Assembly: GCF_900177345.1 (NCBI RefSeq) | Contig: NZ_FWZT01000018.1 | Location: 1-64,000, forward strand | Direction: 5' to 3' | From: Pseudobacteriovorax antillogorgiicola | GTDB lineage: Bacteria; Bdellovibrionota_B; Oligoflexia; Oligoflexales; Oligoflexaceae | DNA: 64,000 nucleotides | Part shown: positions 1 to 64,000 of the stretch, one piece after another | Numbering within the stretch: the first letter of the stretch is position 1 | Layout: each line of letters starts with the position of its first letter | Translations under genes and position numbers: made by a program | The notes under the pieces: generated by a model | What the model was told of the DNA's origin: nothing | Database searches by the model: none | What the model saw: only the letters and a program-made list of their open reading frames with translations

Positions 1-14
1 GAAAACATTCAGCA

Positions 15-590
15 TTAGGCTATCTTAGCCCCATGCAATTTGAAATAAACTGCGCTGTTCAGTAAACATTTGTCCGCATTTTTTGGGGAATTCCAATCTC
101 TAAGGATTACTTCACTTTCACTTATTGAAAAAGGGATCGGAGGTGCTTTTAGCTTCAAGTCTTCGAGTTTAACATAAGATCGCTCTCTTCTTTCATTAGA
201 TTCTTCAGTTAATGGAACTCTACCTTCAAGACTTTCAAGTTCCACTCCAGGAGCTAAAATAACTTGGCCGTTTGGAGATCTGATGGAGCCGTCTCTAAGA
301 AAAAGAATCGAATTTGATCTTTGTGCCCAGCCAGCAAGATGATCAAGGTTTGATTCAGATATCTCAAATGCTAGGCAATGTTTCACCTTATGTAGGTGAT
401 CGAGTACAGAAAAAGCTTGTCGAGTCATAGTACCGTCCGCCTGTTGCTGAACATATCCCATGAAACCTTCCAGGTGGTTTTGTAGTTCGGCGCTACCATG
501 CTCCATTTTTCCAGTAAGTTTGTGGGGGAAGTCGATTTCGACTGGCTCGACTAAGCTAGAGTACGCGGAGATCTGAATAGTCTGACTCAT
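15..590 (-). CDS. hypothetical protein (191 aa)
   Basis: No family recognised. The protein has no signal peptide or membrane segment and looks soluble and cytoplasmic. I chose the ATG at 590 rather than the one 9 bases upstream because AAGGA lies about 8 bases before it, while the upstream ATG falls inside that ribosome site. The gene stands alone and a gap of about 750 bases separates it from the next gene, which is on the same strand. The C-terminal part is rich in short charged stretches. The reading frame is long enough, with a good ribosome site, to be believed, but no function can be assigned. Confidence 0.65.
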   Translation of the reverse strand: MSQTIQISAYSSLVEPVEIDFPHKLTGKMEHGSAELQNHLEGFMGYVQQQADGTMTRQAFSVLDHLHKVKHCLAFEISESNLDHLAGWAQRSNSILFLRDGSIRSPNGQVILAPGVELESLEGRVPLTEESNERRERSYVKLEDLKLKAPPIPFSISESEVILRDWNSPKNADKCLLNSAVYFKLHGAKIA

Positions 591-1342
591 TGGGAACATC
601 CTTTTTTAGTGGTTCAAAGGTCGTCTCTGTAGGACTCAAGAATTCTGAAAATGTTGCGTTTAACCCAGGTTCTAGGCCAAGTATAGGCAATCACTGGATA
701 CCGCAGCTATCTAACCAAAAACCATACCTGACATGGTATCTCGATTATTCTATCCATTTTGACGATCAGTAGTGGGTTTGTCTTGGCGGAATATGTCAGG
801 GTTAAGTCTCTCGCTGGTAAAAGCGAAAAACAGGTCAATAATACTACCTCACTAGAACAAGGTTTATCATATCTTTGTCAAAGCTCTTGCGACCTGGTTT
901 TTTCTAAGCTTTTGAAGTGAAAAGCTGGCTATATTTTCTTTTGACTAGAGACCTATGAAATTTTAAAATTGTTGCAGGCTTAACAACGATTCCAAGCTTG
1001 GCTAAGCGCTTTTTGGGTATAAAGAAAGCAGTAAAAGCTAGAAGAACTCTATCAATTGTCTTTAGTGGAGGAGATTTCTGGCGTTTCCTCGAAACAACGA
1101 TCAGCTACTGCCTTAGTGCTAGGTTCTCGGCCACAAGCTTTTTGGATCCTCCAGGAGTCAAAAGGATGAAGTATGCCCTGATCGTAGCTAAGATTATGGT
1201 CAAAAAATCTCTCATGATTATAAGATAAGGTCAAAAATGGACCTGATAAGGCCCAAATTTAAGTGTTTGAAATCGTTATTACTTCTTTTTCTGACTAGGG
1301 TTTTGAGTAGCCACACCTCTGGACTAGCCAGAGGCGGACTCA
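591..1342. other. gene-poor interval of about 750 bp
   Basis: No convincing gene. The open frames here (for example 998-1228 +, which opens with TTG, and 1052-1234 -) have no ribosome site, and they overlap each other. The stretch holds the leader of the gene at 15-590 and the hairpin at 1316-1334. Confidence 0.5.
1316..1334 (-). terminator. perfect hairpin after the aspzincin gene
   Basis: CCTCTGG and CCAGAGG form a perfect 7-bp stem around a 5-base loop (ACTAG), 8 bases beyond the stop codon of the minus-strand gene at 1343-2428. There is no U-tract, so it could be an RNA 3' end or stability element rather than a classical terminator. Confidence 0.35.
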
Positions 1343-2428
1343 CTAGTCTAGTTCAAAGTAATTGATAGTGTTTCTATCTGTAGGTGCTTGGCCGGTTTTC
1401 GAATCTAGTTTTTTCCAATCACCATCTTGAGCAGTGTTGGAGCCATATAGAGTCCATTCATCAAGTGAACTCCGATCGCCTCCACCCAAACCGTAGGATG
1501 AAATTGATACTTTTCGTCCTAGATCGAATACAGCTGCGGCGCCATCTCTAGCTTCATTCCAAGTAACGCAGAAGAATGATGAAGTTCTTCCATCCAAAGC
1601 TCTATCTATATTTGCCTGTGATCTTGTGGACTCATATTGAGCATTGATAACCTCGAGTGTCGTTGATGAATCCTTTTGATCTACACCATTTTTGTCAAGG
1701 AAAAGTAGTTCTGAGAAACACTTGCTCGCGAAATAAGGTGGAGCATCTGTTAGATCAAGTTTATAGTATCTATAAGAAGGTGCATCTTCATACTTAAATG
1801 GGTGGTATTTCTTTGGTAAATACTCTTTTGAAGCACTAGTGAAGGTATTACCCCATGAGTATGCATTGTTTAGCGAAGCAACACCAAAGCCTAGGTCGTT
1901 GGTATTTAATGGATTGAGATGAGAATATTCATGTACGAATAGAGTGCTTAGACCTCTAGCTGCTCTTTCATCATCCAGGTCTAGAGCACGATCACAAACA
2001 AAGACAGTCGAGTCTGCGCTATTTCCACCTGCAACATAAGCTTGTACTCCAACTTTTGAACATGAGCCTTCAGTATTGCTTTGACATTCGAAGTTACGGG
2101 TATGTCCGATCATTTTCTCATAGCCACTTCTCACCTCTTCGCCAGTAGCGTTGGCACCAAAATGATCATGAACTAAATCAATCCGCGCTGGATCACTTGC
2201 TACGATGCTTAGGCCGACCATAAGTCGTTCAGCTGACATGGCTCCTCGCCTAATGAATTTTTCCTGCTGTGCCGAACACCCCTCGATGGTTCCTATCTTA
2301 CCGTCAATGTTACTATTGAGATTTAGGTCTGTTGAGGAGCTTAAATCGCTTATCCCTGCGTCTCCACATGAAACCACTAGTAGGTGTCCAGACAAAAAGA
2401 GTGCGGAACCAATTTTTTTATTCATCAT
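1343..2428 (-). CDS. aspzincin (M35-like) zinc metallopeptidase lipoprotein
   Basis: Probable lipid-anchored zinc protease. From the ATG at 2428 (AGGGG 7 bases upstream) the 361-residue product begins with a lipoprotein signal ending LLVVSC, lipobox Cys21. HEYSH at residues 166-170 is the zinc motif; the following NTNDLGFG and NNAYSW resemble the GTxDxxYG and NADSY elements of deuterolysins, making Asp178 the likely third zinc ligand. Residues about 225-361 form a second region rich in W/Y/G that resembles a galactose-binding/discoidin-like domain, suggesting surface or glycan binding. A longer frame reaches 2572 but would bury the signal peptide. The family call rests on motifs only. The next gene upstream on the same strand is a GT51-like enzyme, so both may act on cell envelopes. 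Confidence 0.72.
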   Translation of the reverse strand: MMNKKIGSALFLSGHLLVVSCGDAGISDLSSSTDLNLNSNIDGKIGTIEGCSAQQEKFIRRGAMSAERLMVGLSIVASDPARIDLVHDHFGANATGEEVRSGYEKMIGHTRNFECQSNTEGSCSKVGVQAYVAGGNSADSTVFVCDRALDLDDERAARGLSTLFVHEYSHLNPLNTNDLGFGVASLNNAYSWGNTFTSASKEYLPKKYHPFKYEDAPSYRYYKLDLTDAPPYFASKCFSELLFLDKNGVDQKDSSTTLEVINAQYESTRSQANIDRALDGRTSSFFCVTWNEARDGAAAVFDLGRKVSISSYGLGGGDRSSLDEWTLYGSNTAQDGDWKKLDSKTGQAPTDRNTINYFELD

Positions 2429-2994
2429 ATTATACCCCTGATTCTTAGGATTAAAGATTGTCGCTTTTGGAAAGAACCTTCCAGAGACAGGGACTAGCAT
2501 AGGTGGGGGTGAAATAATTTTGTTCAAAAAAATTAGATTTTGCTGCCTGCAGGCAACACTGGGATATTTCAAACTTTATGTCTGGGCCATAGCACAGACA
2601 GTAAACCTATATGCCGAATCTTCAATTCGTCTGACTCCATACTTCGGCGTCAAGGGTCACATCCACAACGAAGCATTCATCTGCTATTCCAATCTGATTG
2701 CTGATAACCACATGGAAAGTGCCTGCATTTTACATCACGACAGGCAGCGCTTTCTTTTACTTTTTTGATGAGCGTTCGCCGCTGAGATTTTCAAATGACT
2801 CATTGCAAAGACGACCCTAGAATTGGGTGCGAGCCGAAGATTGTTTTGGTGCATAAAGTAGGTGATCATAGCCTTCGAAAGGAAACACCGATTGAGGTTA
2901 CAATTCAGATGAAGGGTGGATAGAACGAAGCGACTCAACTTTCAGCTGGTTCTAAGAATGGGTCAGCCTCGGTTTTAAATTAAACACAATTGAG
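2429..2994. other. intergenic region, promoter of the aspzincin gene
   Basis: About 570 bases between two minus-strand genes. The open frames inside have no ribosome site. I see no repeat, RNA gene or strong promoter match; it presumably carries the upstream region of the lipoprotein gene at 1343-2428. Confidence 0.4.
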
Positions 2995-3705
2995 TTAACT
3001 CTTGCTGCCAGCAATATGACAATCCAAATAAGAAACATCTAACCACCCATTAGGAGTACACTCTCCCGAAATTATTTTTTTAACACGCCTAAGACGCTGC
3101 TGATGACGTTCAGGATTGCGTTTAGGATGGTAATAATTTGGAGAGATAAGAACTGAGACTAAACCTATAAATTCCTCATCTGTCAGAGCATTGAGTGGTT
3201 TCTCAAAATATGCCTCGGCAGCTTCAGAAAAACCCTTGATCTGTCTACCTTTATATGAACCCATATACGAATTCGAAGAAAAATAGTTTAGTTGGTGTTT
3301 CTTTGGCAGTTTGTTATCCAATACAATTGCCATAACATCTCGCCCTAAATCAATTTTCTTACAGCACTCAAACACATACCTATAAAAGGATTGCATACTA
3401 GCATTGATACCAGTCAGATTTTTGGAAGATAGAAAAAGATCGCGTGCTATTGATGAAGTTATCGTGGTTAATCCCTGCCCATTAGAGATATCGACCCCAA
3501 AGTGTTCGTAAAATCTTGGATCTTCAATCTTAAGCAATAGCTCTTCCTGCTTTGTATCTAGTACAGCTACGTTTTGCCTGTTGTCGAGCTCGGCTAGAAT
3601 ATGTGAAGTAACATTATTGGCCCAAATTCCCACGACTGCTAAGTACGTTAGCAAGCACAAGAATATTACTAGAAAATAGCGAACACATTTCAGCAAAACT
3701 ACCAA
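2995..3705 (-). CDS. divergent stand-alone GT51 peptidoglycan glycosyltransferase
   Basis: Family GT51 polymerises glycan strands from lipid II. This 236-residue protein has one N-terminal membrane segment (about 5-29) and a single GT51 domain without a transpeptidase domain. Motif 1 is present (EDPRFYEHFGVD, catalytic Glu near residue 61). Motif 2 is altered: GLTTITSS replaces the usual GxSTITQQ. The late region with GFSEAAEAYFEKPLNALTDEE matches the GxxxAAxxYFxK-LTxxE segment. Where the second catalytic Glu normally sits (motif 3, RKxxE) the sequence reads GRDVMAIVLDN, so that Glu is lacking or shifted to Asp. No ATG exists near the N-terminus; the start is TTG at 3705, with AGGAGG 6 bases upstream (a second TTG at 3708 is too close). 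It may be a weakly active or specialised enzyme. Confidence 0.68.
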   Translation of the reverse strand: MVVLLKCVRYFLVIFLCLLTYLAVVGIWANNVTSHILAELDNRQNVAVLDTKQEELLLKIEDPRFYEHFGVDISNGQGLTTITSSIARDLFLSSKNLTGINASMQSFYRYVFECCKKIDLGRDVMAIVLDNKLPKKHQLNYFSSNSYMGSYKGRQIKGFSEAAEAYFEKPLNALTDEEFIGLVSVLISPNYYHPKRNPERHQQRLRRVKKIISGECTPNGWLDVSYLDCHIAGSKS

Positions 3706-3787
3706 CAAATACCTCCTAGGCTGAAATCTTCCAATATTGAGCTCAAAAGGAGGGTACGGCCAGGAATAGAAAAGAAGAAGTTCCTCT

Positions 3788-3796
3788 CCCCCCCCT
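3788..3796 (-). repeat. G9 homopolymer tract
   Basis: Nine consecutive C on the plus strand (G9 on the coding strand) lie between the stop of the Cys-rich gene at 3811-4098 and the TTG start of the GT51-like gene at 3705, about 83 bases upstream of that start. Tracts of this length can slip and change promoter spacing. Confidence 0.6.
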
Positions 3797-3810
3797 AATG
3801 TAGAATTGAT

Positions 3811-4098
3811 CTAGTAGCAGTATTCGCGAATACCAGTGAGTCGGCCATTACAGTATTCATAGCAGTAAACTGTAATATTACTACAGGTACTAAAAGCGTC
3901 GTCGTTCTCTTCTTCGCAAACTACTGAGTCTGGGCATTGTTGAGGAGAAGTATCTTGGTAAAATTTGTCAATCTCTTCAATCATAAATTCTTCCAATGAA
4001 AGTGAATGATCTTTCGAAGATTCACTTCCAAAAATACTAACTCCAAATACCAGTAAGCTTGTCATAAGAACGGATTTAAACATACTTGTCTTGGTCAT
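3811..4098 (-). CDS. small exported Cys-rich protein (95 aa)
   Basis: No family recognised. An N-terminal signal peptide (about residues 1-24, hydrophobic core SVLMTSLLVFGVSIFG) is followed by an acidic stretch and six cysteines in the last 45 residues, an even number fitting disulfide bonding outside the cytoplasm. AAGGA lies about 9 bases before the ATG. It sits between the GT51-like gene and another Cys-rich exported protein on the same strand. It could be a secreted effector, inhibitor or structural peptide; nothing in the sequence decides this. Confidence 0.6.
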   Translation of the reverse strand: MTKTSMFKSVLMTSLLVFGVSIFGSESSKDHSLSLEEFMIEEIDKFYQDTSPQQCPDSVVCEEENDDAFSTCSNITVYCYEYCNGRLTGIREYCY

Positions 4099-4460
4099 AA
4101 TCGATATTCCTTTCGATTGTTCTTTTTGGGGCTCAATTGTGAGCCATTTTCACTTCTAGATACGTTGATTTTCTGATTATGTTGCATTTATTTCGATAAA
4201 TTCTTCATACTTTCTGATGTTACATTCAACATATGTAGATATACTATCGTTACAAGCAGAGTCGATGAGAATGTATAGTTACTACTTATATTTGACCTTT
4301 AGCGGGGATCTCGTTCTCCTGCCCCTTGGTCATATCAATCGACTGTCATCAAAGTGACGAAGTCGAATGCACTCAATGGGCTTAGGTCTCGAATAGTCAT
4401 CTTTGGGGTTTAAAGCAGTAGTTTTTTTAAAAGTCTGAATCTTCAAGTCCCATCATCTTC
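4099..4460. other. intergenic region between two Cys-rich genes
   Basis: About 360 AT-rich bases with no open frame worth calling. It should hold the promoter of the gene at 3811-4098; I find no confident -35/-10 pair. Confidence 0.4.
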
Positions 4461-4485
4461 AAAACAGCTAGACCAAAGGTCTAGC
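4461..4485 (-). terminator. rho-independent terminator of the Cys-rich gene
   Basis: Perfect 8-bp stem GCTAGACC / GGTCTAGC with a 3-base loop, followed on the minus strand by TGTTTT, starting 12 bases after the stop of the gene at 4497-4793. Confidence 0.65.
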
Positions 4486-4496
4486 AGACAATCTCG

Positions 4497-4793
4497 TCAC
4501 TCTTTTTTTGGAGCGCACTGACAGCGCATCGAAACACTATTAATGCTCACCGGCAACCAAAAATCTTTCTTAAGAAAGCCAGCACATCCTCCTATGTATG
4601 CTGGACAACTTTCATAAGCACATATTGCCCTAACCATTGTGCGTGAAGCAAGATCGGTTTGGCATCGTACTCCTGCCTTAGGTAGCTCGCATAAATGTTT
4701 CTTCCAGTCTGATGCATCGCACTTTGAAAAGGCAAAGAGAGTTGAACTTGAGGCCGTCAGCTTGTAGCAGAGTAGTGCTAAAGTACGTATCAT
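4497..4793 (-). CDS. small exported Cys-rich protein (98 aa)
   Basis: No family recognised. Residues 1-22 form a hydrophobic signal-like segment; the remaining 76 residues hold eight cysteines (including CAYESC and CQC), suggesting a disulfide-knotted extracytoplasmic protein. AAAGGA sits about 8 bases before the ATG at 4793, and a terminator follows the stop. It is divergent from the gluzincin lipoprotein gene at 5054, so the two may share a control region. It has no obvious sequence similarity to the neighbouring 95-residue Cys-rich protein beyond size and cysteine content. Confidence 0.58.
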   Translation of the reverse strand: MIRTLALLCYKLTASSSTLFAFSKCDASDWKKHLCELPKAGVRCQTDLASRTMVRAICAYESCPAYIGGCAGFLKKDFWLPVSINSVSMRCQCAPKKE

Positions 4794-5053
4794 CGTAACG
4801 ATCCTTTCTTCGTTTTGTTTTTAGCATCGCGACCAATATAGACTTTCCTGCCGCTATATTGACAGTAGCAGGTTGCGCATACAGTCACTGAAGCGGTGTT
4901 GATAAGGCATGTACCCTTATCTTGTGGGGCGAGTGTAGAGGTGATATGCACTCTTTTTTTGTTTTTTCAGTCTGAAAGATCGTTCTTTTTGCAATATAGA
5001 TTGATGTACAGGTACTAATAGATAAGCTGAACACAATAACATTCGGAGACTTA

Positions 5054-6508
5054 ATGAGACGATGTAAAGCGGCAGCCCTCGTGAGCGTTTTAACTCTCGG
5101 GCAAGCATGTGATAGAGAGGAAAAAGTGGTGGAAGTACCAGTCGAGGTCGAGCCTCAGCCTTGGTACCTAGCCGGGGACTTACAAAGAAACTTCTACGGT
5201 GAGGCTGATGAGCTACCTATAGTCGGCTCTAATTGTTTTTACTCAGATCGCTTTCACGGCATTAGTGCTGTGGGTAGCGGCCAGGAAGAGCATTATGTTG
5301 AAGAAGTAAGCTACGATCTGCAGTTGCAAACCAGAACTCTATCTTCTATCGAAACCTTCAGCTCTGAAATGATTTCACTAAGTGAATCTCTTACCCTATG
5401 CGATGAAGTATATCCTGAGCGGAGTAGGGAATACGTTGGTTTAAAGGTAGCTAAAGAAGTCAGCCAAGCTAGACTATGGTACGAGAGCAATAGCAATGAA
5501 GAGATTAAGAACGTTATACTTGAAGTCCTTCCTCTAGTAAAAGTGGATCGCTATGAACGCCATTCCGACGAAGCAAAGGACTTTGTGTTAGAAGACGACC
5601 CAGATGCGCAAGTAGGAGCTCAGTACCGGAAGTCTGATATGGTGTATAATGCTTTCTATCGAAGCAACTATGAGGGTGATCCGACAATTGCGTTTCTACC
5701 TCATCACACGGCCAAGTCTATAAACGATAATGTACCAACGCCAATGTGGGAAATGCCTTTTGTTGCGAGACATGAGTACGGCCATCATGTTTTTAGCGCC
5801 CACATGTTTGAAAAACTTCAGGATAAAAATCTGGGATACTTCGAATATTTAGAAAGAAATCCCTTCCTTCATACCACTCACGCCATCCGAAGGGCTAATC
5901 CGCAAGCTTTAAGGGACACTAGATTAGAAAGTAGTCTGATCATTGGCGCACTTAACGAAGGCTTTTCTGATCTTTTCTCGTACTACAGTAGCAATCAGAC
6001 TCTTCCAGGTATTGAGAATGCCCCATGTATGACTATGACGCGAGATCCTGCTAGTCCATCAATGCCGGGTGCTATTAAAAGCAAGAAGTGGACAAAGGAA
6101 TTCTTAGACTACCTGTTTAATGTCGAGTCAGATGTAGAGTATGACTTCACACATGACTGTGGTGAGTTTTATTTAGGTTCACCTCACTCTCTCGGAGCTG
6201 TAATTGCACATACTGTAGATCAATTGCTAAGCACTTCGAACAGAGTCAAAAATAGTGCTAACCCATCTGCAGAGAAGACGAAACTCTCTCTTGCTTGGCT
6301 AGACCAGCTCAACCAGAGCCTCGATTTTTCTGTTCAGGGCCCTAAATTGGTACTCTCGGAAATTTTAAGTGGAGCAGCATTGTTAGCTACGGAAAGTGCA
6401 GAACCTTCAGTAGCGACTTGCCAAGTAATCAGAGAGTCTTTCTCAGGTTGGAAGGATGTTTGGAACAAGCAGGAAAGTAGCCTAAAAGCTTGCTTTCTGG
6501 AAAACTGA
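5054..6508 (+). CDS. gluzincin (thermolysin-like) metallopeptidase, probable lipoprotein
   Basis: The 484-residue product has a short N-terminal hydrophobic segment ending GQAC (Cys19), a weak lipobox because Leu is at -4 rather than -3. HEYGH at residues 240-244 is the zinc site. NEGFSD at 301-306 supplies Glu302 as the expected third ligand, as in the NExxSD of M4 thermolysins. The N-terminal 200 residues match nothing I recognise and may be a propeptide or targeting domain. GGAGA lies 4 bases before the ATG. It is divergently transcribed from the Cys-rich gene at 4497-4793. It is the second zinc protease lipoprotein in this block but has a different third-ligand architecture from the one at 1343-2428. 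Confidence 0.75.
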   Translation: MRRCKAAALVSVLTLGQACDREEKVVEVPVEVEPQPWYLAGDLQRNFYGEADELPIVGSNCFYSDRFHGISAVGSGQEEHYVEEVSYDLQLQTRTLSSIETFSSEMISLSESLTLCDEVYPERSREYVGLKVAKEVSQARLWYESNSNEEIKNVILEVLPLVKVDRYERHSDEAKDFVLEDDPDAQVGAQYRKSDMVYNAFYRSNYEGDPTIAFLPHHTAKSINDNVPTPMWEMPFVARHEYGHHVFSAHMFEKLQDKNLGYFEYLERNPFLHTTHAIRRANPQALRDTRLESSLIIGALNEGFSDLFSYYSSNQTLPGIENAPCMTMTRDPASPSMPGAIKSKKWTKEFLDYLFNVESDVEYDFTHDCGEFYLGSPHSLGAVIAHTVDQLLSTSNRVKNSANPSAEKTKLSLAWLDQLNQSLDFSVQGPKLVLSEILSGAALLATESAEPSVATCQVIRESFSGWKDVWNKQESSLKACFLEN

Positions 6509-6636
6509 GCTTCCGAAGGCCAGTGTCTGTGCTTGGCTACGTGGAACACAAGTTTGCTGCTGATAAGCAGGCGATTCAGGTTGCCGCTAGCGCTCAATTC
6601 AAAGCCGTAAAAGGTCGGCCTGAGCGCTAAAACAAC

Positions 6637-7542
6637 CTAGAGACCGAGTGCAGGATCTTCAACAACAAATGTTTCGCTAAACACCGCGCTAAGATTGGTT
6701 TCATCCTGCGAGTACTGAACGTAAAGCGTCTTCTCACCAAAATCTGAAAACGAGTACCAGATGGTGGTAATCAAGTCTTGCCAGGCGGCATCGCTGAAGT
6801 CACCAGTTTCGGAAACCCGAACCTTATTAGCATTGGCTGGTGGAGTGAGGACGACCGCTATGGATTCAGGAGTCGAGAGTTTGGCTGGTATAAAGCCCGT
6901 ACCCTCGGCGTCGTTGAGAAGCATCGTATCAAGTGTCTGAGTTCCCGCTTGGCTCAGGTTTAGAATGTGGATCTTACCAATGCGATAGCCATCGGCTTGA
7001 TATAGCAGTTGGTGAATTCCTAGGGGAACATCCGCAATAGCAAAGGCGCCGCTGGCATCAGCTTCCGCCTGAAAGTGCGTCCCCGGAATAGACACCAGGA
7101 TAGCGCCTTCTTGCTGGCCGCCGAGTCTCTCCACTGAGCCGCTAATGGTGGTTGTTCCTTGCAGCGCTTGGGGACGAATCCGAGCCCCGCCGCCTGAGGA
7201 AATCTGAATACCATTGATTCTTGAGCCTATCGACAGGCCTTCAGCGTCTTGAGAAGTCACAATAAGATCATACCGGCCTGCTTCCACCAATGGAATAACA
7301 AACTCAGAGCTTTCCCCGAGCCGTTGCAAAGCATAGGTTTCTTGGAAGCCAACGAGATAGCCCGAAAGTGTGTCTAGCCGCGTGCTATCATCGAAACTTA
7401 CCGTAAGGCTTGGTTCGCGCTCTTCTGCATCGGCCTCTTGATCGACGTTGAGCTGCGTTGGTGTCTCATTGTTCTGTGGCTCTCCTGCTTTTGAGCAGGC
7501 TAAGGCCGATATAAGTGCTAATAGAGTAATAATTCTAATCAT
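6637..7542 (-). CDS. lipoprotein with carboxypeptidase-regulatory-like domain
   Basis: The 301-residue product starts at the ATG at 7542 (GGGAGGGGA upstream) with a lipoprotein signal ending LISALAC. A longer frame upstream would hide this signal. After an acidic linker there is an Ig-like segment (FDDSTRLDTLSGYLV), then a region around residues 130-210 with TISGSVERLGG, ASGAFAIADVPLG and LLYQADGY, typical of CarboxypepD_reg/CnaB-like beta-sandwich domains. No catalytic residues are visible, so a structural or binding role at the outer membrane is likely. It is separated from the TrmK-like gene by 50 bases and may be co-transcribed with it. Confidence 0.65.
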   Translation of the reverse strand: MIRIITLLALISALACSKAGEPQNNETPTQLNVDQEADAEEREPSLTVSFDDSTRLDTLSGYLVGFQETYALQRLGESSEFVIPLVEAGRYDLIVTSQDAEGLSIGSRINGIQISSGGGARIRPQALQGTTTISGSVERLGGQQEGAILVSIPGTHFQAEADASGAFAIADVPLGIHQLLYQADGYRIGKIHILNLSQAGTQTLDTMLLNDAEGTGFIPAKLSTPESIAVVLTPPANANKVRVSETGDFSDAAWQDLITTIWYSFSDFGEKTLYVQYSQDETNLSAVFSETFVVEDPALGL

Positions 7543-7592
7543 TTTGTCTTCCCCTCCCAGTCCCTTACGTATCGGAAAAAAAGTGGGGAATC

Positions 7593-8261
7593 TTAAACCA
7601 TATCGCTGGGCTGGCACTCTTGCCGACGCTCTCGACATAAGCTTAGGATATTAGGTGGAATGTTGCGGACCACTTCTAAGTGCTGCTCTAGTTGAGTGAA
7701 AAATTGATAACGACTCTCCAGACTATCACATTCAAAGGCCCCGATGGGGGCAAGCGGCTTACCTTGGGATTCCAAGACCACCACCTCACGAAATCGGCCT
7801 TGCTCCAGGCAAAGGTTTTCATCTACCATTCGCCAACCCAGGGTATCGAGCTTTATTCGCAGCTCCACGCTTCGCTTTTGGATGCCCAAAATTAAGCGAA
7901 TACCTGCCTTGTCTTGAATGCTTTGGCAGATATCTGCGATCAAATGATTGCCAACTCCAGCCGCTATAATTTGACAAGGGCTACGGAAAGGAATGCGCCG
8001 GGCATCACCCACATGAAACCGACAGAGTTTAATAAGGCTTGGATGGTCTATTTCTATGCCGCGACGCAGTCGCTCGATGATGACTGGCTCGCGATCGTTG
8101 AAGGTGACCTGGTGTCCTTTTAAGGCCGCGGCTAGTCCTATCTGGCCATGATCACAGCAAAGATCGTAGACTTGGTTGATGTCCGGCTTGAATTTACCAA
8201 TAATGGTTGGAATTCTCTGAATCTTCGAGTCCTCGTGGTAACTTGGGTGGCTAGCACTCAC
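7593..8261 (-). CDS. TrmK/DUF633-like SAM-dependent methyltransferase
   Basis: Members of this family methylate N1 of adenine 22 in tRNA. The Rossmann motif appears as VYDLCCDHGQIGLAAAL, matching the family's DxGTDHayLp element, followed by NDREPVIIERLRRGIE and AAGVGNHLIADIC, equivalent to the AGMGG..I motif. I place the start at GTG 8261, two bases after the stop of the upstream SDR gene, which suggests translational coupling. An in-frame ATG at 8330 would overlap the SDR by 67 bases and has no ribosome site. With the GTG start the protein is 222 residues, close to the family's usual length. Whether tRNA is the substrate here is inferred. Confidence 0.72.
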   Translation of the reverse strand: MSASHPSYHEDSKIQRIPTIIGKFKPDINQVYDLCCDHGQIGLAAALKGHQVTFNDREPVIIERLRRGIEIDHPSLIKLCRFHVGDARRIPFRSPCQIIAAGVGNHLIADICQSIQDKAGIRLILGIQKRSVELRIKLDTLGWRMVDENLCLEQGRFREVVVLESQGKPLAPIGAFECDSLESRYQFFTQLEQHLEVVRNIPPNILSLCRERRQECQPSDMV

Positions 8262-8263
8262 GT

Positions 8264-9004
8264 CTAGAGCGGCAAGCGTTTGAAAATGAATTCGGGGATA
8301 AGGCGAATGACTGTCATGATCAGTAGCCAAAAACGTGGTGTGTATAAAACGCTTTGGCCTTTTTTCATAGCTCTATAAATATCCGAACCAACCTGCTCAG
8401 GGCTAGCGAATAAGGCATTTTTATCAACTTCACTGGTCATGGGAGTATCAACGAAGCCAGGCTTGATTGTGAGTACACTTACCCCTGCCTTGCTTAGCCT
8501 TTGGCGCAGACCAGAAAGATAGGTACTTAAGGCTGCCTTGGCACTTCCGTAAATGTAATTGCTTTTGCGCCCCCGGTCTCCTGCGACCGAGGAAATGACA
8601 GCGATTTGGCCCATACCATCAGCTTCCATGTGGTTTGCGATGGGAGTCAGAATAGAGATACAGCTCAATAGATTGGTCCGAAACTCCATTTCCGCCGTGT
8701 GGTAATCTTTCTCAGACAGTTCTTGGGACCCTAGGCTGCCATGCCCCATGATCACTCGATGAATTGTTCCGAGTTGGGTCCTTGCGGCCTGCCATAACCC
8801 ATCGTGACCAGAAAAGTCATTGAGATCAGCGACCAAAGTCTCAACCCGCTGGGCACCTCTGGTTTGTAGATCCTGAGCTACAGATTTTAAACGCCCACTA
8901 TTGCGAGCAACCAGAACAAAGCTGCAGCCTTCCTTAGCAAAATGCCGCATAACTGCCTGGACGATGGCGGAGCTTGCGCCGTAAACAAGAATATTTTCTG
9001 ACAT
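8264..9004 (-). CDS. short-chain dehydrogenase/reductase, DprE2-like
   Basis: The 246-residue protein has the SDR nucleotide motif as VYGASSAI near the N-terminus, catalytic Ser in VISSVAGD and the YxxxK pair in YIYGSAKAAL. The overall pattern, including PGFVDTPMT and a hydrophobic C-terminal tail (WLLIMTVIRLIPEFIFKRL), resembles decaprenylphospho-ribose 2-keto reductases (DprE2), which work with the oxidase DprE1. No DprE1 partner is visible here, so the substrate is uncertain. The ATG at 9004 has AAGG 6 bases upstream; the ATG at 9022 has no site. The C-terminal tail may bind the membrane. The TrmK-like gene follows after two bases. Confidence 0.75.
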   Translation of the reverse strand: MSENILVYGASSAIVQAVMRHFAKEGCSFVLVARNSGRLKSVAQDLQTRGAQRVETLVADLNDFSGHDGLWQAARTQLGTIHRVIMGHGSLGSQELSEKDYHTAEMEFRTNLLSCISILTPIANHMEADGMGQIAVISSVAGDRGRKSNYIYGSAKAALSTYLSGLRQRLSKAGVSVLTIKPGFVDTPMTSEVDKNALFASPEQVGSDIYRAMKKGQSVLYTPRFWLLIMTVIRLIPEFIFKRLPL

Positions 9005-9342
9005 ACTGTACCTTCGCTTCATCTACTATAAGAGGGGCATCACACGGGGTATCGGTTACTTTCCGTAAACATCAATAGAATCGAAGGCTTTCTCTCCCGG
9101 AAATTCGGCTTTCTGGTTTAGTCTGCTTGGGGGAGTTCCCACCACGTAAGGGTCTAAATTCTAAACGATTTTCCGGTAAAAGTTATTGTCCCCCACAAAA
9201 AACTGACAAGGAAATTAGCCCGTTAGCTTGAGAAACTATTACTTTTTCGCTTCTGTTAAAAGCAAAGAATCAAAAGACCGTTTAATTATGTATCAAAGCA
9301 ATGAATAGAGACTGACAATTGATGATGTTGGGAGTTGACGTA
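9005..9342. other. divergent intergenic region
   Basis: About 340 bases between the SDR gene (minus) and a small plus-strand gene. It should carry both promoters. The similar strings TTTCCGTAAA near 9061 and TTTCCGGTAAAA near 9167 are the only notable repeats. No gene is supported. Confidence 0.4.
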
Positions 9343-9564
9343 ATGGTACTTAATTTTCAGGACTTTAAGAAACGAAAAGCAGAAAAACAAAGCTATCGAG
9401 ATTCTTTGGTGAATAAGATCGTCGATCATTACTCCGAGGAAAATCTTGAAAAAGACAATAGTTTCTACTTAGAGCATGTTAGGACTGGATTTCCGATCCA
9501 TGTCTTAGAAGGTATCTTAGAAAGACTCGAAGAAAACGCTCTTGTAAATTCTCACGCTCGATAA
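9343..9564 (+). CDS. small charged protein (73 aa), unknown
   Basis: No family recognised. I use the ATG at 9343, which has GGGAG 8 bases upstream; ATGs at 9322 and 9325 lack one. The product MVLNFQDFKKRKAEKQ... is highly charged and predicted helical, with no signal or membrane segment. A strong terminator follows about 180 bases after the stop, leaving a long untranslated tail. It could be a small regulatory or DNA/RNA-associated protein, but nothing specific shows this. Confidence 0.55.
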   Translation: MVLNFQDFKKRKAEKQSYRDSLVNKIVDHYSEENLEKDNSFYLEHVRTGFPIHVLEGILERLEENALVNSHAR

Positions 9565-9741
9565 GAACTTTTGGAATATGACTTGTGTTCATGCGATTTG
9601 TTGCAATCGATATTGCTTCTGCTTCTTAAACTGCCTGCATGTGATGTTTCTATGTTCCAAATTGATCCGTGGCTGAGCCTGTGATGTTGATGTTGTTTCT
9701 ATACCTGAAGCTGGCTCCAGTTATAACTTTGCCTATTTAAG

Positions 9742-9769
9742 CCTAGACCTTTGGTTTAGGTTTTTTTTT
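9742..9769 (+). terminator. rho-independent terminator
   Basis: CCTAGACC / GGTTTAGG form an 8-bp stem with one G-U pair and a 3-base loop, followed by nine T. It ends the transcript of the small gene at 9343-9564 and insulates the methyltransferase gene downstream. Confidence 0.8.
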
Positions 9770-9828
9770 GCTCCCGAGAGTGCCTGCAGTATGCTAGCGT
9801 TCGCTGCGACTGCCAGAAAGGAGGAGCC

Positions 9829-10764
9829 ATGGTCGAGATTAATTGGCAAAGCTTACGGGATCTTAGGGGGAAGTATGTGTCTCAGGCGGACTCCATCCGC
9901 GATTACTGGGCCGATGATCAGATTTTGTCTGACTACCATGAGACGTTGGGGCAGAGAATTCTTTGGAAGTGGCACAGTGTCTTGAAGCTCCTTCAGAAGG
10001 AACACGGCAAGCTATTTCGAGGTCCTCTTAGAGTGAAAGACTTTGGCTGTGGGACAGGTGTTGCTAGCCTTGCATTCCTCGAAATATTCGGTACTGATGC
10101 TGTCGCGAGCCTTAAGTTATTCGATCGAAGTCCTCGCGCTATGAGTTTTGCCCGGCGGACGATCCAAATGTCATATCCGAATGTAAGTTTGGATAAAGCT
10201 CTGGGAAGTCCTGAAGATGTCGATATTCTTCTGGTATCTCATGTTCTAACAGAAATGACGGAGAGTCACCTTAAGGAGCTTCTGCTTGGAATACGCCGCG
10301 CAAAATATGTCATTTGGGTAGAGGCTGGAACTCATCCTGTTAGTGATCGCCTGGTTCGTGCCCGTGACTTGCTCTGTGATCAGTTCAAAGTCTTGGCTCC
10401 GTGTTTGCATCAGAAGCCTTGTGGGATGACAACGGAGGAAAACTCCTCTCATTGGTGCCACTTCTTTGCTGATGTTCCCCAACAGGTGCATCACTCCGCT
10501 TTTTGGAGAGAGTTTGCAAAGCAGCTTAAAGTTGATCTCCGGTCCCTTCCTCTGAGCTACGTGGTGCTTGCTGCTCATGACGTTTGCACTTTAGGTGATG
10601 ATATCGATCAGAAGAGGATCATCGGACGCGTTCGTGAGTATAAGGGCTACTGCCGCGCGCTATTATGTGATGAGGCTGGCGTTTATGAAGCATCGATCCA
10701 AAAGAGGAATGACAAGAAGCGATTCAAGGAACTATGCCGAGGTGGCTTCTGTCTATCCCTATAA
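9829..10764 (+). CDS. Rsm22-like methyltransferase
   Basis: The 311-residue product has a SAM-binding motif VKDFGCGTGVASLAFLEIF at about residue 70-87 and then the signature of the Rsm22 family, which is linked to small-subunit ribosome assembly: a PCLHQKPCGM segment and SHWCHFFADVPQ, matching the PCPH..CP and WCHF elements whose Cys residues are proposed to bind metal in the mitochondrial homologue. The start is clear: AGGAGG 4 bases before the ATG. It stands as a single gene between a terminator and a convergent aminotransferase gene. The ribosomal role is inferred from the family. Confidence 0.75.
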   Translation: MVEINWQSLRDLRGKYVSQADSIRDYWADDQILSDYHETLGQRILWKWHSVLKLLQKEHGKLFRGPLRVKDFGCGTGVASLAFLEIFGTDAVASLKLFDRSPRAMSFARRTIQMSYPNVSLDKALGSPEDVDILLVSHVLTEMTESHLKELLLGIRRAKYVIWVEAGTHPVSDRLVRARDLLCDQFKVLAPCLHQKPCGMTTEENSSHWCHFFADVPQQVHHSAFWREFAKQLKVDLRSLPLSYVVLAAHDVCTLGDDIDQKRIIGRVREYKGYCRALLCDEAGVYEASIQKRNDKKRFKELCRGGFCLSL

Positions 10765-10896
10765 GGCCACCTTGATAAGTGCGACCCATATGCAGATAGA
10801 CGCATAAGCCAATAAAAGATAGTCTGTCAGTTCCAAAGCCCAGGCCTCCTAGTTAGAGGCCAGAACCTACCCTGGCTGGGCTAGGGGATCAAGGCT

Positions 10897-13041
10897 TTAG
10901 CGAGGAGTGCACGGAAGGCAAGGGGTTTCCTCTTCAAGCCGCGCCAAATTGATTTTGGGGTGGGTTTTGCCTTTTGGCACATAGAAGAAGTCAACCCCAG
11001 GATCGACCTCGGAAAAATCTTCATAGCGATGCAGGTTCTTCTCTGGGATGAAAATCAGTTGATCAAGAGTGTCGATGATCGTTTTTTGACACTCTTCTGG
11101 ATTCTTTCCTGGGGGGGTGATCAAGGGACATAGAGCCTTGGCCAAATCGACGCTGAACTCATAGGACTCTTTACCAAAGTCTTCGAGGAAGTCTTTGAGG
11201 ATGGGCAAGGTTTCCGTGGTTAACCGATCAAAATCGGCACCACGACTTAAATGTTCGCCGCGGTCGATCACGATATTGGCGATTTTACCACTGGTCATCA
11301 GCAAAAATTCCTGCCACTGCTGCTCAAAGGCCATCATCAGCCCGTTTTCATCGTTAAGCCGCGGCAGCTGGGAGCTATCATCTCGATACGTAAGAGCATC
11401 TTCCAAGCGTAGCTGAGGCTCACTGTCGGCAACACGGTCGTGAAGCCATTCGCCAGTGTAAGGGTCGAAAGAGTAGTGATCCATAAACAACGGTCCGAAG
11501 AACGCAACCCCATTGAGGGCTCGGAATACGTAGCGGACCTCTTCTTCACTAAGGGTGTAGTGCATCCCAATTCTAGTCCAGCCGGGTTTAAATCCATTGA
11601 GAACATTAAGGATCATCTGAACATACTTATCAGATAATTCCTTAGGAATTTTAAGCAATTCGTGACCGAAGGGCCCCGCACAGGCACAGCCCGATCGGGC
11701 TTGAATCCCAAAAACATCGTTGAGAAGGGCTGCAACGAAGGTGTGGTGAAGCATCCTATCCCCGTGTTTTACGAGAAACGAAAAGATGGGGTAGCGCAGT
11801 TTTGGATCGGGGTTGCCAAGAATTTGTATCTTTGGATGTTCACCCATGAAATCGAGCATTCTGGTGGTGTAATCAAGGTCGATTGTCTGAATTTGGTCGA
11901 CGCCCACCCAGTCCTTCAATTGGAAAGATAAGGCAGCCTGCCAAACTTGGCGAATAGCAGGGGTTCCGGGGTACTCACGATCTTCAATCCGCTCGTGGAA
12001 ATAATACTCCCATGGAGTCACTGCGGTAACAGTTCCACCACCGCCGAACGATGGGTTGGTGCTAGTGTCATAAATATGATTTTTACCTACTAAGAACCCA
12101 AGGTTGCTTCCTCCAAGGTTCTTATGCATCGATAAGTAGAGGGCATCGATCCCGTCTCGCTCCATGTTGATATCTGCATAAGGGCCAGAGGCCGCATAAT
12201 CCACGAAGAACATGGCCTGATGGCGCTTAAGAATGTCGCCAATGATTTTAAGATCGAAAGACATACCGGTGACGTTCGAAGCCGCGGAGAAGGACCCTAC
12301 TTTGATATGGTCGGGATACTTTTTAAGCTGGTTTTCTAAATCATCCAGGTCGACTTTATTCACCGAAGGGCCATCGCTGATGGCTTTGATCCTCACAAAG
12401 TGACAAAGGGAAGCGTCTTGCCAAGTAACGTCGTTAGAATGGTGCTCGGTAGGGCCAACAAACACGACAAACTTTTTAGCTAGCTCTTTTTTTACGTCGC
12501 AGCCTAGGGTTTCATTCAGAGTCTTTTGCCCTTTTGGGGATAAATATAGACCAAGAATCTTTTGAATTCGTTCTACAGCTCCCGTAGCTCCGTAGCCACA
12601 CGGAATGACGAAGCTGTCTTGCCCACCATTAACATGGCGTCTGATGTATTCAATCCCCTGGTGAAAGCGGATGGTTGAGTTCTTACCTGTGGCCGAGGTC
12701 TCTGTGTGGGTATTGGCATAGGTGCGTAGGCAATCGATCATGTAGTCTTCAATAAATCGCAGGCCCTGGGCAGACGCAGTATAGTCTAAGTGGACTAGGG
12801 TCTTGTAGTGACTTCCTCGTATGCCAGGGTGGATGTCCTGCCAAAAGTCTGGGACTGGGATCAAGGTGAAGCGGCCCAGCTTTTCACTACGAAGAAAGGC
12901 TAGCTTTTCTTCCAAGCTCCAGTGACGGTGTTCTTTGCCTGGGGATAATTCGAACTGGACGCGATGCCAAGTTCGAATAAGCTTACGAACTCCTTGAAGA
13001 GAAGGCTCATTTGCCGAGGCTTCTAAAAATAACTGAGTCAT
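10897..13041 (-). CDS. large class V aminotransferase / cysteine desulfurase-like protein
   Basis: PLP enzyme of the NifS/SufS fold. The PLP lysine is in LSMHKNLGG (Lys307), preceded by the cofactor Asp in FFVDYAASG and the TEHHSND motif. RSGCACAGP at residues 449-457 matches the RxGxxCA loop with the active-site Cys (Cys454) of desulfurases. At 714 residues it is about 300 longer than typical SufS: there is an extra N-terminal segment of about 80 residues and a C-terminal extension of about 200 residues without recognised domain. No ISC/SUF partner genes are nearby. The ATG at 13041 is divergent from the Nudix gene. It may be a desulfurase or a selenocysteine-lyase-like enzyme with another acceptor. 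Confidence 0.75.
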   Translation of the reverse strand: MTQLFLEASANEPSLQGVRKLIRTWHRVQFELSPGKEHRHWSLEEKLAFLRSEKLGRFTLIPVPDFWQDIHPGIRGSHYKTLVHLDYTASAQGLRFIEDYMIDCLRTYANTHTETSATGKNSTIRFHQGIEYIRRHVNGGQDSFVIPCGYGATGAVERIQKILGLYLSPKGQKTLNETLGCDVKKELAKKFVVFVGPTEHHSNDVTWQDASLCHFVRIKAISDGPSVNKVDLDDLENQLKKYPDHIKVGSFSAASNVTGMSFDLKIIGDILKRHQAMFFVDYAASGPYADINMERDGIDALYLSMHKNLGGSNLGFLVGKNHIYDTSTNPSFGGGGTVTAVTPWEYYFHERIEDREYPGTPAIRQVWQAALSFQLKDWVGVDQIQTIDLDYTTRMLDFMGEHPKIQILGNPDPKLRYPIFSFLVKHGDRMLHHTFVAALLNDVFGIQARSGCACAGPFGHELLKIPKELSDKYVQMILNVLNGFKPGWTRIGMHYTLSEEEVRYVFRALNGVAFFGPLFMDHYSFDPYTGEWLHDRVADSEPQLRLEDALTYRDDSSQLPRLNDENGLMMAFEQQWQEFLLMTSGKIANIVIDRGEHLSRGADFDRLTTETLPILKDFLEDFGKESYEFSVDLAKALCPLITPPGKNPEECQKTIIDTLDQLIFIPEKNLHRYEDFSEVDPGVDFFYVPKGKTHPKINLARLEEETPCLPCTPR

Positions 13042-13138
13042 ACGGGTGTCCTTTTCCAGTACTTTCGATCTGCCCTACATCCGTGTAATATGCCTCAGTT
13101 CTAGGGATATTTCACTCATAGTTGCAAAGGTATTACGG

Positions 13139-13522
13139 GTGGACGTAGTTTGCGCCTTGATGGCACAGAAAAATACTTACTTTGTTGCAAAAAGAGCTGA
13201 TCATAAAGCGTCAGGGGGCCGATGGGAGTTCCCAGGAGGCAAGGTCGAAGAGGGAGAAAGCCCCGCCGAGGCGATTATCCGCGAACTTGCTGAAGAGCTT
13301 GACGTTCAGAGTGCTGTAGAGCAGGTTTTGGAGCCCATATTAGTGGAAAAAAAGAACTTTGCATTGCGGTTGATCCCCGTTAAAGTGAGCATTCAAGGTA
13401 CCATTTTGCTTAAAGAACACAGTGATGGCCGGTGGTTAAGTCCATCTGATCTTCTCGGCCTGGATCTTTGCGAAGGCGACCGTGAAATCGTTCACCGGTA
13501 CTTGATTGGGGGCTCGATGTAG
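13139..13522 (+). CDS. MutT-type Nudix hydrolase
   Basis: Probable 8-oxo-dGTP or related nucleoside triphosphate diphosphatase. The Nudix box runs from GGKVEEGE to RELAEELDV and fits Gx5Ex7REUxEExGU exactly; the preceding WEFPGG is typical of MutT. I choose GTG at 13139 (AAAGG 8 bases upstream), giving 127 residues beginning MDVVCALMAQ, the normal MutT length and N-terminus. An upstream GTG at 13046 would add 31 residues unlike the family. It is divergent from the aminotransferase gene. Confidence 0.8.
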   Translation: MDVVCALMAQKNTYFVAKRADHKASGGRWEFPGGKVEEGESPAEAIIRELAEELDVQSAVEQVLEPILVEKKNFALRLIPVKVSIQGTILLKEHSDGRWLSPSDLLGLDLCEGDREIVHRYLIGGSM

Positions 13523-13638
13523 ATTCGGCTCTTTCTCTTAAGGGCATGATGCAAAGGTTCAGATCTAGAGACTACCTCTCAAAATGTCAAAGTTCCGTAA
13601 ATCAGGTGCCCCAAGGCTCCGAATTCCTAAACAGGCGT

Positions 13639-13644
13639 TATAAT
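13639..13644 (+). promoter_or_regulatory. TATAAT -10 element before the HlyIII gene
   Basis: A perfect TATAAT lies 24 bases upstream of the HlyIII/PAQR start codon. No good -35 sits at the normal distance, so the assignment is weak. Confidence 0.3.
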
Positions 13645-13667
13645 AGGGCAAGAAAGGGGGAGTATTT

Positions 13668-14324
13668 ATGTCTTCAATCTCATCAGAATACTCAGAAAAA
13701 GAAGAACTCATGAACGCGCTATCCCATGGGATTGGTCTGCTCATGAGCATTGCTGGCTTGATCTTGCTGATCAATAAAGGCATGTACCAGTCGAATGTAG
13801 AATACACTGTGAGCCTCATTGTTTTTGGGGTTTCGCTGATCATGGTATACGGAACCTCGACCGCATATCATTGGGTTAAAAATCCAAAGCTTAAGCAGAT
13901 GTGCAAGGTTTTTGACCACGTTGCGATCTATTTTCTAATTGCTGGAACCTATACCCCGTTCACCTTGATAACCCTTGGAGATACCTGGGGCTGGTGGATG
14001 TTTGGAATCATTTGGACTCTTGCGCTTATAGGGACTATTTTTAAGCTGTTTTTCACGGGGCGGTTTAACTTGGTATCAACACTCCTGTATGTGGCCATGG
14101 GTTGGTTGGCACTGATCGTCACGAGGCCGCTGATCCAGAGTCTGGACTGGGATGGTTTTCTTCTCCTGGCGGCCGGAGGTGCGGTTTATACCTTAGGAAC
14201 CCTGTTCTACCTCGCCGAGAGATTACCTTACAACCACGCTGTCTGGCACATCTTTGTCATCGGTGGCAGCGTTCTGCACTTTCTTTCAATTTTCCTTTAC
14301 GTCAAACCCCCTATTGGGGTTTGA
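13668..14324 (+). CDS. HlyIII/PAQR family membrane protein
   Basis: Seven-helix integral membrane protein of 218 residues. Family landmarks are present in order: NALSHGIGL near residue 16-24, YGTSTAYHW near 61-69, FDHVAIYFLIAGTYTPF near 82-98, and HAVWHIFVIGGSVLHF near the C-terminus; the Ser, Asp and His residues of these motifs form the zinc-dependent hydrolase-like site of PAQR proteins. Bacterial members were named hemolysin III, but the true activity is uncertain. GGGGGAG precedes the ATG. The gene overlaps the convergent DUF1415 gene by 14 bases at the 3' end. Confidence 0.88.
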   Translation: MSSISSEYSEKEELMNALSHGIGLLMSIAGLILLINKGMYQSNVEYTVSLIVFGVSLIMVYGTSTAYHWVKNPKLKQMCKVFDHVAIYFLIAGTYTPFTLITLGDTWGWWMFGIIWTLALIGTIFKLFFTGRFNLVSTLLYVAMGWLALIVTRPLIQSLDWDGFLLLAAGGAVYTLGTLFYLAERLPYNHAVWHIFVIGGSVLHFLSIFLYVKPPIGV

Positions 14325-14862
14325 TCAGGTCGAAACGGGCGAACATGGCCAAAACCTTGGCTCGCCCCATCTCCTTCAGTTTTTTCTGGTTTTTAATGGG
14401 GATGCTTTCCGTATCAGGATAGACCTGCCTAGCTTGCTCAATATCATCTTCCCGAATGATGTGGAAGACTGGTAGTGGCGATCGATTGGTATAGTTCTCC
14501 ACTGAGTCACTGTCTGCACCCTCGAATTGATATTCGGGATGAAAGGTTGCGATCTGATAAACCCCCCGCAGTGGGGTTTGATCGAGATAATGATCCATCA
14601 GATATGCCATGTCCAAAAAATTATCAAAATCCCCGAGGCCAGGGGCTATGATAAGGGTTGTGGCAAGAGATGCGCGATCCTGTGTCTCAAGCTGATCAAA
14701 CTCTTCCTGAAGCGTCTTCAGCAGGCTTTCAGGATCGCTGGCATTTTGGACGACATATCTGATTTGCTTATGTTTGAAAACTGGTCTTGCGAAGGGACAT
14801 AGGTTGAGGTTTATGACGGCCTCTTGAATCCATTGTCTTACCGCTTCTACTTCCGGCTGCAT
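14311..14862 (-). CDS. DUF1415 family protein
   Basis: Conserved protein of unknown function. The 183-residue sequence shows the family pattern: WIQEAVINLNLCPFA at the N-terminus, TTLIIAPGLGDFDNFLD in the middle, then VYQIATFHPEYQF and NYTNRSPLPVFHIIRE. It is soluble and cytoplasmic, without signal peptide. The conserved Cys and His residues suggest catalysis or metal binding but no activity is established. AAAGG lies 12 bases before the ATG, a rather long gap. It is convergent with the HlyIII gene. Confidence 0.85.
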   Translation of the reverse strand: MQPEVEAVRQWIQEAVINLNLCPFARPVFKHKQIRYVVQNASDPESLLKTLQEEFDQLETQDRASLATTLIIAPGLGDFDNFLDMAYLMDHYLDQTPLRGVYQIATFHPEYQFEGADSDSVENYTNRSPLPVFHIIREDDIEQARQVYPDTESIPIKNQKKLKEMGRAKVLAMFARFDLIKPQ

Positions 14863-14905
14863 GTACGATTCGTGCCTTTATCAAAGAGGAGGAGATCAAT
14901 CCCTC

Positions 14906-15112
14906 CTAAGACTTTTTGAAGCTCTCCCGCTTCTCCACCGACTTTAGTTGCAGCTTGAGTTGCGCTAGCTTGGAATTGAGGTGCCGCCACAAGGGATCGT
15001 ATCGAAACCGTGCTGCATCTACCTTCCGATCTTTTAGTTTCGCTTCGTATTTTTCCAGCTTCTTCTGAGCTAGCTGCTGCTGGTATTCGATAGCAGCACG
15101 CCTTCTTGCCAT
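14906..15112 (-). CDS. small coiled-coil protein (68 aa)
   Basis: No family recognised. From the ATG at 15112 (GGAGG 5 bases upstream) the product is almost entirely charged helix, beginning MARRRAAIEYQQQLAQKKLEK, with heptad-like spacing suggesting a coiled coil. An in-frame GTG 12 bases upstream overlaps the ribosome site and is less likely. It lies 43 bases upstream of the DUF1415 gene on the same strand and could share its transcript. Confidence 0.6.
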   Translation of the reverse strand: MARRRAAIEYQQQLAQKKLEKYEAKLKDRKVDAARFRYDPLWRHLNSKLAQLKLQLKSVEKRESFKKS

Positions 15113-15261
15113 GATTTCCTCCACCTCTTCAAAATTTATGTATGATGATCATAGCGGGACGCCTCAAAAAATCATCCATTTTTTCGGCAAGGAACGGAAA
15201 TTTCACTTGGAATCCTGTCATCAGATCAACCATATGTCCTCTGCTGTCCCCAGTGGTCCCG

Positions 15262-15942
15262 TTACCGCTGCAAGAATTTTGAAAGTTTTTGCAAAACATT
15301 CAATGGAATCTCGTGACCACCTGGGAATTCATGCCATTCCACAGCAAAGGGACGCGAGGTGAAGTAGTCCTTCAAGGCTTTTGCCCCGGCGATGGGTAGC
15401 ACCATATCCTGCTGGCCATGACTTTGAAAAATTTTTAGCTGAAACTCAGGGTCCTGATTTTCATCCAGCAGCGTCTGACCAACAAGGGTACTCGATAGTT
15501 GAAGCAATCCGGCAAGAGGCAATTGCTGGTGGATTGCTACATGCCCAGTGATCATTGCGCCCTGGCTAAAGCCGCCCAAAAATAGCCTCTCAGGTGCTAT
15601 GTCCAGGGCTTCAATCATGGCTTTAACGCGATCGCGAGCGGTTTCAAAGCCGTCAGGAACAGCGTCAGCGAAATACCGGCTCTGACCCGTTTGCAGGGCT
15701 CTCTCAAGGGCTACAAAGTCAATGGGGAACCAACCGCGGCCAGTCATGTGGGGGCCCACTGGTACCTCCACGATACCATTAGGAAAATACCAGTTAGTTC
15801 CTTCGGGAGCCGAGATATAGTTTGTCAGGCCTGCTAAGTCCTTGAAATCAGCACCATAGCCGTGAAGCAGGACAATATGGGGGCCAATGGGATCGCCTCG
15901 TTGGACGAGACAGTCGATATCTCCGTGTCGTTCAAATTTCAT
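15262..15942 (-). CDS. alpha/beta hydrolase, carboxylesterase/acyl-protein thioesterase type
   Basis: The 226-residue enzyme has the features of the phospholipase/carboxylesterase family: LLHGYGADFKDL (oxyanion region), nucleophile Ser in GGFSQGAM, Asp in SHGQQDMVLP and His in PGGHEIP. It lacks a signal peptide and should act in the cytoplasm on short acyl esters or acyl thioesters. The ATG at 15942 has AGGAG 5 bases upstream and is preferred over the frame's first ATG at 15972. Gene is monocistronic, divergent from the lipoprotein at 16072. Confidence 0.82.
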   Translation of the reverse strand: MKFERHGDIDCLVQRGDPIGPHIVLLHGYGADFKDLAGLTNYISAPEGTNWYFPNGIVEVPVGPHMTGRGWFPIDFVALERALQTGQSRYFADAVPDGFETARDRVKAMIEALDIAPERLFLGGFSQGAMITGHVAIHQQLPLAGLLQLSSTLVGQTLLDENQDPEFQLKIFQSHGQQDMVLPIAGAKALKDYFTSRPFAVEWHEFPGGHEIPLNVLQKLSKFLQR

Positions 15943-16071
15943 GGCGGCTCCTAAATGAGGGCTAAAGGACAATGGATTTAGCTAGAATATTCAGTAAGAA
16001 AAGCATCTTCGTAAAGCTTACTATAATAATTCCGATAAAAGACCAAGGTTTTTGTAACTTTGAGGGGCCAA

Positions 16072-17280
16072 ATGTACGTTCAAAAATCGAGCTTAGCAGC
16101 GATTTTTTTCCTATTTTCGTGTATAGCCTGCACTAGTGACGAAGCACTCGATACGCGCCAGCCATCGGACGTTTCCGGCGCAGAATCAACCAATTCTGGT
16201 GGCGAAGATCAAGGCGCTGATCAGCAAGGCCAACCAACCGATGGTACTACCAGTCCGGAACTAGGCATTCAGCTTAGGTCAGGCTCGAACATCATCAGTT
16301 GGCAAGAAATCCCCGACGCCAAGTCGTACAACCTATTGGTTTCCAATCAACCTATCAGTTCCCTCGATGGCGTCACAGTCATCAGGGGAGTGAAAAGCCC
16401 CTACACCCATATCAAGGTTGCTGAAGGGCGCACCTACTATGGGGTTTCTGTCGTTTACGAGGGAGTGGAAAAATTTCCTGAGATCTTCGTTGATGACCAA
16501 CCTGGCCCCAAACTTCGAGACTGCCTCGATGCAGCTGATGCCAAGCTCCTCAGTTATGAAGCAATCTTTGCAGCCGGGCCATATCGTGATTGCTACACTT
16601 TTGTTGATGGTGTGGCGACCCTTACTAACTTGGATCTCTCCAATCAAGGGATCACAGATTTAAGTCCTATTCAAGATGCCTTGGCCCTTGAGCAACTTAA
16701 TCTAGCTGGCAATGATCTCACCAGCATTGAGATTCTAGGTCAATTTGAAAAACTTACGAATTTGGACTTGAGCGACAATCCTAACCTGACATCAATTGCG
16801 AGTCTTGCAGGGCTGGTAGAGCTGAGAAGCTTTGCGGCAGCCAGGACGCAGGTTGCGAATGTCGATGTATTAAAAGACTCCGTAGAAATGATGGCATTAA
16901 ATCTCACAAGTACTCCTCTTACCGATCTGTCGCCACTACAGAAGCTTGTGAAAATTGAATCTTTGGTTTTGGATGGCGTTCTAGTCGCTAAAGCAGAGGC
17001 AACTTGTCCCACAGTGACAACAAGCGCAAGCCTTAGCGCTTTCTGCTTGGAAGGAGTGACGATCGCATATCAGCCTCACATTGAAAAGCTCAATCAGCTC
17101 CACTGCTTGGGTTGCCATCCAAACTTCAACGAAGCGACCCTTACGCAACTAGCGGCTGTAGCCAATCAAATGATTCAAGATGGTGTGATGCCAAAGAATC
17201 GCGATCCTCTTTCAGCTTCCGATATGGCGATATTCCAAGCCTGGGTAAACAGTATCCCGCCACCGGTGGAAGACGATTAG
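16072..17280 (+). CDS. lipoprotein fusing leucine-rich repeats to a cytochrome c-like heme domain
   Basis: From the ATG at 16072 (GAGGGG upstream) the 402-residue product has a lipoprotein signal with Cys20, an acidic linker, a fibronectin-III-like segment (about 62-145), then four to five leucine-rich repeats of the internalin/LRR_4 type (about 182-300: NLDLSNQGITDLSPIQ and similar). The C-terminal 65 residues hold CLGCH at 345-349, a c-type heme motif, with Met373 in DGVMPK as the plausible axial ligand, resembling the small heme domains of Planctomycete-type surface cytochromes. It overlaps the convergent response regulator by 4 bases. The fusion suggests surface adhesion plus redox sensing or electron transfer; the function is inferred. 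Confidence 0.75.
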   Translation: MYVQKSSLAAIFFLFSCIACTSDEALDTRQPSDVSGAESTNSGGEDQGADQQGQPTDGTTSPELGIQLRSGSNIISWQEIPDAKSYNLLVSNQPISSLDGVTVIRGVKSPYTHIKVAEGRTYYGVSVVYEGVEKFPEIFVDDQPGPKLRDCLDAADAKLLSYEAIFAAGPYRDCYTFVDGVATLTNLDLSNQGITDLSPIQDALALEQLNLAGNDLTSIEILGQFEKLTNLDLSDNPNLTSIASLAGLVELRSFAAARTQVANVDVLKDSVEMMALNLTSTPLTDLSPLQKLVKIESLVLDGVLVAKAEATCPTVTTSASLSAFCLEGVTIAYQPHIEKLNQLHCLGCHPNFNEATLTQLAAVANQMIQDGVMPKNRDPLSASDMAIFQAWVNSIPPPVEDD

Positions 17281-17993
17281 GAAGCTTCGCCAATAAACTG
17301 GCCGCGGATGGCCATTGAACGAATTTCTTTTGCAACAGTCTCGGATAGACCAATAAAGCGACAGCGCACTGAGTATTTGCCGAAGGCATCCCGTCGGCAT
17401 TTATTCACTTTAAGGGAATAGAGCCCTTCTGCTTTTAGCACTTGATTGAGGCGCTTAGACTGCATTTCGAGCTGGGTTTCTGGTTTTATAAATGCTGTCG
17501 AAAAAAGCAGCACTGAAAGCTCGTCAATGCCCCTGATTTCGATGTCTGGACAGATATCCAAGTTTAAAAGCTCTGCTCTAATCTTGACTCTCAGGTGGCT
17601 ATATCCCTCGATGAGCTCAGGCTTCTTTAGTAATATCCCAACTTTAGAAAGTAAGTTCTCAGGAAAGATCGGCTTGATGATGTAGTCGGCACCGCCACTT
17701 TTGATGGCTTTTACCACGGAGTCTTTCTCCTTGATACCTGACATGAAACAAACTTTTAAGTCGCGCTCGCCTTTAATTTGTTCGATTGTATCCATCACCT
17801 TGTAGCCATCGATATCAGGAAGGATAATATCTAGGAGAACCAAAACAATATCGGTTTGAACCTTCACAGTTTGAATAGCCTGTGATCCAGAGCTTGCCTC
17901 GACACATTCGAAGCCTGCTTTTTTGAGAGTTCGTTTGACCAACATCCGGATTTCCGGCATATCGTCAACAATTAAAATCTTCTCCGGATACAT
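17277..17993 (-). CDS. response regulator: REC plus degenerate PilZ-like domain
   Basis: The N-terminal receiver is intact: ILIVDD (acid pair), phosphoacceptor Asp in LVLLDIILPDIDG, Ser/Thr position in CFMSG and Lys in IIKPIFP. The C-terminal 105 residues begin LRVKIRAELLNLDICPDIEI and end VRCRFIGLSETVAKEIRSM, the outline of a PilZ barrel but without the RxxxR c-di-GMP motif, so nucleotide binding is doubtful. AGGA precedes the ATG at 17993 by 6 bases. A promoter resembling the flagellar sigma-28 type lies just upstream. No histidine kinase is adjacent, although one is coded 1.2 kb away at 19203-20543. Confidence 0.75.
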   Translation of the reverse strand: MYPEKILIVDDMPEIRMLVKRTLKKAGFECVEASSGSQAIQTVKVQTDIVLVLLDIILPDIDGYKVMDTIEQIKGERDLKVCFMSGIKEKDSVVKAIKSGGADYIIKPIFPENLLSKVGILLKKPELIEGYSHLRVKIRAELLNLDICPDIEIRGIDELSVLLFSTAFIKPETQLEMQSKRLNQVLKAEGLYSLKVNKCRRDAFGKYSVRCRFIGLSETVAKEIRSMAIRGQFIGEAS

Positions 17994-18022
17994 TTCGGGT
18001 CCTACATTGAATCCAATCCTTT

Positions 18023-18049
18023 TTATCGACTTTCTGCGCCAAAACTAAA
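18023..18049 (-). promoter_or_regulatory. candidate sigma-28 (FliA) type promoter
   Basis: On the minus strand TTTAGTTT is followed after 11 bases by GTCGATAA, 13 of 16 matches to the TAAAGTTT-N11-GCCGATAA pattern at the exact spacing. The -10 element ends 30 bases before the response regulator ATG at 17993. Known for enterobacterial FliA; use here is inference. Confidence 0.4.
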
Positions 18050-18178
18050 CTTATGATTGTTGGAAATCGGTGAAATGACTCCAGTTTCATAAAAGGTCCA
18101 AATTTACCGTAAAGGAATAGAATTCAGCAGACTTAAACCGAAGGTAAGAGTGTAGTTATTGATTTTATCGGAGAAGCT

Positions 18179-18586
18179 ATGAGCGAAGTCTACGAAATTG
18201 ATCATCACCGTCTAAGCGAACTCTACGACTTGCTGCATCATCATGATCTAACTTTTGTTAAGCATGCAACCTATCAAATGTTCCATCTTTTTGGTAGCCC
18301 TCTGCACAACTTTTGGACCAATGAGAACCAAGCGTTCGGGGTTTACCTCTGCTACTTCAAGCTAGCCCGAAAGCTGGCCAAAGCAGAGTTTATAGCAGCG
18401 ATTCAAAAAGGCCATGTGCCAGACGAAGGAATCTTCAGTGAAGATGAAAAGTTGCTGGTGCTCAACGAGCATCACTTGCGACACCAAGCTCTGCGAGTTC
18501 GCGAGTTCCTCATGGATCTAGCGGAAGAGTTTGACTACGAAATTTGGTTGATTGAGTCGGGAGTTCAAATCCCTTTTGTCCACTGA
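18179..18586 (+). CDS. hypothetical soluble protein (135 aa)
   Basis: No family recognised. The product is rich in His (HHRLSELYDLLHHHD at the start, NEHHLRHQALR later) and aromatic residues and appears all-helical, with no signal or membrane segment. GGAG lies 5 bases before the ATG. The N-terminal His cluster could bind metal, though this is speculation. It is divergent from the REC/PilZ-like regulator, with about 185 bases of shared upstream DNA, and is followed in the same direction by a receiver-only gene. Confidence 0.6.
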   Translation: MSEVYEIDHHRLSELYDLLHHHDLTFVKHATYQMFHLFGSPLHNFWTNENQAFGVYLCYFKLARKLAKAEFIAAIQKGHVPDEGIFSEDEKLLVLNEHHLRHQALRVREFLMDLAEEFDYEIWLIESGVQIPFVH

Positions 18587-18794
18587 AACGGGGCCCTTTG
18601 GGTCTCATCCTCCGTGTGCAGTTAGGGCTGTGGTAATATACACCGCTTCAAAGGTCTGATTCAAAGGCGACTTACCTTGTCTTACAAGAAAAATTTATCC
18701 GGCTGCATCTTCAGAAGAGAAGCTATTTTTATATGATACTGGTAAACTGTAACATGGTGTAACGTTACGGCTCATTTCAAAATTGGAGCGTCCA

Positions 18795-19181
18795 GTGCCA
18801 GATCAGACGAAACTTATGGTTGTTGATGATAACCAAGTCAATCTTGAGCTTTTAGAGCGTCGCTTGGTCAATCGAGGCTTTGAAGTGATTCGGGTGTCGA
18901 ATGCCTTGGAGGTGTTGGCTAAGGCTAAGGAGCATCGTCCTGACCTAATTGTCCTGGATCTATATATGCCTGAAAAGGATGGCTTTGAGACTGCGGCCGA
19001 GCTGAAGGCTGATGCTGAACTCAATAAGATCCCGATTCTAGGTTACACCGCTGCCCTGTTTGATGCTGATTTTCTTAAAGCGAAAGAAGCCGGTTGTGAT
19101 GACGTTTGCGCTAAAGATGGTGACATCAAATCCCTCCTCAGAGTTGTCCACAAGTTGCTCGATCTCCCAGAGGTCTCGTAG
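18795..19181 (+). CDS. single-domain response regulator (CheY-like)
   Basis: A stand-alone receiver of 128 residues with acid pair VVDDNQ, phosphoacceptor Asp in LIVLDLYMPEKDG, Thr in GYTAAL and the lysine region CAKDGD. It has no output domain, so it must pass the signal by protein contact or act in a phosphorelay. The start is GTG at 18795 with GGAG 6 bases upstream; the TTG at 18783 overlaps that site. It is convergent with the REC/histidine kinase gene at 19203, separated by 21 bases, and may be its partner. Confidence 0.78.
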   Translation: MPDQTKLMVVDDNQVNLELLERRLVNRGFEVIRVSNALEVLAKAKEHRPDLIVLDLYMPEKDGFETAAELKADAELNKIPILGYTAALFDADFLKAKEAGCDDVCAKDGDIKSLLRVVHKLLDLPEVS

Positions 19182-19202
19182 ACACCTTTCTTTGAATGGC
19201 AC

Positions 19203-20543
19203 TTAGTTTACCTTTTCAGCTCTTGGCTCAGGGTGGGGAATTACTTTGTGAAAGCGAAGGACAAAGCAGGTATTGGGGTTATTCATATCCAGCTCAAAAT
19301 CTCCTGCGTGATCTCGAACATAACTTTGCGCAAGGCTTAGTCCCAGGCCTGTACCCTTACCGACATCCTTAGTTGTAAAAAATGGTTGTAAAATCTTGTC
19401 AGCGATCTCCACGGGAATGCCTTCTCCTGAGTCGATGAATCGAATTTCGAACATATCGCCAATGTCTTCTATAGTGACATGAACCGCCTTTTCAGGCTTG
19501 TCCAACTCGATGAGGGCGTCATGGGCATTGTTCAAGAGATTAATAAATATTTGTACGATTTTAGTGTAGTCGCATTCGATAGCCCAATCTTCAGGAATCT
19601 CTTGAACCTCAAGCTCGATTCCTCGGGATTTAAACTTTTCGTGGCAGATGTCCATACAGTCTTGAAGCATCATCTTCAATTTGTGCTTCTGGTGCTCTAA
19701 TTGCATGTTCTGATGGGAAACCGATAACATCGATTGAATGATTCGAGAAATTCGATTGCTGGTCTCAAGAATCTTATCGCTGACTTCGATAATTTTATCC
19801 TCTTCAAGCTGAGATCGCTTTACCATTTTCATCAACCGACTAGCGTTGCCTGCTATGATTCCAAGAGGATTATTAATCTCGTGGGCAATTCCCCCAGCCA
19901 TCTCGCCAAGGGCCGCTAACTTTGAAGCCTGAATACGCAGAGCGCGTTCCTCATCGAGGCATTTTGTCCGTTCATTGAGCAAGTTTTCTAAGTTCTCAAG
20001 ATAATAGCGGGCATCAAACGCATAGTTCCACTTGGCTGTGAGGCTAGCAGCCATTTGTCGAATCTCGACAGGGTCGAAGGGCTTTTTGAGAAGCAATAGT
20101 CGCTGGGTATCGCCGAGGTACTCAGAAATCTCTGATAGAGAGTGATCCGAGTATGCCGTACACAAGACAATTTCGGTGAAGGGTGATGTCGCCCATATTC
20201 TTCGAATGGTTTCGAGCCCATCAATCCCCGGGGGCATTCTCATGTCCACAAAGGCAACCGCGTAAGGGCTTTGCTCATCTTGGGATTTTTGAACAAGTTG
20301 GACAGCGTCCATTCCCTGAAAAGCAGAGTCGACAGTATAATCCTGACTTCGAACTTGAGGCCTCTCTTTGACAGACTCTCCAAAAAGGCTGGCTTCAAGG
20401 TGGTCGAGGCTACTATCGCGGGATGCGCTTTGGGTCAGGAGGCGCTTGAAATCGTCGTGAATAGCCACGTTATCATCAACAATTAAGATTCTCTTGTTTG
20501 ATGATTTCAAGATCTCTCCTGCTAGGCCTTCGGTTCGATTCAT
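19203..20543 (-). CDS. REC-histidine kinase hybrid (receiver first)
   Basis: The 446-residue protein has an N-terminal receiver (ILIVDDN; phosphoacceptor in [12 protein letters not shown]; Lys in LLKKPFDP), a coiled-coil linker, then HisKA with the phosphorylated His in [12 protein letters not shown] and a HATPase_c domain ([28 protein letters not shown]). It has no transmembrane segment and therefore senses through the receiver or a partner in the cytoplasm. The receiver-before-kinase order means it is itself controlled by an upstream phosphodonor. The start is ATG 20543; an in-frame GTG 9 bases upstream is possible, and neither has a clear ribosome site. The phosphopantetheinyl transferase gene lies 210 bases upstream. 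Confidence 0.82.
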
Positions 20544-20755
20544 AATTAACACAGTATTCGGTGTTATCCAGACATTAATTTAATAGGAATTAGTCAGCTA
20601 GTCCGAAGAAGCCATATTTGAATTCTGAACGACTAGAAAAGTGATGCCATATTATGTGGTTTCGTTCGGTTTATGAGCCGTCCTTGTCAATTTTTTTCGT
20701 GGTCAAAAGTATGAAATCTGATAGAAACGTAAGATCTGGAGTTCCCTGTTTAGGT

Positions 20756-21454
20756 TTATATCATCAAAAATTTCTCATAAACTTTGCTTGGGAGCATGGT
20801 TTTAGTCAAGCATAGATCCTCGCGAAATTGAAACGCAGTCTCAAATTGAAACCCCTTTGGAAAGCATCCCACAGCATTCACCAGCTCCAACGTACCGCTG
20901 AACTGACCAGAAGTTCTGTCTTCTAAAATCTGAGTTAATTTTGCTTCATGGAAACCAAAGAAAGTTTTGACAAGGGGGAAAATGCATTTGAACAGGCTTT
21001 CTTTAGCAGAAAAAACTAGTGTTAGTGTCTGACGCCTATCAAGTGGTATCCCCGTCTCCAAAAGCTTATCAAGCTCTTGTGGGCAGCAGATATATTTGGC
21101 CATACCTTTGCTGTCGTTTTCTATCAATCGTTCTGCATCGAGGCCCAAACCTGCGAATTCTTGTCGAAATCCTACGAGCGCACCCGCGTAGCCTTGAGTG
21201 TGGGTAATCGATCCGATCAGGCTGGGTGGCCACTGAGGTGAGCGATCCTCATTGATGGGAAGAGTCTCTCCAAAATATTGACCAGTCAGTTGTGATATTC
21301 CATTTGCTGCACACTTGCGACCCGCTAGAAATTCTACCTGCCTCTTAAGAACAGCTCTATCGAGAGCTTCAGGGATGATCAACCCTTGACCAATCAGCCG
21401 TTCTCTCTCTTCCCAACTTACTGAAAACTCGATTTCCGTGTGTATAACTTTCAT
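20756..21454 (-). CDS. 4'-phosphopantetheinyl transferase (EntD/Sfp type)
   Basis: Transfers the phosphopantetheine arm of CoA to carrier proteins. The 232-residue sequence has the expected motifs: IGSITHTQGYAGALVG, then GLDAERLI with the magnesium-binding Asp/Glu, and FSAKESLFKCIFPLV, the (F/W)xxKExxxK signature. This is the EntD-like subgroup that activates peptide or polyketide synthetases and fatty-acid carriers; no synthetase gene is present here, so its target lies elsewhere. The ATG at 21454 has only a weak GAG nearby; an in-frame TTG is 9 bases upstream. Confidence 0.82.
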   Translation of the reverse strand: MKVIHTEIEFSVSWEERERLIGQGLIIPEALDRAVLKRQVEFLAGRKCAANGISQLTGQYFGETLPINEDRSPQWPPSLIGSITHTQGYAGALVGFRQEFAGLGLDAERLIENDSKGMAKYICCPQELDKLLETGIPLDRRQTLTLVFSAKESLFKCIFPLVKTFFGFHEAKLTQILEDRTSGQFSGTLELVNAVGCFPKGFQFETAFQFREDLCLTKTMLPSKVYEKFLMI

Positions 21455-21474
21455 GATTCTCAATCAAAGCAATG

Positions 21475-21500
21475 AAAAAAGCCCCACCAGATGGTGAGGC
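21475..21500 (-). terminator. rho-independent terminator of the vWA lipoprotein gene
   Basis: On the minus strand GCCTCACC / GGTGGGGC form an 8-bp stem with one G-U pair and loop ATCT, followed by six T. It starts 24 bases after the stop of the gene at 21525-23642. Confidence 0.85.
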
Positions 21501-21524
21501 TTATGTGTTTTATACTATTTTGAT

Positions 21525-23642
21525 TTAGTTGCCAAACTCGTAGTAAACGTCAACTTTGGCACCAATTGGTAGCTCTCCTGTAAGAGTTATGAAAGTTCCC
21601 TCTCGAGTATAATCGGTGAACAGTTGGCCATCCACGTAGATCTTCCATGTTCCCTGGTTCGGCGTCAGTACAGATGCCGCGTCAAACTCATTCCGGAGTG
21701 CTACATAGGTGTAGCTGACATCGAATTCGGTTTGAGCATCCACAATACAGGTACTTTTGAGGTTTGCCTCCATCAGTTCGAAACCGTTGCCAACCATACA
21801 GTCGCTGACTCCAGATAGCACCTCAAGAGTGTTTTCCAGTGGAGTCTGTGGTAGGGTAAACATCTTCTCCTCAGTATCATCAGCTTCGTACTTGAGAGTT
21901 AGCTTGCGGTTCTCTTCATGATCCGCTGCATTGATGGTGATTGTGTTTGCTTGCTTTTCGAAGCTCAATTCAGTGTCGTTATAGAACAGTTTGAAATCTC
22001 TCGGGTTCTGACCACCAATCATAACGTTGTAAGCCAACTGAGGACCGTCAAGATTTTCGTAGGTGATCTTCACGGTGTAACCATCCGCCGGAGCATCAGT
22101 GAGTGTAACTTTCTTTGTGGCCGCAGCGTATGTGAAATTATTGGTTTCTACATCTTCTACGAATACCTTTACTGCGTTCGCGCGAGGTGTACCCTGAACA
22201 GAGAATTCTTTCAAGAGAGCGGTGTCTCGTCGGTACTCTGCTATGACAACCGCATTAGCTGCCGGGATTGGATCGAAGGTAATGGTTTGGCCATTAAGTG
22301 TATACTGGCCAGCGTTCAGAGCGACGCCATTCACTTTCACAGACAGGGTGCCAGCAGCCGGCTTTTCTGCTAGATCCATGGTGCTAAACATCGTGGTTTT
22401 ACCTTGTGTGTAGCTGGCATGGATCTTAGAATTTACCGGTGGCTCCTTGCCTTGGTTAAAAGTAAGTGTTTTACCGTTCAAAGTGTAGTCTCCAGCATCA
22501 ACTGCTGTCTTTACACCGTTAACTTCAACTTCGACCACAAGGCTCCCAGCATCAGGGATTGCTGTCAATTCCCATTGAGCCCGCAAGATCTTAGAGATAT
22601 TCTGCGAGATCAAGTTAAGAGTCGTTGAGTAATCGTTGTCGCAAATGTCGCCGTAATTTTTTTGACCGTTGGCATTATACTCGACCAAAGCCTTGTACTG
22701 GGCCGCATTCTTGTAGGCTGTACTACAAGGGTCTGCTGGATCACTAAAGATTCCGTAGAATCCGGCATCCATACCTACAGTTCTATTCAAAGTATTTTGC
22801 ATATAGTCGATGAGGTACTGTTGCGTGTTCCAAGGATCATTACCACAACCATTGCCATCCGAGCAGTTATCTTCGTCACTGACGATAAGTACGGCAATGG
22901 ACGAGTCGGTACGGACCCAAGGTGTCGAGCTACAGGCCAAACCTTCCACAGCCCGTCTGATACCTTGCTCGTTACCAGAACCGCTGGTTCCCACTTTCAC
23001 AGCGTCTTTGAATAGCTGGTCTGCATCCTGATCACTAGTTGTGATCAGTCGGTGGATACAGGAGTCTGAAGGGTCGGTAGTTGTAAAAGCTATTTGCCAA
23101 TCAGTATCGGTAACAGCTGATAGAAGGGAGCTAAGCTTTGTTGAAAGGTTGTTCTGCTCCTGGCTCATGGAACCCGAGTTATCGATAACGACAAGGATAT
23201 CCAAAAGGCCTTTCGAAGTTTCTTGGTCGAACATCTCGTTGTAAGCTTGGCCAGGTGTTCCCTGGGTTTTCATATCCATTAGAGGCGTTCGGACAATTTG
23301 ATTGTGGTTGTCGGTCTTGTTAGAGTAGTTGTTTGTCAGATTGATTGTAGTTGCTAGTTTCTTATCATCGAGCGAAAATTGAAAAGCGCCCTGAGCTTCC
23401 TGAGCAGCAATGAATGAAAACAACTGAGAGTCGGCAGCCTCGAATGGGTTGCGCGCTTCAACGGTTGTTTCTTCTAGAATTGTAGTAGGTAACACAGTGA
23501 CGTTGGATTCTGCTGTCTTCGCTTGAGCGTCTTGCGAAAGCTCTTCTTCTTCGTTCACAGGGGCTGCGCCCTCGGTGAAGCTGGATTCATTACACCCTGA
23601 ACCCAAAAAAATAAACAAAATGGCTGGTAAAACCTTACGCAT
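21525..23642 (-). CDS. vWA-domain lipoprotein with tandem C-terminal modules
   Basis: A 705-residue surface or periplasmic lipoprotein: signal peptide ending FLGSGC (Cys17), an acidic linker, a von Willebrand factor A domain from about 147 to 360 with the metal site DNSGSMS (Asp154-Ser160), and paired Cys near 195-335. From about 366 to the end come five to six degenerate beta-rich modules of 60-75 residues recognisable by V.VNGV...AGxYTLNGxT(L/I)TF..P.....V...Y, comparable to Ig-like repeats in adhesins. Such proteins bind ligands or partner proteins outside the cell. AGGGG lies 8 bases before the ATG, and a terminator follows. It is divergent from an outer-membrane protein gene. Confidence 0.78.
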   Translation of the reverse strand: MRKVLPAILFIFLGSGCNESSFTEGAAPVNEEEELSQDAQAKTAESNVTVLPTTILEETTVEARNPFEAADSQLFSFIAAQEAQGAFQFSLDDKKLATTINLTNNYSNKTDNHNQIVRTPLMDMKTQGTPGQAYNEMFDQETSKGLLDILVVIDNSGSMSQEQNNLSTKLSSLLSAVTDTDWQIAFTTTDPSDSCIHRLITTSDQDADQLFKDAVKVGTSGSGNEQGIRRAVEGLACSSTPWVRTDSSIAVLIVSDEDNCSDGNGCGNDPWNTQQYLIDYMQNTLNRTVGMDAGFYGIFSDPADPCSTAYKNAAQYKALVEYNANGQKNYGDICDNDYSTTLNLISQNISKILRAQWELTAIPDAGSLVVEVEVNGVKTAVDAGDYTLNGKTLTFNQGKEPPVNSKIHASYTQGKTTMFSTMDLAEKPAAGTLSVKVNGVALNAGQYTLNGQTITFDPIPAANAVVIAEYRRDTALLKEFSVQGTPRANAVKVFVEDVETNNFTYAAATKKVTLTDAPADGYTVKITYENLDGPQLAYNVMIGGQNPRDFKLFYNDTELSFEKQANTITINAADHEENRKLTLKYEADDTEEKMFTLPQTPLENTLEVLSGVSDCMVGNGFELMEANLKSTCIVDAQTEFDVSYTYVALRNEFDAASVLTPNQGTWKIYVDGQLFTDYTREGTFITLTGELPIGAKVDVYYEFGN

Positions 23643-23840
23643 TGTTTGGCCCCTTCAAACTTTCTGTGACGTGACTCGCACCTATCTTTTCGGTTTGGCA
23701 ATCTGCAAACTGAAGGGGAATCTGTCAGTGATAAGAATTCTTCGCGGCTCCGTAAGGATTGATCTGACTTTTAAAATTAGTCCTTATATTTTGATATCTT
23801 ATATAATAGAAATCGAAGCAATTATTACGTGGCGGTAGCA

Positions 23841-24416
23841 ATGAAACCTGAGAGTTTTTCAAAAAATGAAAAGAAATCGATCCTCCTTCCGCGAAATTTG
23901 GAACTTAGGGCCGTAAGCCTTACATCAGTGATATTTTTTATAACATTTGGATTAAGTTCGCCTGTTTTAGCCAACTGGACTCTCAATCTCGGTTACCATA
24001 ACCCGCCGGGTGCTACGGTCGGAGTCAATTTCCTTTATTTTTCAAGCGATTGGGCCTTTGAAGTGGGTATTGGTTGGGTTGATGCAGACGCTGAAACAGA
24101 TGATGAAGACGATGATGCCGCGGATACTTCCGATGACGATGATGAGGATTCGGTCAGCGTTCGGGCTTCCGGAGCCTTGAATTTCAAGTACTTCCTAGGG
24201 AGTGGGGGCTTTCGACCCTATCTGCAAATCGGAGTTGGAGCTGGAATCGGAGCAAAGGCAGGTGATGACGACTCAGGAGTCGGTGCCGGAGTCGGGGGAG
24301 GCTACGGCGGCTTGGGGATCATGGCAGGCAGTCCTTCGTTCTATGGCTATGCATCATATAACATTGGTCGAGGGTCGGACGGCTTTATCCAGCTAGGATT
24401 TGGGTTCGACATTTAG
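23841..24416 (+). CDS. outer-membrane beta-barrel-like protein with acidic loop
   Basis: From the ATG at 23841 the 191-residue product has an unusually long N-terminal region (basic about 1-26, hydrophobic about 27-44 ending VLA) and then Gly- and aromatic-rich alternating segments ending GFIQLGFGFDI, a terminal Phe-containing strand typical of small outer-membrane barrels. Residues 81-103 are almost all Asp and Glu, forming a likely surface or periplasmic loop that could bind calcium. The ribosome site (GGCGG) is weak. It is divergent from the vWA lipoprotein. Barrel assignment is by composition, not by a named family. Confidence 0.6.
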   Translation: MKPESFSKNEKKSILLPRNLELRAVSLTSVIFFITFGLSSPVLANWTLNLGYHNPPGATVGVNFLYFSSDWAFEVGIGWVDADAETDDEDDDAADTSDDDDEDSVSVRASGALNFKYFLGSGGFRPYLQIGVGAGIGAKAGDDDSGVGAGVGGGYGGLGIMAGSPSFYGYASYNIGRGSDGFIQLGFGFDI

Positions 24417-24829
24417 AGGCTATAGTTAAATAGAAGCTCAAGTTTTGCCAAGGGCCTTCCCTGTCATACGACTTCGAACGGCTATCGAGGGCCAATATTT
24501 TTAGCTTCCTCCTAAGTCGCTGATGCCTAGTCACTTTTCTTCGAAGCACCGTGAGAATCGTGGTAGGCAATGCCTCACCTTTTCCAAAAATGAACCTATC
24601 TCAAGATTCCTCCCAAAAAATACTTTCCAGATACAGTTGATTCCGCTTCGTAAGCCCCTGTTTTGCCGCTCAAAATATTCATCAATTGCGAAATGTCACT
24701 TTCAGCTAAATTCCTAGGCTCCTCATTACGTTAAAAATAGAAATGAAACATGAGGCTCTCATCCCAGAGACATTAGAGGACATGTAAGAGTTACTTAAAA
24801 ACAGGCCTTGGGATTAGGAGAAAGCCAGG
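24417..24829. other. intergenic region of about 410 bp
   Basis: No gene is supported; the two open frames here (24385-24570 - and 24523-24717 +) lack ribosome sites and resemble nothing. No repeat or clear terminator was found. Confidence 0.4.
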
Positions 24830-25486
24830 ATGAGGACGTTGGTTCTTTCTTTGTTTGTTTCGATAATGATCATGTCTTATTCACAAGTGGTGGTCGCAGG
24901 TCAATTTTTTGAAGGCGAGCACGACCTCTACCGAATCAAGGGTAGAAAAGTCACCTTTGTAGATAAACGAATTCAGAAACGGCTGGTAAAATTCGCTATC
25001 CGAGATTTTGGTGGTGCGGAGCCAGAGGGACTTTGTCTTCGAGCGGTGAAAAAGACTCTTCGCCTCGCTAAACGAAAAAAGACCGATTTTGAAACTCTTC
25101 CATACGATACAAGACTAGGGCCAAAAAAATTTGGTGGTAAAAATCCAGCTGGTTACTCAGCAGAAGACTTCCGGTTCTGGGCTAAGTATAATCCTGTTAG
25201 TCTTTGTCAAAACCTTGGTCTTGCAAAAACCAGAAAAGTCGAAGAAGGAAATATTCTAGTTTATCGCAAAGGTCGTTGTGGTTTTTCAGACGAGTGGGGC
25301 CATGTGGAGATTCTTGTTGAGGAAGGTCGCTGGGCATGTTCTGATCATTGTCGTCCGATTCGAGAACAATGTGCGCCTGATTTAGTTTTGGCCCCTGTTA
25401 AAAACTGTGATGCTGTAGAGCAGCAGGTTCTGGCAGAAGCAAAACGAGTCCAATTCAATCCTTACATGACAGCCAACAACAATTAG
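24830..25486 (+). CDS. exported NlpC/CHAP-like Cys-His protein
   Basis: A 218-residue protein with a signal peptide (cleavage near residue 23, VVVAG). The layout recalls papain-fold amidases of the CHAP/NlpC group: Cys69 in GLCLRAVKKTLR at the head of a helix and His158 in the strand WGHVEILVEE, preceded by GNILVYRKG as in CHAP domains. Additional Cys in the C-terminal third suggest disulfides. If correct it would cut peptidoglycan or peptide amides in the periplasm. AGGAG precedes the ATG by 9 bases and a terminator follows. The family match is by pattern only. Confidence 0.55.
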   Translation: MRTLVLSLFVSIMIMSYSQVVVAGQFFEGEHDLYRIKGRKVTFVDKRIQKRLVKFAIRDFGGAEPEGLCLRAVKKTLRLAKRKKTDFETLPYDTRLGPKKFGGKNPAGYSAEDFRFWAKYNPVSLCQNLGLAKTRKVEEGNILVYRKGRCGFSDEWGHVEILVEEGRWACSDHCRPIREQCAPDLVLAPVKNCDAVEQQVLAEAKRVQFNPYMTANNN

Positions 25487-25517
25487 TTAATTTGTGAACT
25501 AAACTTGTAAGGGGCGT

Positions 25518-26333
25518 TCAAGGAGAGCGCTCCTTTTTTTGTTGCCTGTGGCTACCCAGTCCCATTGCTAAGAGAACTGCTGAAGCCTGTCTTGAAGCTA
25601 GTTGTCGAAGTTGGTTTAATATCTCTAATAAACCTCCCCACCAAGTGATGGGCATGATAGTGATCAATGCCTCACCATTTGCATAGTTGGGGCACAAGTG
25701 ACGATAGAATGAAGCAACTTCCCCCTTGGTATGACCAAGGGTGCGGGATAGGATCGGAGTTGTGGAAACTCCTTCAAAGCGAACCACAAGCGGTCTTTGA
25801 GGGACTGGAGATAAATGAAATCTTTCGCTGAACTTTCGAATAAGCTCGGAATATTCTACGGGGGTTGGGCGATAAGGGGTAGGGAAAATGAGTCGGGTTC
25901 GGTTGTGGAATGCACAATAAGAGGCAGGGCTATTGGCCGTGAAGAAGACCATCATTTGCCTGCGACTGAATAGAGTTTTGAAAAAATAGCGGGCGCATTC
26001 GGTGAATAACGGGATAGTTGTGAGCTTATTACCCATGTAGTCATGAAGGACATTGGCAGAAATTCTGACTATACCGAACTTCCCAGCATCGATCTCAACA
26101 TGGATAACCCGAAATAAGACATAACCTACAAGTTTCCCCTGATGTCTGAATAGGTAGAGAATATTGTTAGCAAAGTCACCAGAGAAAAAGTAGTTTTGAA
26201 ACTGTTCTGCTGAAAATCCTTGCCACATCTTAGAAAAGACGTCGTTATAAAGCCGGTCAGAAAGTTTGCTACGATCCTCAATAGGCATTCTGTGAAGGTC
26301 AATGCGTTGCCTTTCAAACTTAGGGTGGGACAT
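25518..26333 (-). CDS. hypothetical protein, possibly GNAT-like
   Basis: No family firmly recognised. The 271-residue product has a central segment (about 60-130: LYLFRHQGKLVGYVLFRVIHVEI then GIVRISANVLHDYMGNKLTT) laid out like the beta4-alpha3 core of GNAT acetyltransferases, but without a clear RxxGxG/A motif. The C-terminal part is partly hydrophobic (MPITWWGGLLEILNQL). The start is ATG 26333 with GGGGAA upstream; the frame's first ATG at 26378 has no site. It lies downstream of a lipoprotein gene on the same strand, 63 bases away. Confidence 0.5.
   Translation of the reverse strand: MSHPKFERQRIDLHRMPIEDRSKLSDRLYNDVFSKMWQGFSAEQFQNYFFSGDFANNILYLFRHQGKLVGYVLFRVIHVEIDAGKFGIVRISANVLHDYMGNKLTTIPLFTECARYFFKTLFSRRQMMVFFTANSPASYCAFHNRTRLIFPTPYRPTPVEYSELIRKFSERFHLSPVPQRPLVVRFEGVSTTPILSRTLGHTKGEVASFYRHLCPNYANGEALITIMPITWWGGLLEILNQLRQLASRQASAVLLAMGLGSHRQQKKERSP
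25520..25540 (+). terminator. rho-independent terminator
   Basis: AAGGAG / CTCCTT stem with loop AGCG, directly followed by a run of T, 34 bases after the stop of the exported Cys-His protein. It overlaps the last codons of the convergent gene at 25518-26333. Confidence 0.7.
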
Positions 26334-26396
26334 AGTTAGATTTCCCCAGAATGTTTGTACGACTGGCCTATTATACAATAAAATCCATAGAATTTT

Positions 26397-26864
26397 TTAA
26401 ATTGGCTTAAAGATTGACATTATTTTAAAGGCGCAAATAATGTCTTTAGAATCGACAAAGATCATGGTATAGCGCTCTTCCACTGTCCCAGTCGCCGAGA
26501 AGCTCTCTGAGAGATACTTAAGCCGTTTACCTACCGAATCACATTGCCCATAGCTGACTGCTTCTGATTGATAGGGCTTGTTTTTGGATGAAACATCATC
26601 ATCTTTTTCAAAATTGTCATCGTTGACTTCTGATTCCCAAGATTCAGAATCAACAGGATAGGTGGGCTTTCGGTGACTATAGAATTCAGTTTTGAACTTG
26701 GCTTCTTGAAAACGGCTATTGGGTTTACCCCACCGTTTGATAAACAAAGATGAATTTTGCTTTTTATTTACGGCTTGTCTTAAATCTTTAAGATTAAACT
26801 CAGGGCCTTTGCTAACACATGAGGCAATAACAAAGACCACGAGGATACCATAGATTAAATTCAT
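26397..26864 (-). CDS. hypothetical lipoprotein (155 aa)
   Basis: From the ATG at 26864 the product starts with a clean lipoprotein signal, MNLIYGILVVFVIASC, followed by a basic then acidic (about residues 70-95) region and a C-terminal part with two Cys. The opening of the mature protein (LKDLRQAVNKK...FIKRWGKPNSRF) looks like an outer-membrane lipoprotein of the SmpA/BamE-like or surface type, but I cannot name the family. The frame is open 102 bases further upstream, which would hide the signal. It is divergent from the PAN-like gene at 26988. Confidence 0.6.
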   Translation of the reverse strand: MNLIYGILVVFVIASCVSKGPEFNLKDLRQAVNKKQNSSLFIKRWGKPNSRFQEAKFKTEFYSHRKPTYPVDSESWESEVNDDNFEKDDDVSSKNKPYQSEAVSYGQCDSVGKRLKYLSESFSATGTVEERYTMIFVDSKDIICAFKIMSIFKPI

Positions 26865-26987
26865 AGGAGCTCTCGTGAATTTTTTCCTCCATCCCATTGT
26901 ACTGAATCGTGCTAGGAAATTTTCAACTAGTCGCAATGATTGCTTGGGGTGATACCATGATTTCATTGCTACATGGGGGAGCTATAA

Positions 26988-27458
26988 ATGGCATTCTTTC
27001 TGGCAATAGTGCTATCACTTGGAATCACAAGCGTCCTGCACGCAGAAAAGATCCATTGCGATCTGATTGGCGAAAATCTAAAGAATATCAAACAAAGCAG
27101 CAAGGAAACATGTTTCAAGTTTTGTAACGACGAGGAGGCCTGCTTAGGCGCAGTTTTTATTTCAGGATGGAATCGGTGCTTCCTGAAGAAAATCGTGAAG
27201 AGGCAGGCGCGCTTAAGGCTATATTCATGGATGAGAGATGGTGAAGGGGCCTATGACAAGGATTTTAGCGGCAAGGATCTTAAGCGGTTTGTCGTTGCAG
27301 ACAAGGGTCTCTGCCAAGAAAAGTGTGAATCGATGTCACAGTGCACGGGTTTCACCTACCTAGAAGGATACCGCGATTGCTGGGTAAAACATACTTCGGG
27401 TAAGCTCTTTGAGAAGATATTTTATTGCTCTGTTAAAGATAATAAAAAAGAGTCCTGA
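26988..27458 (+). CDS. exported PAN/Apple-like Cys-rich protein
   Basis: The 156-residue product has a signal peptide (about 1-19, VLHA) and two consecutive Cys-rich modules: C..L.GENLKNI...CFKFCNDEEACLGAVFISGWNRCFLK and the related GKDLKRF...GLCQEKCESMSQCTGFTYLEGYRDCWVK. The C-xxx-C....C.g/a..y....CwlK pattern is that of PAN/Apple domains, which bind proteins or sugars. Thus it is a small two-module extracytoplasmic binding protein. GGGGGAG precedes the ATG. A bidirectional-looking hairpin overlaps its stop codon. Confidence 0.7.
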   Translation: MAFFLAIVLSLGITSVLHAEKIHCDLIGENLKNIKQSSKETCFKFCNDEEACLGAVFISGWNRCFLKKIVKRQARLRLYSWMRDGEGAYDKDFSGKDLKRFVVADKGLCQEKCESMSQCTGFTYLEGYRDCWVKHTSGKLFEKIFYCSVKDNKKES

Positions 27459-27476
27459 CCCTGGACTGGGCAGGAC
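27444..27476 (-). terminator. terminator after the coiled-coil protein gene
   Basis: On the minus strand GTCCTGCCC / GGGTCAGGAC form a stem with one bulge, followed by TCTTTTTT, 29 bases after the stop of the gene at 27506-28054. It overlaps the 3' end of the convergent PAN-like gene and may stop transcription from both sides. Confidence 0.7.
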
Positions 27477-27505
27477 ACTTTGCTCGCGAGTTCTATTCTA
27501 GCGGT

Positions 27506-28054
27506 CTAGCCGGCTGCCTCCGACGATGACGAGCTCTTCCTCGCGGAGCGTTCCTCACGGTCTGCAGACTCTGTAGAGAGAACGTTTTCGAAGCTAATTT
27601 TCACCGTTTCAGTTTCCTCGGTATCAATTGTAATCTTTTCGATTTCAGTTCTTCTTTCGGCAATACCTGCTTCCAACTCTTCAATTTCTTTAGAAAGCTG
27701 CTTTGTTCGTGTACCAAGACGGTTAAGCTTTCGAGAAGCGTCTTCAATGATATCGTTAACGCTGATGTTGGCAGAAGACAAGGTTTTTTGAACGATGGAT
27801 ACAACCATTTCTCGTTGATCACTGGGTAATTCCCTCATCAACTTGATGGCGTCTTCGATTGAGTAGGTAATCTTGGCTCGCTTCGCTCGATTGGCTGCCA
27901 TGTTCCCAGTGTTGGGGGGTTGCCGACTACTCGTTGGATTCGAACCCTGACCACCAACGGGAGGGGGACCACTTTCTGGTCTTTGATCCTTCTTGGCGAA
28001 CGAGTCTTCAAACTCGAATTGAGATCTATCCTGGTTTCTATTAAAAATTCCCAT
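27506..28054 (-). CDS. cytoplasmic coiled-coil protein, unknown (182 aa)
   Basis: No family recognised. The N-terminal 55 residues are a disordered Pro/Gly/Asn/Ser-rich tail; residues about 62-105 are helical (ITYSIEDAIKLMRELPSDQREMVVSIVQKTL) and 105-155 form a heptad coiled coil (LGTRTKQLSKEIEELEAGIAERRTEIEKI); the end is Ser-rich and charged. There is no signal or membrane segment. The ATG at 28054 has GGAG 7 bases upstream. It might be an adaptor or scaffold. A gap of about 240 bases separates it from the carboxylase gene upstream. Confidence 0.6.
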   Translation of the reverse strand: MGIFNRNQDRSQFEFEDSFAKKDQRPESGPPPVGGQGSNPTSSRQPPNTGNMAANRAKRAKITYSIEDAIKLMRELPSDQREMVVSIVQKTLSSANISVNDIIEDASRKLNRLGTRTKQLSKEIEELEAGIAERRTEIEKITIDTEETETVKISFENVLSTESADREERSARKSSSSSEAAG

Positions 28055-28256
28055 CACGCGACTCCGTAGGCTCTTTTGGTCAGAAATCCTTCACTTTCTT
28101 TGCCCTTGTTATCGTTCGGGCTTAGTTAAAAATTGAGCTTTTTTTACAAGTAGCTGATTCTAGGAGAGAAAATAATTCAAAATGAAGTGCAAAAAAATCA
28201 GTGAAAAATTGAAAAAAGGTAAGTTGGCGTAAGAAATGGGGGCTGTTGACCGTCTG

Positions 28257-28282
28257 CTCGCCCAGATATAATCCTGGGCGAG
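28257..28282 (-). terminator. strong hairpin after the fused carboxylase gene
   Basis: CTCGCCCAG and CTGGGCGAG form a perfect 9-bp stem around an 8-base loop, 13 bases after the carboxylase stop. No U-tract follows, so termination is uncertain; it could protect the mRNA 3' end. Confidence 0.45.
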
Positions 28283-28295
28283 TAGAACTTAGCTT

Positions 28296-31200
28296 CTATT
28301 GAATCACGGAACGTTCGTTAAGAAACCGCTCCACTTCTGTTTCCAAAGTCTGAACAATATAAGGTCGAAGTCGCTGTGCTGAGATGATCTCGTCGATCGA
28401 TCCTACTTTGAGAGCTCTTTCGACTGAATGGATTTTTTCGAACTTCTGAGCAAGCTTTGCTTGATGCTCAAGGTGAACGCGCTGAAAGAGTTCGTCATAT
28501 TCCGCTTTTTCTAGCTGACCATTTCGGAGCTTTTCCTGGGCAGAGACGATCTGTGGGTCGCTGAACGTGTTTTTTAAGACTTGGCGAGGGAATACTACGG
28601 CTGCAGCTGGAGCTCCACCTATCACCGAGGCAAAGGTATTCTCTATGGCAACAACTTTCATATTTGGATTCAGGGTTTTAGAGAATACAACATAAGCTCC
28701 TCCATGGTAGCGGGCGACTACGACGAAGATCAGTGGGCCTTTGAAGTTCACCACAGCCCGGCCAATCTCGGCACCGTATTCTAGTTGAAGCTTTCGCAGA
28801 GATTCCGGTGATCCATCAAATCCTGAAAGATTTGCGAGTACCACAACTGGCAAGCGATCGCTGAATGCATTGATTGCCCTTGAAACCTTTTTAGACGAAA
28901 GGGGATACAAGGTTCCGCCAGTCCAAGAATCTGGGCCATCGTTCGGAATGTCACCAAAGCGTTTAAGAGGCCGACTTTCAATTCCAATCATGCCTACAGA
29001 ATAGCCACCCACCTGACTTTCCCAAACGATAGCTGTTTCCGCATCACGCATGTGCTTCCAGCGCTCTATATAGTCGCTGTCTTGGTCTCTCAGGGCGGTC
29101 ATGACCTGTCGCATATCAAATGGCTTCTTGCGCTCTAAGTTACCTTTGCCAAGGATATCACCGATAGACTTAAAGCCTTGGTTGAGTGGGTCTTGATAAG
29201 GGAATTCACAAACGTCGCGCTCGATCTCGTCGCGACTTTCTCTGATCTTGCCATAAGGAATTTGAGGGCTGGAGTAAGCGATGTGGTAGTGCCGGAAAAG
29301 CAAGCGATAGGCTTCGGCAAGATCCTTGACGCGGAACTGTGCTTGCCCATTAGGACTCATGATTTTTTCAGCGCCACCAATCCCGATATTGTCCTCTGCG
29401 GAAACACTGCCCGAGAAATCTAGGGCTTTCTTTCCGGTTAGGACCATCGTGCCTTCCTCAGTCATGATAAGCAGGCCTCTCGTATGCTGCAGCATAGTAG
29501 CTTCTGCATTCCAATAGGACTGTGCTCCGACGTTGATACCGGGCACGATAATATTGATTTCGCCACCCAATTGCGTGAACTCAATCACCCGGCGAAGAAC
29601 GCGAGCTGTCCAGTCCAGGTTCTCTGTGCCTGTTTCCATATCGATTGCTGCCCCGGACGAAACAGGAATCCATTCCACCGGGATCTGATCTGTTTCAGCC
29701 AAGTCAATAGCTGCGATCACACGGCGGCACTCATCTTCCGCGAGCGATCCAAGATCACGAGATGGATCGCCAAGGATGATCACTCGCTGGAACTCCATGT
29801 TCTGTGAACCGCGGTTATAGATCTTGCCAAACACAATGTTAGAGATGTTGTTGCCGTAGGGTCTTCCCTCTACAGATACGGTTTTTTGGTGGCCATTGAC
29901 GTCGAACTGAATATCGAATTCTTCAAAGCGGCCCGCAGGAAAGTCATCTGAGGACGCGTTGGTCAGCATCGAGATAACTTCATACGGGTAGGGGCTTGCC
30001 CTGCGGAGAGAGCGAACAACCTTACTGGTATAAGGATCTAGGGATTTTAGTGGTTCCCGTGATGGGAGACGGCCGCGAATGCTGTAATTGGTGGCGAAGT
30101 TTTCAACCATTACTTCAGCGTCGATAGCCTTCCTTTGTCGGCCAGCGATTTTTGAATAGATCGTTATTTTTTCTAGCCCCAAACCAGCTATCATATTTGA
30201 TATTGTTTTTGGGTATTCACCAATTTGATCCAACTTAAGTGGATGGGTTTGGCCGATATGGACAACTATGCGATTCCAGAAGTACAGCCTCTTCTGACGA
30301 GCCTGCTGTTCTCGAATCGCTTGAATCGCTTCAAGTATTCCATATTCAAAATTACCAATCCGCTGAATCTCTTGGCTATCATTGAGTTCGATATTCGTTT
30401 CTGGAATCTCGACGAAAGCAAAAATTCTTTGATCTTTGGTATTGTCCTTAGCTTCAAGCTTCATCACGTGGACAAACTGTGAATGATAGACCAGTTCGAC
30501 GTCAAAATTTGATAGTCGATGGAGTCTTAGTTCACGATACCGAAGGGGGCTGAAGTAGCGGCGACGAACGGATTCTTGCCACTGTCCATCATCTGTCGTT
30601 TCAAAGGAGCGATAGATGTACTGATCTTCGTTGTAAAGACCCAAACAACAAAGGCTTGCCTTGAGTGGGTTCTGCTCAAGATGGTTGATGAATTTTAGCT
30701 CTGGTGTCTTAGGGTTTCGGCGAACCAATAGAATAAGCTCTCGATTCTTCTGGCTGAGTTTTTCCAGACTGGTATCGAGCCAGGTGAGAGGCTTGAAAAA
30801 TTGGTCTTCGTTGAGAATCTTCACAAGTGTAGTGAAGGTCTCGCCGTGTTTGCTGGTTTGGATTGCATACATCAAGTCTTCGCCGGAATTGATGAACTCA
30901 TGCTCTTGAAACTTGCGATCACGATTGAAGCGCTTGCCCACCAGCTCAAGAATTTTCTTTCGCTTGGCCTCAGCCTCAGGAGCTAGGCTCACCAAATGTG
31001 AAATGATCTGATGACCTGACTCAATCACTTCATTTTCTGATGTCGCTGCATCTTCGCGGTCGAGTACTGAGTTTAGTAAGTTTGCGATCAACTCGCGACG
31101 GCCAGCCCGGCTCTCCTCTTGTCTCTTGCGGTCAACGAGATTGTAGCGGGTATGAATCGCTGCATCCACTAAGACCCAGTGGTTACCGGCTGTTTGAATC

Positions 31201-33815
31201 ATCTCATTGAGAATGAGAGAAAGCTCTTCAACGCTGCAGATATCAGGATGATCAGGATAAAGCTTTTGGAAGGCGAACAAGCTTAGACGGGCAAGCTCAA
31301 CTTTATCAGCTTGGTTGGCATTGGATTTATAGATATGAAACAGTGCAAGGGTTGTATCGTTATAGTTGTCTAACTCCGCCCAAGGGTAGAGTTTGATGGC
31401 CGCTTCGAGTCTTACCAAAAATGATTCCGGCAGGCCTTTCTCACGATCTTCCCGACGCAAGAAGTAATGCATTAGACATTCATCGAACTCAGACTCGCGG
31501 GCACCAGATAGAGACTCCTGCCTATCACGGAAAAGTTTTTCAATGGCTGTATGAGCTTTGCAAGCATCAATGATAAGTTGGCCAAAAGCTCGCTTAAAAT
31601 GAGGCTGTTCTTCGACAAAACTTTCTAGTTTGGCAAGGATACCTCCTACTGGCTGCGTGTAGTCGAAGCCCGTAAATACCGCTCGGAACTCTCGGGCGAG
31701 GTAGTTCCACTGATCGTCTAAGCTGCTGAGAATTTCCCGCCCTTCACCGACTTCAAGATTGTGGAATGATAGTCGAGCACTGACGGGGCCTTTGTCTTTA
31801 ACTGTTTCGTCAGCTTTTGCCTCAATATCGACCAGTTTTTGACCCGCTGCAACCTGTTCCCCAGAGCGTACCATGATATTTTTGACCTTACCGTCCTGAG
31901 GAGCGGAAACAGTCATCTCCATTTTCATGGCTTCTAGGGTGAGAAGAAGATCGCCTTGCTTGACCTCCTGGCCAGGCTCTACATTCACAGTCAGGACAAC
32001 CGAGGGAGATGGTGCACTGATAGTCCCTCCAGATTCCAGGGGAATAACGTACGGCACACCATCGATTTCACATTGCAGTGAATTAGCCCGGGGAACGATC
32101 TGTAATTTGTACTTTTTGCGATTGGTCTTGAGAATGATCTCGTGGCCCCAGTTCACATACTCGGCCACCAGCTGCTTATTGTCGGTCTCGATATGGAAAA
32201 CATTGTTGCCCATGGATCGGATATAGAAGGCATAGTCATGGCCTTGATGATGTATTGGCAGCTCGCTGCCTTGATGAGGCATATTACGTGGCAAACTAAA
32301 GCGCCGAATCTTTTCTACGAAGTTTTCAAAGTCGTTTTCAAACTTTTGCTCGTACTGGTAGATCGCGCCAGCGATCACGGCAATGTCCCAGTCCGATTTA
32401 AGCTGGAAGTCAGCTTTTTCCAGATAGGATTCCACGAAATTTGTTTGCACTCCTCCAGCTCGAACTTCTTCCGTAGCTAGTAGCTCAAGGAGGAACCCTT
32501 GGTTAGTGGTACCATTTTCGATTTCAATTTGAAGCTCTCGCAGAGCTCTTGTTAGTTTTGCGATGGCTGATTTGCGGTCGGGGCCCCTGGCGATGATCTT
32601 TGCGATCATAGAGTCGAACTCTTTAGGTATGGTGCTGCCCCATTCAATTCCCGCATCTAGGCGGATTCCGGGTAATTGAGGTGGAAGGTAGCGCTTAATT
32701 TTGCCAGGAGTGGGAGCAAATCGGTTGTCTGGATCTTCCGCATTGAGCCGTACCTCGATCACATGTCCGATCGGTGCTTCCTTTTGGAATTGGCTCAGAT
32801 TCTCTCCGCGAGCCACATGCAACTGGAGTTGCACGAGGTCAGTGTGATAGAGCTCCTCAGATATGGGGTGCTCCACCTGGAGGCGGGTATTCACTTCCAT
32901 GAAAAACGACTGGTTACGATCCAAGTCGTAGAGATATTCCACTGTGCCTGCACCGTGGTACTGAGAGGCCTTTAATAGCCTAGAAGAGGCCGCTTCCAAT
33001 TCGTGGATGGTCTCGGTCTTCATATGAGCCGGCGGTGTCTCTTCGATAATTTTTTGGTTGTTTCTTTGCACCGAACAATCTCGGACGCCAAATGTTTCGA
33101 CGTTACCATGGTAATCAGCAACACACTGGACTTCTAGATGGCGGCCTCGAACAACTAAGGCCTCCATGAAGATAATGCGATTGCCAAAGAATCGGTAGAT
33201 TTCATCGGTGACGGATTTAAGGCCCTGCTCTAAATCCTCTTCGCGGAGTATCTTTCGAATACCCCGTCCACCGCCGCCGTTTGCTGATTTTAAGATTACT
33301 GGGTAACCGATTTTTTTTGCGATTTCCTTCGCATCTTCTAAGCCTTCCAGAGGCCTCCCACTCCAGGGTGTCGTGGGAACTTTCGTACGATCAGCAAGCT
33401 CTTTGGCTTTGATTTTATCGCCAAGCATTTCCATGGCTTCGGCAGTGGGACCGATCAAGATGATGTCATTGTTTTCCAGAAGCTGCGCGAACGCAGGATC
33501 TTCAGCTAGAAAGCCCCATCCCACCCAAACAGCATCGCAGCCAATTGTTTTAATGACGCTTAGCATGAACTCAGCATTCAGGTAGGGACTGCCGGTGAGT
33601 TTGTCGTAAAGATCAAAGTCTGAAAGGTTGTATGAGTGATCCGCTTCTTTCACAAATAAAGCATCGGATTCAGCATCGATATAAAGGGCAACAGACTCAA
33701 AATCAGTCCCATGCAATGTGTTGTATTCTTTGGTAGCTCGAATAAAACGAACTGCAGCTTCACCTCGATTTACAATAGCAATTTTCGCATTTGTAGCTAG
33801 TCGTTTTCGTTCCAA
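28296..33815 (-). CDS. single-chain multidomain biotin-dependent acyl-CoA carboxylase
   Basis: An all-in-one carboxylase of 1839 residues, arranged like eukaryotic acetyl-CoA carboxylase. Residues 1-510 are biotin carboxylase: NRGEAAVRFIRA, the ATP loop GGGGRGIR (180-187) and catalytic EVNTRLQVEHPISE (307-320). Residues about 595-668 are the biotin carrier, with Lys631 in LEAMKMEM. About 690-1270 is a long helical central region without bacterial-subunit homology that I recognise. About 1280-1800 is the carboxyltransferase (VSSGAAI, IGGAEKI, LANLSGFDGSPE, HGGAYVVFSKTLNP, IGGAPAAAVVFP). Bacteria normally use separate subunits. The substrate (acetyl-, propionyl- or longer acyl-CoA) is unknown. 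The start is TTG at 33815, with GAGG 8 bases upstream and no nearby ATG. A paired inverted repeat lies in the upstream region. Confidence 0.9.
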   Translation of the reverse strand: MERKRLATNAKIAIVNRGEAAVRFIRATKEYNTLHGTDFESVALYIDAESDALFVKEADHSYNLSDFDLYDKLTGSPYLNAEFMLSVIKTIGCDAVWVGWGFLAEDPAFAQLLENNDIILIGPTAEAMEMLGDKIKAKELADRTKVPTTPWSGRPLEGLEDAKEIAKKIGYPVILKSANGGGGRGIRKILREEDLEQGLKSVTDEIYRFFGNRIIFMEALVVRGRHLEVQCVADYHGNVETFGVRDCSVQRNNQKIIEETPPAHMKTETIHELEAASSRLLKASQYHGAGTVEYLYDLDRNQSFFMEVNTRLQVEHPISEELYHTDLVQLQLHVARGENLSQFQKEAPIGHVIEVRLNAEDPDNRFAPTPGKIKRYLPPQLPGIRLDAGIEWGSTIPKEFDSMIAKIIARGPDRKSAIAKLTRALRELQIEIENGTTNQGFLLELLATEEVRAGGVQTNFVESYLEKADFQLKSDWDIAVIAGAIYQYEQKFENDFENFVEKIRRFSLPRNMPHQGSELPIHHQGHDYAFYIRSMGNNVFHIETDNKQLVAEYVNWGHEIILKTNRKKYKLQIVPRANSLQCEIDGVPYVIPLESGGTISAPSPSVVLTVNVEPGQEVKQGDLLLTLEAMKMEMTVSAPQDGKVKNIMVRSGEQVAAGQKLVDIEAKADETVKDKGPVSARLSFHNLEVGEGREILSSLDDQWNYLAREFRAVFTGFDYTQPVGGILAKLESFVEEQPHFKRAFGQLIIDACKAHTAIEKLFRDRQESLSGARESEFDECLMHYFLRREDREKGLPESFLVRLEAAIKLYPWAELDNYNDTTLALFHIYKSNANQADKVELARLSLFAFQKLYPDHPDICSVEELSLILNEMIQTAGNHWVLVDAAIHTRYNLVDRKRQEESRAGRRELIANLLNSVLDREDAATSENEVIESGHQIISHLVSLAPEAEAKRKKILELVGKRFNRDRKFQEHEFINSGEDLMYAIQTSKHGETFTTLVKILNEDQFFKPLTWLDTSLEKLSQKNRELILLVRRNPKTPELKFINHLEQNPLKASLCCLGLYNEDQYIYRSFETTDDGQWQESVRRRYFSPLRYRELRLHRLSNFDVELVYHSQFVHVMKLEAKDNTKDQRIFAFVEIPETNIELNDSQEIQRIGNFEYGILEAIQAIREQQARQKRLYFWNRIVVHIGQTHPLKLDQIGEYPKTISNMIAGLGLEKITIYSKIAGRQRKAIDAEVMVENFATNYSIRGRLPSREPLKSLDPYTSKVVRSLRRASPYPYEVISMLTNASSDDFPAGRFEEFDIQFDVNGHQKTVSVEGRPYGNNISNIVFGKIYNRGSQNMEFQRVIILGDPSRDLGSLAEDECRRVIAAIDLAETDQIPVEWIPVSSGAAIDMETGTENLDWTARVLRRVIEFTQLGGEINIIVPGINVGAQSYWNAEATMLQHTRGLLIMTEEGTMVLTGKKALDFSGSVSAEDNIGIGGAEKIMSPNGQAQFRVKDLAEAYRLLFRHYHIAYSSPQIPYGKIRESRDEIERDVCEFPYQDPLNQGFKSIGDILGKGNLERKKPFDMRQVMTALRDQDSDYIERWKHMRDAETAIVWESQVGGYSVGMIGIESRPLKRFGDIPNDGPDSWTGGTLYPLSSKKVSRAINAFSDRLPVVVLANLSGFDGSPESLRKLQLEYGAEIGRAVVNFKGPLIFVVVARYHGGAYVVFSKTLNPNMKVVAIENTFASVIGGAPAAAVVFPRQVLKNTFSDPQIVSAQEKLRNGQLEKAEYDELFQRVHLEHQAKLAQKFEKIHSVERALKVGSIDEIISAQRLRPYIVQTLETEVERFLNERSVIQ

Positions 33816-34143
33816 TGTTGTTTCCTCTGGGTCCTTTAGTCCGTGTAAACCACTTAAGGTATGGTGCTGATGATGAGAAAAATTGGATTAGAATATCCAT
33901 AAAAACTCATCAAAAATATCAAATGTCTTAAGTGGATGCGTAAGACTTTTGTAAAACAGCTCTTATATATTTGCTACTGGAAGTTAAAGGTAAACTATTT
34001 TTTTACAAAACCTTTAAGCTCCTTCCATTTGTAGAAAATCCATGCCAAATTGCGGGCTTTTTACGACTCGTGATATACTTATTTTACCGGTGTCTCACCT
34101 GGGGAACCGCGTCATCCTCTTCCTCAATTAGGGTTGCGATCCG
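33816..34143. other. divergent control region with 9-bp inverted repeat
   Basis: About 330 AT-rich bases between the carboxylase gene (minus) and the PilZ gene (plus). CCACTTAAG at 33850-33858 and its exact reverse complement CTTAAGTGG at 33927-33935 form an inverted repeat 35-120 bases upstream of the carboxylase start. The CTTAAG core makes each half partly palindromic, as expected for two operator sites. No gene is supported here. Confidence 0.4.
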
Positions 34144-34920
34144 ATGGTACAAGAAAAGCTGATCTCGGAAACGGAGCAGATCCATAAATATCTCAGAGAT
34201 TTGGCCCTCAAGGACTCTACAGGAATTATCCGCCCTGTTAAAGCCACAACCCTAGGAGTCAAGTTCCGTTTTGGTCGCACAAAGTTTAACGAAAAGCCAT
34301 TTGGAATCCAACTTGTCGATATCTCGCAGTATGGCTTGAACAAACTCAAAGACTACAAGGAACTCCAGATCGAGGTGTTCGGCCAAGATCGGAGGGTATC
34401 GTTTAAATCTGATCTTCTGAAGGTCAGTAAGTACGGAATATGGGTCTCTGTGCCGGTTGAGGTTTCCAAGTCAGAGCGTCGGCAAAGGCAGCGCTATCTT
34501 ACCAATGAGGATCATCTACCATTTTTCGATCCTGGAAATTGGGCTGTGGAGCCAGATGATATCTCGGCCCCACCCGTATTTGGCCTGTACAAGCCCCTCG
34601 CAGCATGGACTTTGGTGGTCGATATCAGCTTCGGAGGCTTATGTGTGGAAACCCGTTTCCCATCCATTGTTAATTGGGTGGAAAGCAATCCTCACTTCAA
34701 AGAGTCCATGGTTCAATTGCCTATGAAAAAAGGCTTTCAGGTGGAAACTGAGCTTCGCTGGACCAAACGCATTCGAGAACGGGTCGTCACTGAAGATGGA
34801 TTAACTTTATCCATTCAGAAGTACAAGTTTGGGATGCAGTTTATTGAGCCGAGTCGCGAGTTCTTGCAGAGCCTCACAGAGTTCTTAAAAGTGATGCAAA
34901 TTACGGAGAATAAGGGGTAA
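34144..34920 (+). CDS. PilZ domain protein, likely c-di-GMP effector
   Basis: A 258-residue cytoplasmic protein. The N-terminal 110 residues form a YcgR-like beta domain (VKATTLGVKFRFGRTKF...IQLVDIS). The C-terminal PilZ barrel carries both c-di-GMP motifs: RRQRQRY (RxxxR) near residue 116-122 and DISFGGLCVET (DxSxxG) near 160. An insertion of about 40 residues separates them, longer than usual. It is 3 bases upstream of the pseudo-receiver/TPR gene and surely in one transcript. The ribosome site (AGGG 11 bases upstream) is poorly placed. A role in motility or surface behaviour is inferred from the family. Confidence 0.78.
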   Translation: MVQEKLISETEQIHKYLRDLALKDSTGIIRPVKATTLGVKFRFGRTKFNEKPFGIQLVDISQYGLNKLKDYKELQIEVFGQDRRVSFKSDLLKVSKYGIWVSVPVEVSKSERRQRQRYLTNEDHLPFFDPGNWAVEPDDISAPPVFGLYKPLAAWTLVVDISFGGLCVETRFPSIVNWVESNPHFKESMVQLPMKKGFQVETELRWTKRIRERVVTEDGLTLSIQKYKFGMQFIEPSREFLQSLTEFLKVMQITENKG

Positions 34921-34923
34921 ACG

Positions 34924-36066
34924 ATGGTTCTAAGACCAGCTGGGAACTTCAAGGTTCCGACAGCCGTCGCCTACAGCGCCTTCGATCGCAAACTCAATAT
35001 TATCATTAAGGATATTATCTCTAAAAGGGGCTGGCGCCTTGAAGGGACCCATACGTCTGAGGATGAGTGCTTTGCATTGCTAACGACAGGCAAAGCCTCG
35101 TTGCTTGTTATTGATGACACCGTTGAAGTCCCTGCCAGCTTCATCTTGCGAGAGCAAATCTTCAACGTAGTCCCTGTTTTAACACCTACTATCATTATTT
35201 GCTCCGAGCATAATGAAGTCGATATGAAGTGTATGATGGCTATGGGAGAGCCCGTAATCGTCAAGAAGCCACTCACTCCGCAGAAGTTCTTAGATGCCTT
35301 TGACCGTGTGATCAAGCGATGGAGCGCTCCCCCTTTTGGAAACTTGCGAGAGGCTGCGTTTCTTATCGCCAATGGTCAACGGCAAAATGGGTATAAGCTG
35401 TTGGCGAAAATGGTTCAAAACCAAGCTGTACACCACATAGCTTCTGCTGCCCTATCGTTATATTACCGGCAAAAGCATGACTTTCTGATGACAGAGAAGA
35501 TTCTTTACAATGCCTTCAAGGCGGGTGAACATCAAATGTCGATCATCCTATCCTTGATTGATCTTTACCTTTATAGCGGGTGCCCCCGCAAAGCCCTAGA
35601 GCTGCTCAAGAAGGCCAATTACGAATATAACAATCCCAACTTCCTGTGTATCGATGCGATCCAGGCCCATTTGCTACTCAATCAGATTCGTGAGTGCAGC
35701 CCCTATTTGACCCAAATGATTGAGAACGACTACTTTGCTGATGTTGGCCGCTACTTCCTGCCTCGGATCGCGTACTCATCAGGCTTGCTCGACTTGTTTG
35801 ACAAGTCGATTCGCTATCGTCCGGATAAGTTTGATGAGTATCAAAGAGCTTGGCATGTCCTATCTGATAAGGATGCGAAGCGCCGATTGTCGCAATACGA
35901 GCAAGTTTCCGTCATGAAAAAGTTGAAGGAAAGAGAGGAGCGGTTACGTATCGGCAAAACTGGCAAGGAAGAGGTGCGCAAGGAGCTTACCATCGATCAA
36001 TCCCGTTATATGGAAATAGGTAAGCCATTGTTTAGACTGAATAAACAGAATCACGATCGCTCGTAA
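34924..36066 (+). CDS. pseudo-receiver plus TPR-like protein
   Basis: The N-terminal 130 residues have the fold pattern of a receiver domain but the acid pair near the N-terminus is gone (VAYSAFDRK in its place) while LLVIDD and VKKPLTPQKF, the usual Asp and Lys positions, remain, so phosphorylation is doubtful. The rest (about 140-330) is helical repeat of the TPR type: ALSLYYRQKHDFLMTEKILYNAF, LSLIDLYLYSGCPRKALELLKKA. The C-terminus is a charged helix. GGGG precedes the ATG and the gene begins 3 bases after the PilZ gene. It has the same architecture as the protein at 40130-41314; both likely act as protein-binding scaffolds. Confidence 0.72.
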   Translation: MVLRPAGNFKVPTAVAYSAFDRKLNIIIKDIISKRGWRLEGTHTSEDECFALLTTGKASLLVIDDTVEVPASFILREQIFNVVPVLTPTIIICSEHNEVDMKCMMAMGEPVIVKKPLTPQKFLDAFDRVIKRWSAPPFGNLREAAFLIANGQRQNGYKLLAKMVQNQAVHHIASAALSLYYRQKHDFLMTEKILYNAFKAGEHQMSIILSLIDLYLYSGCPRKALELLKKANYEYNNPNFLCIDAIQAHLLLNQIRECSPYLTQMIENDYFADVGRYFLPRIAYSSGLLDLFDKSIRYRPDKFDEYQRAWHVLSDKDAKRRLSQYEQVSVMKKLKEREERLRIGKTGKEEVRKELTIDQSRYMEIGKPLFRLNKQNHDRS

Positions 36067-36190
36067 TACTTCGGTTTCCTGGGGAAATCATCATGCATAA
36101 CTTATGGCAATTCTAAGGCTTTCTCTAGTGATTTAGATTGGGCTGCAATTCCCGCCGATAGTAACTAAAATAGCTTAGTTGGAGATTCTT

Positions 36191-36625
36191 ATGGACTGCG
36201 GAAGCCTAGATGAGCTTATGCAACAGTCTATCCGTGTGAGCCGCTCCCCGCGATTTGATGTTCGAGACTTAGATGTCAGGATTCTCGCCCGTGCTAACGG
36301 AATGCGCTACAACTGCTTTTGGTTGAAGGTCCTCAACATATCGAGTTCGGGTTTACTTATCACCAATGATCACCATGGTTTTGTGACGTTTCGAATCGGA
36401 GATACTTTGCAAACAACCATGGACATTGCTGGCCGTGTTTTTCGCCGTCCCATCCACGTCAGGTTTAGAATAGTCAGGGAGCACCAGCACAATAGCGGAA
36501 CCGCATGGGGTTTAGAAGTTGTGGAAGTGGAGGAGCGACATAGTGAGGTCTTCCAGGCTGGCATTGATTTGATTAGCCTTATGACTCACCCCAAGGTGCA
36601 GTCGTCTCAGTCAAACATTGCCTAA
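36191..36625 (+). CDS. small PilZ domain protein
   Basis: A 144-residue protein that is essentially one PilZ domain: PRFDVRDLDVRI supplies RxxxR (RFDVR) and NISSSGLLI supplies NxSxxG, the c-di-GMP-contacting pair; the end matches the VRFRIVREH...GLEVVEV strand pattern. It starts at ATG 36191, with GGAG 6 bases upstream; an in-frame TTG at 36179 overlaps that site. A GCCGATAG box 30 bases upstream resembles a sigma-28 -10, but no -35 is at the right distance. It is the third gene of the signalling set after the PilZ and pseudo-receiver/TPR pair. Confidence 0.8.
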   Translation: MDCGSLDELMQQSIRVSRSPRFDVRDLDVRILARANGMRYNCFWLKVLNISSSGLLITNDHHGFVTFRIGDTLQTTMDIAGRVFRRPIHVRFRIVREHQHNSGTAWGLEVVEVEERHSEVFQAGIDLISLMTHPKVQSSQSNIA

Positions 36626-36679
36626 ACATGCTGAAGATTCTGATAGGATAGGCCTTGAAAGCCTATTCCATTTAGTTAT

Positions 36680-36712
36680 AAGGTTCCCTCCTCTTGACTC
36701 AAAGGGGGCCTT
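36680..36712 (+). promoter_or_regulatory. hairpin masking the ribosome site of the MFS gene
   Basis: AAGGTTCCC (36680-36688) can pair with GGGGGCCTT (36704-36712) as a 9-bp stem with two G-U pairs. The 3' arm contains the GGGGG ribosome site and ends at the base before the TTG start codon. It could block translation until opened. Only weak T-richness follows, so a terminator is less likely. Confidence 0.4.
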
Positions 36713-37924
36713 TTGTCTGCCATTCGCTCGAACATACCGAAATTATACCTCTTCAGCGGCTCTTACATGCTGCTCATTCTACTGCCGATTTTTATTCCTT
36801 ATGTGATCGATAAAGGCTTATCCATGGAGCAGGTGTTCCAGCTTCAGGCCGCTTTTGCAGTGTCAGTTTTGGTATTTGAAGTTCCTTCAGGGTATCTCGC
36901 AGATATTTGGGGGAGACGACGTTGTCTGATCCTAGGAGGGCTGTTAAACGGACTTGGCTATACCTTCTTGTTTTGGGGAGAAAGCTACTGGGACTTTATG
37001 GCTTATGAGGTGCTTCTTGGGGCTGCCGCCTCCATGTATTCAGGAGCGGATGTCGCTCTCCTTTACGATTCCCTAGACTCGCTGGGGGCCAGTGAAAGCC
37101 AAAAACGGCGATCCGTAGGAAATATCCTTGCCTCGCGATCTGTAGCGGAAGCGATAGCAGCCGTATTGAGTTCTATTCTCCTCTGGCTTGGAACCCAGTT
37201 TACCGTTGTAGCAGCTCAGTTCGCTGTTGGTTGGGCACCGCTTCTTATCGCTTTGAGCCTGAAGGAGTTGGAAATTGAGCGTCCACCCCACCTGGGGCAT
37301 TTCAATAACTTTAAAGCCGTTGCAAGAACGATTTTCTTAGAGTCAAAAATGCTCCGAGCCATTGCCTTAACTATGACAGTGTGGGGGATGTCAACGTTCT
37401 TTGCGGTGTGGTTATTCCAAAAATATTGGCAGGAACAGGGCATTCCTTTGGTTTACTTCGGTTGGCTATGGGCTTTCTACAATCTGAGTGTCGCCATATC
37501 CAGTAAGTTTGCCCATCTGTTGGAAGACCGTTTGGGTCCAGCGCTCTTAGTACTCCTTATGGGGGGATTGCCAATTGCAGGGTATCTCTCGATGGCATTT
37601 TTTTCGGGTTGGCTAGGAGTTTGCGCAGGGCTGCTTTTTCAACTAGCCAGGGGAATTCATCAGGTCACCCTGAAAGATGCCTTCAACAAACGAATTGCAA
37701 GTCATCTAAGGGCCACATCCAATTCTGTGATCTCGTTTGGCTTCCGCGGGGCCTTCTTTGTTACAGGGCCAGCAGTGGGGTGGAGTGTTGATGTTTATGG
37801 CTTGCAAATGACTCTTTATATCTTGGCTGGGGTTTTTTCTCTTCTAGCTTTGGTTATCATTCTCCCGTTTGCAAAGTTGTTATGGACAGCTCCTAGTCAT
37901 CCGGCTCAAATTGATTCAAAATAG
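36713..37924 (+). CDS. MFS transporter
   Basis: A 403-residue polytopic membrane protein with about 12 hydrophobic segments. The A-motif between helices 2 and 3 is GYLADIWGRRRCLILGG, typical of the major facilitator superfamily. The substrate is unknown; similarity is to drug- or multidrug-efflux-like members with the FEVPSGYLAD helix-2 motif. The start is TTG at 36713 with GGGGG 4 bases upstream inside a hairpin. No ATG is close enough to give the first helix. It overlaps the convergent dioxygenase-like gene by 32 bases. Confidence 0.82.
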   Translation: MSAIRSNIPKLYLFSGSYMLLILLPIFIPYVIDKGLSMEQVFQLQAAFAVSVLVFEVPSGYLADIWGRRRCLILGGLLNGLGYTFLFWGESYWDFMAYEVLLGAAASMYSGADVALLYDSLDSLGASESQKRRSVGNILASRSVAEAIAAVLSSILLWLGTQFTVVAAQFAVGWAPLLIALSLKELEIERPPHLGHFNNFKAVARTIFLESKMLRAIALTMTVWGMSTFFAVWLFQKYWQEQGIPLVYFGWLWAFYNLSVAISSKFAHLLEDRLGPALLVLLMGGLPIAGYLSMAFFSGWLGVCAGLLFQLARGIHQVTLKDAFNKRIASHLRATSNSVISFGFRGAFFVTGPAVGWSVDVYGLQMTLYILAGVFSLLALVIILPFAKLLWTAPSHPAQIDSK

Positions 37925-38690
37925 AGATGCCGTAGCCTACTCCAAAAGGGGCTTCGTAAGATAGAAATTTGGCATTGTGGTTGGACAGCTGAGATGCCAA
38001 TGCTACGAAGCAAAAGCTATCAACAACATCCTCTCCTGCACCCATTCTCAAATCCTCACTGATCTGAATAGCTTTTTGAAAGTCTCCTTGATGAAGAGCT
38101 TGGGTAAAGTTCTGATCGAACTCCTCAGCCTGCGGATGGAAGCCGCCAGGGGAGTCAGGCCTGAGGCAGTGTGAAAGATCCCCTGATGCGACCAGCGCGA
38201 AGCTTTGAGGGTCCTTGCGCAGAAGATCGTGAAGTGCATCTGCTGCATCTTCGACGTAATTCATGGGCTCCATGGCAGGCAAGCTAATGATGGTTGTTTT
38301 ACCATCCCACCCAGCTTGTTGCAGGAACCACAGGGGCACCATAGAACCATGATCCAGGTCAACTTTAGGGAGAGACTCAAAGGAGTGGGGGGCGGTATCT
38401 TCGAGTTCTTCAATCATCACCTTATCCCAAGGCAAATTGATTTTGATCCCTGGCTTGCCAAAGCTCGCAAAGTTACCCGTAATTCTCTGGTTAATCACGC
38501 CGAATTTGTCAGGCAAACGGGGGGCGTGTGGGGATACTAATATAATGTGGTCTGGGTTGTACTTCATAAGAGTTCGCGCTGCTGTCATCATAGAATCAGT
38601 GGTTTTGCCACATTGCTTGCTACGGTCGAGGCCAACCGTCGGAATGGTTACGGGGGCGTGACACATAAGGGCAGAAGAACAAATAGGCAT
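37893..38690 (-). CDS. AmmeMemoRadiSam-type class III extradiol dioxygenase-like protein
   Basis: The 265-residue protein matches the LigB-fold domain found at the front of AmmeMemoRadiSam system protein A: His11 in LMCHAPVTIP, His55 in VSPHAPR, DLDHGSMVPLWFL (His114), ASGDLSHCLRPDSPGGFHP, and YEAPFGVGYG with the third iron ligand Glu. Class III dioxygenases cut aromatic rings with Fe(II), but the true reaction of this branch is unknown. The AMMECR1 domain and the radical SAM partner usually linked to it are not present in this window. The ATG at 38690 has AAAGGG 8 bases upstream. It overlaps the MFS gene at its 3' end. Confidence 0.76.
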   Translation of the reverse strand: MPICSSALMCHAPVTIPTVGLDRSKQCGKTTDSMMTAARTLMKYNPDHIILVSPHAPRLPDKFGVINQRITGNFASFGKPGIKINLPWDKVMIEELEDTAPHSFESLPKVDLDHGSMVPLWFLQQAGWDGKTTIISLPAMEPMNYVEDAADALHDLLRKDPQSFALVASGDLSHCLRPDSPGGFHPQAEEFDQNFTQALHQGDFQKAIQISEDLRMGAGEDVVDSFCFVALASQLSNHNAKFLSYEAPFGVGYGISILNQFEPDD

Positions 38691-38848
38691 ATGCGAATCC
38701 CTTTCTCTGGCATGACTTAAGTTCCTGAAATGTCTGCGAGCTGATCCGACTGATGATGAGTGATTCTAAATTTTACCGATTCGTAGAGAAATCAGCTAGC
38801 CAAATTCCGAACATGAGAGAGTCATCGGATTTTTCTAGGGCTTCTTTT

Positions 38849-39286
38849 ATGACCATCACCGTAATCGACGACGACGAGAATATTTTAGAGTTGTATAGTG
38901 ACTATCTAGAAACTCTAGGGTACCAAGATGTCAAGCTTTATCAGGATTCTAAGCCGTTCCAGGCCCAATCATTTGTCGACGATGTGGTAAAGGAAAGTTC
39001 TGTGATTCTTTGCGATATACGAATGCCTGACGTTGATGGCAAGGAAATCATGGATCGGGTTATTGAGTCGCGCAAGACCCTAGGTAAATATGTTCTCTTT
39101 ATATTTATTTCAGGAATTCCCAAAGATTATTATCCTTGCACCTCCGATGGCTGGGGAGCCTTAGTCAAGGCGGACGATATGATTGGCAAGCCGATCACCC
39201 TCGATGAAATGAAGCAGGTCCTCGAACTCCACGGTATCTTTCCCATGAATGGTATTGTAGCAGACTTCGACGAAGATGCTGGCTGA
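38849..39286 (+). CDS. single-domain response regulator
   Basis: From the ATG at 38849 (AGGG 9 bases upstream) the 145-residue product is one receiver domain: TVIDDDENI (acid residues), phosphoacceptor Asp in VILCDIRMPDVDG, Ser in FISGIP and Lys in MIGKPITLDE. The frame is open 96 bases further upstream from an ATG without ribosome site. A loop insertion after the Ser (PKDYYPCTSDGWGALVKADD) is longer than in CheY. No output domain or adjacent kinase. It is divergent from the dioxygenase-like gene and followed by lgt 80 bases later. Confidence 0.78.
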   Translation: MTITVIDDDENILELYSDYLETLGYQDVKLYQDSKPFQAQSFVDDVVKESSVILCDIRMPDVDGKEIMDRVIESRKTLGKYVLFIFISGIPKDYYPCTSDGWGALVKADDMIGKPITLDEMKQVLELHGIFPMNGIVADFDEDAG

Positions 39287-39366
39287 CACAGTGCTCCGGA
39301 TATGAGATTCGAACTGTCCCATAAAATTTGCTAGACTCACCTGATATGCAAACTGCTGAGGCATCT

Positions 39367-40167
39367 ATGGAGTACTACGTTCACGACTTAAATCCCATCG
39401 CGTTTTCAATAGGAGATTTAGTACTCCCATGGTACTGGCTTGTTTATGTGGCTGGTTTCTTTTTTATTTACAGTTATGGCCGTCGGCTTGCTCGCAGTCA
39501 GAATCTCATCTTAAGCAAAAATGATTGGATCGATTACATGGTTTGGGGATGGCTAGGTCTCCTCTTAGGAGGGCGTTTATTCTATGCTTTGGTCTATAAT
39601 CTGGAGTATTTTGTGAGCCATCCGGCGGAAATTTATCAACTTTGGAAAGGTGGCATGAGCTTTCATGGTGGCTTGCTGGGAGTTTTGCTGACCATCTATA
39701 TTCTGAGCCGAAGGAAAAAGCAGGACTTTTTCCTGCCCATGGATCTGGTCGCAAGTAGTATCCCCTTCGTGCTTGGCTTTGGGCGTATTGCAAACTTTAT
39801 AAATGGTGAGCTTGCAGGGCGCGTGGCATCGATTCCTTGGGCTGTCGTCTTTCCAAAGTACTACGATCAGCTTCCAAGGCATCCATCCCAGCTTTATCAA
39901 TCTGCAACAGAAGGTTTTCTGCTATTTGTCATCCTCCGATGGCAGCGTCATCGACTGTCAAATAGCGGTACCATATCGTGCTTCTTTTTGATTGGGTATG
40001 GTTCTTTTCGATTTGTGACCGAGTTCTTTCGAAATCCAGATCCGCAAGTCGGCTTTCTACTCGGTTTTCTCACGATGGGGCAGCTGCTTTGTTTGGTGAT
40101 GATTTTGATTGGTTTTGCTTTACTGCGTTTCAGGCAGACTTATTCAAGTACTTCTGAGTCAGTTTAA
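39367..40167 (+). CDS. lgt: prolipoprotein diacylglyceryl transferase
   Basis: Lgt moves diacylglycerol from phosphatidylglycerol to the lipobox Cys, the first step of lipoprotein maturation in the inner membrane. The 266-residue product has seven hydrophobic segments and the signature GFGRIANFINGELAGR, including the essential Arg and Asn, plus HGGLLG (catalytic-region His) near residue 100. The ATG at 39367 has GAGG 5 bases upstream; earlier ATGs at 39328 and 39346 are weaker. The many lipoproteins in this window fit the need for this enzyme. Its end overlaps the convergent REC/TPR gene by 38 bases. Confidence 0.93.
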   Translation: MEYYVHDLNPIAFSIGDLVLPWYWLVYVAGFFFIYSYGRRLARSQNLILSKNDWIDYMVWGWLGLLLGGRLFYALVYNLEYFVSHPAEIYQLWKGGMSFHGGLLGVLLTIYILSRRKKQDFFLPMDLVASSIPFVLGFGRIANFINGELAGRVASIPWAVVFPKYYDQLPRHPSQLYQSATEGFLLFVILRWQRHRLSNSGTISCFFLIGYGSFRFVTEFFRNPDPQVGFLLGFLTMGQLLCLVMILIGFALLRFRQTYSSTSESV

Positions 40168-41314
40168 GCTTGTCGTGGGCTTTATCGTAATCGGGTTTCA
40201 GCTGAATGACTTCGTGTAATATTTTATCTGCCTTCGTAATATGGTCTTTGGACTTCAGGTTGATGTGGGCGATGGCCAAATTGTAGAGAATCCGATAGAG
40301 TTCTCTAGCATGTGGCATCAATCGTTTCGCTTTTTCATATTCATCGATCGCATCGAGATAGTTGCCCTCTTTCGCGAACATTACTCCCCGATTGTTGAAG
40401 TGTCGAATCAATTCTTTAGCACCTGTGGTTTCTTCACAAAAATCTTGGGCTTCCTTCTCGAAGCCGGCATCCTGTAGATTCTGAAAAAATTTAAATTTCA
40501 GGTCTGGATCTTCGGGGTTAAACTTAATGAGGTCGCGATATTTTTCGATGCTTTTTTGTGGAAGGCGCATCTCTAGGTACATATCAGCCATCCGCTGGAG
40601 CCTTTCCAAGTTGTCAGGAGCGAGCTTATCCGCCATTTCATAATATTTTTTAGCGTCCTCGTAGTTGCAGGTCCGCATCCGTAGCCGAGCTAGCTGATTG
40701 ATATAAGATAAATTCTTCGGATCGTCTTTGAGCAGCTTGGAAGTAATATCTAGAGAGCGTTGGTAGTCCTCAGCATGCTCAAAAACTTCAGATGCTAAGA
40801 ATCTCGACTTGGGCCCACCATTGACAAGCTTCTGATCTGCTACTGCTACGGCTTTGTCAGTTTCTCCCCGCTCCCAAAGGGGGTCAAGGACATTGATCTT
40901 TAACTCATGAATGCTGGCTCGTTGTGAAGCCTCTTCCATGGCCTTCGCAATAAGGCTAAGGAGTGTAGCTTCCTTGATTGGCTTCTTTACCAGCACAATT
41001 TCACCTAGCTCCTTCATGATGTTGGTGTCTTCTGAACTCACGGGGGTCGCTTGGGTGATAATCATGCCAGGATTTCTTTTTGATGGCACATCGTGGTTTC
41101 TAAACTTTTGGATTAAGACAGATCCAGGGAGTCCTTCGAGGTTCTTTTCAGACATCACGAGGTCGATTTTATTCTGGTTGTAATGGTAGATCGCTTGCTC
41201 CCAGTTAGGTGCCTTAACCACAGGGATTTTTCGTCGATCCAACATCGACTCAATCTGGTTCATCACCGTTTGGTCATGATCGATGATTAAGATCTTACTG
41301 GGAAACTTACTCAT
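40130..41314 (-). CDS. pseudo-receiver plus TPR protein with Asp-to-Glu phosphosite
   Basis: The 394-residue protein has an N-terminal receiver-like domain (SKILIIDHDQTV) in which the phosphoacceptor position reads LVMSEKNLEGLPG: aligned with LVLLDxNLPGxxG, the Asp is replaced by Glu, a natural phosphomimic. The Lys is kept (LVKKPIKE). From about 140 on are TPR repeats (AIDEYEKAKRLMPHARELYRILYNLAIAHINLK and others). It has the same architecture as the protein at 34924-36066, with low direct similarity. It starts at ATG 41314; the frame's ATG at 41341 has no ribosome site. A weak sigma-28-like box lies upstream at 41350-41376. Confidence 0.78.
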   Translation of the reverse strand: MSKFPSKILIIDHDQTVMNQIESMLDRRKIPVVKAPNWEQAIYHYNQNKIDLVMSEKNLEGLPGSVLIQKFRNHDVPSKRNPGMIITQATPVSSEDTNIMKELGEIVLVKKPIKEATLLSLIAKAMEEASQRASIHELKINVLDPLWERGETDKAVAVADQKLVNGGPKSRFLASEVFEHAEDYQRSLDITSKLLKDDPKNLSYINQLARLRMRTCNYEDAKKYYEMADKLAPDNLERLQRMADMYLEMRLPQKSIEKYRDLIKFNPEDPDLKFKFFQNLQDAGFEKEAQDFCEETTGAKELIRHFNNRGVMFAKEGNYLDAIDEYEKAKRLMPHARELYRILYNLAIAHINLKSKDHITKADKILHEVIQLKPDYDKAHDKLKLTQKYLNKSA

Positions 41315-41434
41315 GGCGCGCCTATATGAGATCGTGGACACCTGCTTTACTTTCGGTAAAACAGGGTCCTACTTTAGGTGTTTTCGCGCCATTAGAGAAA
41401 GTACTGGTCGGCAGGGTGCTGGGGCCCCTAGCCG

Positions 41435-42700
41435 CTAGCCGCTAGCGTGGGCTTTATTACTGAAGGTGGCTGTGTCCAGAGCTTTCTCACTTTTTGCTAC
41501 GATGCAGCTCACGGTAGCATCTCCTGTCACATTAACGGCAGTTCTCATCATATCGAGCAATCGATCAATGCCAATGATCAAGCCGATACCTTCAACTGGC
41601 AATCCGACTTGATTGAGAACCATAGCAAGAGTGATCAGGCCAACCCCTGGAACCCCTGCAGTACCAACCGAAGCCATCGTTGCTGTGAGCACCACCATCA
41701 AAAAATCTGTCACGGCCAAATCAACTTGGTAGGCTTGAGCAATGAACACCGTTGCCACACCTTGCATGATCGCTGTGCCGTCCATATTGATTGTGGCACC
41801 TAGGGGAATAGAAAACGATGCGATTTTATTATGGACGCCGAGTTTCTCTTCGACAGTTTTCAAGGTGATGGGCAGTGTTGCGTTGCTACTTGCGGTCGAG
41901 AAGGCATAAAGCCAAACTTCACGGAACTTACGGATGAAAACCATTGGGTTCAAGCCGGAAAAAACCTTGAGAATTGATGTGTATACCAAAGTTACCTGAC
42001 AAATGAGAGCTGCAACTACGACGAGGAAGTATTTCGCAAGAGGTAAAATCGCTGAGAAGCCCAATGTAGCAAAGATTTTCGCAACTAGGCAGAACACTCC
42101 AAAAGGGGCGATAAGCATGAGAATCGATAGGACAACCATGACGACACCATTGGCCTCTTTTACGAAGTTAAGCAAGCTGCTTGCCTTTTTCCCCTGAATA
42201 TTGATGCCTAGTCCTATCAATATTGCAAACATAATAACTTGAAGCATGTTTCCCTGAGTCATTGCTTCTAGGGGGTTTGCGGGAATCAAGTCAATCAGGA
42301 TTTGACCAAAACCTGGGGCTTCCTTTGCGACAAACTGGCTTTCTGAGCTGAGTTCAATCCCTTGGCCAGGAGAGACCAATAAGCCAAATGAAATGGCCAT
42401 GCTGATCGCAATTGCAGTTGTCATAAGGTATAGCGCAAGAGTTTTACCACCGACGCGGCCTAGTTGGCTCAGATCCGATAGGGACGTGACACCCTCGATC
42501 AGTGACACGAAAACTAAGGGCACAACGAGCATTTTTAGGGAGCGGATGAAAATTTGACCACCAACATGGAAAGCGCCATCCACTAAATAGGTCTGGGTCC
42601 ATGCCATGTCTGAGTGTGATAGGAGAATGCCCACGGCGATACCCAACGCCATGGCCAGTATGATATTGCGTGTGAGATTCTTATTCTGCAGGGCCTTCAT
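41435..42700 (-). CDS. dicarboxylate/amino acid:cation symporter (DAACS)
   Basis: Sodium- or proton-coupled uptake of glutamate, aspartate or C4-dicarboxylates. The 421-residue membrane protein shows the family's transport core: the serine-rich hairpin STASSNATLP, NMDGTAIMQG in helix 7, a second hairpin TMASVGTAGVPG and GIDRLLDMMRTAVNVTGDA in helix 8 with the cation- and substrate-binding Asp, Arg and Asn. The ATG at 42700 has AGGA 7 bases upstream; a longer frame to 42733 is unsupported. GCCGCTA repeats follow the stop codon. The exact substrate cannot be read from the sequence. Confidence 0.9.
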   Translation of the reverse strand: MKALQNKNLTRNIILAMALGIAVGILLSHSDMAWTQTYLVDGAFHVGGQIFIRSLKMLVVPLVFVSLIEGVTSLSDLSQLGRVGGKTLALYLMTTAIAISMAISFGLLVSPGQGIELSSESQFVAKEAPGFGQILIDLIPANPLEAMTQGNMLQVIMFAILIGLGINIQGKKASSLLNFVKEANGVVMVVLSILMLIAPFGVFCLVAKIFATLGFSAILPLAKYFLVVVAALICQVTLVYTSILKVFSGLNPMVFIRKFREVWLYAFSTASSNATLPITLKTVEEKLGVHNKIASFSIPLGATINMDGTAIMQGVATVFIAQAYQVDLAVTDFLMVVLTATMASVGTAGVPGVGLITLAMVLNQVGLPVEGIGLIIGIDRLLDMMRTAVNVTGDATVSCIVAKSEKALDTATFSNKAHASG

Positions 42701-42806
42701 CGAATTTCCTAGGGTTGTTGAGATAGCCAACAATCCTAGCTACACCCCAGCACCTTGTCAAACCTATGGGAGGACAGGCGCTGAATAAGATTAGATCGGA
42801 TGCTCT

Positions 42807-43235
42807 CTATTTCATCTGGCTCCGAATAGCCTCGATGCGTTCACGATTCAAACCCATATCAGAATGGCCTAGTCGAGACGCAGATCTTACGTGGACTACG
42901 GATTCGTCATCAGGGATATAAAACTCTACATCATCAACGTAGCGCATAATAAATGTAGTGAACTCCACATAGAGGTAATTGTCAGTTTCTTGAATGACTT
43001 CAGTTCTAGGCATACTATTTATGATGGACTTCAACTTTTCTAAAGTTTCTGCCTTGTTGTTAATGATCGGCAAAGGCTCGATCTTATGCTCTTCTGTCTC
43101 TGCAAAACTCGAAACACAATTGGGACTATCTGGACACGGCTTCAAGCCGCCTTCCTGAATACCAATGTCTGTAGGCCGGGTGCCAGTACAAGCTGAGATG
43201 GTAATTAGCAACATAAACGGTAAGAATTTCCACAT
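42807..43235 (-). CDS. DUF1499 lipoprotein
   Basis: A 142-residue lipoprotein: signal MWKFLPFMLLITISAC with Cys16, then the DUF1499 pattern LKPCPDSPNCVSSFA and, further on, VEFTTFIMRYVDDVEFYIPDDESVVHVRSASRLGHSDMGLNRERIEAIR, whose R-SASR-G-SD-G-N-R string is the family signature. Function is unknown. AGGAG precedes the ATG at 43235 by 7 bases. It is divergent from the bacteriohemerythrin gene. Confidence 0.88.
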   Translation of the reverse strand: MWKFLPFMLLITISACTGTRPTDIGIQEGGLKPCPDSPNCVSSFAETEEHKIEPLPIINNKAETLEKLKSIINSMPRTEVIQETDNYLYVEFTTFIMRYVDDVEFYIPDDESVVHVRSASRLGHSDMGLNRERIEAIRSQMK

Positions 43236-43438
43236 GACGATCTCCTGTTATTCTTGTTTCAGGGTATTGACCATACCATAGTTACAGGAGCTTGCCGCTC
43301 CTACTTGAAAATGACAATCTCGATTTTCCTCTCTGTTCCATCCTGTGGCTGTTAGGGGTAATAAAGATTTTTTGAAATCTCGCTGGTAACTTTTGATACA
43401 ATCAAAGCGTATCGCCGTATGTTTTCTAGCGAGGTATT

Positions 43439-43831
43439 ATGGATTGGAAACCTGAATACAACGTGGGTGTAGACTATCTTGACGAACAGCATAAGGCTAT
43501 CGTTGAAGGGATACGTCACCTGTCGACAGAATTTGAAAATGAGCAGGGACTAAGACAGGCGGTTTCTGAATTATTTGAACTGATTCGCACTCATTTTCGT
43601 CACGAAGAGATTATTTTACTCCGGCACGGCTACCGTGATAGAGAAAAGCATGAGGAAATCCATAGCAAATTCCTTGATGGCCTTGGAATATTAGAGCAAA
43701 AGTTTGCTGAAGTGGGCTCAGATCTTTTACCAACCATCATTGATTTCCTAAGCCAGTGGTTTCACGATCACTTCACGCAAGTTGATCAGAAATATGCAGA
43801 GATTGTTGGTAAGTTTGCACGGCCTGCATAA
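43439..43831 (+). CDS. bacteriohemerythrin
   Basis: Binds O2 at a non-heme di-iron centre inside a four-helix bundle. The 130-residue protein has the ligand set in order: YLDEQHKAI (His), THFRHEEIIL (His and Glu), HEEIHSKF (His pair), and WFHDHFTQVDQKY (His and Asp). It is a stand-alone domain, so oxygen storage, transport to enzymes or sensing are the likely roles. GAGG is 4 bases before the ATG. It is convergent with the LolA-like gene (5 bases between stops). Confidence 0.92.
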   Translation: MDWKPEYNVGVDYLDEQHKAIVEGIRHLSTEFENEQGLRQAVSELFELIRTHFRHEEIILLRHGYRDREKHEEIHSKFLDGLGILEQKFAEVGSDLLPTIIDFLSQWFHDHFTQVDQKYAEIVGKFARPA

Positions 43832-43836
43832 GAAAG

Positions 43837-44571
43837 CTAGCGACGCAACTGCCGTTTCTCGAATTGACTGCTGGGAATGCTCTCAAGAAATTCGATGTTA
43901 TGGATCAGGTACTCGGTACCTTTGCCTTGCTTTAGTTCATCCTTGAAAATTATTTGAGTGGGGTACCAGCGCTTGCCAAACTGCTCGACTTTCTTGATAG
44001 TTACCGACTTCAATAGTATATCGGTCGCACTGTATAGCAACTCTTTGAGAACTACGAAGCGTTCTTGGTCAACCCATACTTTTCGTTTTTGATAGGCTGA
44101 GCTTGCTGAATTGGCCTTAAGTTCAAGCTCCCAAACATTCCTCTTCAATATTGTATCACTGCGAGTCAGGGTTCCACTGTATGCATCGGCAAGTGAATCA
44201 TTTTCCATCATATCCTCATAGGATAGGTCGGAACCCATCACTGATTGCCGCAGCATATGACCAGCAATGGTCACAGTTCGGTCAGCTTGGGGATAATAGA
44301 TCCAGATTTTGTCCCCGAGCTTGAGCATTTTTGTGCCTTTCTCGCGCTTAGGTGCCAAGTACTCGGTGAATGCCTTTTCCTTTCCTTCAACATAGGACAA
44401 TGATTTTATCCGCCTTTCGAAACGCTTTGTATGCACGACCATCTCAGACTCGACTTTTGTAGCAGGATGGTTCTGAACGGCGTCGATTTTAAGAAGAATT
44501 TCTTTTACTGTTGGCTGTGCTGATGCATAGCTTGTTGATAGGAAAATTATTGCGGGGAACCATAGCTTCAT
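43837..44571 (-). CDS. LolA-like periplasmic outer-membrane lipoprotein-sorting protein
   Basis: A 244-residue exported protein (signal to about residue 18, SYASA) of the LolA_like family. Typical segments are FTEYLAPKREKGTKMLKLGDKIWIYYPQADRTVTI and HMLRQSVMGSDLSYEDMMEND. The fold is an open half-barrel that shields lipids or lipoprotein acyl chains while crossing the periplasm. It is the last gene of a five-gene operon; its ATG overlaps the stop of the upstream permease gene (ATGA). Together with two permeases, the ATPase and an outer-membrane barrel it should accept a lipid cargo from the inner membrane. Confidence 0.85.
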   Translation of the reverse strand: MKLWFPAIIFLSTSYASAQPTVKEILLKIDAVQNHPATKVESEMVVHTKRFERRIKSLSYVEGKEKAFTEYLAPKREKGTKMLKLGDKIWIYYPQADRTVTIAGHMLRQSVMGSDLSYEDMMENDSLADAYSGTLTRSDTILKRNVWELELKANSASSAYQKRKVWVDQERFVVLKELLYSATDILLKSVTIKKVEQFGKRWYPTQIIFKDELKQGKGTEYLIHNIEFLESIPSSQFEKRQLRR

Positions 44572-45839
44572 TGTTCTAGCTCCTTGAATAGCTGTGCTGT
44601 AGAGCGCTTAAATATGGCACGACCGGCGATGGCAGCCCCTAAGCAGTTGGCAATGAGCCCAGGTACTAAGCCAACAACGATTGTTGCCCCCGAGATCCGC
44701 GCATAAATAGTATCGGCTATGACAATAGTCGCAAGATCGGTACTCATCATTTCAGCGATATTTAGCCCATTTTCCTGTAAATAGTAACTTGGAATCAACC
44801 CCAGAAGTGTTCCAAGTATAGCGCCAATAACCCCGATGATAATAGATTCGACAATCAGATTTTGGTAGATTGTCTTGGCGCTTTCACCTAAAGCCAGGCG
44901 TAAACCAAACTCTCCATGGCGCCGAAGGCCGTTGAGTAGACCTGCATTCCATAAGATAATTGACATGATAAATACAAAGGCCGATACAACGATGATATTC
45001 ATCCATCTGCCTAAGCTCATCATCATGGAAAGGTCTGGGTCATCGGATAAGATACTCATGGTGAGTGGAAAGGATTCATCGGATTGATCTTGCATGTCGT
45101 TGAAATTTTGCTGTAGTTTTAGGCTAGCTTCTGAATTAAAACGCTTGGAGTCAAAAAAACCCAAGATCTCAGAAGCACCATCAGGCATATTTAGAAAGCT
45201 TCGCGCTTCTCTGATATCCAACACTATCCCACTGCGATCCAAAGCTTTCATACCGAATGTTACACTGCCGCTGATCTTGAAATTGGCGACTGCCATGGAG
45301 CCGTCCATAGTTGAGCTGATGATGGTGATGGAGTCGTCGAGGGTAAGCCCTAACTGTTCCATGAGATCAACACTTACGAGCACTTCATGGTTCCTGGGAA
45401 AATGGCCACGGGTCAAACCTTTATCTAAGCTCAATCTTTGGGTTTCTTGATTTAGATCGAAGTCGATAGCGATGCCTAAGATCGGACTTTGTTTGAGAGT
45501 TTCTCCTGATTCATCCCCAAGGTCCAAAAGTCCCCCAAAGTAAATACGAGGTGCCCAGTTCAAGTTCGGTACCTCATCTGCAAGGCCTTCTATCAGACTG
45601 TTGCTCCCCAGGACTGCAAGGTCATTCGGTTTCTGATCCTCAAACTCTTGGTATGCTTTTGTCGTAATACGCACGTGACCTTTTTGGAAGTTAACACTAT
45701 GATCGACGATCGAGTTCATTTCTCCGTCCATCCAGGCTTGAAGTAAGACGCAAAGTGAGGTACCTGCTGCTACAACCAGTATAGGAAATAGGCTGCGGTG
45801 CTTGTCTCGCCAGAGGCCAAGGAATAAGAAGTGAATCAT
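44568..45839 (-). CDS. FtsX/LolE-type ABC permease 2
   Basis: A 423-residue permease: one N-terminal membrane helix, a periplasmic domain of about 230 residues and three C-terminal helices ending with the FtsX-type segment GEFGLRLALGESAKTIYQNLIVESIIIGVIGAILGTLLG. This is the type VII / MacB-like topology used for mechanotransmission or lipoprotein extraction. Its ATG at 45839 overlaps the previous permease's stop (ATGA), and GAGG is upstream; the open frame goes on for 60 bases but would extend into that gene. The pair with permease 1 suggests a heterodimer like LolC/LolE. Confidence 0.87.
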   Translation of the reverse strand: MIHFLFLGLWRDKHRSLFPILVVAAGTSLCVLLQAWMDGEMNSIVDHSVNFQKGHVRITTKAYQEFEDQKPNDLAVLGSNSLIEGLADEVPNLNWAPRIYFGGLLDLGDESGETLKQSPILGIAIDFDLNQETQRLSLDKGLTRGHFPRNHEVLVSVDLMEQLGLTLDDSITIISSTMDGSMAVANFKISGSVTFGMKALDRSGIVLDIREARSFLNMPDGASEILGFFDSKRFNSEASLKLQQNFNDMQDQSDESFPLTMSILSDDPDLSMMMSLGRWMNIIVVSAFVFIMSIILWNAGLLNGLRRHGEFGLRLALGESAKTIYQNLIVESIIIGVIGAILGTLLGLIPSYYLQENGLNIAEMMSTDLATIVIADTIYARISGATIVVGLVPGLIANCLGAAIAGRAIFKRSTAQLFKELEQ

Positions 45840-46993
45840 ATCCAGTTTCCTCGTATTGCCTGAGTTGGTTGAAGTTGACCTACTTTGCGAGCGGGCCAAT
45901 AACTGGCTACAGTCAGAAGTATACTTACGGAAAGAAAGGTTTTAACAAACCCATATGTTGTGTAACTAGGGTGGAGGGATTGTTCGATGGCGACCCCCCA
46001 GGAATCAACATCACCGGGTATTTGAATGCCATTGGTTTCAAGCCATAGAAACACCGGGCCTCCAAATACAGCAACAAGTCCAAAGGCTAAAACTCCGTAA
46101 AGCAGGCCTTCCATGATAAGTAGCCCCATAACTTGTCGAGGCGTGAGTCCAAGTGCCATAAGGATACCTAGCTCTTTCCGACGATGGAAAATCGATAGAG
46201 CTTGAGTATCGAAGACAGAAAGAAAGATCATGAACATCAATATAGCAATCAGCATGAGGCCAGTCTGCTGCTTGACCTCGACTAGGCGATTGGTTTCTTC
46301 TAGGAGCTGATCCTGGGTTTTTATCTCCCAAATGGAAGTCGCTGGGGGGATCTCTGGCGTGGCGCTGATATGAATACTGGCGTGATTGGGAGTGCCATGC
46401 ATCAATTGCAATTCATATAACGGTAGCCAGATAGCATTGCTATCAATTTCGGGGTTTTGACTTTGGAAGATCTCAACGACAATACCATGAACTCCATAAA
46501 ACGCCCCTTGTGCGGTTCGCCAACGGATAATGAACGATTCTCCTACCTTGACTTTAAGCTTTTTAGCCATTCTTCGACCGACCATAAGTGGAACATAGCC
46601 TTCAGGCACATTGTTTCTCAACGCTGTGAATGATACCGAAAGAGTTTTTTGCTCAGGAGGAATACCATTAATTCGAGTCGATACCATACGCTGTTTTGGA
46701 TAAATACTACCTTGCAATATCAAAATGGGAGTCAAGCTAGGATGGTTCATGGTGGGGCCGTGAGCTTCATCAAGAGACAATGGGTCATCGGGATCATAGT
46801 TTTGATGCCATAACTGACCCTGAGCGACCCAGCTATCAATCAGGATTTTCTTCATCTGCAGGTGCATACCGTGATATAGACCGTCTAGGAAGATCATGGT
46901 AAATATCGTCAGGGCAAGAACTAAAACGTTGAGCCATGTCTTGGCTCCACTCTGTAGCAGCTGTTTCAAGGCTTGTTTCCAAAGAAAGATCAT
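45836..46993 (-). CDS. FtsX/LolC-type ABC permease 1
   Basis: A 385-residue permease of the same four-helix type as its neighbour: an N-terminal helix (WLNVLVLALTIFTMIFLDGLY), a periplasmic domain and three helices with the FtsX motif RRKELGILMALGLTPRQVMGLLIMEGLLYGVLAFGLV. It starts at ATG 46993, overlapping the ATPase gene's stop by 4 bases. Such permeases pair with a LolD/MacB-type ATPase, and this one has its own immediately upstream. Compared with LolC the periplasmic domain is shorter. Confidence 0.87.
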   Translation of the reverse strand: MIFLWKQALKQLLQSGAKTWLNVLVLALTIFTMIFLDGLYHGMHLQMKKILIDSWVAQGQLWHQNYDPDDPLSLDEAHGPTMNHPSLTPILILQGSIYPKQRMVSTRINGIPPEQKTLSVSFTALRNNVPEGYVPLMVGRRMAKKLKVKVGESFIIRWRTAQGAFYGVHGIVVEIFQSQNPEIDSNAIWLPLYELQLMHGTPNHASIHISATPEIPPATSIWEIKTQDQLLEETNRLVEVKQQTGLMLIAILMFMIFLSVFDTQALSIFHRRKELGILMALGLTPRQVMGLLIMEGLLYGVLAFGLVAVFGGPVFLWLETNGIQIPGDVDSWGVAIEQSLHPSYTTYGFVKTFLSVSILLTVASYWPARKVGQLQPTQAIRGNWI

Positions 46994-47667
46994 CCCGTCG
47001 CCTCGTTTTGAACCTGACCATCTTCAAGGGTGATCACACGCCTCAAGCGTCTGATAACTTTTTCATCATGTGTTGAGAAGATGAAGGTTGTGCCCAAGTC
47101 TCTATTTAACTGTTCCATAACGTCTAGGATTATATTTGAGTTTTCCTTATCTAGGTTGGCAGTCGGTTCATCAGCTAAGACTAACTTGGGTTGTTTCACC
47201 ATAGCTCGAGCTATAGCAACTCTCTGGCTCTGGCCACCTGATAATTGCGAGGGTCGCGAAGAGGCGCGATCGGCAAGACCAACCCACTCCAGAGCCTTGC
47301 GAACGGCTTCGCTCCGTTGTTCTCGCGGTTCTTTTAAGAGCAATAAGGGATACTCAACGTTTTCAAATACTGAATAGTGAGGAAGTAAGTAGTAGGACTG
47401 GAAGATAAATCCGATATCCTTGGCACGAATAGCAGCAGCTTCTCTGGGACTGAATGTTTCTAGCTGACGATCCATAAGTTTGATACGCCCCGTCGTTGGT
47501 TTATCGAGAGCGCCAATGAGATTGAGAAGGGTCGTTTTACCAGAGCCACTAGGCCCTATGAATCCTGAAAACTCACCAGATGCGATTTCGATGGAGATAT
47601 TTTTTAAGGCGTGAAGCTGATGGCCACCGATGTTGAAGACCTTTCCGACATTTCTTATTTCTATCAT
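46990..47667 (-). CDS. LolD/MacB-type ABC ATPase
   Basis: A 225-residue ABC ATPase with Walker A GPSGSGKTT, Q-loop FIFQSYYLLPHY, signature LSGGQSQRVAIARAM, Walker B LVLADEPTANLD and switch His in FSTHDEKV. The ANLD ending and FQSYYLLP stretch are typical of the LolD/MacB/FtsE branch, which drives FtsX-type permeases rather than classical importers. It is the second gene of the operon, 23 bases after the barrel gene, and overlaps the permease 1 gene. Confidence 0.9.
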   Translation of the reverse strand: MIEIRNVGKVFNIGGHQLHALKNISIEIASGEFSGFIGPSGSGKTTLLNLIGALDKPTTGRIKLMDRQLETFSPREAAAIRAKDIGFIFQSYYLLPHYSVFENVEYPLLLLKEPREQRSEAVRKALEWVGLADRASSRPSQLSGGQSQRVAIARAMVKQPKLVLADEPTANLDKENSNIILDVMEQLNRDLGTTFIFSTHDEKVIRRLRRVITLEDGQVQNEATG

Positions 47668-47690
47668 AACTCAAGTCGATCCTTTTTCTT

Positions 47691-48737
47691 CTAATGGGTC
47701 CATTGACCGGTTACTTGTAGGCCTGCTTGAGGGTTTCTTTCGGAAAGATCACGGTAGAAAACCCCTAAACCCCAGATGTACTGATCGAGGGTATGGCTCC
47801 ATTCTACGAGCCCTTGAGACGCATCTTCGCTCCAATTACCGTAGGCGTTTACGGCTTCAATGAAGCTCAAAGGGTATTGAATTTGCCCAGCGATCCCATC
47901 GCTGTCTTGGCCAAACATTTGGCGATGATTTAACTCAAGGGAAGCATAAAGGCCGGATCCCCAATCGAAGGTGTAGTCTGAGCCTAAGACGACATTCAAA
48001 ATTTGGTCTTGAAAAATCCCATCTTCCTCATGTGCTGCTTCAACCCAAAGTCCAAATCCCAAGTCCCATGATGCGTCGAAGCCAACATGCTGTGAGTAAA
48101 ACTCTTCGTCTGCTAGCTCAATGGGGCGCCGTAGATACGAAAGGCCGTATTCTCCCGTAGCGTGACTGATTTCGAGTCGCCCCCCTGATGCGAAGCGATC
48201 TTTATCGCTTTGGGTTACACTGTTACCTGCCATAACACGCTCATCGCGGAAGCTCCATAGCCATATAGTATGATTACTAGGAGTGTAGAACTTAGCGAGT
48301 ATACCATTCACCCCCCGGGTAAATGGAATCAAGTCTGTGGGGTCTAGTTGGTCGAACCACTGCAAGGGTCGAATCAATCGAGCAGGGCCAAAGTTCACCT
48401 TTTGTCGACCCAAGCGAAGGCTCCATTCCTCTTGGGTATAACGAAGCCATAGTCGATTAAACTCTTGAATCGATTGATCGTCATCCCCGGATATACTATA
48501 AGAAAGGTGGCCTTCGGCAAAAACCTTCCAACTATCATTTTCTTCAGGAAAACTATACTCGATGCGGGGAGTATAGCGAAGGACTTGGGCTCCCTGTTCG
48601 CCAGATTGTGATCGACCAAATAAGTCTGCCCCTATGGATTGACCATAGGCGTCTCTCACCTGGAAAATGCATAATACCATTGTCACTAAAGAATAGGACC
48701 ATGACGGATTGAGCTTGAGACGGTGTTGCTTCCTCAT
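47691..48737 (-). CDS. outer-membrane beta-barrel protein of the ABC/LolA operon
   Basis: A 348-residue exported protein with a basic signal (MRKQHRLKLN...VRDAYG) and alternating aromatic/polar strands throughout (WLRYTQEEWSLRLGRQKVNFG, GLWVEAAHEEDG, LYASLELNHRQMFG, WGLGVFYRDLSERNPQAGLQVTGQWTH), resembling DUF1302/porin-type barrels. The RLGRQKVNFGPARLIRPLQWFDQLDPTDLIPFTRG segment is typical of such barrels. The start is uncertain: ATG 48737 gives the best signal peptide, but ATG 48749 and TTG 48770 are in frame and none has a good ribosome site. As first gene of the operon it may form the outer-membrane step of transport. Confidence 0.7.
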   Translation of the reverse strand: MRKQHRLKLNPSWSYSLVTMVLCIFQVRDAYGQSIGADLFGRSQSGEQGAQVLRYTPRIEYSFPEENDSWKVFAEGHLSYSISGDDDQSIQEFNRLWLRYTQEEWSLRLGRQKVNFGPARLIRPLQWFDQLDPTDLIPFTRGVNGILAKFYTPSNHTIWLWSFRDERVMAGNSVTQSDKDRFASGGRLEISHATGEYGLSYLRRPIELADEEFYSQHVGFDASWDLGFGLWVEAAHEEDGIFQDQILNVVLGSDYTFDWGSGLYASLELNHRQMFGQDSDGIAGQIQYPLSFIEAVNAYGNWSEDASQGLVEWSHTLDQYIWGLGVFYRDLSERNPQAGLQVTGQWTH

Positions 48738-48824
48738 TTCAATGACCATTAATCTATAGTACGATGGCAAGGTAAGTATACTCTGATCACACTTAAGTTC
48801 TAGTAATATCTTGGTGAGGCTTAC

Positions 48825-49718
48825 ATGGCCATCGTTCTCCAGGTCGATCAGCTAGTGAAGTCCTTTGGTTCAGTAAAAGCTGTCCGAGGTACAAGCTTCG
48901 AAGTCTTAGAGGGCCAGTGTTTCGGTTTGCTGGGTCCTAATGGAGCGGGGAAATCCACGACCATTGAGATGATTGAAGGCATTACCAATCCAGACGAGGG
49001 ACAGATCCTATTCTGTGGCGAACCCTTTAAAGGTCCACTTCGCGATAAAATGGGAGTACAGTTTCAAAACACGGCATTACCACCTAAACTGACCGTCCGG
49101 GAAGCTCTGCAGACCTTTCGAAATCTCTATAGTCGCGGTTTAGAGATCGAAGCGCTCATCAATCTCTGTCAGTTAAAGGAATTTGTGAATCAGCAGCATG
49201 AAAAGATCTCGGGAGGTCAGAAACAGCGACTTCTCCTGGCCATTGCCCTCTGTCATGACCCTGAACTCATCTTGCTCGACGAACCGACCACGGGTCTTGA
49301 TCCTCAAGCTCGCCGTCACGTTTGGAATATCGTTCGCGAAATCAAAGCCAAGGGTAAAACCCTTATTCTAACAACGCACTATATGGATGAAGCGGAGCAG
49401 CTGTGTGATGATATTGCTATCATGGATCATGGCCAAATCATGGCCCGGGGAAGCCCTCGAAAGCTGCTTCACGAGCATTGTAAGAACACTATTGTATTTT
49501 TACCAGAAAGTGATGTTGCGAACCACATTTGGCTGAATCGCGCGAAATTTGGGCAAGTCTATCAGGTGCACCTTGGTGTAGAAATTCATACTCAGGACCT
49601 CAACGATATCTTGAGTCATTTAGGAACTCTCAATATGGATCTTACGGGGATTAATATTCGTCAGAGTAATCTTGACGACTTATTCCTACAGTTGACAGGG
49701 AAGGAGCTGCGTCAGTGA
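48825..49718 (+). CDS. ABC-2 type exporter ATPase
   Basis: A 297-residue ABC ATPase: Walker A GPNGAGKST, signature ISGGQKQRLLLA, Walker B LILLDEPTTGLDP and the H-loop TTHYMDEAEQL, followed by a C-terminal extension usual in DrrA/CcmA-type exporters. GAGG lies 5 bases before the ATG. It is divergent from the barrel gene of the preceding operon. With the overlapping permease gene it should form a homodimeric ABC-2 exporter of unknown substrate. Confidence 0.9.
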   Translation: MAIVLQVDQLVKSFGSVKAVRGTSFEVLEGQCFGLLGPNGAGKSTTIEMIEGITNPDEGQILFCGEPFKGPLRDKMGVQFQNTALPPKLTVREALQTFRNLYSRGLEIEALINLCQLKEFVNQQHEKISGGQKQRLLLAIALCHDPELILLDEPTTGLDPQARRHVWNIVREIKAKGKTLILTTHYMDEAEQLCDDIAIMDHGQIMARGSPRKLLHEHCKNTIVFLPESDVANHIWLNRAKFGQVYQVHLGVEIHTQDLNDILSHLGTLNMDLTGINIRQSNLDDLFLQLTGKELRQ

Positions 49719-50728
49719 CATTTAGCTTTCAACGCTTTTGGACCGTGTTTCAAGCTCGCAACCGAGAGTTCTATCGAGATCTAGGGGCATTAGGTTGGGT
49801 ATTTTTGTTCCCTTTTTTAATGCTTGTTGGATTCAATTACATATTTGAGATGGATGGCAATGAAATCTTTAAGGTGGCTTGGGTGGAGCCTAGCCAATCA
49901 GCGGTATCGCCTCTATTAAAGGATATTGGCGTCGGGAACATAGAAGAAGGGCTTGCCAAATTAAAGTATCACAAGGTTGATCTATTGGTACAATCATCTG
50001 ATAGTGGCTATCGTGTATGGCTCAATGATTCGTCTCCTCAATCGAAAACAGCCTATGCTGTTTTGAAGGGAGCTATTTCAGAGCCGACCGTTTCGATTCA
50101 AGAGGAAACGATTGAAGGGATTGAAATTCGTTATGCAGACTGGCTATTTCCTGGTCTGCTATCGCTCAATATCTTATGGATGGCGCTATGGGGTGTGGGC
50201 TGGGTTATCGTCCGGCATCGTAAGACTGGGGTTTTAAAGCGTTTCAAGGCCTCTCCGGTGACTCCCTTTGAATATCTTTTGGCTCAGATGGTGTCACGAC
50301 TTTTGGTTTTGATATTTACTGGTGCCGTAGTGTTTGTTGGTGCATATCTCATCCATCCGTTTCCCATCGAGGGTAGCCTATTTGATCTTCTGGTGATTTA
50401 CACCGGTGGGTGTTTCTGTCATGCAGCTATAGGCCTCGTGGTGGCAGCTCGAATTACAAGTGAGGAGCTTGCCAACGGCATTCTAAATCTGATTACATAC
50501 CCCATCATGTTTGTCTCTGAAATCTGGTTTTCTTTGGAAGGCTCCGACCAGTGGGTCATCGATCTCGCTCACTTGACTCCCCTGTGGCACATGACCGATG
50601 GCATGCGCCGGATTCTGTTTGAAGGGGCATCGCTTTTTGATCTAGGTAGCTCCTTAACGATCTTCACAGCTGTCAGCATTATCGGCTTGCTTGTGGGCTC
50701 ATGGCTATTTCGCTGGAATCCGCAATAG
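49715..50728 (+). CDS. ABC-2 type exporter permease
   Basis: A 337-residue permease with one N-terminal helix, an extracytoplasmic loop of about 120 residues, and a bundle of five C-terminal helices (ABC2_membrane_3 pattern; VLKRFKASPVTPFEYLLAQMVSRLLVL is the typical KR...SP..P.e stretch). The start is GTG at 49715 overlapping the ATPase stop (GTGA), with AGGAG 8 bases upstream. Substrate unknown. It overlaps the convergent DMT permease gene by 50 bases. Confidence 0.87.
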   Translation: MTFSFQRFWTVFQARNREFYRDLGALGWVFLFPFLMLVGFNYIFEMDGNEIFKVAWVEPSQSAVSPLLKDIGVGNIEEGLAKLKYHKVDLLVQSSDSGYRVWLNDSSPQSKTAYAVLKGAISEPTVSIQEETIEGIEIRYADWLFPGLLSLNILWMALWGVGWVIVRHRKTGVLKRFKASPVTPFEYLLAQMVSRLLVLIFTGAVVFVGAYLIHPFPIEGSLFDLLVIYTGGCFCHAAIGLVVAARITSEELANGILNLITYPIMFVSEIWFSLEGSDQWVIDLAHLTPLWHMTDGMRRILFEGASLFDLGSSLTIFTAVSIIGLLVGSWLFRWNPQ

Positions 50729-51611
50729 TGGATGCGGGCTTCTTTCGAGCTGTGAGCGATAAGGCGATTCCAGACATCATCATGAGGCCGCCTAGGATCT
50801 CATACACCCCTGGGTAATCATCTAAGAAAACGATTCCGAGGACCAGTGCCAGTGCAGGTGAACTACTGATGACCATGGCTGCGGTGCGAGCTTCAACATA
50901 CTTCGCCGAATACATGACAAGAAGTCGACCCATACCTGGGCCGAGCAGCGCCGCAAAACTTACCAGCAGGACGAACTCACTTGTCCAGCTTTCGAACTGA
51001 GGTATATCTCGATAGATAGGCATCCATAAAAGTACCGAAAACCAAAGCCTCAGAGAATTGACTCGGGTAGGGTCGATTCTATGAATATACTTTCTGGTAA
51101 TCACGGCCATGACGGCGAATATAAACGATGCCGAGGCTGCGTACAGGGCCCCTTGTTGCCACTCACCTGAGATATCCAGCGGTGGCTGCATAATGTAGAA
51201 GCCAAGGCTCACCACACCAATCGCAATCCAGAAGCGGATGTTCATCATTTCTTTAATTAAAAGCCATGCCAGCAGAGCTATAAAGATCACTTCGACTCGC
51301 ATGATGGTGGTGACGACAGCCGGGGAAAGGTAGTTGATCGCTTCGGCACTGGCTTGATTACCGGCAACTGTGAATATGGCAAAGACCAGGCTTAGGATGA
51401 GCTCCAGTTTACTTGGCGGGGCGATAATACCACGCCAACCTTGTTGAAAGCCCAAGGTTAAGGTGTTGATAAGTGCGGCACTAGTGACAAGGATGAGGAC
51501 CATATCTGCCGTGGAGCCTAGGCCTGCAGCAAGTTTCCATGGGATCATGAATCCCGCAGCTAGAATGGCAGAGATAAACGCAAAGGCGAGACCCTTCTGA
51601 TAGTCCGGCAT
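50679..51611 (-). CDS. EamA/DMT family transporter
   Basis: A 310-residue protein with ten predicted helices in two EamA repeats (…SPAVVTTIMRVEVIFIALLAWLLIKE… and …YVEARTAAMVISSSPALALVLGIVFLDDYPGVYEILGGLMMMSG…), the two-repeat structure of drug/metabolite exporters. Substrate unknown. The ATG at 51611 has AGGAG about 9 bases upstream and is better than the ATG at 51644. The 3' overlap of 50 bases with the ABC-2 permease is long for this window but both frames are clear. Confidence 0.85.
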   Translation of the reverse strand: MPDYQKGLAFAFISAILAAGFMIPWKLAAGLGSTADMVLILVTSAALINTLTLGFQQGWRGIIAPPSKLELILSLVFAIFTVAGNQASAEAINYLSPAVVTTIMRVEVIFIALLAWLLIKEMMNIRFWIAIGVVSLGFYIMQPPLDISGEWQQGALYAASASFIFAVMAVITRKYIHRIDPTRVNSLRLWFSVLLWMPIYRDIPQFESWTSEFVLLVSFAALLGPGMGRLLVMYSAKYVEARTAAMVISSSPALALVLGIVFLDDYPGVYEILGGLMMMSGIALSLTARKKPASTIADSSEIAMSPQASR

Positions 51612-51871
51612 CAATATTAGCTCCTTTGTGTAGGGAAGAGCCAAGAGTGGCTGAGAGGTCCTCTTACATGATTTACCATCGTTAGTCAGCTAATTTGGCT
51701 AATTCATGGAATACCGTAACATTTAAGTCTCAGTCAGTCGTTACCTTTAAACCACATGTGAATGTCGGTAAAAAGACTAACTTACTGAAATTTTTTTTGA
51801 AATAAATGGTCCGACCTGTGCATCCTGTGGTTCGTCATCACAAGGTGATATAGAGATTTTTTGGAGGACTT

Positions 51872-52333
51872 ATGAAGCTATTAAGTGTGTTAGCCCTGTT
51901 TGGTTTGTCAGTACCCGCCTTTGCTGGAAGCGTTAAGGTGATTCGCCACGTTCCTGAACACCAGGTTATCCGTGTCGAAGTGGGAGAGTGGGAAGAGTTT
52001 GATCAAAGAGACTTTGACCGTTATATGAGGCGAGTCGGTTACGACTACAAGGCCCACCATTATGCCAACCGCAGACTGAGGCAGCGGGTTAGGACCTTAG
52101 AGCAAGCCGTTCAACAGCTTCAGGAAACGGTCTACCAGCTCCAGGTAAGTCAGCAGGATCAAGATCGTGGCAGTCGCTATGTATGCGTGATTAAAACTAG
52201 CATGCATGGTACCTTCATGGCCAAAGATAGCAGCCGTCTAGGAGCCCAAGGCAAAGTGCACCGCAAGTGCGAGAAAGAGGCTAGCGAATTCTGGTGTAAA
52301 GATGCGAAAATGTCCTGTGAGGCTGAAGGCTAG
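51872..52333 (+). CDS. small exported protein with coiled coil and Cys-rich tail
   Basis: No family recognised. The 153-residue product has a signal peptide (MKLLSVLALFGLSVPAFA), a helical stretch with heptads (RQRVRTLEQAVQQLQETVYQLQVSQQ, about 68-95) and a C-terminal domain with Cys in pairs (YVCVIKTS...HRKCEKEASEFWCKDAKMSCEAEG), suggesting trimer or dimer formation followed by a disulfide-stabilised domain. GGAGG precedes the ATG. A DUF2007 gene follows 36 bases later and may be co-transcribed. Confidence 0.65.
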   Translation: MKLLSVLALFGLSVPAFAGSVKVIRHVPEHQVIRVEVGEWEEFDQRDFDRYMRRVGYDYKAHHYANRRLRQRVRTLEQAVQQLQETVYQLQVSQQDQDRGSRYVCVIKTSMHGTFMAKDSSRLGAQGKVHRKCEKEASEFWCKDAKMSCEAEG

Positions 52334-52369
52334 GCCTTTTGGCCCGTTTCCTATTCTAGTGGAGATTGA

Positions 52370-52579
52370 ATGCGTTTAGTACATACCTTCGGATCGCGAT
52401 TTGAAGCAGAGCAGTTTGTTGCATTTCTTAATGGGTCAGGTGTTGAAGCCATGATTATATCAGACGATGAGGCGGGTCTTTTGCCGGCTCTGTCTTACCA
52501 GTCTGGAGTAAAAGTTTATGTCCATGAGGATGATTTTTCCAAGACCATAAAACTCATGAATTCATTTCAAGACTCTTAG
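52370..52579 (+). CDS. DUF2007 putative signal-transducing protein
   Basis: A 69-residue cytoplasmic protein matching DUF2007 from end to end: LVHTFGSRFEAEQFVAFLNGSGVEAMIISDD and VKVYVHEDDFSKTIKLMN, the ferredoxin-like fold usual for this family. A signalling role is proposed from domain fusions in other species, without biochemical proof. GGAG is 5 bases before the ATG. It lies between an exported protein and an Atm1-like exporter. Confidence 0.8.
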   Translation: MRLVHTFGSRFEAEQFVAFLNGSGVEAMIISDDEAGLLPALSYQSGVKVYVHEDDFSKTIKLMNSFQDS

Positions 52580-52647
52580 CTTTCTGCAACTGAAATCGGT
52601 TGATAATGTATATTAGCGGAAAGACTACTATCTAAGAGGCAACTGCA

Positions 52648-54450
52648 GTGCGCGCGACGACTCACTACGATCCCCAAGATGAACAGGTGGAACGAGATCA
52701 TATCCGAACCTTAAAAACTCTGTGGAACTACATATGGCCTAAGGGCAACGAAGGCTTTAAGGGGAGGGTGATTGCCTCTCTGAGCTGCTTGCTTCTCACC
52801 AAAGTTCTGAGCGTTTATACACCTGTGATCTACAAACATCTGATTGATCGCTTTACCATCGATGATTTATTGGTAGCACTGCCGCTAGGGCTGATATTTG
52901 CCTATGGTGCAGCAAAAATAGCGCAGTCTTTTTTTGGAGAATTGCGAGATTTTTTGTTTATGAAAGTCTCTCAGCGGACCAGACGCCTTGCTTCTTTAAA
53001 AACATTTGAGCACCTCCACCATCTGCCGCTTCAGTTTCACTTAGAGCGGCAAACTGGAGGCATCTCACGAGTGATTGAGCGAGGCACCCGAGCCATCCGG
53101 TTTGTACTCTCGTTTCTGGTGTTCAACATTGGCCCCACTATTCTTGAATTGGCAATGGTTGCTGGGCTTCTCACCTACTTCTTCGACTTTCGATTTGCGA
53201 TGGTCGTAGGTATCACAGTAAGCATCTACATCCTGATGACAGTTCAAGTAACGGAATGGCGTTTGAAATATCGAAGGGATATGAATCAAAAAGATACCTT
53301 AGCCAATAGCAAGGCGATCGATAGCCTCTTAAACTTTGAGACCGTAAAGTACTTTGGTAATGAGCGCTTTGAATTCCAGCGCTATGATAAAGCCTTAGAA
53401 GGATTCGAAGATGCAGCATTGAAGAGCCAAGGCTCGCTGCTTCTTCTAAACGTGGGTCAACAGCTTGTGATTGGCTTGGGAACGATCACAATTCTATATC
53501 TAGCAGCCATGGGGGTTATGGATAAGACCCTAACCATTGGTGACTTTGTGATGATCAACACCTACATGCTTCAGCTGTTTATTCCACTTAATTTCTTAGG
53601 GTTTGTCTACCGTGAGATCAAACAGAGTTTGATCGATATGGATAAGATGTTTGAACTGATTGAAATTGAGCCAAGCATAAAGGATGAAGATGACGCCCCG
53701 GAGCTCGCTGTTAATAGTGGTGCGATTGAGTTTCGTCAGGTGTCATTCCACTATCATAGCCATCGACCGATATTAAAAGGCGTAAGTTTTACCATCTATC
53801 CAGGTGAGACAGTTGCTCTTGTAGGGCCCTCGGGAGCTGGAAAATCGACGATTTCTCGGCTTTTGATGAGGTTTTATGATGTATGCGAGGGAGCTGTACT
53901 GATTGATGGTCAAGATATTCGAACTGTGACTCAAGAGTCATTGCGTAAGGCTATCGGAATCGTGCCTCAAGATACCGTATTGTTTAACGATACCATAGGC
54001 TACAATATCCATTACGGTAATCCTGCAAAACCTGAAACGGATATTCCTAAGGCGGCAGCTTCAGCTAAGATTGGGACATTCGTGGAGAGTTTGAAAGATA
54101 CTTATGAAACCAAAGTTGGTGAGCGAGGGCTCAAACTATCCGGTGGCGAAAAGCAGAGAGTTGCAATTGCACGGGCTATTCTAAAAGACCCTAAGATTCT
54201 CCTCTTTGATGAAGCGACATCGGCATTGGATACCAAGACTGAAAGGGAGATTCAGGGCTCATTGGATGCGATCACGAGGGGGCGAAGCACCTTAGTGATC
54301 GCTCATCGTCTGTCGACCATTGTCAACGCCGACCGAATTCTGGTCTTATCGCAGGGAGAGATCGTTGAAAAGGGAACCCACGACGAGTTGCTAGCGGCCC
54401 AAGGAGAATACTTTCGTATGTGGAACCGCCAGCAACAATCGAGTGACTGA
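52648..54450 (+). CDS. Atm1-like ABC exporter (ABCB7/HMT1 type)
   Basis: A 600-residue half-transporter: six membrane helices (about 40-330) then an ABC domain with Walker A GPSGAGKST, signature LSGGEKQRVAIARAIL, Walker B ILLFDEATSALD and switch AHRLSTI. Details such as RGTRAIRFVLSFLVFNIGPTILE and NFETVKYFGNE are those of the Atm1/ABCB7 group, which exports glutathione-linked sulfur or heavy-metal conjugates. The start is GTG at 52648 with AGAGG 8 bases upstream. It ends 8 bases before the convergent fadH stop. Confidence 0.87.
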   Translation: MRATTHYDPQDEQVERDHIRTLKTLWNYIWPKGNEGFKGRVIASLSCLLLTKVLSVYTPVIYKHLIDRFTIDDLLVALPLGLIFAYGAAKIAQSFFGELRDFLFMKVSQRTRRLASLKTFEHLHHLPLQFHLERQTGGISRVIERGTRAIRFVLSFLVFNIGPTILELAMVAGLLTYFFDFRFAMVVGITVSIYILMTVQVTEWRLKYRRDMNQKDTLANSKAIDSLLNFETVKYFGNERFEFQRYDKALEGFEDAALKSQGSLLLLNVGQQLVIGLGTITILYLAAMGVMDKTLTIGDFVMINTYMLQLFIPLNFLGFVYREIKQSLIDMDKMFELIEIEPSIKDEDDAPELAVNSGAIEFRQVSFHYHSHRPILKGVSFTIYPGETVALVGPSGAGKSTISRLLMRFYDVCEGAVLIDGQDIRTVTQESLRKAIGIVPQDTVLFNDTIGYNIHYGNPAKPETDIPKAAASAKIGTFVESLKDTYETKVGERGLKLSGGEKQRVAIARAILKDPKILLFDEATSALDTKTEREIQGSLDAITRGRSTLVIAHRLSTIVNADRILVLSQGEIVEKGTHDELLAAQGEYFRMWNRQQQSSD

Positions 54451-54458
54451 ATACCTTA

Positions 54459-56600
<2,142 letters not shown>

Positions 56601-56732
56601 TCAGTTAAATCACGCACCAGCGATGAATTACGGGAAGACTATCAGAAAAAAACAGCTTCAACCATTCAAACCAGGATGGGGAGAGATTCTTGGGCGGAGC
56701 GGGAAATTGGTGGGGATCTCAGGGGTGAAAAT

Positions 56733-56748
56733 GAGGGGCGTGCCCCTC
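56733..56748 (-). terminator. hairpin after ahcY
   Basis: GAGGGGC / GCCCCTC form a perfect 7-bp stem (inner pairs must open to give a loop), 8 bases after the ahcY stop; on the minus strand ATTTT follows. The six T lie before rather than after the stem, so its efficiency is unclear. Confidence 0.5.
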
Positions 56749-56756
56749 AAAAAAGC

Positions 56757-58121
56757 CTAGTACTTGTAATCGTCAGTTTTGTAAGGACCGTCGACTTCGA
56801 CATTGATGTACTTCGCTTGGTCTGGAGTCATCCGTGTGATAACACCACCAAATCCACGAACCATGTCCGCTGCAACTTCCTCGTCAAGTTTCTTAGGAAG
56901 CACTTTGACGTAAAGAGGATCACGACTGGCAGGATCTTGGTTATTCCACGCTCTCTCAAACATGTACATCTGCGCCAAAACTTGGTTGGCAAATGAGCCA
57001 TCCATGATACGGCTAGGGTGGCCTGTGGCATTGCCAAGGTTGACTAGTCGACCTTCAGATAGAAGGATGAGGTAGTCATTTTCTTGAACGTTGCGGTAGA
57101 TTTTGTGTACCTGAGGCTTAACCTCTTCCCACTCGTAGTTGTCCCTCATGAACTTGGTATCGATTTCATTGTCGAAGTGACCGATATTACATACGACAGC
57201 GCCGTTTTTGAGAAGTTGCAGCATGTTTTTATCACACACATTGATGTTACCAGTTGTTGTAACAATCAAATCGGTGTTGCCAAGAAGGTCTTTGTTCATA
57301 CCGTCAAGCTTACCAGTGTTGTTCCCATCTTTGTACGGTGAAACAACCTCGAAACCATCCATGCAAGCTTGCATGGCGCAGATTGGATCGATTTCAGAAA
57401 CCTTTACGATCATGCCTTCCTGACGAAGGGACTGGGCCGAACCCTTACCCACATCACCATAGCCTACGACGAGAGCCTTCTTACCAGACAGTAGCATGTC
57501 TGTACCACGCTTGATCGCATCATTGAGCGAGTGACGGCACCCGTACTTGTTATCGTTCTTAGATTTTGTGATTGAGTCGTTGACGTTGATTGCGGGAACC
57601 TTGAGAGTTCCCTCTTTAAGCATTTCTTGCAGACGGTGAACGCCAGTGGTTGTTTCTTCTGTGATGCCGTGGATTTTCTCAAGCATCTCAGGATACTTTT
57701 CATGGACCATGGCAGTTAAGTCGCCACCATCGTCAAGAATCATATTGCAGTCCCAAGGCTTACCGTCTTTAAGGATGGTTTGCTCGATACACCATTCACC
57801 TTCCTGCTCAGTCTGTCCTTTCCAAGCATAGACAGGGATTCCAGCAGCAGCCATAGCGGCAGCAGCGTGGTCTTGGGTAGAGAAGATGTTGCAGGATGAC
57901 CAGCGAACTTCAGCGCCCAACTCAACAAGAGTTTCAATCAAAACAGCAGTTTGAACAGTCATGTGAATACAGCCGATGATCCGGGCGTTAGCAAGAGGCT
58001 TTTCAGTGCGGTATTTCTCGCGAAGAGCCATCAATGCTGGCATTTCTTTCTCTGCTAGAGCAATTTCCTTGCGTCCGAAATCCGCAAAGGAAATATCGGC
58101 GACTTTGTAATCTTGACTCAT
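56757..58121 (-). CDS. ahcY: S-adenosylhomocysteinase
   Basis: Hydrolyses S-adenosylhomocysteine to adenosine and homocysteine, relieving product inhibition of methyltransferases. The 454-residue protein has [17 protein letters not shown], the NAD-binding [33 protein letters not shown] with the catalytic Lys and Asp, and the C-terminal [10 protein letters not shown] with the conserved Lys/Tyr pair reaching into the neighbour's NAD site. The internal insertion typical of many bacterial forms is present. AAGGAG is about 8 bases before the ATG. A promoter overlapped by a TTCAATATTGAA palindrome is located within the end of the upstream sahR gene, so it can be controlled apart from sahR. Confidence 0.95.
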
Positions 58122-58149
58122 GCGCTAACTCCTTAATGTAATGTTTGGA

Positions 58150-59169
58150 TCAGGATATATACGATCCTGTCCTGTGATGTTCAATATTGAAAAAAGCTTT
58201 AAGTTGCACTTGAAAGCCATTCTTCATACCTATATAGAGGCTTTGACCAAGCTCTAAGCCGCAGGCCTCACCCCACTCATCGAGATCCTTAGGGTGAAAT
58301 CCTAGCCATAAATCGCCACAAGATTCTTTCACCCATTCTTGGTTGTGATGACAAAGCTCGGCAATCAGCAAGACTCCGCCGGGTTTTAGGGCTCTTTTAA
58401 AAAGTGAGAATATCTGCTGAGGGGCAGACATGTGATGCAGCACCATATTTAGGGCTAGAAGATCAACTTGAATCTCACGCTCGACGATGGTTTCAATCTC
58501 TTCGTGTAGGAAGGAAACTTTGTCGATACCCTTACGAGCCATTGCCTGCTCAGTCCGGTGAAGCATATCTTGAGAGTTGTCGATGGCGATGACTTCTTCG
58601 AAGGTTTCGGCAAGATAGCTCAGCAACTCACCGTCCCCTGGTCCAAGCTCTAAAGCGAGTCCACGGGCCTGTCCCTGCATTTGCTGAATCAAGTCTTTGA
58701 CTAATGAACCGTACTGATCGAAACTAACAATCTTACCCTGTTGTTCGGCGAAACTTGATGCGTTGCGGTTGAAAAACTCCCGAGATTGCTCACTGCGATC
58801 CCGGTGCACCTGCGCCACGCGGGCTGCGATCTCCGGGCTAACCTCAATCTGGTCCACTGTATCGAACAGTGATAGCAGCAGGTCCTTCATTGGATTGGTG
58901 CTTCGAATCAAGGGCCGTCTATAGAAGAGTGAATTGCCCTCGCGACGAGATGTGATCAAGCTGGCCTTGGACAGCACCTTAAGATGATGGCTCATCCCCG
59001 GTTGCGGAACGTCAAATATACTAGCTAGCTCCTGCACCCCAAAGGACGAGCGCCGGAGAACTCTCAAGATATCGAGACGCAGAGTATCCCCTGCAGACTT
59101 CAGAACATGAGCTAGTTGATCGCACGTTAAAGCGCTAGGTATCTGGTTTTCTTCTGTAACCACCGTCAT
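58150..59169 (-). CDS. sahR: SahR-like regulator: ArsR-type HTH plus methyltransferase fold
   Basis: The 339-residue protein joins an ArsR winged helix (about 1-100: LKSAGDTLRLDILRVLRRSSFGVQELASIFDVPQPGMSHHLKVL) to a SAM-methyltransferase domain (ALELGPGDGELLSYLAETFEEVIAIDNSQDML; LNMVLHHMSAPQQIFSLFKRALKPGGVLLIAELCHH). This two-domain layout beside ahcY is that of SahR, the SAH-responsive repressor of the methionine cycle in Proteobacteria. Start ATG 59169 has GGAGG 5 bases upstream; ATG 59181 does not. It is 28 bases upstream of ahcY. Perfect palindromes TTTCAATATTGAAA upstream and TTCAATATTGAA near its 3' end are the likely operators. Whether it still methylates anything is unknown. Confidence 0.85.
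   Translation of the reverse strand: MTVVTEENQIPSALTCDQLAHVLKSAGDTLRLDILRVLRRSSFGVQELASIFDVPQPGMSHHLKVLSKASLITSRREGNSLFYRRPLIRSTNPMKDLLLSLFDTVDQIEVSPEIAARVAQVHRDRSEQSREFFNRNASSFAEQQGKIVSFDQYGSLVKDLIQQMQGQARGLALELGPGDGELLSYLAETFEEVIAIDNSQDMLHRTEQAMARKGIDKVSFLHEEIETIVEREIQVDLLALNMVLHHMSAPQQIFSLFKRALKPGGVLLIAELCHHNQEWVKESCGDLWLGFHPKDLDEWGEACGLELGQSLYIGMKNGFQVQLKAFFNIEHHRTGSYIS
58156..58191 (-). promoter_or_regulatory. ahcY promoter overlapped by SahR operator
   Basis: On the minus strand TTGAAC, a 17-base spacer and TATATA form a sigma-70-like promoter whose start would lie about 28 bases before the ahcY ATG. The 12-bp palindrome TTCAATATTGAA (58180-58191) covers the -35. It sits inside the last codons of sahR. 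Confidence 0.6.
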
Positions 59170-59488
59170 ATGGGCCTCCATCTGAAAGGCTAGAAGCTTA
59201 TCGGTCCTTTGTCAAATAAATATCAACTTTTTTTTATATTGATTATTTTCAATATTGAAAGAATTTGTAAAAGGGAGGCACCATGGGAAAGAGCGGGCAC
59301 AAGGGTTCTTTGGGTGGAGAGGTATTTTTTGATCTAAATAGCTAAAATCTATAAGAGATAGAGTTTCTTTGAAGGATTGGATGGCATCAGCCGTTAAGTT
59401 TATTGCACCTCTCATGACAGTTTAAAACAAAAGCTTTCCTTGATGGCAAATAGTGGCATTCATCAAATCATTCATCGGGAACGCTATA
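59170..59488. other. divergent intergenic region sahR / lipoprotein
   Basis: About 320 bases holding the sahR operator, an AT-rich stretch and the leader of the lipoprotein at 59489. A 67-codon minus-strand frame (59212-59415) covers the operator but has no ribosome site and is not called. Confidence 0.5.
59247..59260. promoter_or_regulatory. perfect palindrome upstream of sahR, likely autoregulatory operator
   Basis: TTTCAATATTGAAA, a perfect 14-bp palindrome, lies 78 bases upstream of the sahR ATG; its 12-bp core is identical to the site before ahcY. A looser inverted repeat, TATCAA-N12-TTGATT, adjoins it at 59221-59244. Confidence 0.6.
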
Positions 59489-60826
59489 ATGAATAACCGT
59501 TTGACCCCTGGCCTTTGGCTTACCTTAATAATCTTAACCGCTTGTAATCAGGGCGGTGGAAATCAGCAAGAATCGATCGAAACTCAATCTCATGTATCAG
59601 AGAATCTAGGAGACGGAGATCTGAACGTGGGTCAGGGGGGCCGCGCCAATCCTCAAGAGCAGTCCATGGATGAGCTTATGACTGACGAACCCATGGAGGA
59701 GCTGCCGCCGGAAACAAGTCCAGGGGGAGAAAATGCCGAGGGTGGTGATGACAACCAAGTAGAGGTTGCCGAGACAAGTTCTGATGAGGACGCGCAGGAT
59801 GACGAGCAAGACACTGAGCCCGTGGCAGAGCCAAGTCCAGCACCAAAGGTAAAGCCTTGGAGCCAGGTGGATGCCGTTTTTGAAGCAGCTATTCTCCTAG
59901 GTGACCTGGATCTTAGCTACTGTCAGAAGGAAGTCTTGGAGTTTGAGGGATGTAGTAAGCTTGAGAGTCGTGCTCAGCGTCAAGCAAACCGTTTCCAGGA
60001 AATTTGTAAGCAGCAAGCGTTGATTTCATATCGTGCGGCCAACACCGATAAGCACCTCAAGATCGTAGAAATCAAGCGTCGCCTAGCTGAAGAGATCCCA
60101 GCTGAAACAAATCGTCATGATCGAGTGACAGCACGTCTTGCGCGGAAGATAGAGCGTATCTCAGCTAACCTTGATAAGCGTATTCTTAAGCTTGAGAATC
60201 GTCTTGGTAAAATCGATAGTAAGCTGACGAAAACTTACCAGAAGGCAGCGAAAAAGCAGTGTGTCCTTCTTCCGGCTGCCCAGGAAGGAAATCACGTTGA
60301 AAACGGTAGTTTCGAAGCAACTGACTTAGGTGGATCGAGTTGGAATATTTTTACATCTGAGCAAGTTCCTGCTTGGAATATCGAGTGGAACCATAGTGAA
60401 GCTTGTGACGGCAACCGCGCCCCTAGCGTCGAGATTCAGAAAGCTTTTGTGTTAGGTCGAAGCATCGATGCAGCTGATGGCAACCAGTACTTAGAACTAG
60501 ATTCAGACTGCAAGGGTAGGGGCTCCAAGAAGACAACGGTTACTATGTCCCAGATTATCAACACCATCCCTGGGCGCACTTATGAGATCAGCTTCGCATT
60601 CCGCGCCAGACCAGGAAATCGGGGCAATCAAGCTCTAGCTGTGAACTTCGGAGATACAGAAGTCTATGCTGAGGAAAACATACCAAATACCCAAGACTGG
60701 TTGTTTGAATCCATCGTTGTCACAGCAACTAGTTTCCAAACTACCATCAGTTTCTCAGACTTCGGCGATGCGAATACATTTGGAACTCTTTTAGACGATG
60801 TCGCAGTAATGGACATAACCGAATAA
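59489..60826 (+). CDS. lipoprotein with acidic linker, coiled coil and C-terminal jelly-roll-like domain
   Basis: From the ATG at 59489 (GGGA 9 bases upstream) the 445-residue product has a lipoprotein signal ending LIILTAC, an acidic, Pro- and Gly-containing linker (about 25-125), a charged helical region (about 130-265, with HDRVTARLARKIERISANLDKRILKLENRLGKI) and a C-terminal domain that begins HVENGSFEATDLGGSSWNIF and includes QYLELDSD and RTYEISFAFRARPGN. That pattern (NGSFE..., YLELD...) resembles DUF642/choice-of-anchor or carbohydrate-binding jelly-roll domains. It should sit at the outer membrane and bind sugars or matrix; this is inferred. A terminator follows. Confidence 0.7.
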   Translation: MNNRLTPGLWLTLIILTACNQGGGNQQESIETQSHVSENLGDGDLNVGQGGRANPQEQSMDELMTDEPMEELPPETSPGGENAEGGDDNQVEVAETSSDEDAQDDEQDTEPVAEPSPAPKVKPWSQVDAVFEAAILLGDLDLSYCQKEVLEFEGCSKLESRAQRQANRFQEICKQQALISYRAANTDKHLKIVEIKRRLAEEIPAETNRHDRVTARLARKIERISANLDKRILKLENRLGKIDSKLTKTYQKAAKKQCVLLPAAQEGNHVENGSFEATDLGGSSWNIFTSEQVPAWNIEWNHSEACDGNRAPSVEIQKAFVLGRSIDAADGNQYLELDSDCKGRGSKKTTVTMSQIINTIPGRTYEISFAFRARPGNRGNQALAVNFGDTEVYAEENIPNTQDWLFESIVVTATSFQTTISFSDFGDANTFGTLLDDVAVMDITE

Positions 60827-60860
60827 TTTGTTCTTAGAAACCAACTCTTGACCTCATCTT

Positions 60861-60893
60861 AGGCGGGCTTTCACAGGAAGGCCTGCTTTTTTT
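60861..60893 (+). terminator. rho-independent terminator
   Basis: AGGCGGGCTTTC pairs with GAAGGCCTGCTT (several G-U pairs, short loop), followed by a T run, 34 bases after the lipoprotein stop at 60826. Confidence 0.75.
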
Positions 60894-61064
60894 GTTTTCT
60901 TAGATCAAGAAAACAGTATTTGGCGACGCCTCATCAGGCCTGCTTAAGACCCTAGGATTATGTTGAGATTTGCCCTGGTTTAAAAAGGTGTATAAATATC
61001 TAAAGGATCTCCACCAGATAGCCGATACGTTCCCAGTTGAGTCGTTTTTAACGGGGGATAAAGG

Positions 61065-62165
61065 ATGAAAGCTCATATTTTCATGTGCTTTTTACTGGGG
61101 GCTGGGCTCGCGGCGTGTACCGAGCAGGCAACATATGAACGAACACCAGGTCAAGCTGGAACTGGCGGAAGTGGTTCCGGCAGTGGTAGCGGTTCTGGTT
61201 CTGGTAGTGGTGGTAGTCAGGGTTCCGAAAATATCAATGGTACACCTGAGGGAGAAGATCACTTCGAAGGTAAGATCGTTGCTGCCTTCCGGTCAACTTC
61301 GAGAAACTGCTTGAGCTGTCATGATGCTCCTCGAAATGTCTTAGGTAATCCAGATGCCTCTGATGAAGCAATCTACGATTACGGTAAAATGTTTAGCCTC
61401 CTTAAAAAGGGTGGCTTTAACAACGATAATGATTTTATCAATCCACTTCTCGGAAAAACAGATCACCCTGGTGCACAAATCTGCGAAGATGAAAGCACGG
61501 ACCTCTGTGCCCTAGCCATCGAGTGGTTTGGCATTGAGTTTAAAGATGCTAATAGCCGCTTTGGAAAAGTCGATAAGTTCGATATCTCCTTCGATGGAAT
61601 TAATATCCTTGGTGAAGCGACGAATGTGAATAATCCAGAAGAAAAACTGACTGTTCGTGCTTACCTCGATGGTAAAGCAGAAGATGGTGCCACCATGATT
61701 GGTGAGGGTATCGCCGATGGATTCGAAGATTCTTTTAACTTCCGGCTAGACGACGCTGTTCGTGACAATGCCCAGCATCAAGTCTACCTCTACGCTGTTG
61801 TCGATGGCAAGGAGGAAGAGCTAGGTGGTAGTCCTTTATCAGTGATGGGCTACAGGCCTCGTGGGGCTGCGACCTACCCGGGTTCAGGTGCACTTGGCAT
61901 CAATGCCGGTTGTGGTTGCCATGAGGGTGGATTTATTTATAGTTCTCTATGGCCTGACTTGATTATTCCTTCAGGTGGATCTGCGGGCCCGAATGCGGGA
62001 ACTTTTGGAAAGCCTGATAGCAACTATCTAATAGATTTAGGTAGCGGTACTGCAGGTACTCGGGGAGCTAATCATCCCGGTGGTGTTTTGGGTATCAATG
62101 CAGCAGCAGTCAGGACTTGGTGGTGTGCAGAGTTCGATCCTGATGGTGTTGGAGAATGCTCCTGA
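61065..62165 (+). CDS. lipoprotein with Gly-Ser linker and c-type heme motif
   Basis: The 366-residue product has a lipoprotein signal ending AGLAAC (Cys18), a Gly-Ser repeat linker at residues 32-51 (coded at 61158-61217), then a heme-binding type motif CLSCH (82-86). A second, non-standard CGCH (283-286, CxCH) lies in GINAGCGCHEGG. The middle (165-262: KFDISFDGINILGEATNVNNPEEKLTVRAYLDGKAEDG) is beta-rich and repeats the layout of an Ig-like domain. The C-terminus has WWCAEF and GECS, possibly a disulfide. GGGGG and AAGG precede the ATG. Its role may be electron transfer at the surface, together with the LRR/heme lipoprotein at 16072; unproven. Confidence 0.72.
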   Translation: MKAHIFMCFLLGAGLAACTEQATYERTPGQAGTGGSGSGSGSGSGSGSGGSQGSENINGTPEGEDHFEGKIVAAFRSTSRNCLSCHDAPRNVLGNPDASDEAIYDYGKMFSLLKKGGFNNDNDFINPLLGKTDHPGAQICEDESTDLCALAIEWFGIEFKDANSRFGKVDKFDISFDGINILGEATNVNNPEEKLTVRAYLDGKAEDGATMIGEGIADGFEDSFNFRLDDAVRDNAQHQVYLYAVVDGKEEELGGSPLSVMGYRPRGAATYPGSGALGINAGCGCHEGGFIYSSLWPDLIIPSGGSAGPNAGTFGKPDSNYLIDLGSGTAGTRGANHPGGVLGINAAAVRTWWCAEFDPDGVGECS

Positions 62166-62199
62166 ATTAAGTTAAATAGCTAAATATTATAATAAAAAA

Positions 62200-62228
62200 C
62201 AGCTACCCTGAGCGGTGGCTGTTTTTTA
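62200..62228 (+). terminator. rho-independent terminator
   Basis: ACAGCTACC / GGTGGCTGT form a 9-bp stem with one G-U pair and 6-base loop CTGAGC, flanked by A6 before and T6 after, 34 bases after the heme lipoprotein stop. The symmetric tracts make it bidirectional in principle. Confidence 0.88.
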
Positions 62229-62293
62229 TTGCATAATTAGTCGAAATGGCCTATCAAAAGGCTCCTGATGCCTGTCTAGTCTTAGGAGTCACC

Positions 62294-64000
62294 TTGAAGC
62301 AAGTTTCGTTTACCTGTCTTGCCTTTTGCCTCTTTTTCATGTCTTGTAACAACAAGAAGTTAAGCAATCAAGTATCTTCGAATGAATTGAATTGTGGAGT
62401 AAGCAACAATCCGGCAAAAGGGATTGTAAGGCTCAAGATACTTGGTGGGGACCAGATACCACTCAGCTCCGAGGAACTCGTTGTCAAGAATGCGAATGTA
62501 ATTGGTACCAAAGGCTGCATCGAATTTGAAGATCGAGCTACCAATGTCATTATTTCGCGACCATCAGCCAGAGAAGGCATCGTGCTCGATGGACAAGCTT
62601 TTGGAGAGTCAAGGAATGAGGTTAGTTTATTAAGCTTCAATGACTCAACTCCAACTTTGAACTGCAAAAAAGACATTGTGCCAACTGGAATTTTGTCTGT
62701 GACTAACCTGTTTGGTTTGAATACTGCAAATCCGTCCGCGTTGCTCGCAAATGTTAATATAACAAAGCGTGGTAGTAGCGTCTCTATGCAAGATGTCAAT
62801 TTAGTTCCTATTGATCGAATCTTTGATATTGAAATTGAACACGATGGGTTCTACGACCTAGGAATTGAAGTATATAAAATCTATAATATCGGTACTCCTG
62901 CTCTAAAGGAGCAGTGTTCTCTTCTCGTGGACAATCAAGTTCCAACCGTAAACCTAGATCCTTCAATAGTAGTGGACGAGCAGTCTGGGGCGTTACTATT
63001 GGAACCAAAGGAACTAATAAAGGTGACTTCAGATGACCTCTCTGAAGTTACTATTGAATACTGTTTCCTTGAGGGGGATGATTGTACTTTTATCACTGCT
63101 AACGAAAAAACAATACCTACTCCTATCAGTGGTTCTTACACTCTAAGAATTAAGGGGCTAGACCAAGCAGGTAATCAATCAGAGATAGTTAGCTACAGAG
63201 TTGAATCTAGTTCCCGCTCTGCAATTCAACAACTGAAGTCTTCATCAGAAGAGGCTGTTCTTGCACAGAGAAGCAATGAAAGCCTGGATTCTGTTTTAGC
63301 CTCGTTAAAGGCCTTTCAAAGCTACTTAAAGTTGGATGTTACTGAAAAGCTAACCTACGAGCCTATAGTTTGGAGGGCACTCCACAGCGGAGTACAAAAT
63401 AGGGTTCCAAAAAAGGTTATTGACTCTGGTGAGTCTTTTCTTACTTCAGCTTTGGGAAATGGCTCACTTATGCTAGGATCAGCTGACAGTTCTATGAAAT
63501 ATGATTACCTTTTATATCACGAAGATGGAAGTAATACTTCTTTTACGAGCGATACCGCCCTCGATAAGATGTGTGAAACAGGAGTCTATGGAGTCGATCT
63601 TGATACCAACATATTGACCATGATTAGACAGGATGGGAGTTTTGTTGAGTACCCCTTGAGCGCTTCTGATGTTTTAGTTCAAGTATTTAACCAATGTCGA
63701 TATGTCATTACGAGAGATAATACTGGTTTTAAACTTATCGATCTTACTAAAGATAATGTTTACCTACATTCTGATGCGACGAAGTTGTTTGCTATAAAGG
63801 ATAATAACTGGAGTCTCATTAAGCTAGTGGAAGATCAATGGTATCTTCAGAACCTTTCAGGATCGAATCCTACGCAAGTTGATCTTGCTAACTATGAGCT
63901 ATCTTTAGTATCAGGAAGTGGGAAGTCTCTTTTTGCTTATAAGGGTGATAACCTGGTCCAGTTGAGCTCAAAGTTTGAGCTACTCAATGACTTTGGCTTG
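62294..64000 (+). CDS. large lipoprotein, truncated by the window end
   Basis: An open frame of 569 codons with no stop up to the last base. The start is TTG at 62294, with AGGAG 5 bases upstream; the N-terminus MKQVSFTCLAFCLFFMSC is a lipoprotein signal with Cys at residue 18. The mature part is beta-rich: three Ig/cadherin-like segments to about residue 310 (the third with TIEYCFLEGDDCTFI and RIKGLDQAGNQSEIVSYRVE, typical of Ig-like repeats in adhesins), then from about residue 370 repeated short strands (NGSLMLGSADSSMKYDYLLYH...; LSGSGKSLFAYKGDNLVQLSSKFELL) suggesting a propeller. Minus-strand frames here (62368-62799, 62808-63008) are shadows. The family is unknown. Confidence 0.75.
   Translation, partial: MKQVSFTCLAFCLFFMSCNNKKLSNQVSSNELNCGVSNNPAKGIVRLKILGGDQIPLSSEELVVKNANVIGTKGCIEFEDRATNVIISRPSAREGIVLDGQAFGESRNEVSLLSFNDSTPTLNCKKDIVPTGILSVTNLFGLNTANPSALLANVNITKRGSSVSMQDVNLVPIDRIFDIEIEHDGFYDLGIEVYKIYNIGTPALKEQCSLLVDNQVPTVNLDPSIVVDEQSGALLLEPKELIKVTSDDLSEVTIEYCFLEGDDCTFITANEKTIPTPISGSYTLRIKGLDQAGNQSEIVSYRVESSSRSAIQQLKSSSEEAVLAQRSNESLDSVLASLKAFQSYLKLDVTEKLTYEPIVWRALHSGVQNRVPKKVIDSGESFLTSALGNGSLMLGSADSSMKYDYLLYHEDGSNTSFTSDTALDKMCETGVYGVDLDTNILTMIRQDGSFVEYPLSASDVLVQVFNQCRYVITRDNTGFKLIDLTKDNVYLHSDATKLFAIKDNNWSLIKLVEDQWYLQNLSGSNPTQVDLANYELSLVSGSGKSLFAYKGDNLVQLSSKFELLNDFGL

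Follow-up and report, generated by a model that had tools for sequence, protein, structure and literature searches.

A conserved five-gene operon of Pseudobacteriovorax antillogorgiicola as a candidate ABC-driven export route for lipid-like molecules

INTRODUCTION

In Gram-negative bacteria, the way in which hydrophobic molecules pass the periplasm and then the outer membrane remains largely open outside the routes of LPS and lipoproteins and those of the Mla type. LolCDE and MacB, the best-characterized Type VII relatives of the ABC transporter considered here, both transport outwards. In the LolCDE-LolA-LolB pathway, an ATPase, two FtsX-type permeases, and a LolA-fold carrier are completed by LolB, a lipoprotein. 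Among systems for which mutant data exist, the closest precedent for the locus described here is AmeABCD of Castellaniella defragrans, in which one cassette specifies a DUF1302 barrel, a DUF1329 carrier of the LolA superfamily, and an energized inner-membrane transporter acting on hydrophobic cargo, and whose deletion lowers monoterpene tolerance and increases Nile Red accumulation (PMC6394551). In P. putida, growth on Tween 20 requires DUF1302 and DUF1329 proteins (PP_0765/PP_0766/PP_2018/PP_2019) that are predicted partners of one another, and a further predicted partner of the DUF1329 protein is an inner-membrane transporter (PMC10866462). A 2026 computational study proposes that Borrelia BBJ23-29, a single cluster encoding a Type VII ABC ATPase and permease, a LolA-like carrier, and a barrel, exports nonpolar ligands, with lipoproteins named as a possible cargo (PMC13078400). 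YbbAP-TesA of E. coli, likewise a Type VII ABC system, is a proposed extractor of hydrophobic compounds (PMC12646458). Of the carriers, LolA2 of Flavobacterium is located together with LolB2 in the flexirubin locus (PMC11885536), and LolA3 of P. gingivalis binds LolB weakly, its authors suggesting a separate function (PMC13103446).

Here we describe an operon found in a 64,000-nucleotide stretch of the P. antillogorgiicola genome (contig NZ_FWZT01000018.1, positions 1 to 64,000; below, the window). It is set apart from each of the above systems by the combination of an ABC engine, two permeases, and a DUF1302-like barrel. It resembles AmeABCD in that one cassette specifies an outer-membrane barrel, a periplasmic carrier of the LolA superfamily, and an energized inner-membrane transporter, with a probable hydrophobic cargo, but AmeABCD has an RND (HAE3) engine, an extra periplasmic protein, AmeC, and a DUF1329 carrier, whereas the window has a Type VII ABC engine and a PF17131 carrier. 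The Borrelia cluster, assembled from the same kinds of parts, has as its own features an Omp85/BamA-like barrel, one permease (assumed to form a homodimer), and three additional proteins, two of which are TPR proteins, while the window barrel is not Omp85/BamA-like as judged from the lack of a Pfam match, the resemblance of a weak model to OmpC-type porins, and a DUF1302-like profile. The Lol pathway has a lipoprotein where the window has a barrel, the two carriers come from different subfamilies, and the window proteins fall below the Lol cut-offs. In P. putida, with its DUF1302 barrel and DUF1329 partner, the efflux transporter PP_2019 lies at a separate locus and the role is in Tween 20 use (PMC10866462), whereas YbbAP-TesA passes its cargo to a hydrolase and has neither carrier nor barrel. 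AmeABCD and BBJ23-29 are published analogues of the layout; no description of an ABC-driven version with a DUF1302-like barrel was found in the open-licence literature searched.

RESULTS

All five genes map to the minus strand of the window, at 43837-48737, and transcription runs from the barrel through the ATPase and then permeases 1 and 2 to the LolA-like carrier. The gene for the outer-membrane beta-barrel (47691..48737; 348 aa from an ATG placed exactly at 48737) is separated by 23 bp, from its stop to the next start, from that for a LolD/MacB-type ABC ATPase (46990..47667; 225 aa). Then follow the genes for two FtsX-type permeases (permease 1, 45836..46993, 385 aa; permease 2, 44568..45839, 423 aa from the overlapping ATG) and for a periplasmic carrier with a signal peptide (43837..44571; 244 aa). 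The initial annotation had described the last four genes as joined by 4-base ATGA overlaps, and this was confirmed at all three junctions (46990-46993, 45836-45839, and 44568-44571), with permease 2 bearing an overlap on either end. A divergent ABC-2 transporter pair (48825-50728) is found immediately upstream of the barrel gene. On the downstream side, an opposite-strand hemerythrin gene sits between the operon and a gene encoding a DUF1499 protein whose N-terminus resembles that of a lipoprotein (ISAC; 42807-43235). No TetR gene adjoins the operon.

By its domain matches and predicted topology, the engine is of the Type VII ABC kind (MacB/LolCDE superfamily), consisting of FtsX permeases with a 1+3 arrangement of transmembrane segments and a LolD/MacB-type ATPase. 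The ATPase matched ABC_tran (PF00005) with 124 bits and has intact Walker A, Walker B, and LSGGQ motifs; its best NCBIfam model was LolD, at 243.1 bits against a cut-off of 307.75. The permeases matched FtsX (PF02687; cut-off, 25.5) with 51.6 bits (permease 1) and 39.7 bits (permease 2), and hydropathy gave four transmembrane segments for each, one N-terminal and three C-terminal. Their best solved relatives were LolF and LolC for permease 1 and LolF and MacB for permease 2. A MacAB-TolC system was considered and rejected, since ATPase and permease are separate genes here while MacB combines both in one chain, and since the operon contains no MacA-type adaptor or TolC-family gene.

We then compared this set with the other Lol-like genes of the genome (7.3 Mb in 68 contigs). 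The PF03548 LolA match lies on contig C25, away from the window, and LolC/E-like genes are present on C33 (300 bits with the lolCE model) and C3 (250 bits), the latter adjoining a LolD-like gene and BamA. Both are also under the lolCE cut-off of 362, yet the window permeases are far below them, with 51.9 bits for permease 1 and 26.1 bits for permease 2. Given these other LolA and LolC/E-like genes and the position of the window proteins below the Lol cut-offs, the window does not encode the housekeeping Lol set here, a possibility that the initial annotation had named as refuting its reading.

The carrier matched PF17131 (LolA_like) with 181 bits against a cut-off of 30, and no other Pfam carrier family reached its cut-off, DUF1329 giving 13.3 bits (cut-off, 23.1). 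In an AF2 model with a pLDDT of 83, the predicted fold is of the PF17131/DUF1329 type and not that of canonical LolA. The best Foldseek matches were 3buu, 9tp6 (LolA3 of P. gingivalis), 3bk5, and 4z48 (DUF1329), with TM scores of 0.69-0.76 (0.74-0.76 for 4z48), while canonical LolA structures mostly gave 0.4-0.6. The predicted beta2-beta3 loop is without arginine.

The barrel was more difficult to place. Its 359-aa open reading frame had no match in Pfam or NCBIfam, and as a single sequence it had no homologue among 55 relatives. The impression of an orphan that such a search gave was overturned by profiles and by homologues in Persicobacter (see below). In hhalign comparisons, the window and Persicobacter barrels aligned with a DUF1302-like group, whose first member passes the Pfam cut-off for DUF1302, at 96% probability (E = 3e-9), and profile comparison with the same group gave 97% for myxobacterial barrels and 99% for barrels from RND-linked loci. 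The profiles thereby tie the window barrel to a putative DUF1302-like superfamily. When window-type and myxobacterial barrels were compared directly by hhalign, there was no match, though both align to this third group, and no barrel family had a confident sequence match to a solved structure. The AF2 model has about 16 strands at low confidence (pLDDT, 60), and its top Foldseek matches were OmpC-type porins (E = 3.7e-5) with a TM score of only about 0.33. We thus regard the product as a probable barrel from its signal peptide, the low-confidence ~16-strand model, and the DUF1302-like profile similarity. The alignments behind the two AF2 models were shallow (17 and 27 rows). The five family assignments of the initial annotation agree with the PF17131, twofold FtsX, and ABC_tran/LolD matches and with these properties of the barrel.

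A tblastn search of plasmids with the LolA-like protein revealed the window's five genes, in identical order and on one strand, in two megaplasmids of the Bacteroidota, pPP1 of Persicobacter psychrovividus and plasmid 1 of Persicobacter sp. JZB09. Identity to the window proteins was 30-33% (barrel), 54-58% (ATPase), 33% (permease 1), 39% (permease 2), and 44% (LolA-like protein), and in both plasmids a TetR gene stands directly upstream of the operon. The recurrence of the five genes in one order in two megaplasmids means that the window arrangement is more than chance. In the LolA-like tree, the window clusters with the Persicobacter carriers (support, 100/97), whereas the relatives of the window genome within its class are Silvanigrellaceae (Bdellovibrionota); this grouping across phyla suggests horizontal transfer. 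The base composition of the operon is not marked as foreign and speaks neither for nor against transfer. In the nearest other genus of the same family (G001), the ABC-2 pair is 63-65% identical and the five-gene operon does not adjoin it; no clean empty site was demonstrable in G001 because the other flank of the operon lies on a different contig.

A LolA-like search of GTDB genomes gave 26 loci, mostly from Myxococcota (e.g., Archangium lansinium and Pyxidicoccus caerfyrddinensis); five of the 26 were the queries themselves. The complete set of two FtsX permeases, LolA_like carrier, barrel, and ABC ATPase was present on one strand in 24 of the 26 (19 of 21 without the queries); the two incomplete loci comprise one near the end of its contig and one in which FtsX gave no hit. 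In the phylum of the window, LolA_like relatives occurred in 35 of 58 genomes, and one locus in a genome of the same taxonomic family (L068 in G003) has the order LolA_like-FtsX-FtsX-ABC-barrel. Among 40 untruncated FtsX-linked LolA_like loci, 36 have an ATPase and 25 a profile-matching barrel at a distance of up to 7 kb, the remaining 15 showing no such barrel in that range. Conversely, 27 of 59 barrel-profile matches in the 58 genomes, not counting the contigs from which the profile was built, have a LolA_like gene no more than 3 kb away, against about 0.25% expected. A scan of genome contigs with the window LolA-like protein alone found nothing; the contig scan therefore used the closer alignment A2 in place of the mixed alignment A1, which was too divergent. 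The loci of Myxococcota and Bdellovibrionota contain the same five families, and with Bacteroidota the unit recurs in at least three phyla. Barrel, ATPase, two permeases, and LolA-like carrier are one conserved five-part unit, and the barrel, whose conservation next to the other four genes had been left as a question by the initial annotation, belongs to it. Three loci of another composition (L102, L103, and L111) have two LolA_like genes, two FtsX permeases, and one ATPase, with no such barrel within 7 kb. A record titled Klebsiella pneumoniae (a MAG; L140) contains a five-gene operon of the myxobacterial type and is probably misnamed or derived from a contaminated bin.

The carrier-barrel pair also accompanies MMPL/RND pumps (L019, L076, L084, L088, L114, and L149). 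RND-linked loci had a barrel in five of five cases, and their carriers form a single group in the LolA-like tree with moderate support. Two natural fusions join carrier and engine. One, in a paralogue of the window genome, is a 660-aa FtsX permease-LolA_like protein whose gene is flanked by those for a LolD-like ATPase and a barrel (L017:6510-8492, contig C11), and the other is a 1,126-aa MMPL/RND-LolA_like protein adjoining a barrel of the same superfamily (L114:4534-7914, G001 contig C101). Such fusions argue that carrier and engine act together. On a Pseudoalteromonas plasmid (L148:7851-14051), MMPL-LolA_like genes adjoin the recombination genes of a gamma-mobile trio (GmtY/GmtX), which suggests that the module moves on mobile elements.

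Hints to the cargo came from the neighbors of related copies. In one paralogue of the window genome (L016:7115-14371, contig C6), a single-module type I PKS (KS-AT-KR-DH-thioesterase) is flanked by a LolD-like ATPase and an FtsX permease on one side and by a LolA_like gene and a DUF1302 barrel on the other. The L017 paralogue lies downstream of genes for an acyl-AMP ligase, a PLP-decarboxylase, and a MATE protein, and an acyl-CoA dehydrogenase gene is also among its neighbors. Near other relatives are a fatty-acyl reductase, a DAGK/YegS kinase, and DUF3419 (L072), a P450 (L073), and a lipid kinase (L069), and a PKS-MMPL-LolA_like arrangement occurs in Sulfitobacter. The window copy itself has no biosynthetic genes at its flanks, so its probable cargo class is carried over from the paralogues; a lipid-like cargo appears better supported than a lipoprotein.

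DISCUSSION

We consider it probable (roughly 0.6) that the five genes constitute a single ABC-driven route that exports a lipid-like small molecule across the envelope. By analogy with relatives, from which both mechanism and direction are taken, the products would work as one complex in which the Type VII transporter pulls the molecule from the inner membrane. The LolA-like carrier, with its PF17131/DUF1329 fold, would bind the molecule in a hydrophobic groove and ferry it through the periplasm, and the DUF1302-like barrel would accept it and either insert it into the outer membrane or release it across that membrane. The initial annotation had envisaged a path for a specific lipid or lipoprotein; the parts suit such a path, which would lead out of the inner membrane and over the periplasm to the outer membrane, and the lipid is the favored cargo, whereas the lipoprotein is less supported in view of the carrier type, the lipid and polyketide neighbors, and the precedent of small hydrophobic cargo.

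A lipoprotein would nevertheless be the cargo if the operon were a second, specialized Lol pathway, in which the barrel takes the place of LolB as a receptor or surface translocator and one or a few lipoproteins are moved to or across the outer membrane. LolD as the best ATPase model, the appearance of LolF and LolC among the solved proteins most similar to the permeases, and the inclusion of lipoproteins among the possible cargoes of BBJ23-29 (PMC13078400) are in line with such a pathway. We judge it unlikely, as the permeases score far below the lolCE cut-off, the carrier is of the DUF1329 type with a predicted arginine-free beta2-beta3 loop, related modules neighbor lipid or polyketide enzymes, and no linked lipoprotein gene was identified as a cargo. 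The Lol-like look of the families would also suit a housekeeping LolCDE-LolA set next to which the barrel is a chance neighbor, but the separate LolA (C25) and LolC/E-like genes (C33 and C3), the LolD-like gene beside BamA, and the retention of the barrel in the unit across phyla, as seen in Persicobacter, refute this reading, to which we assign next to no probability.

The remaining alternatives concern the origin of the cargo and its direction. A pump that rids the cell of toxic hydrophobic compounds from its surroundings (solvents, terpenes, or antimicrobial lipids), equivalent to AmeABCD or MacAB-TolC but ABC driven, would fit the TetR genes upstream of the Persicobacter operons and near the RND versions, the megaplasmid location of the Persicobacter copies, and the phenotype of the AmeABCD deletion (PMC6394551). 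Yet the window copy lacks an adjoining TetR gene and the paralogues are located in biosynthetic loci, which makes a dedicated pump of this kind improbable. The opposite direction, in which hydrophobic molecules enter via the barrel and return to the inner membrane, could follow from the need for the DUF1302/DUF1329 genes of P. putida on Tween 20 (PMC10866462), and a Thalassolituus MMPL-LolA-like protein is 42-fold up on C28 alkane. Against such uptake stand the outward transport by LolCDE and MacB and the exporter-type biosynthetic neighbors, and we give it only a slight chance.

The export of a lipid-like molecule by the window operon may be one instance of something broader. We put forward tentatively, at a little under even odds, that a PF17131/DUF1329 carrier and a DUF1302-like barrel make up a general module for lipid delivery from periplasm to surface that can run on an ABC (FtsX) engine or on an RND (MMPL) one. 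Several phyla would thereby place their own polyketides or unusual lipids on or beyond the surface, and the window operon would be a horizontally spread, ABC-powered member. The compact set of engine, carrier, and pore in five genes makes the crossing of the envelope by hydrophobic molecules testable, and the modules that recur beside lipid and polyketide biosynthesis genes supply candidates for the cargo.
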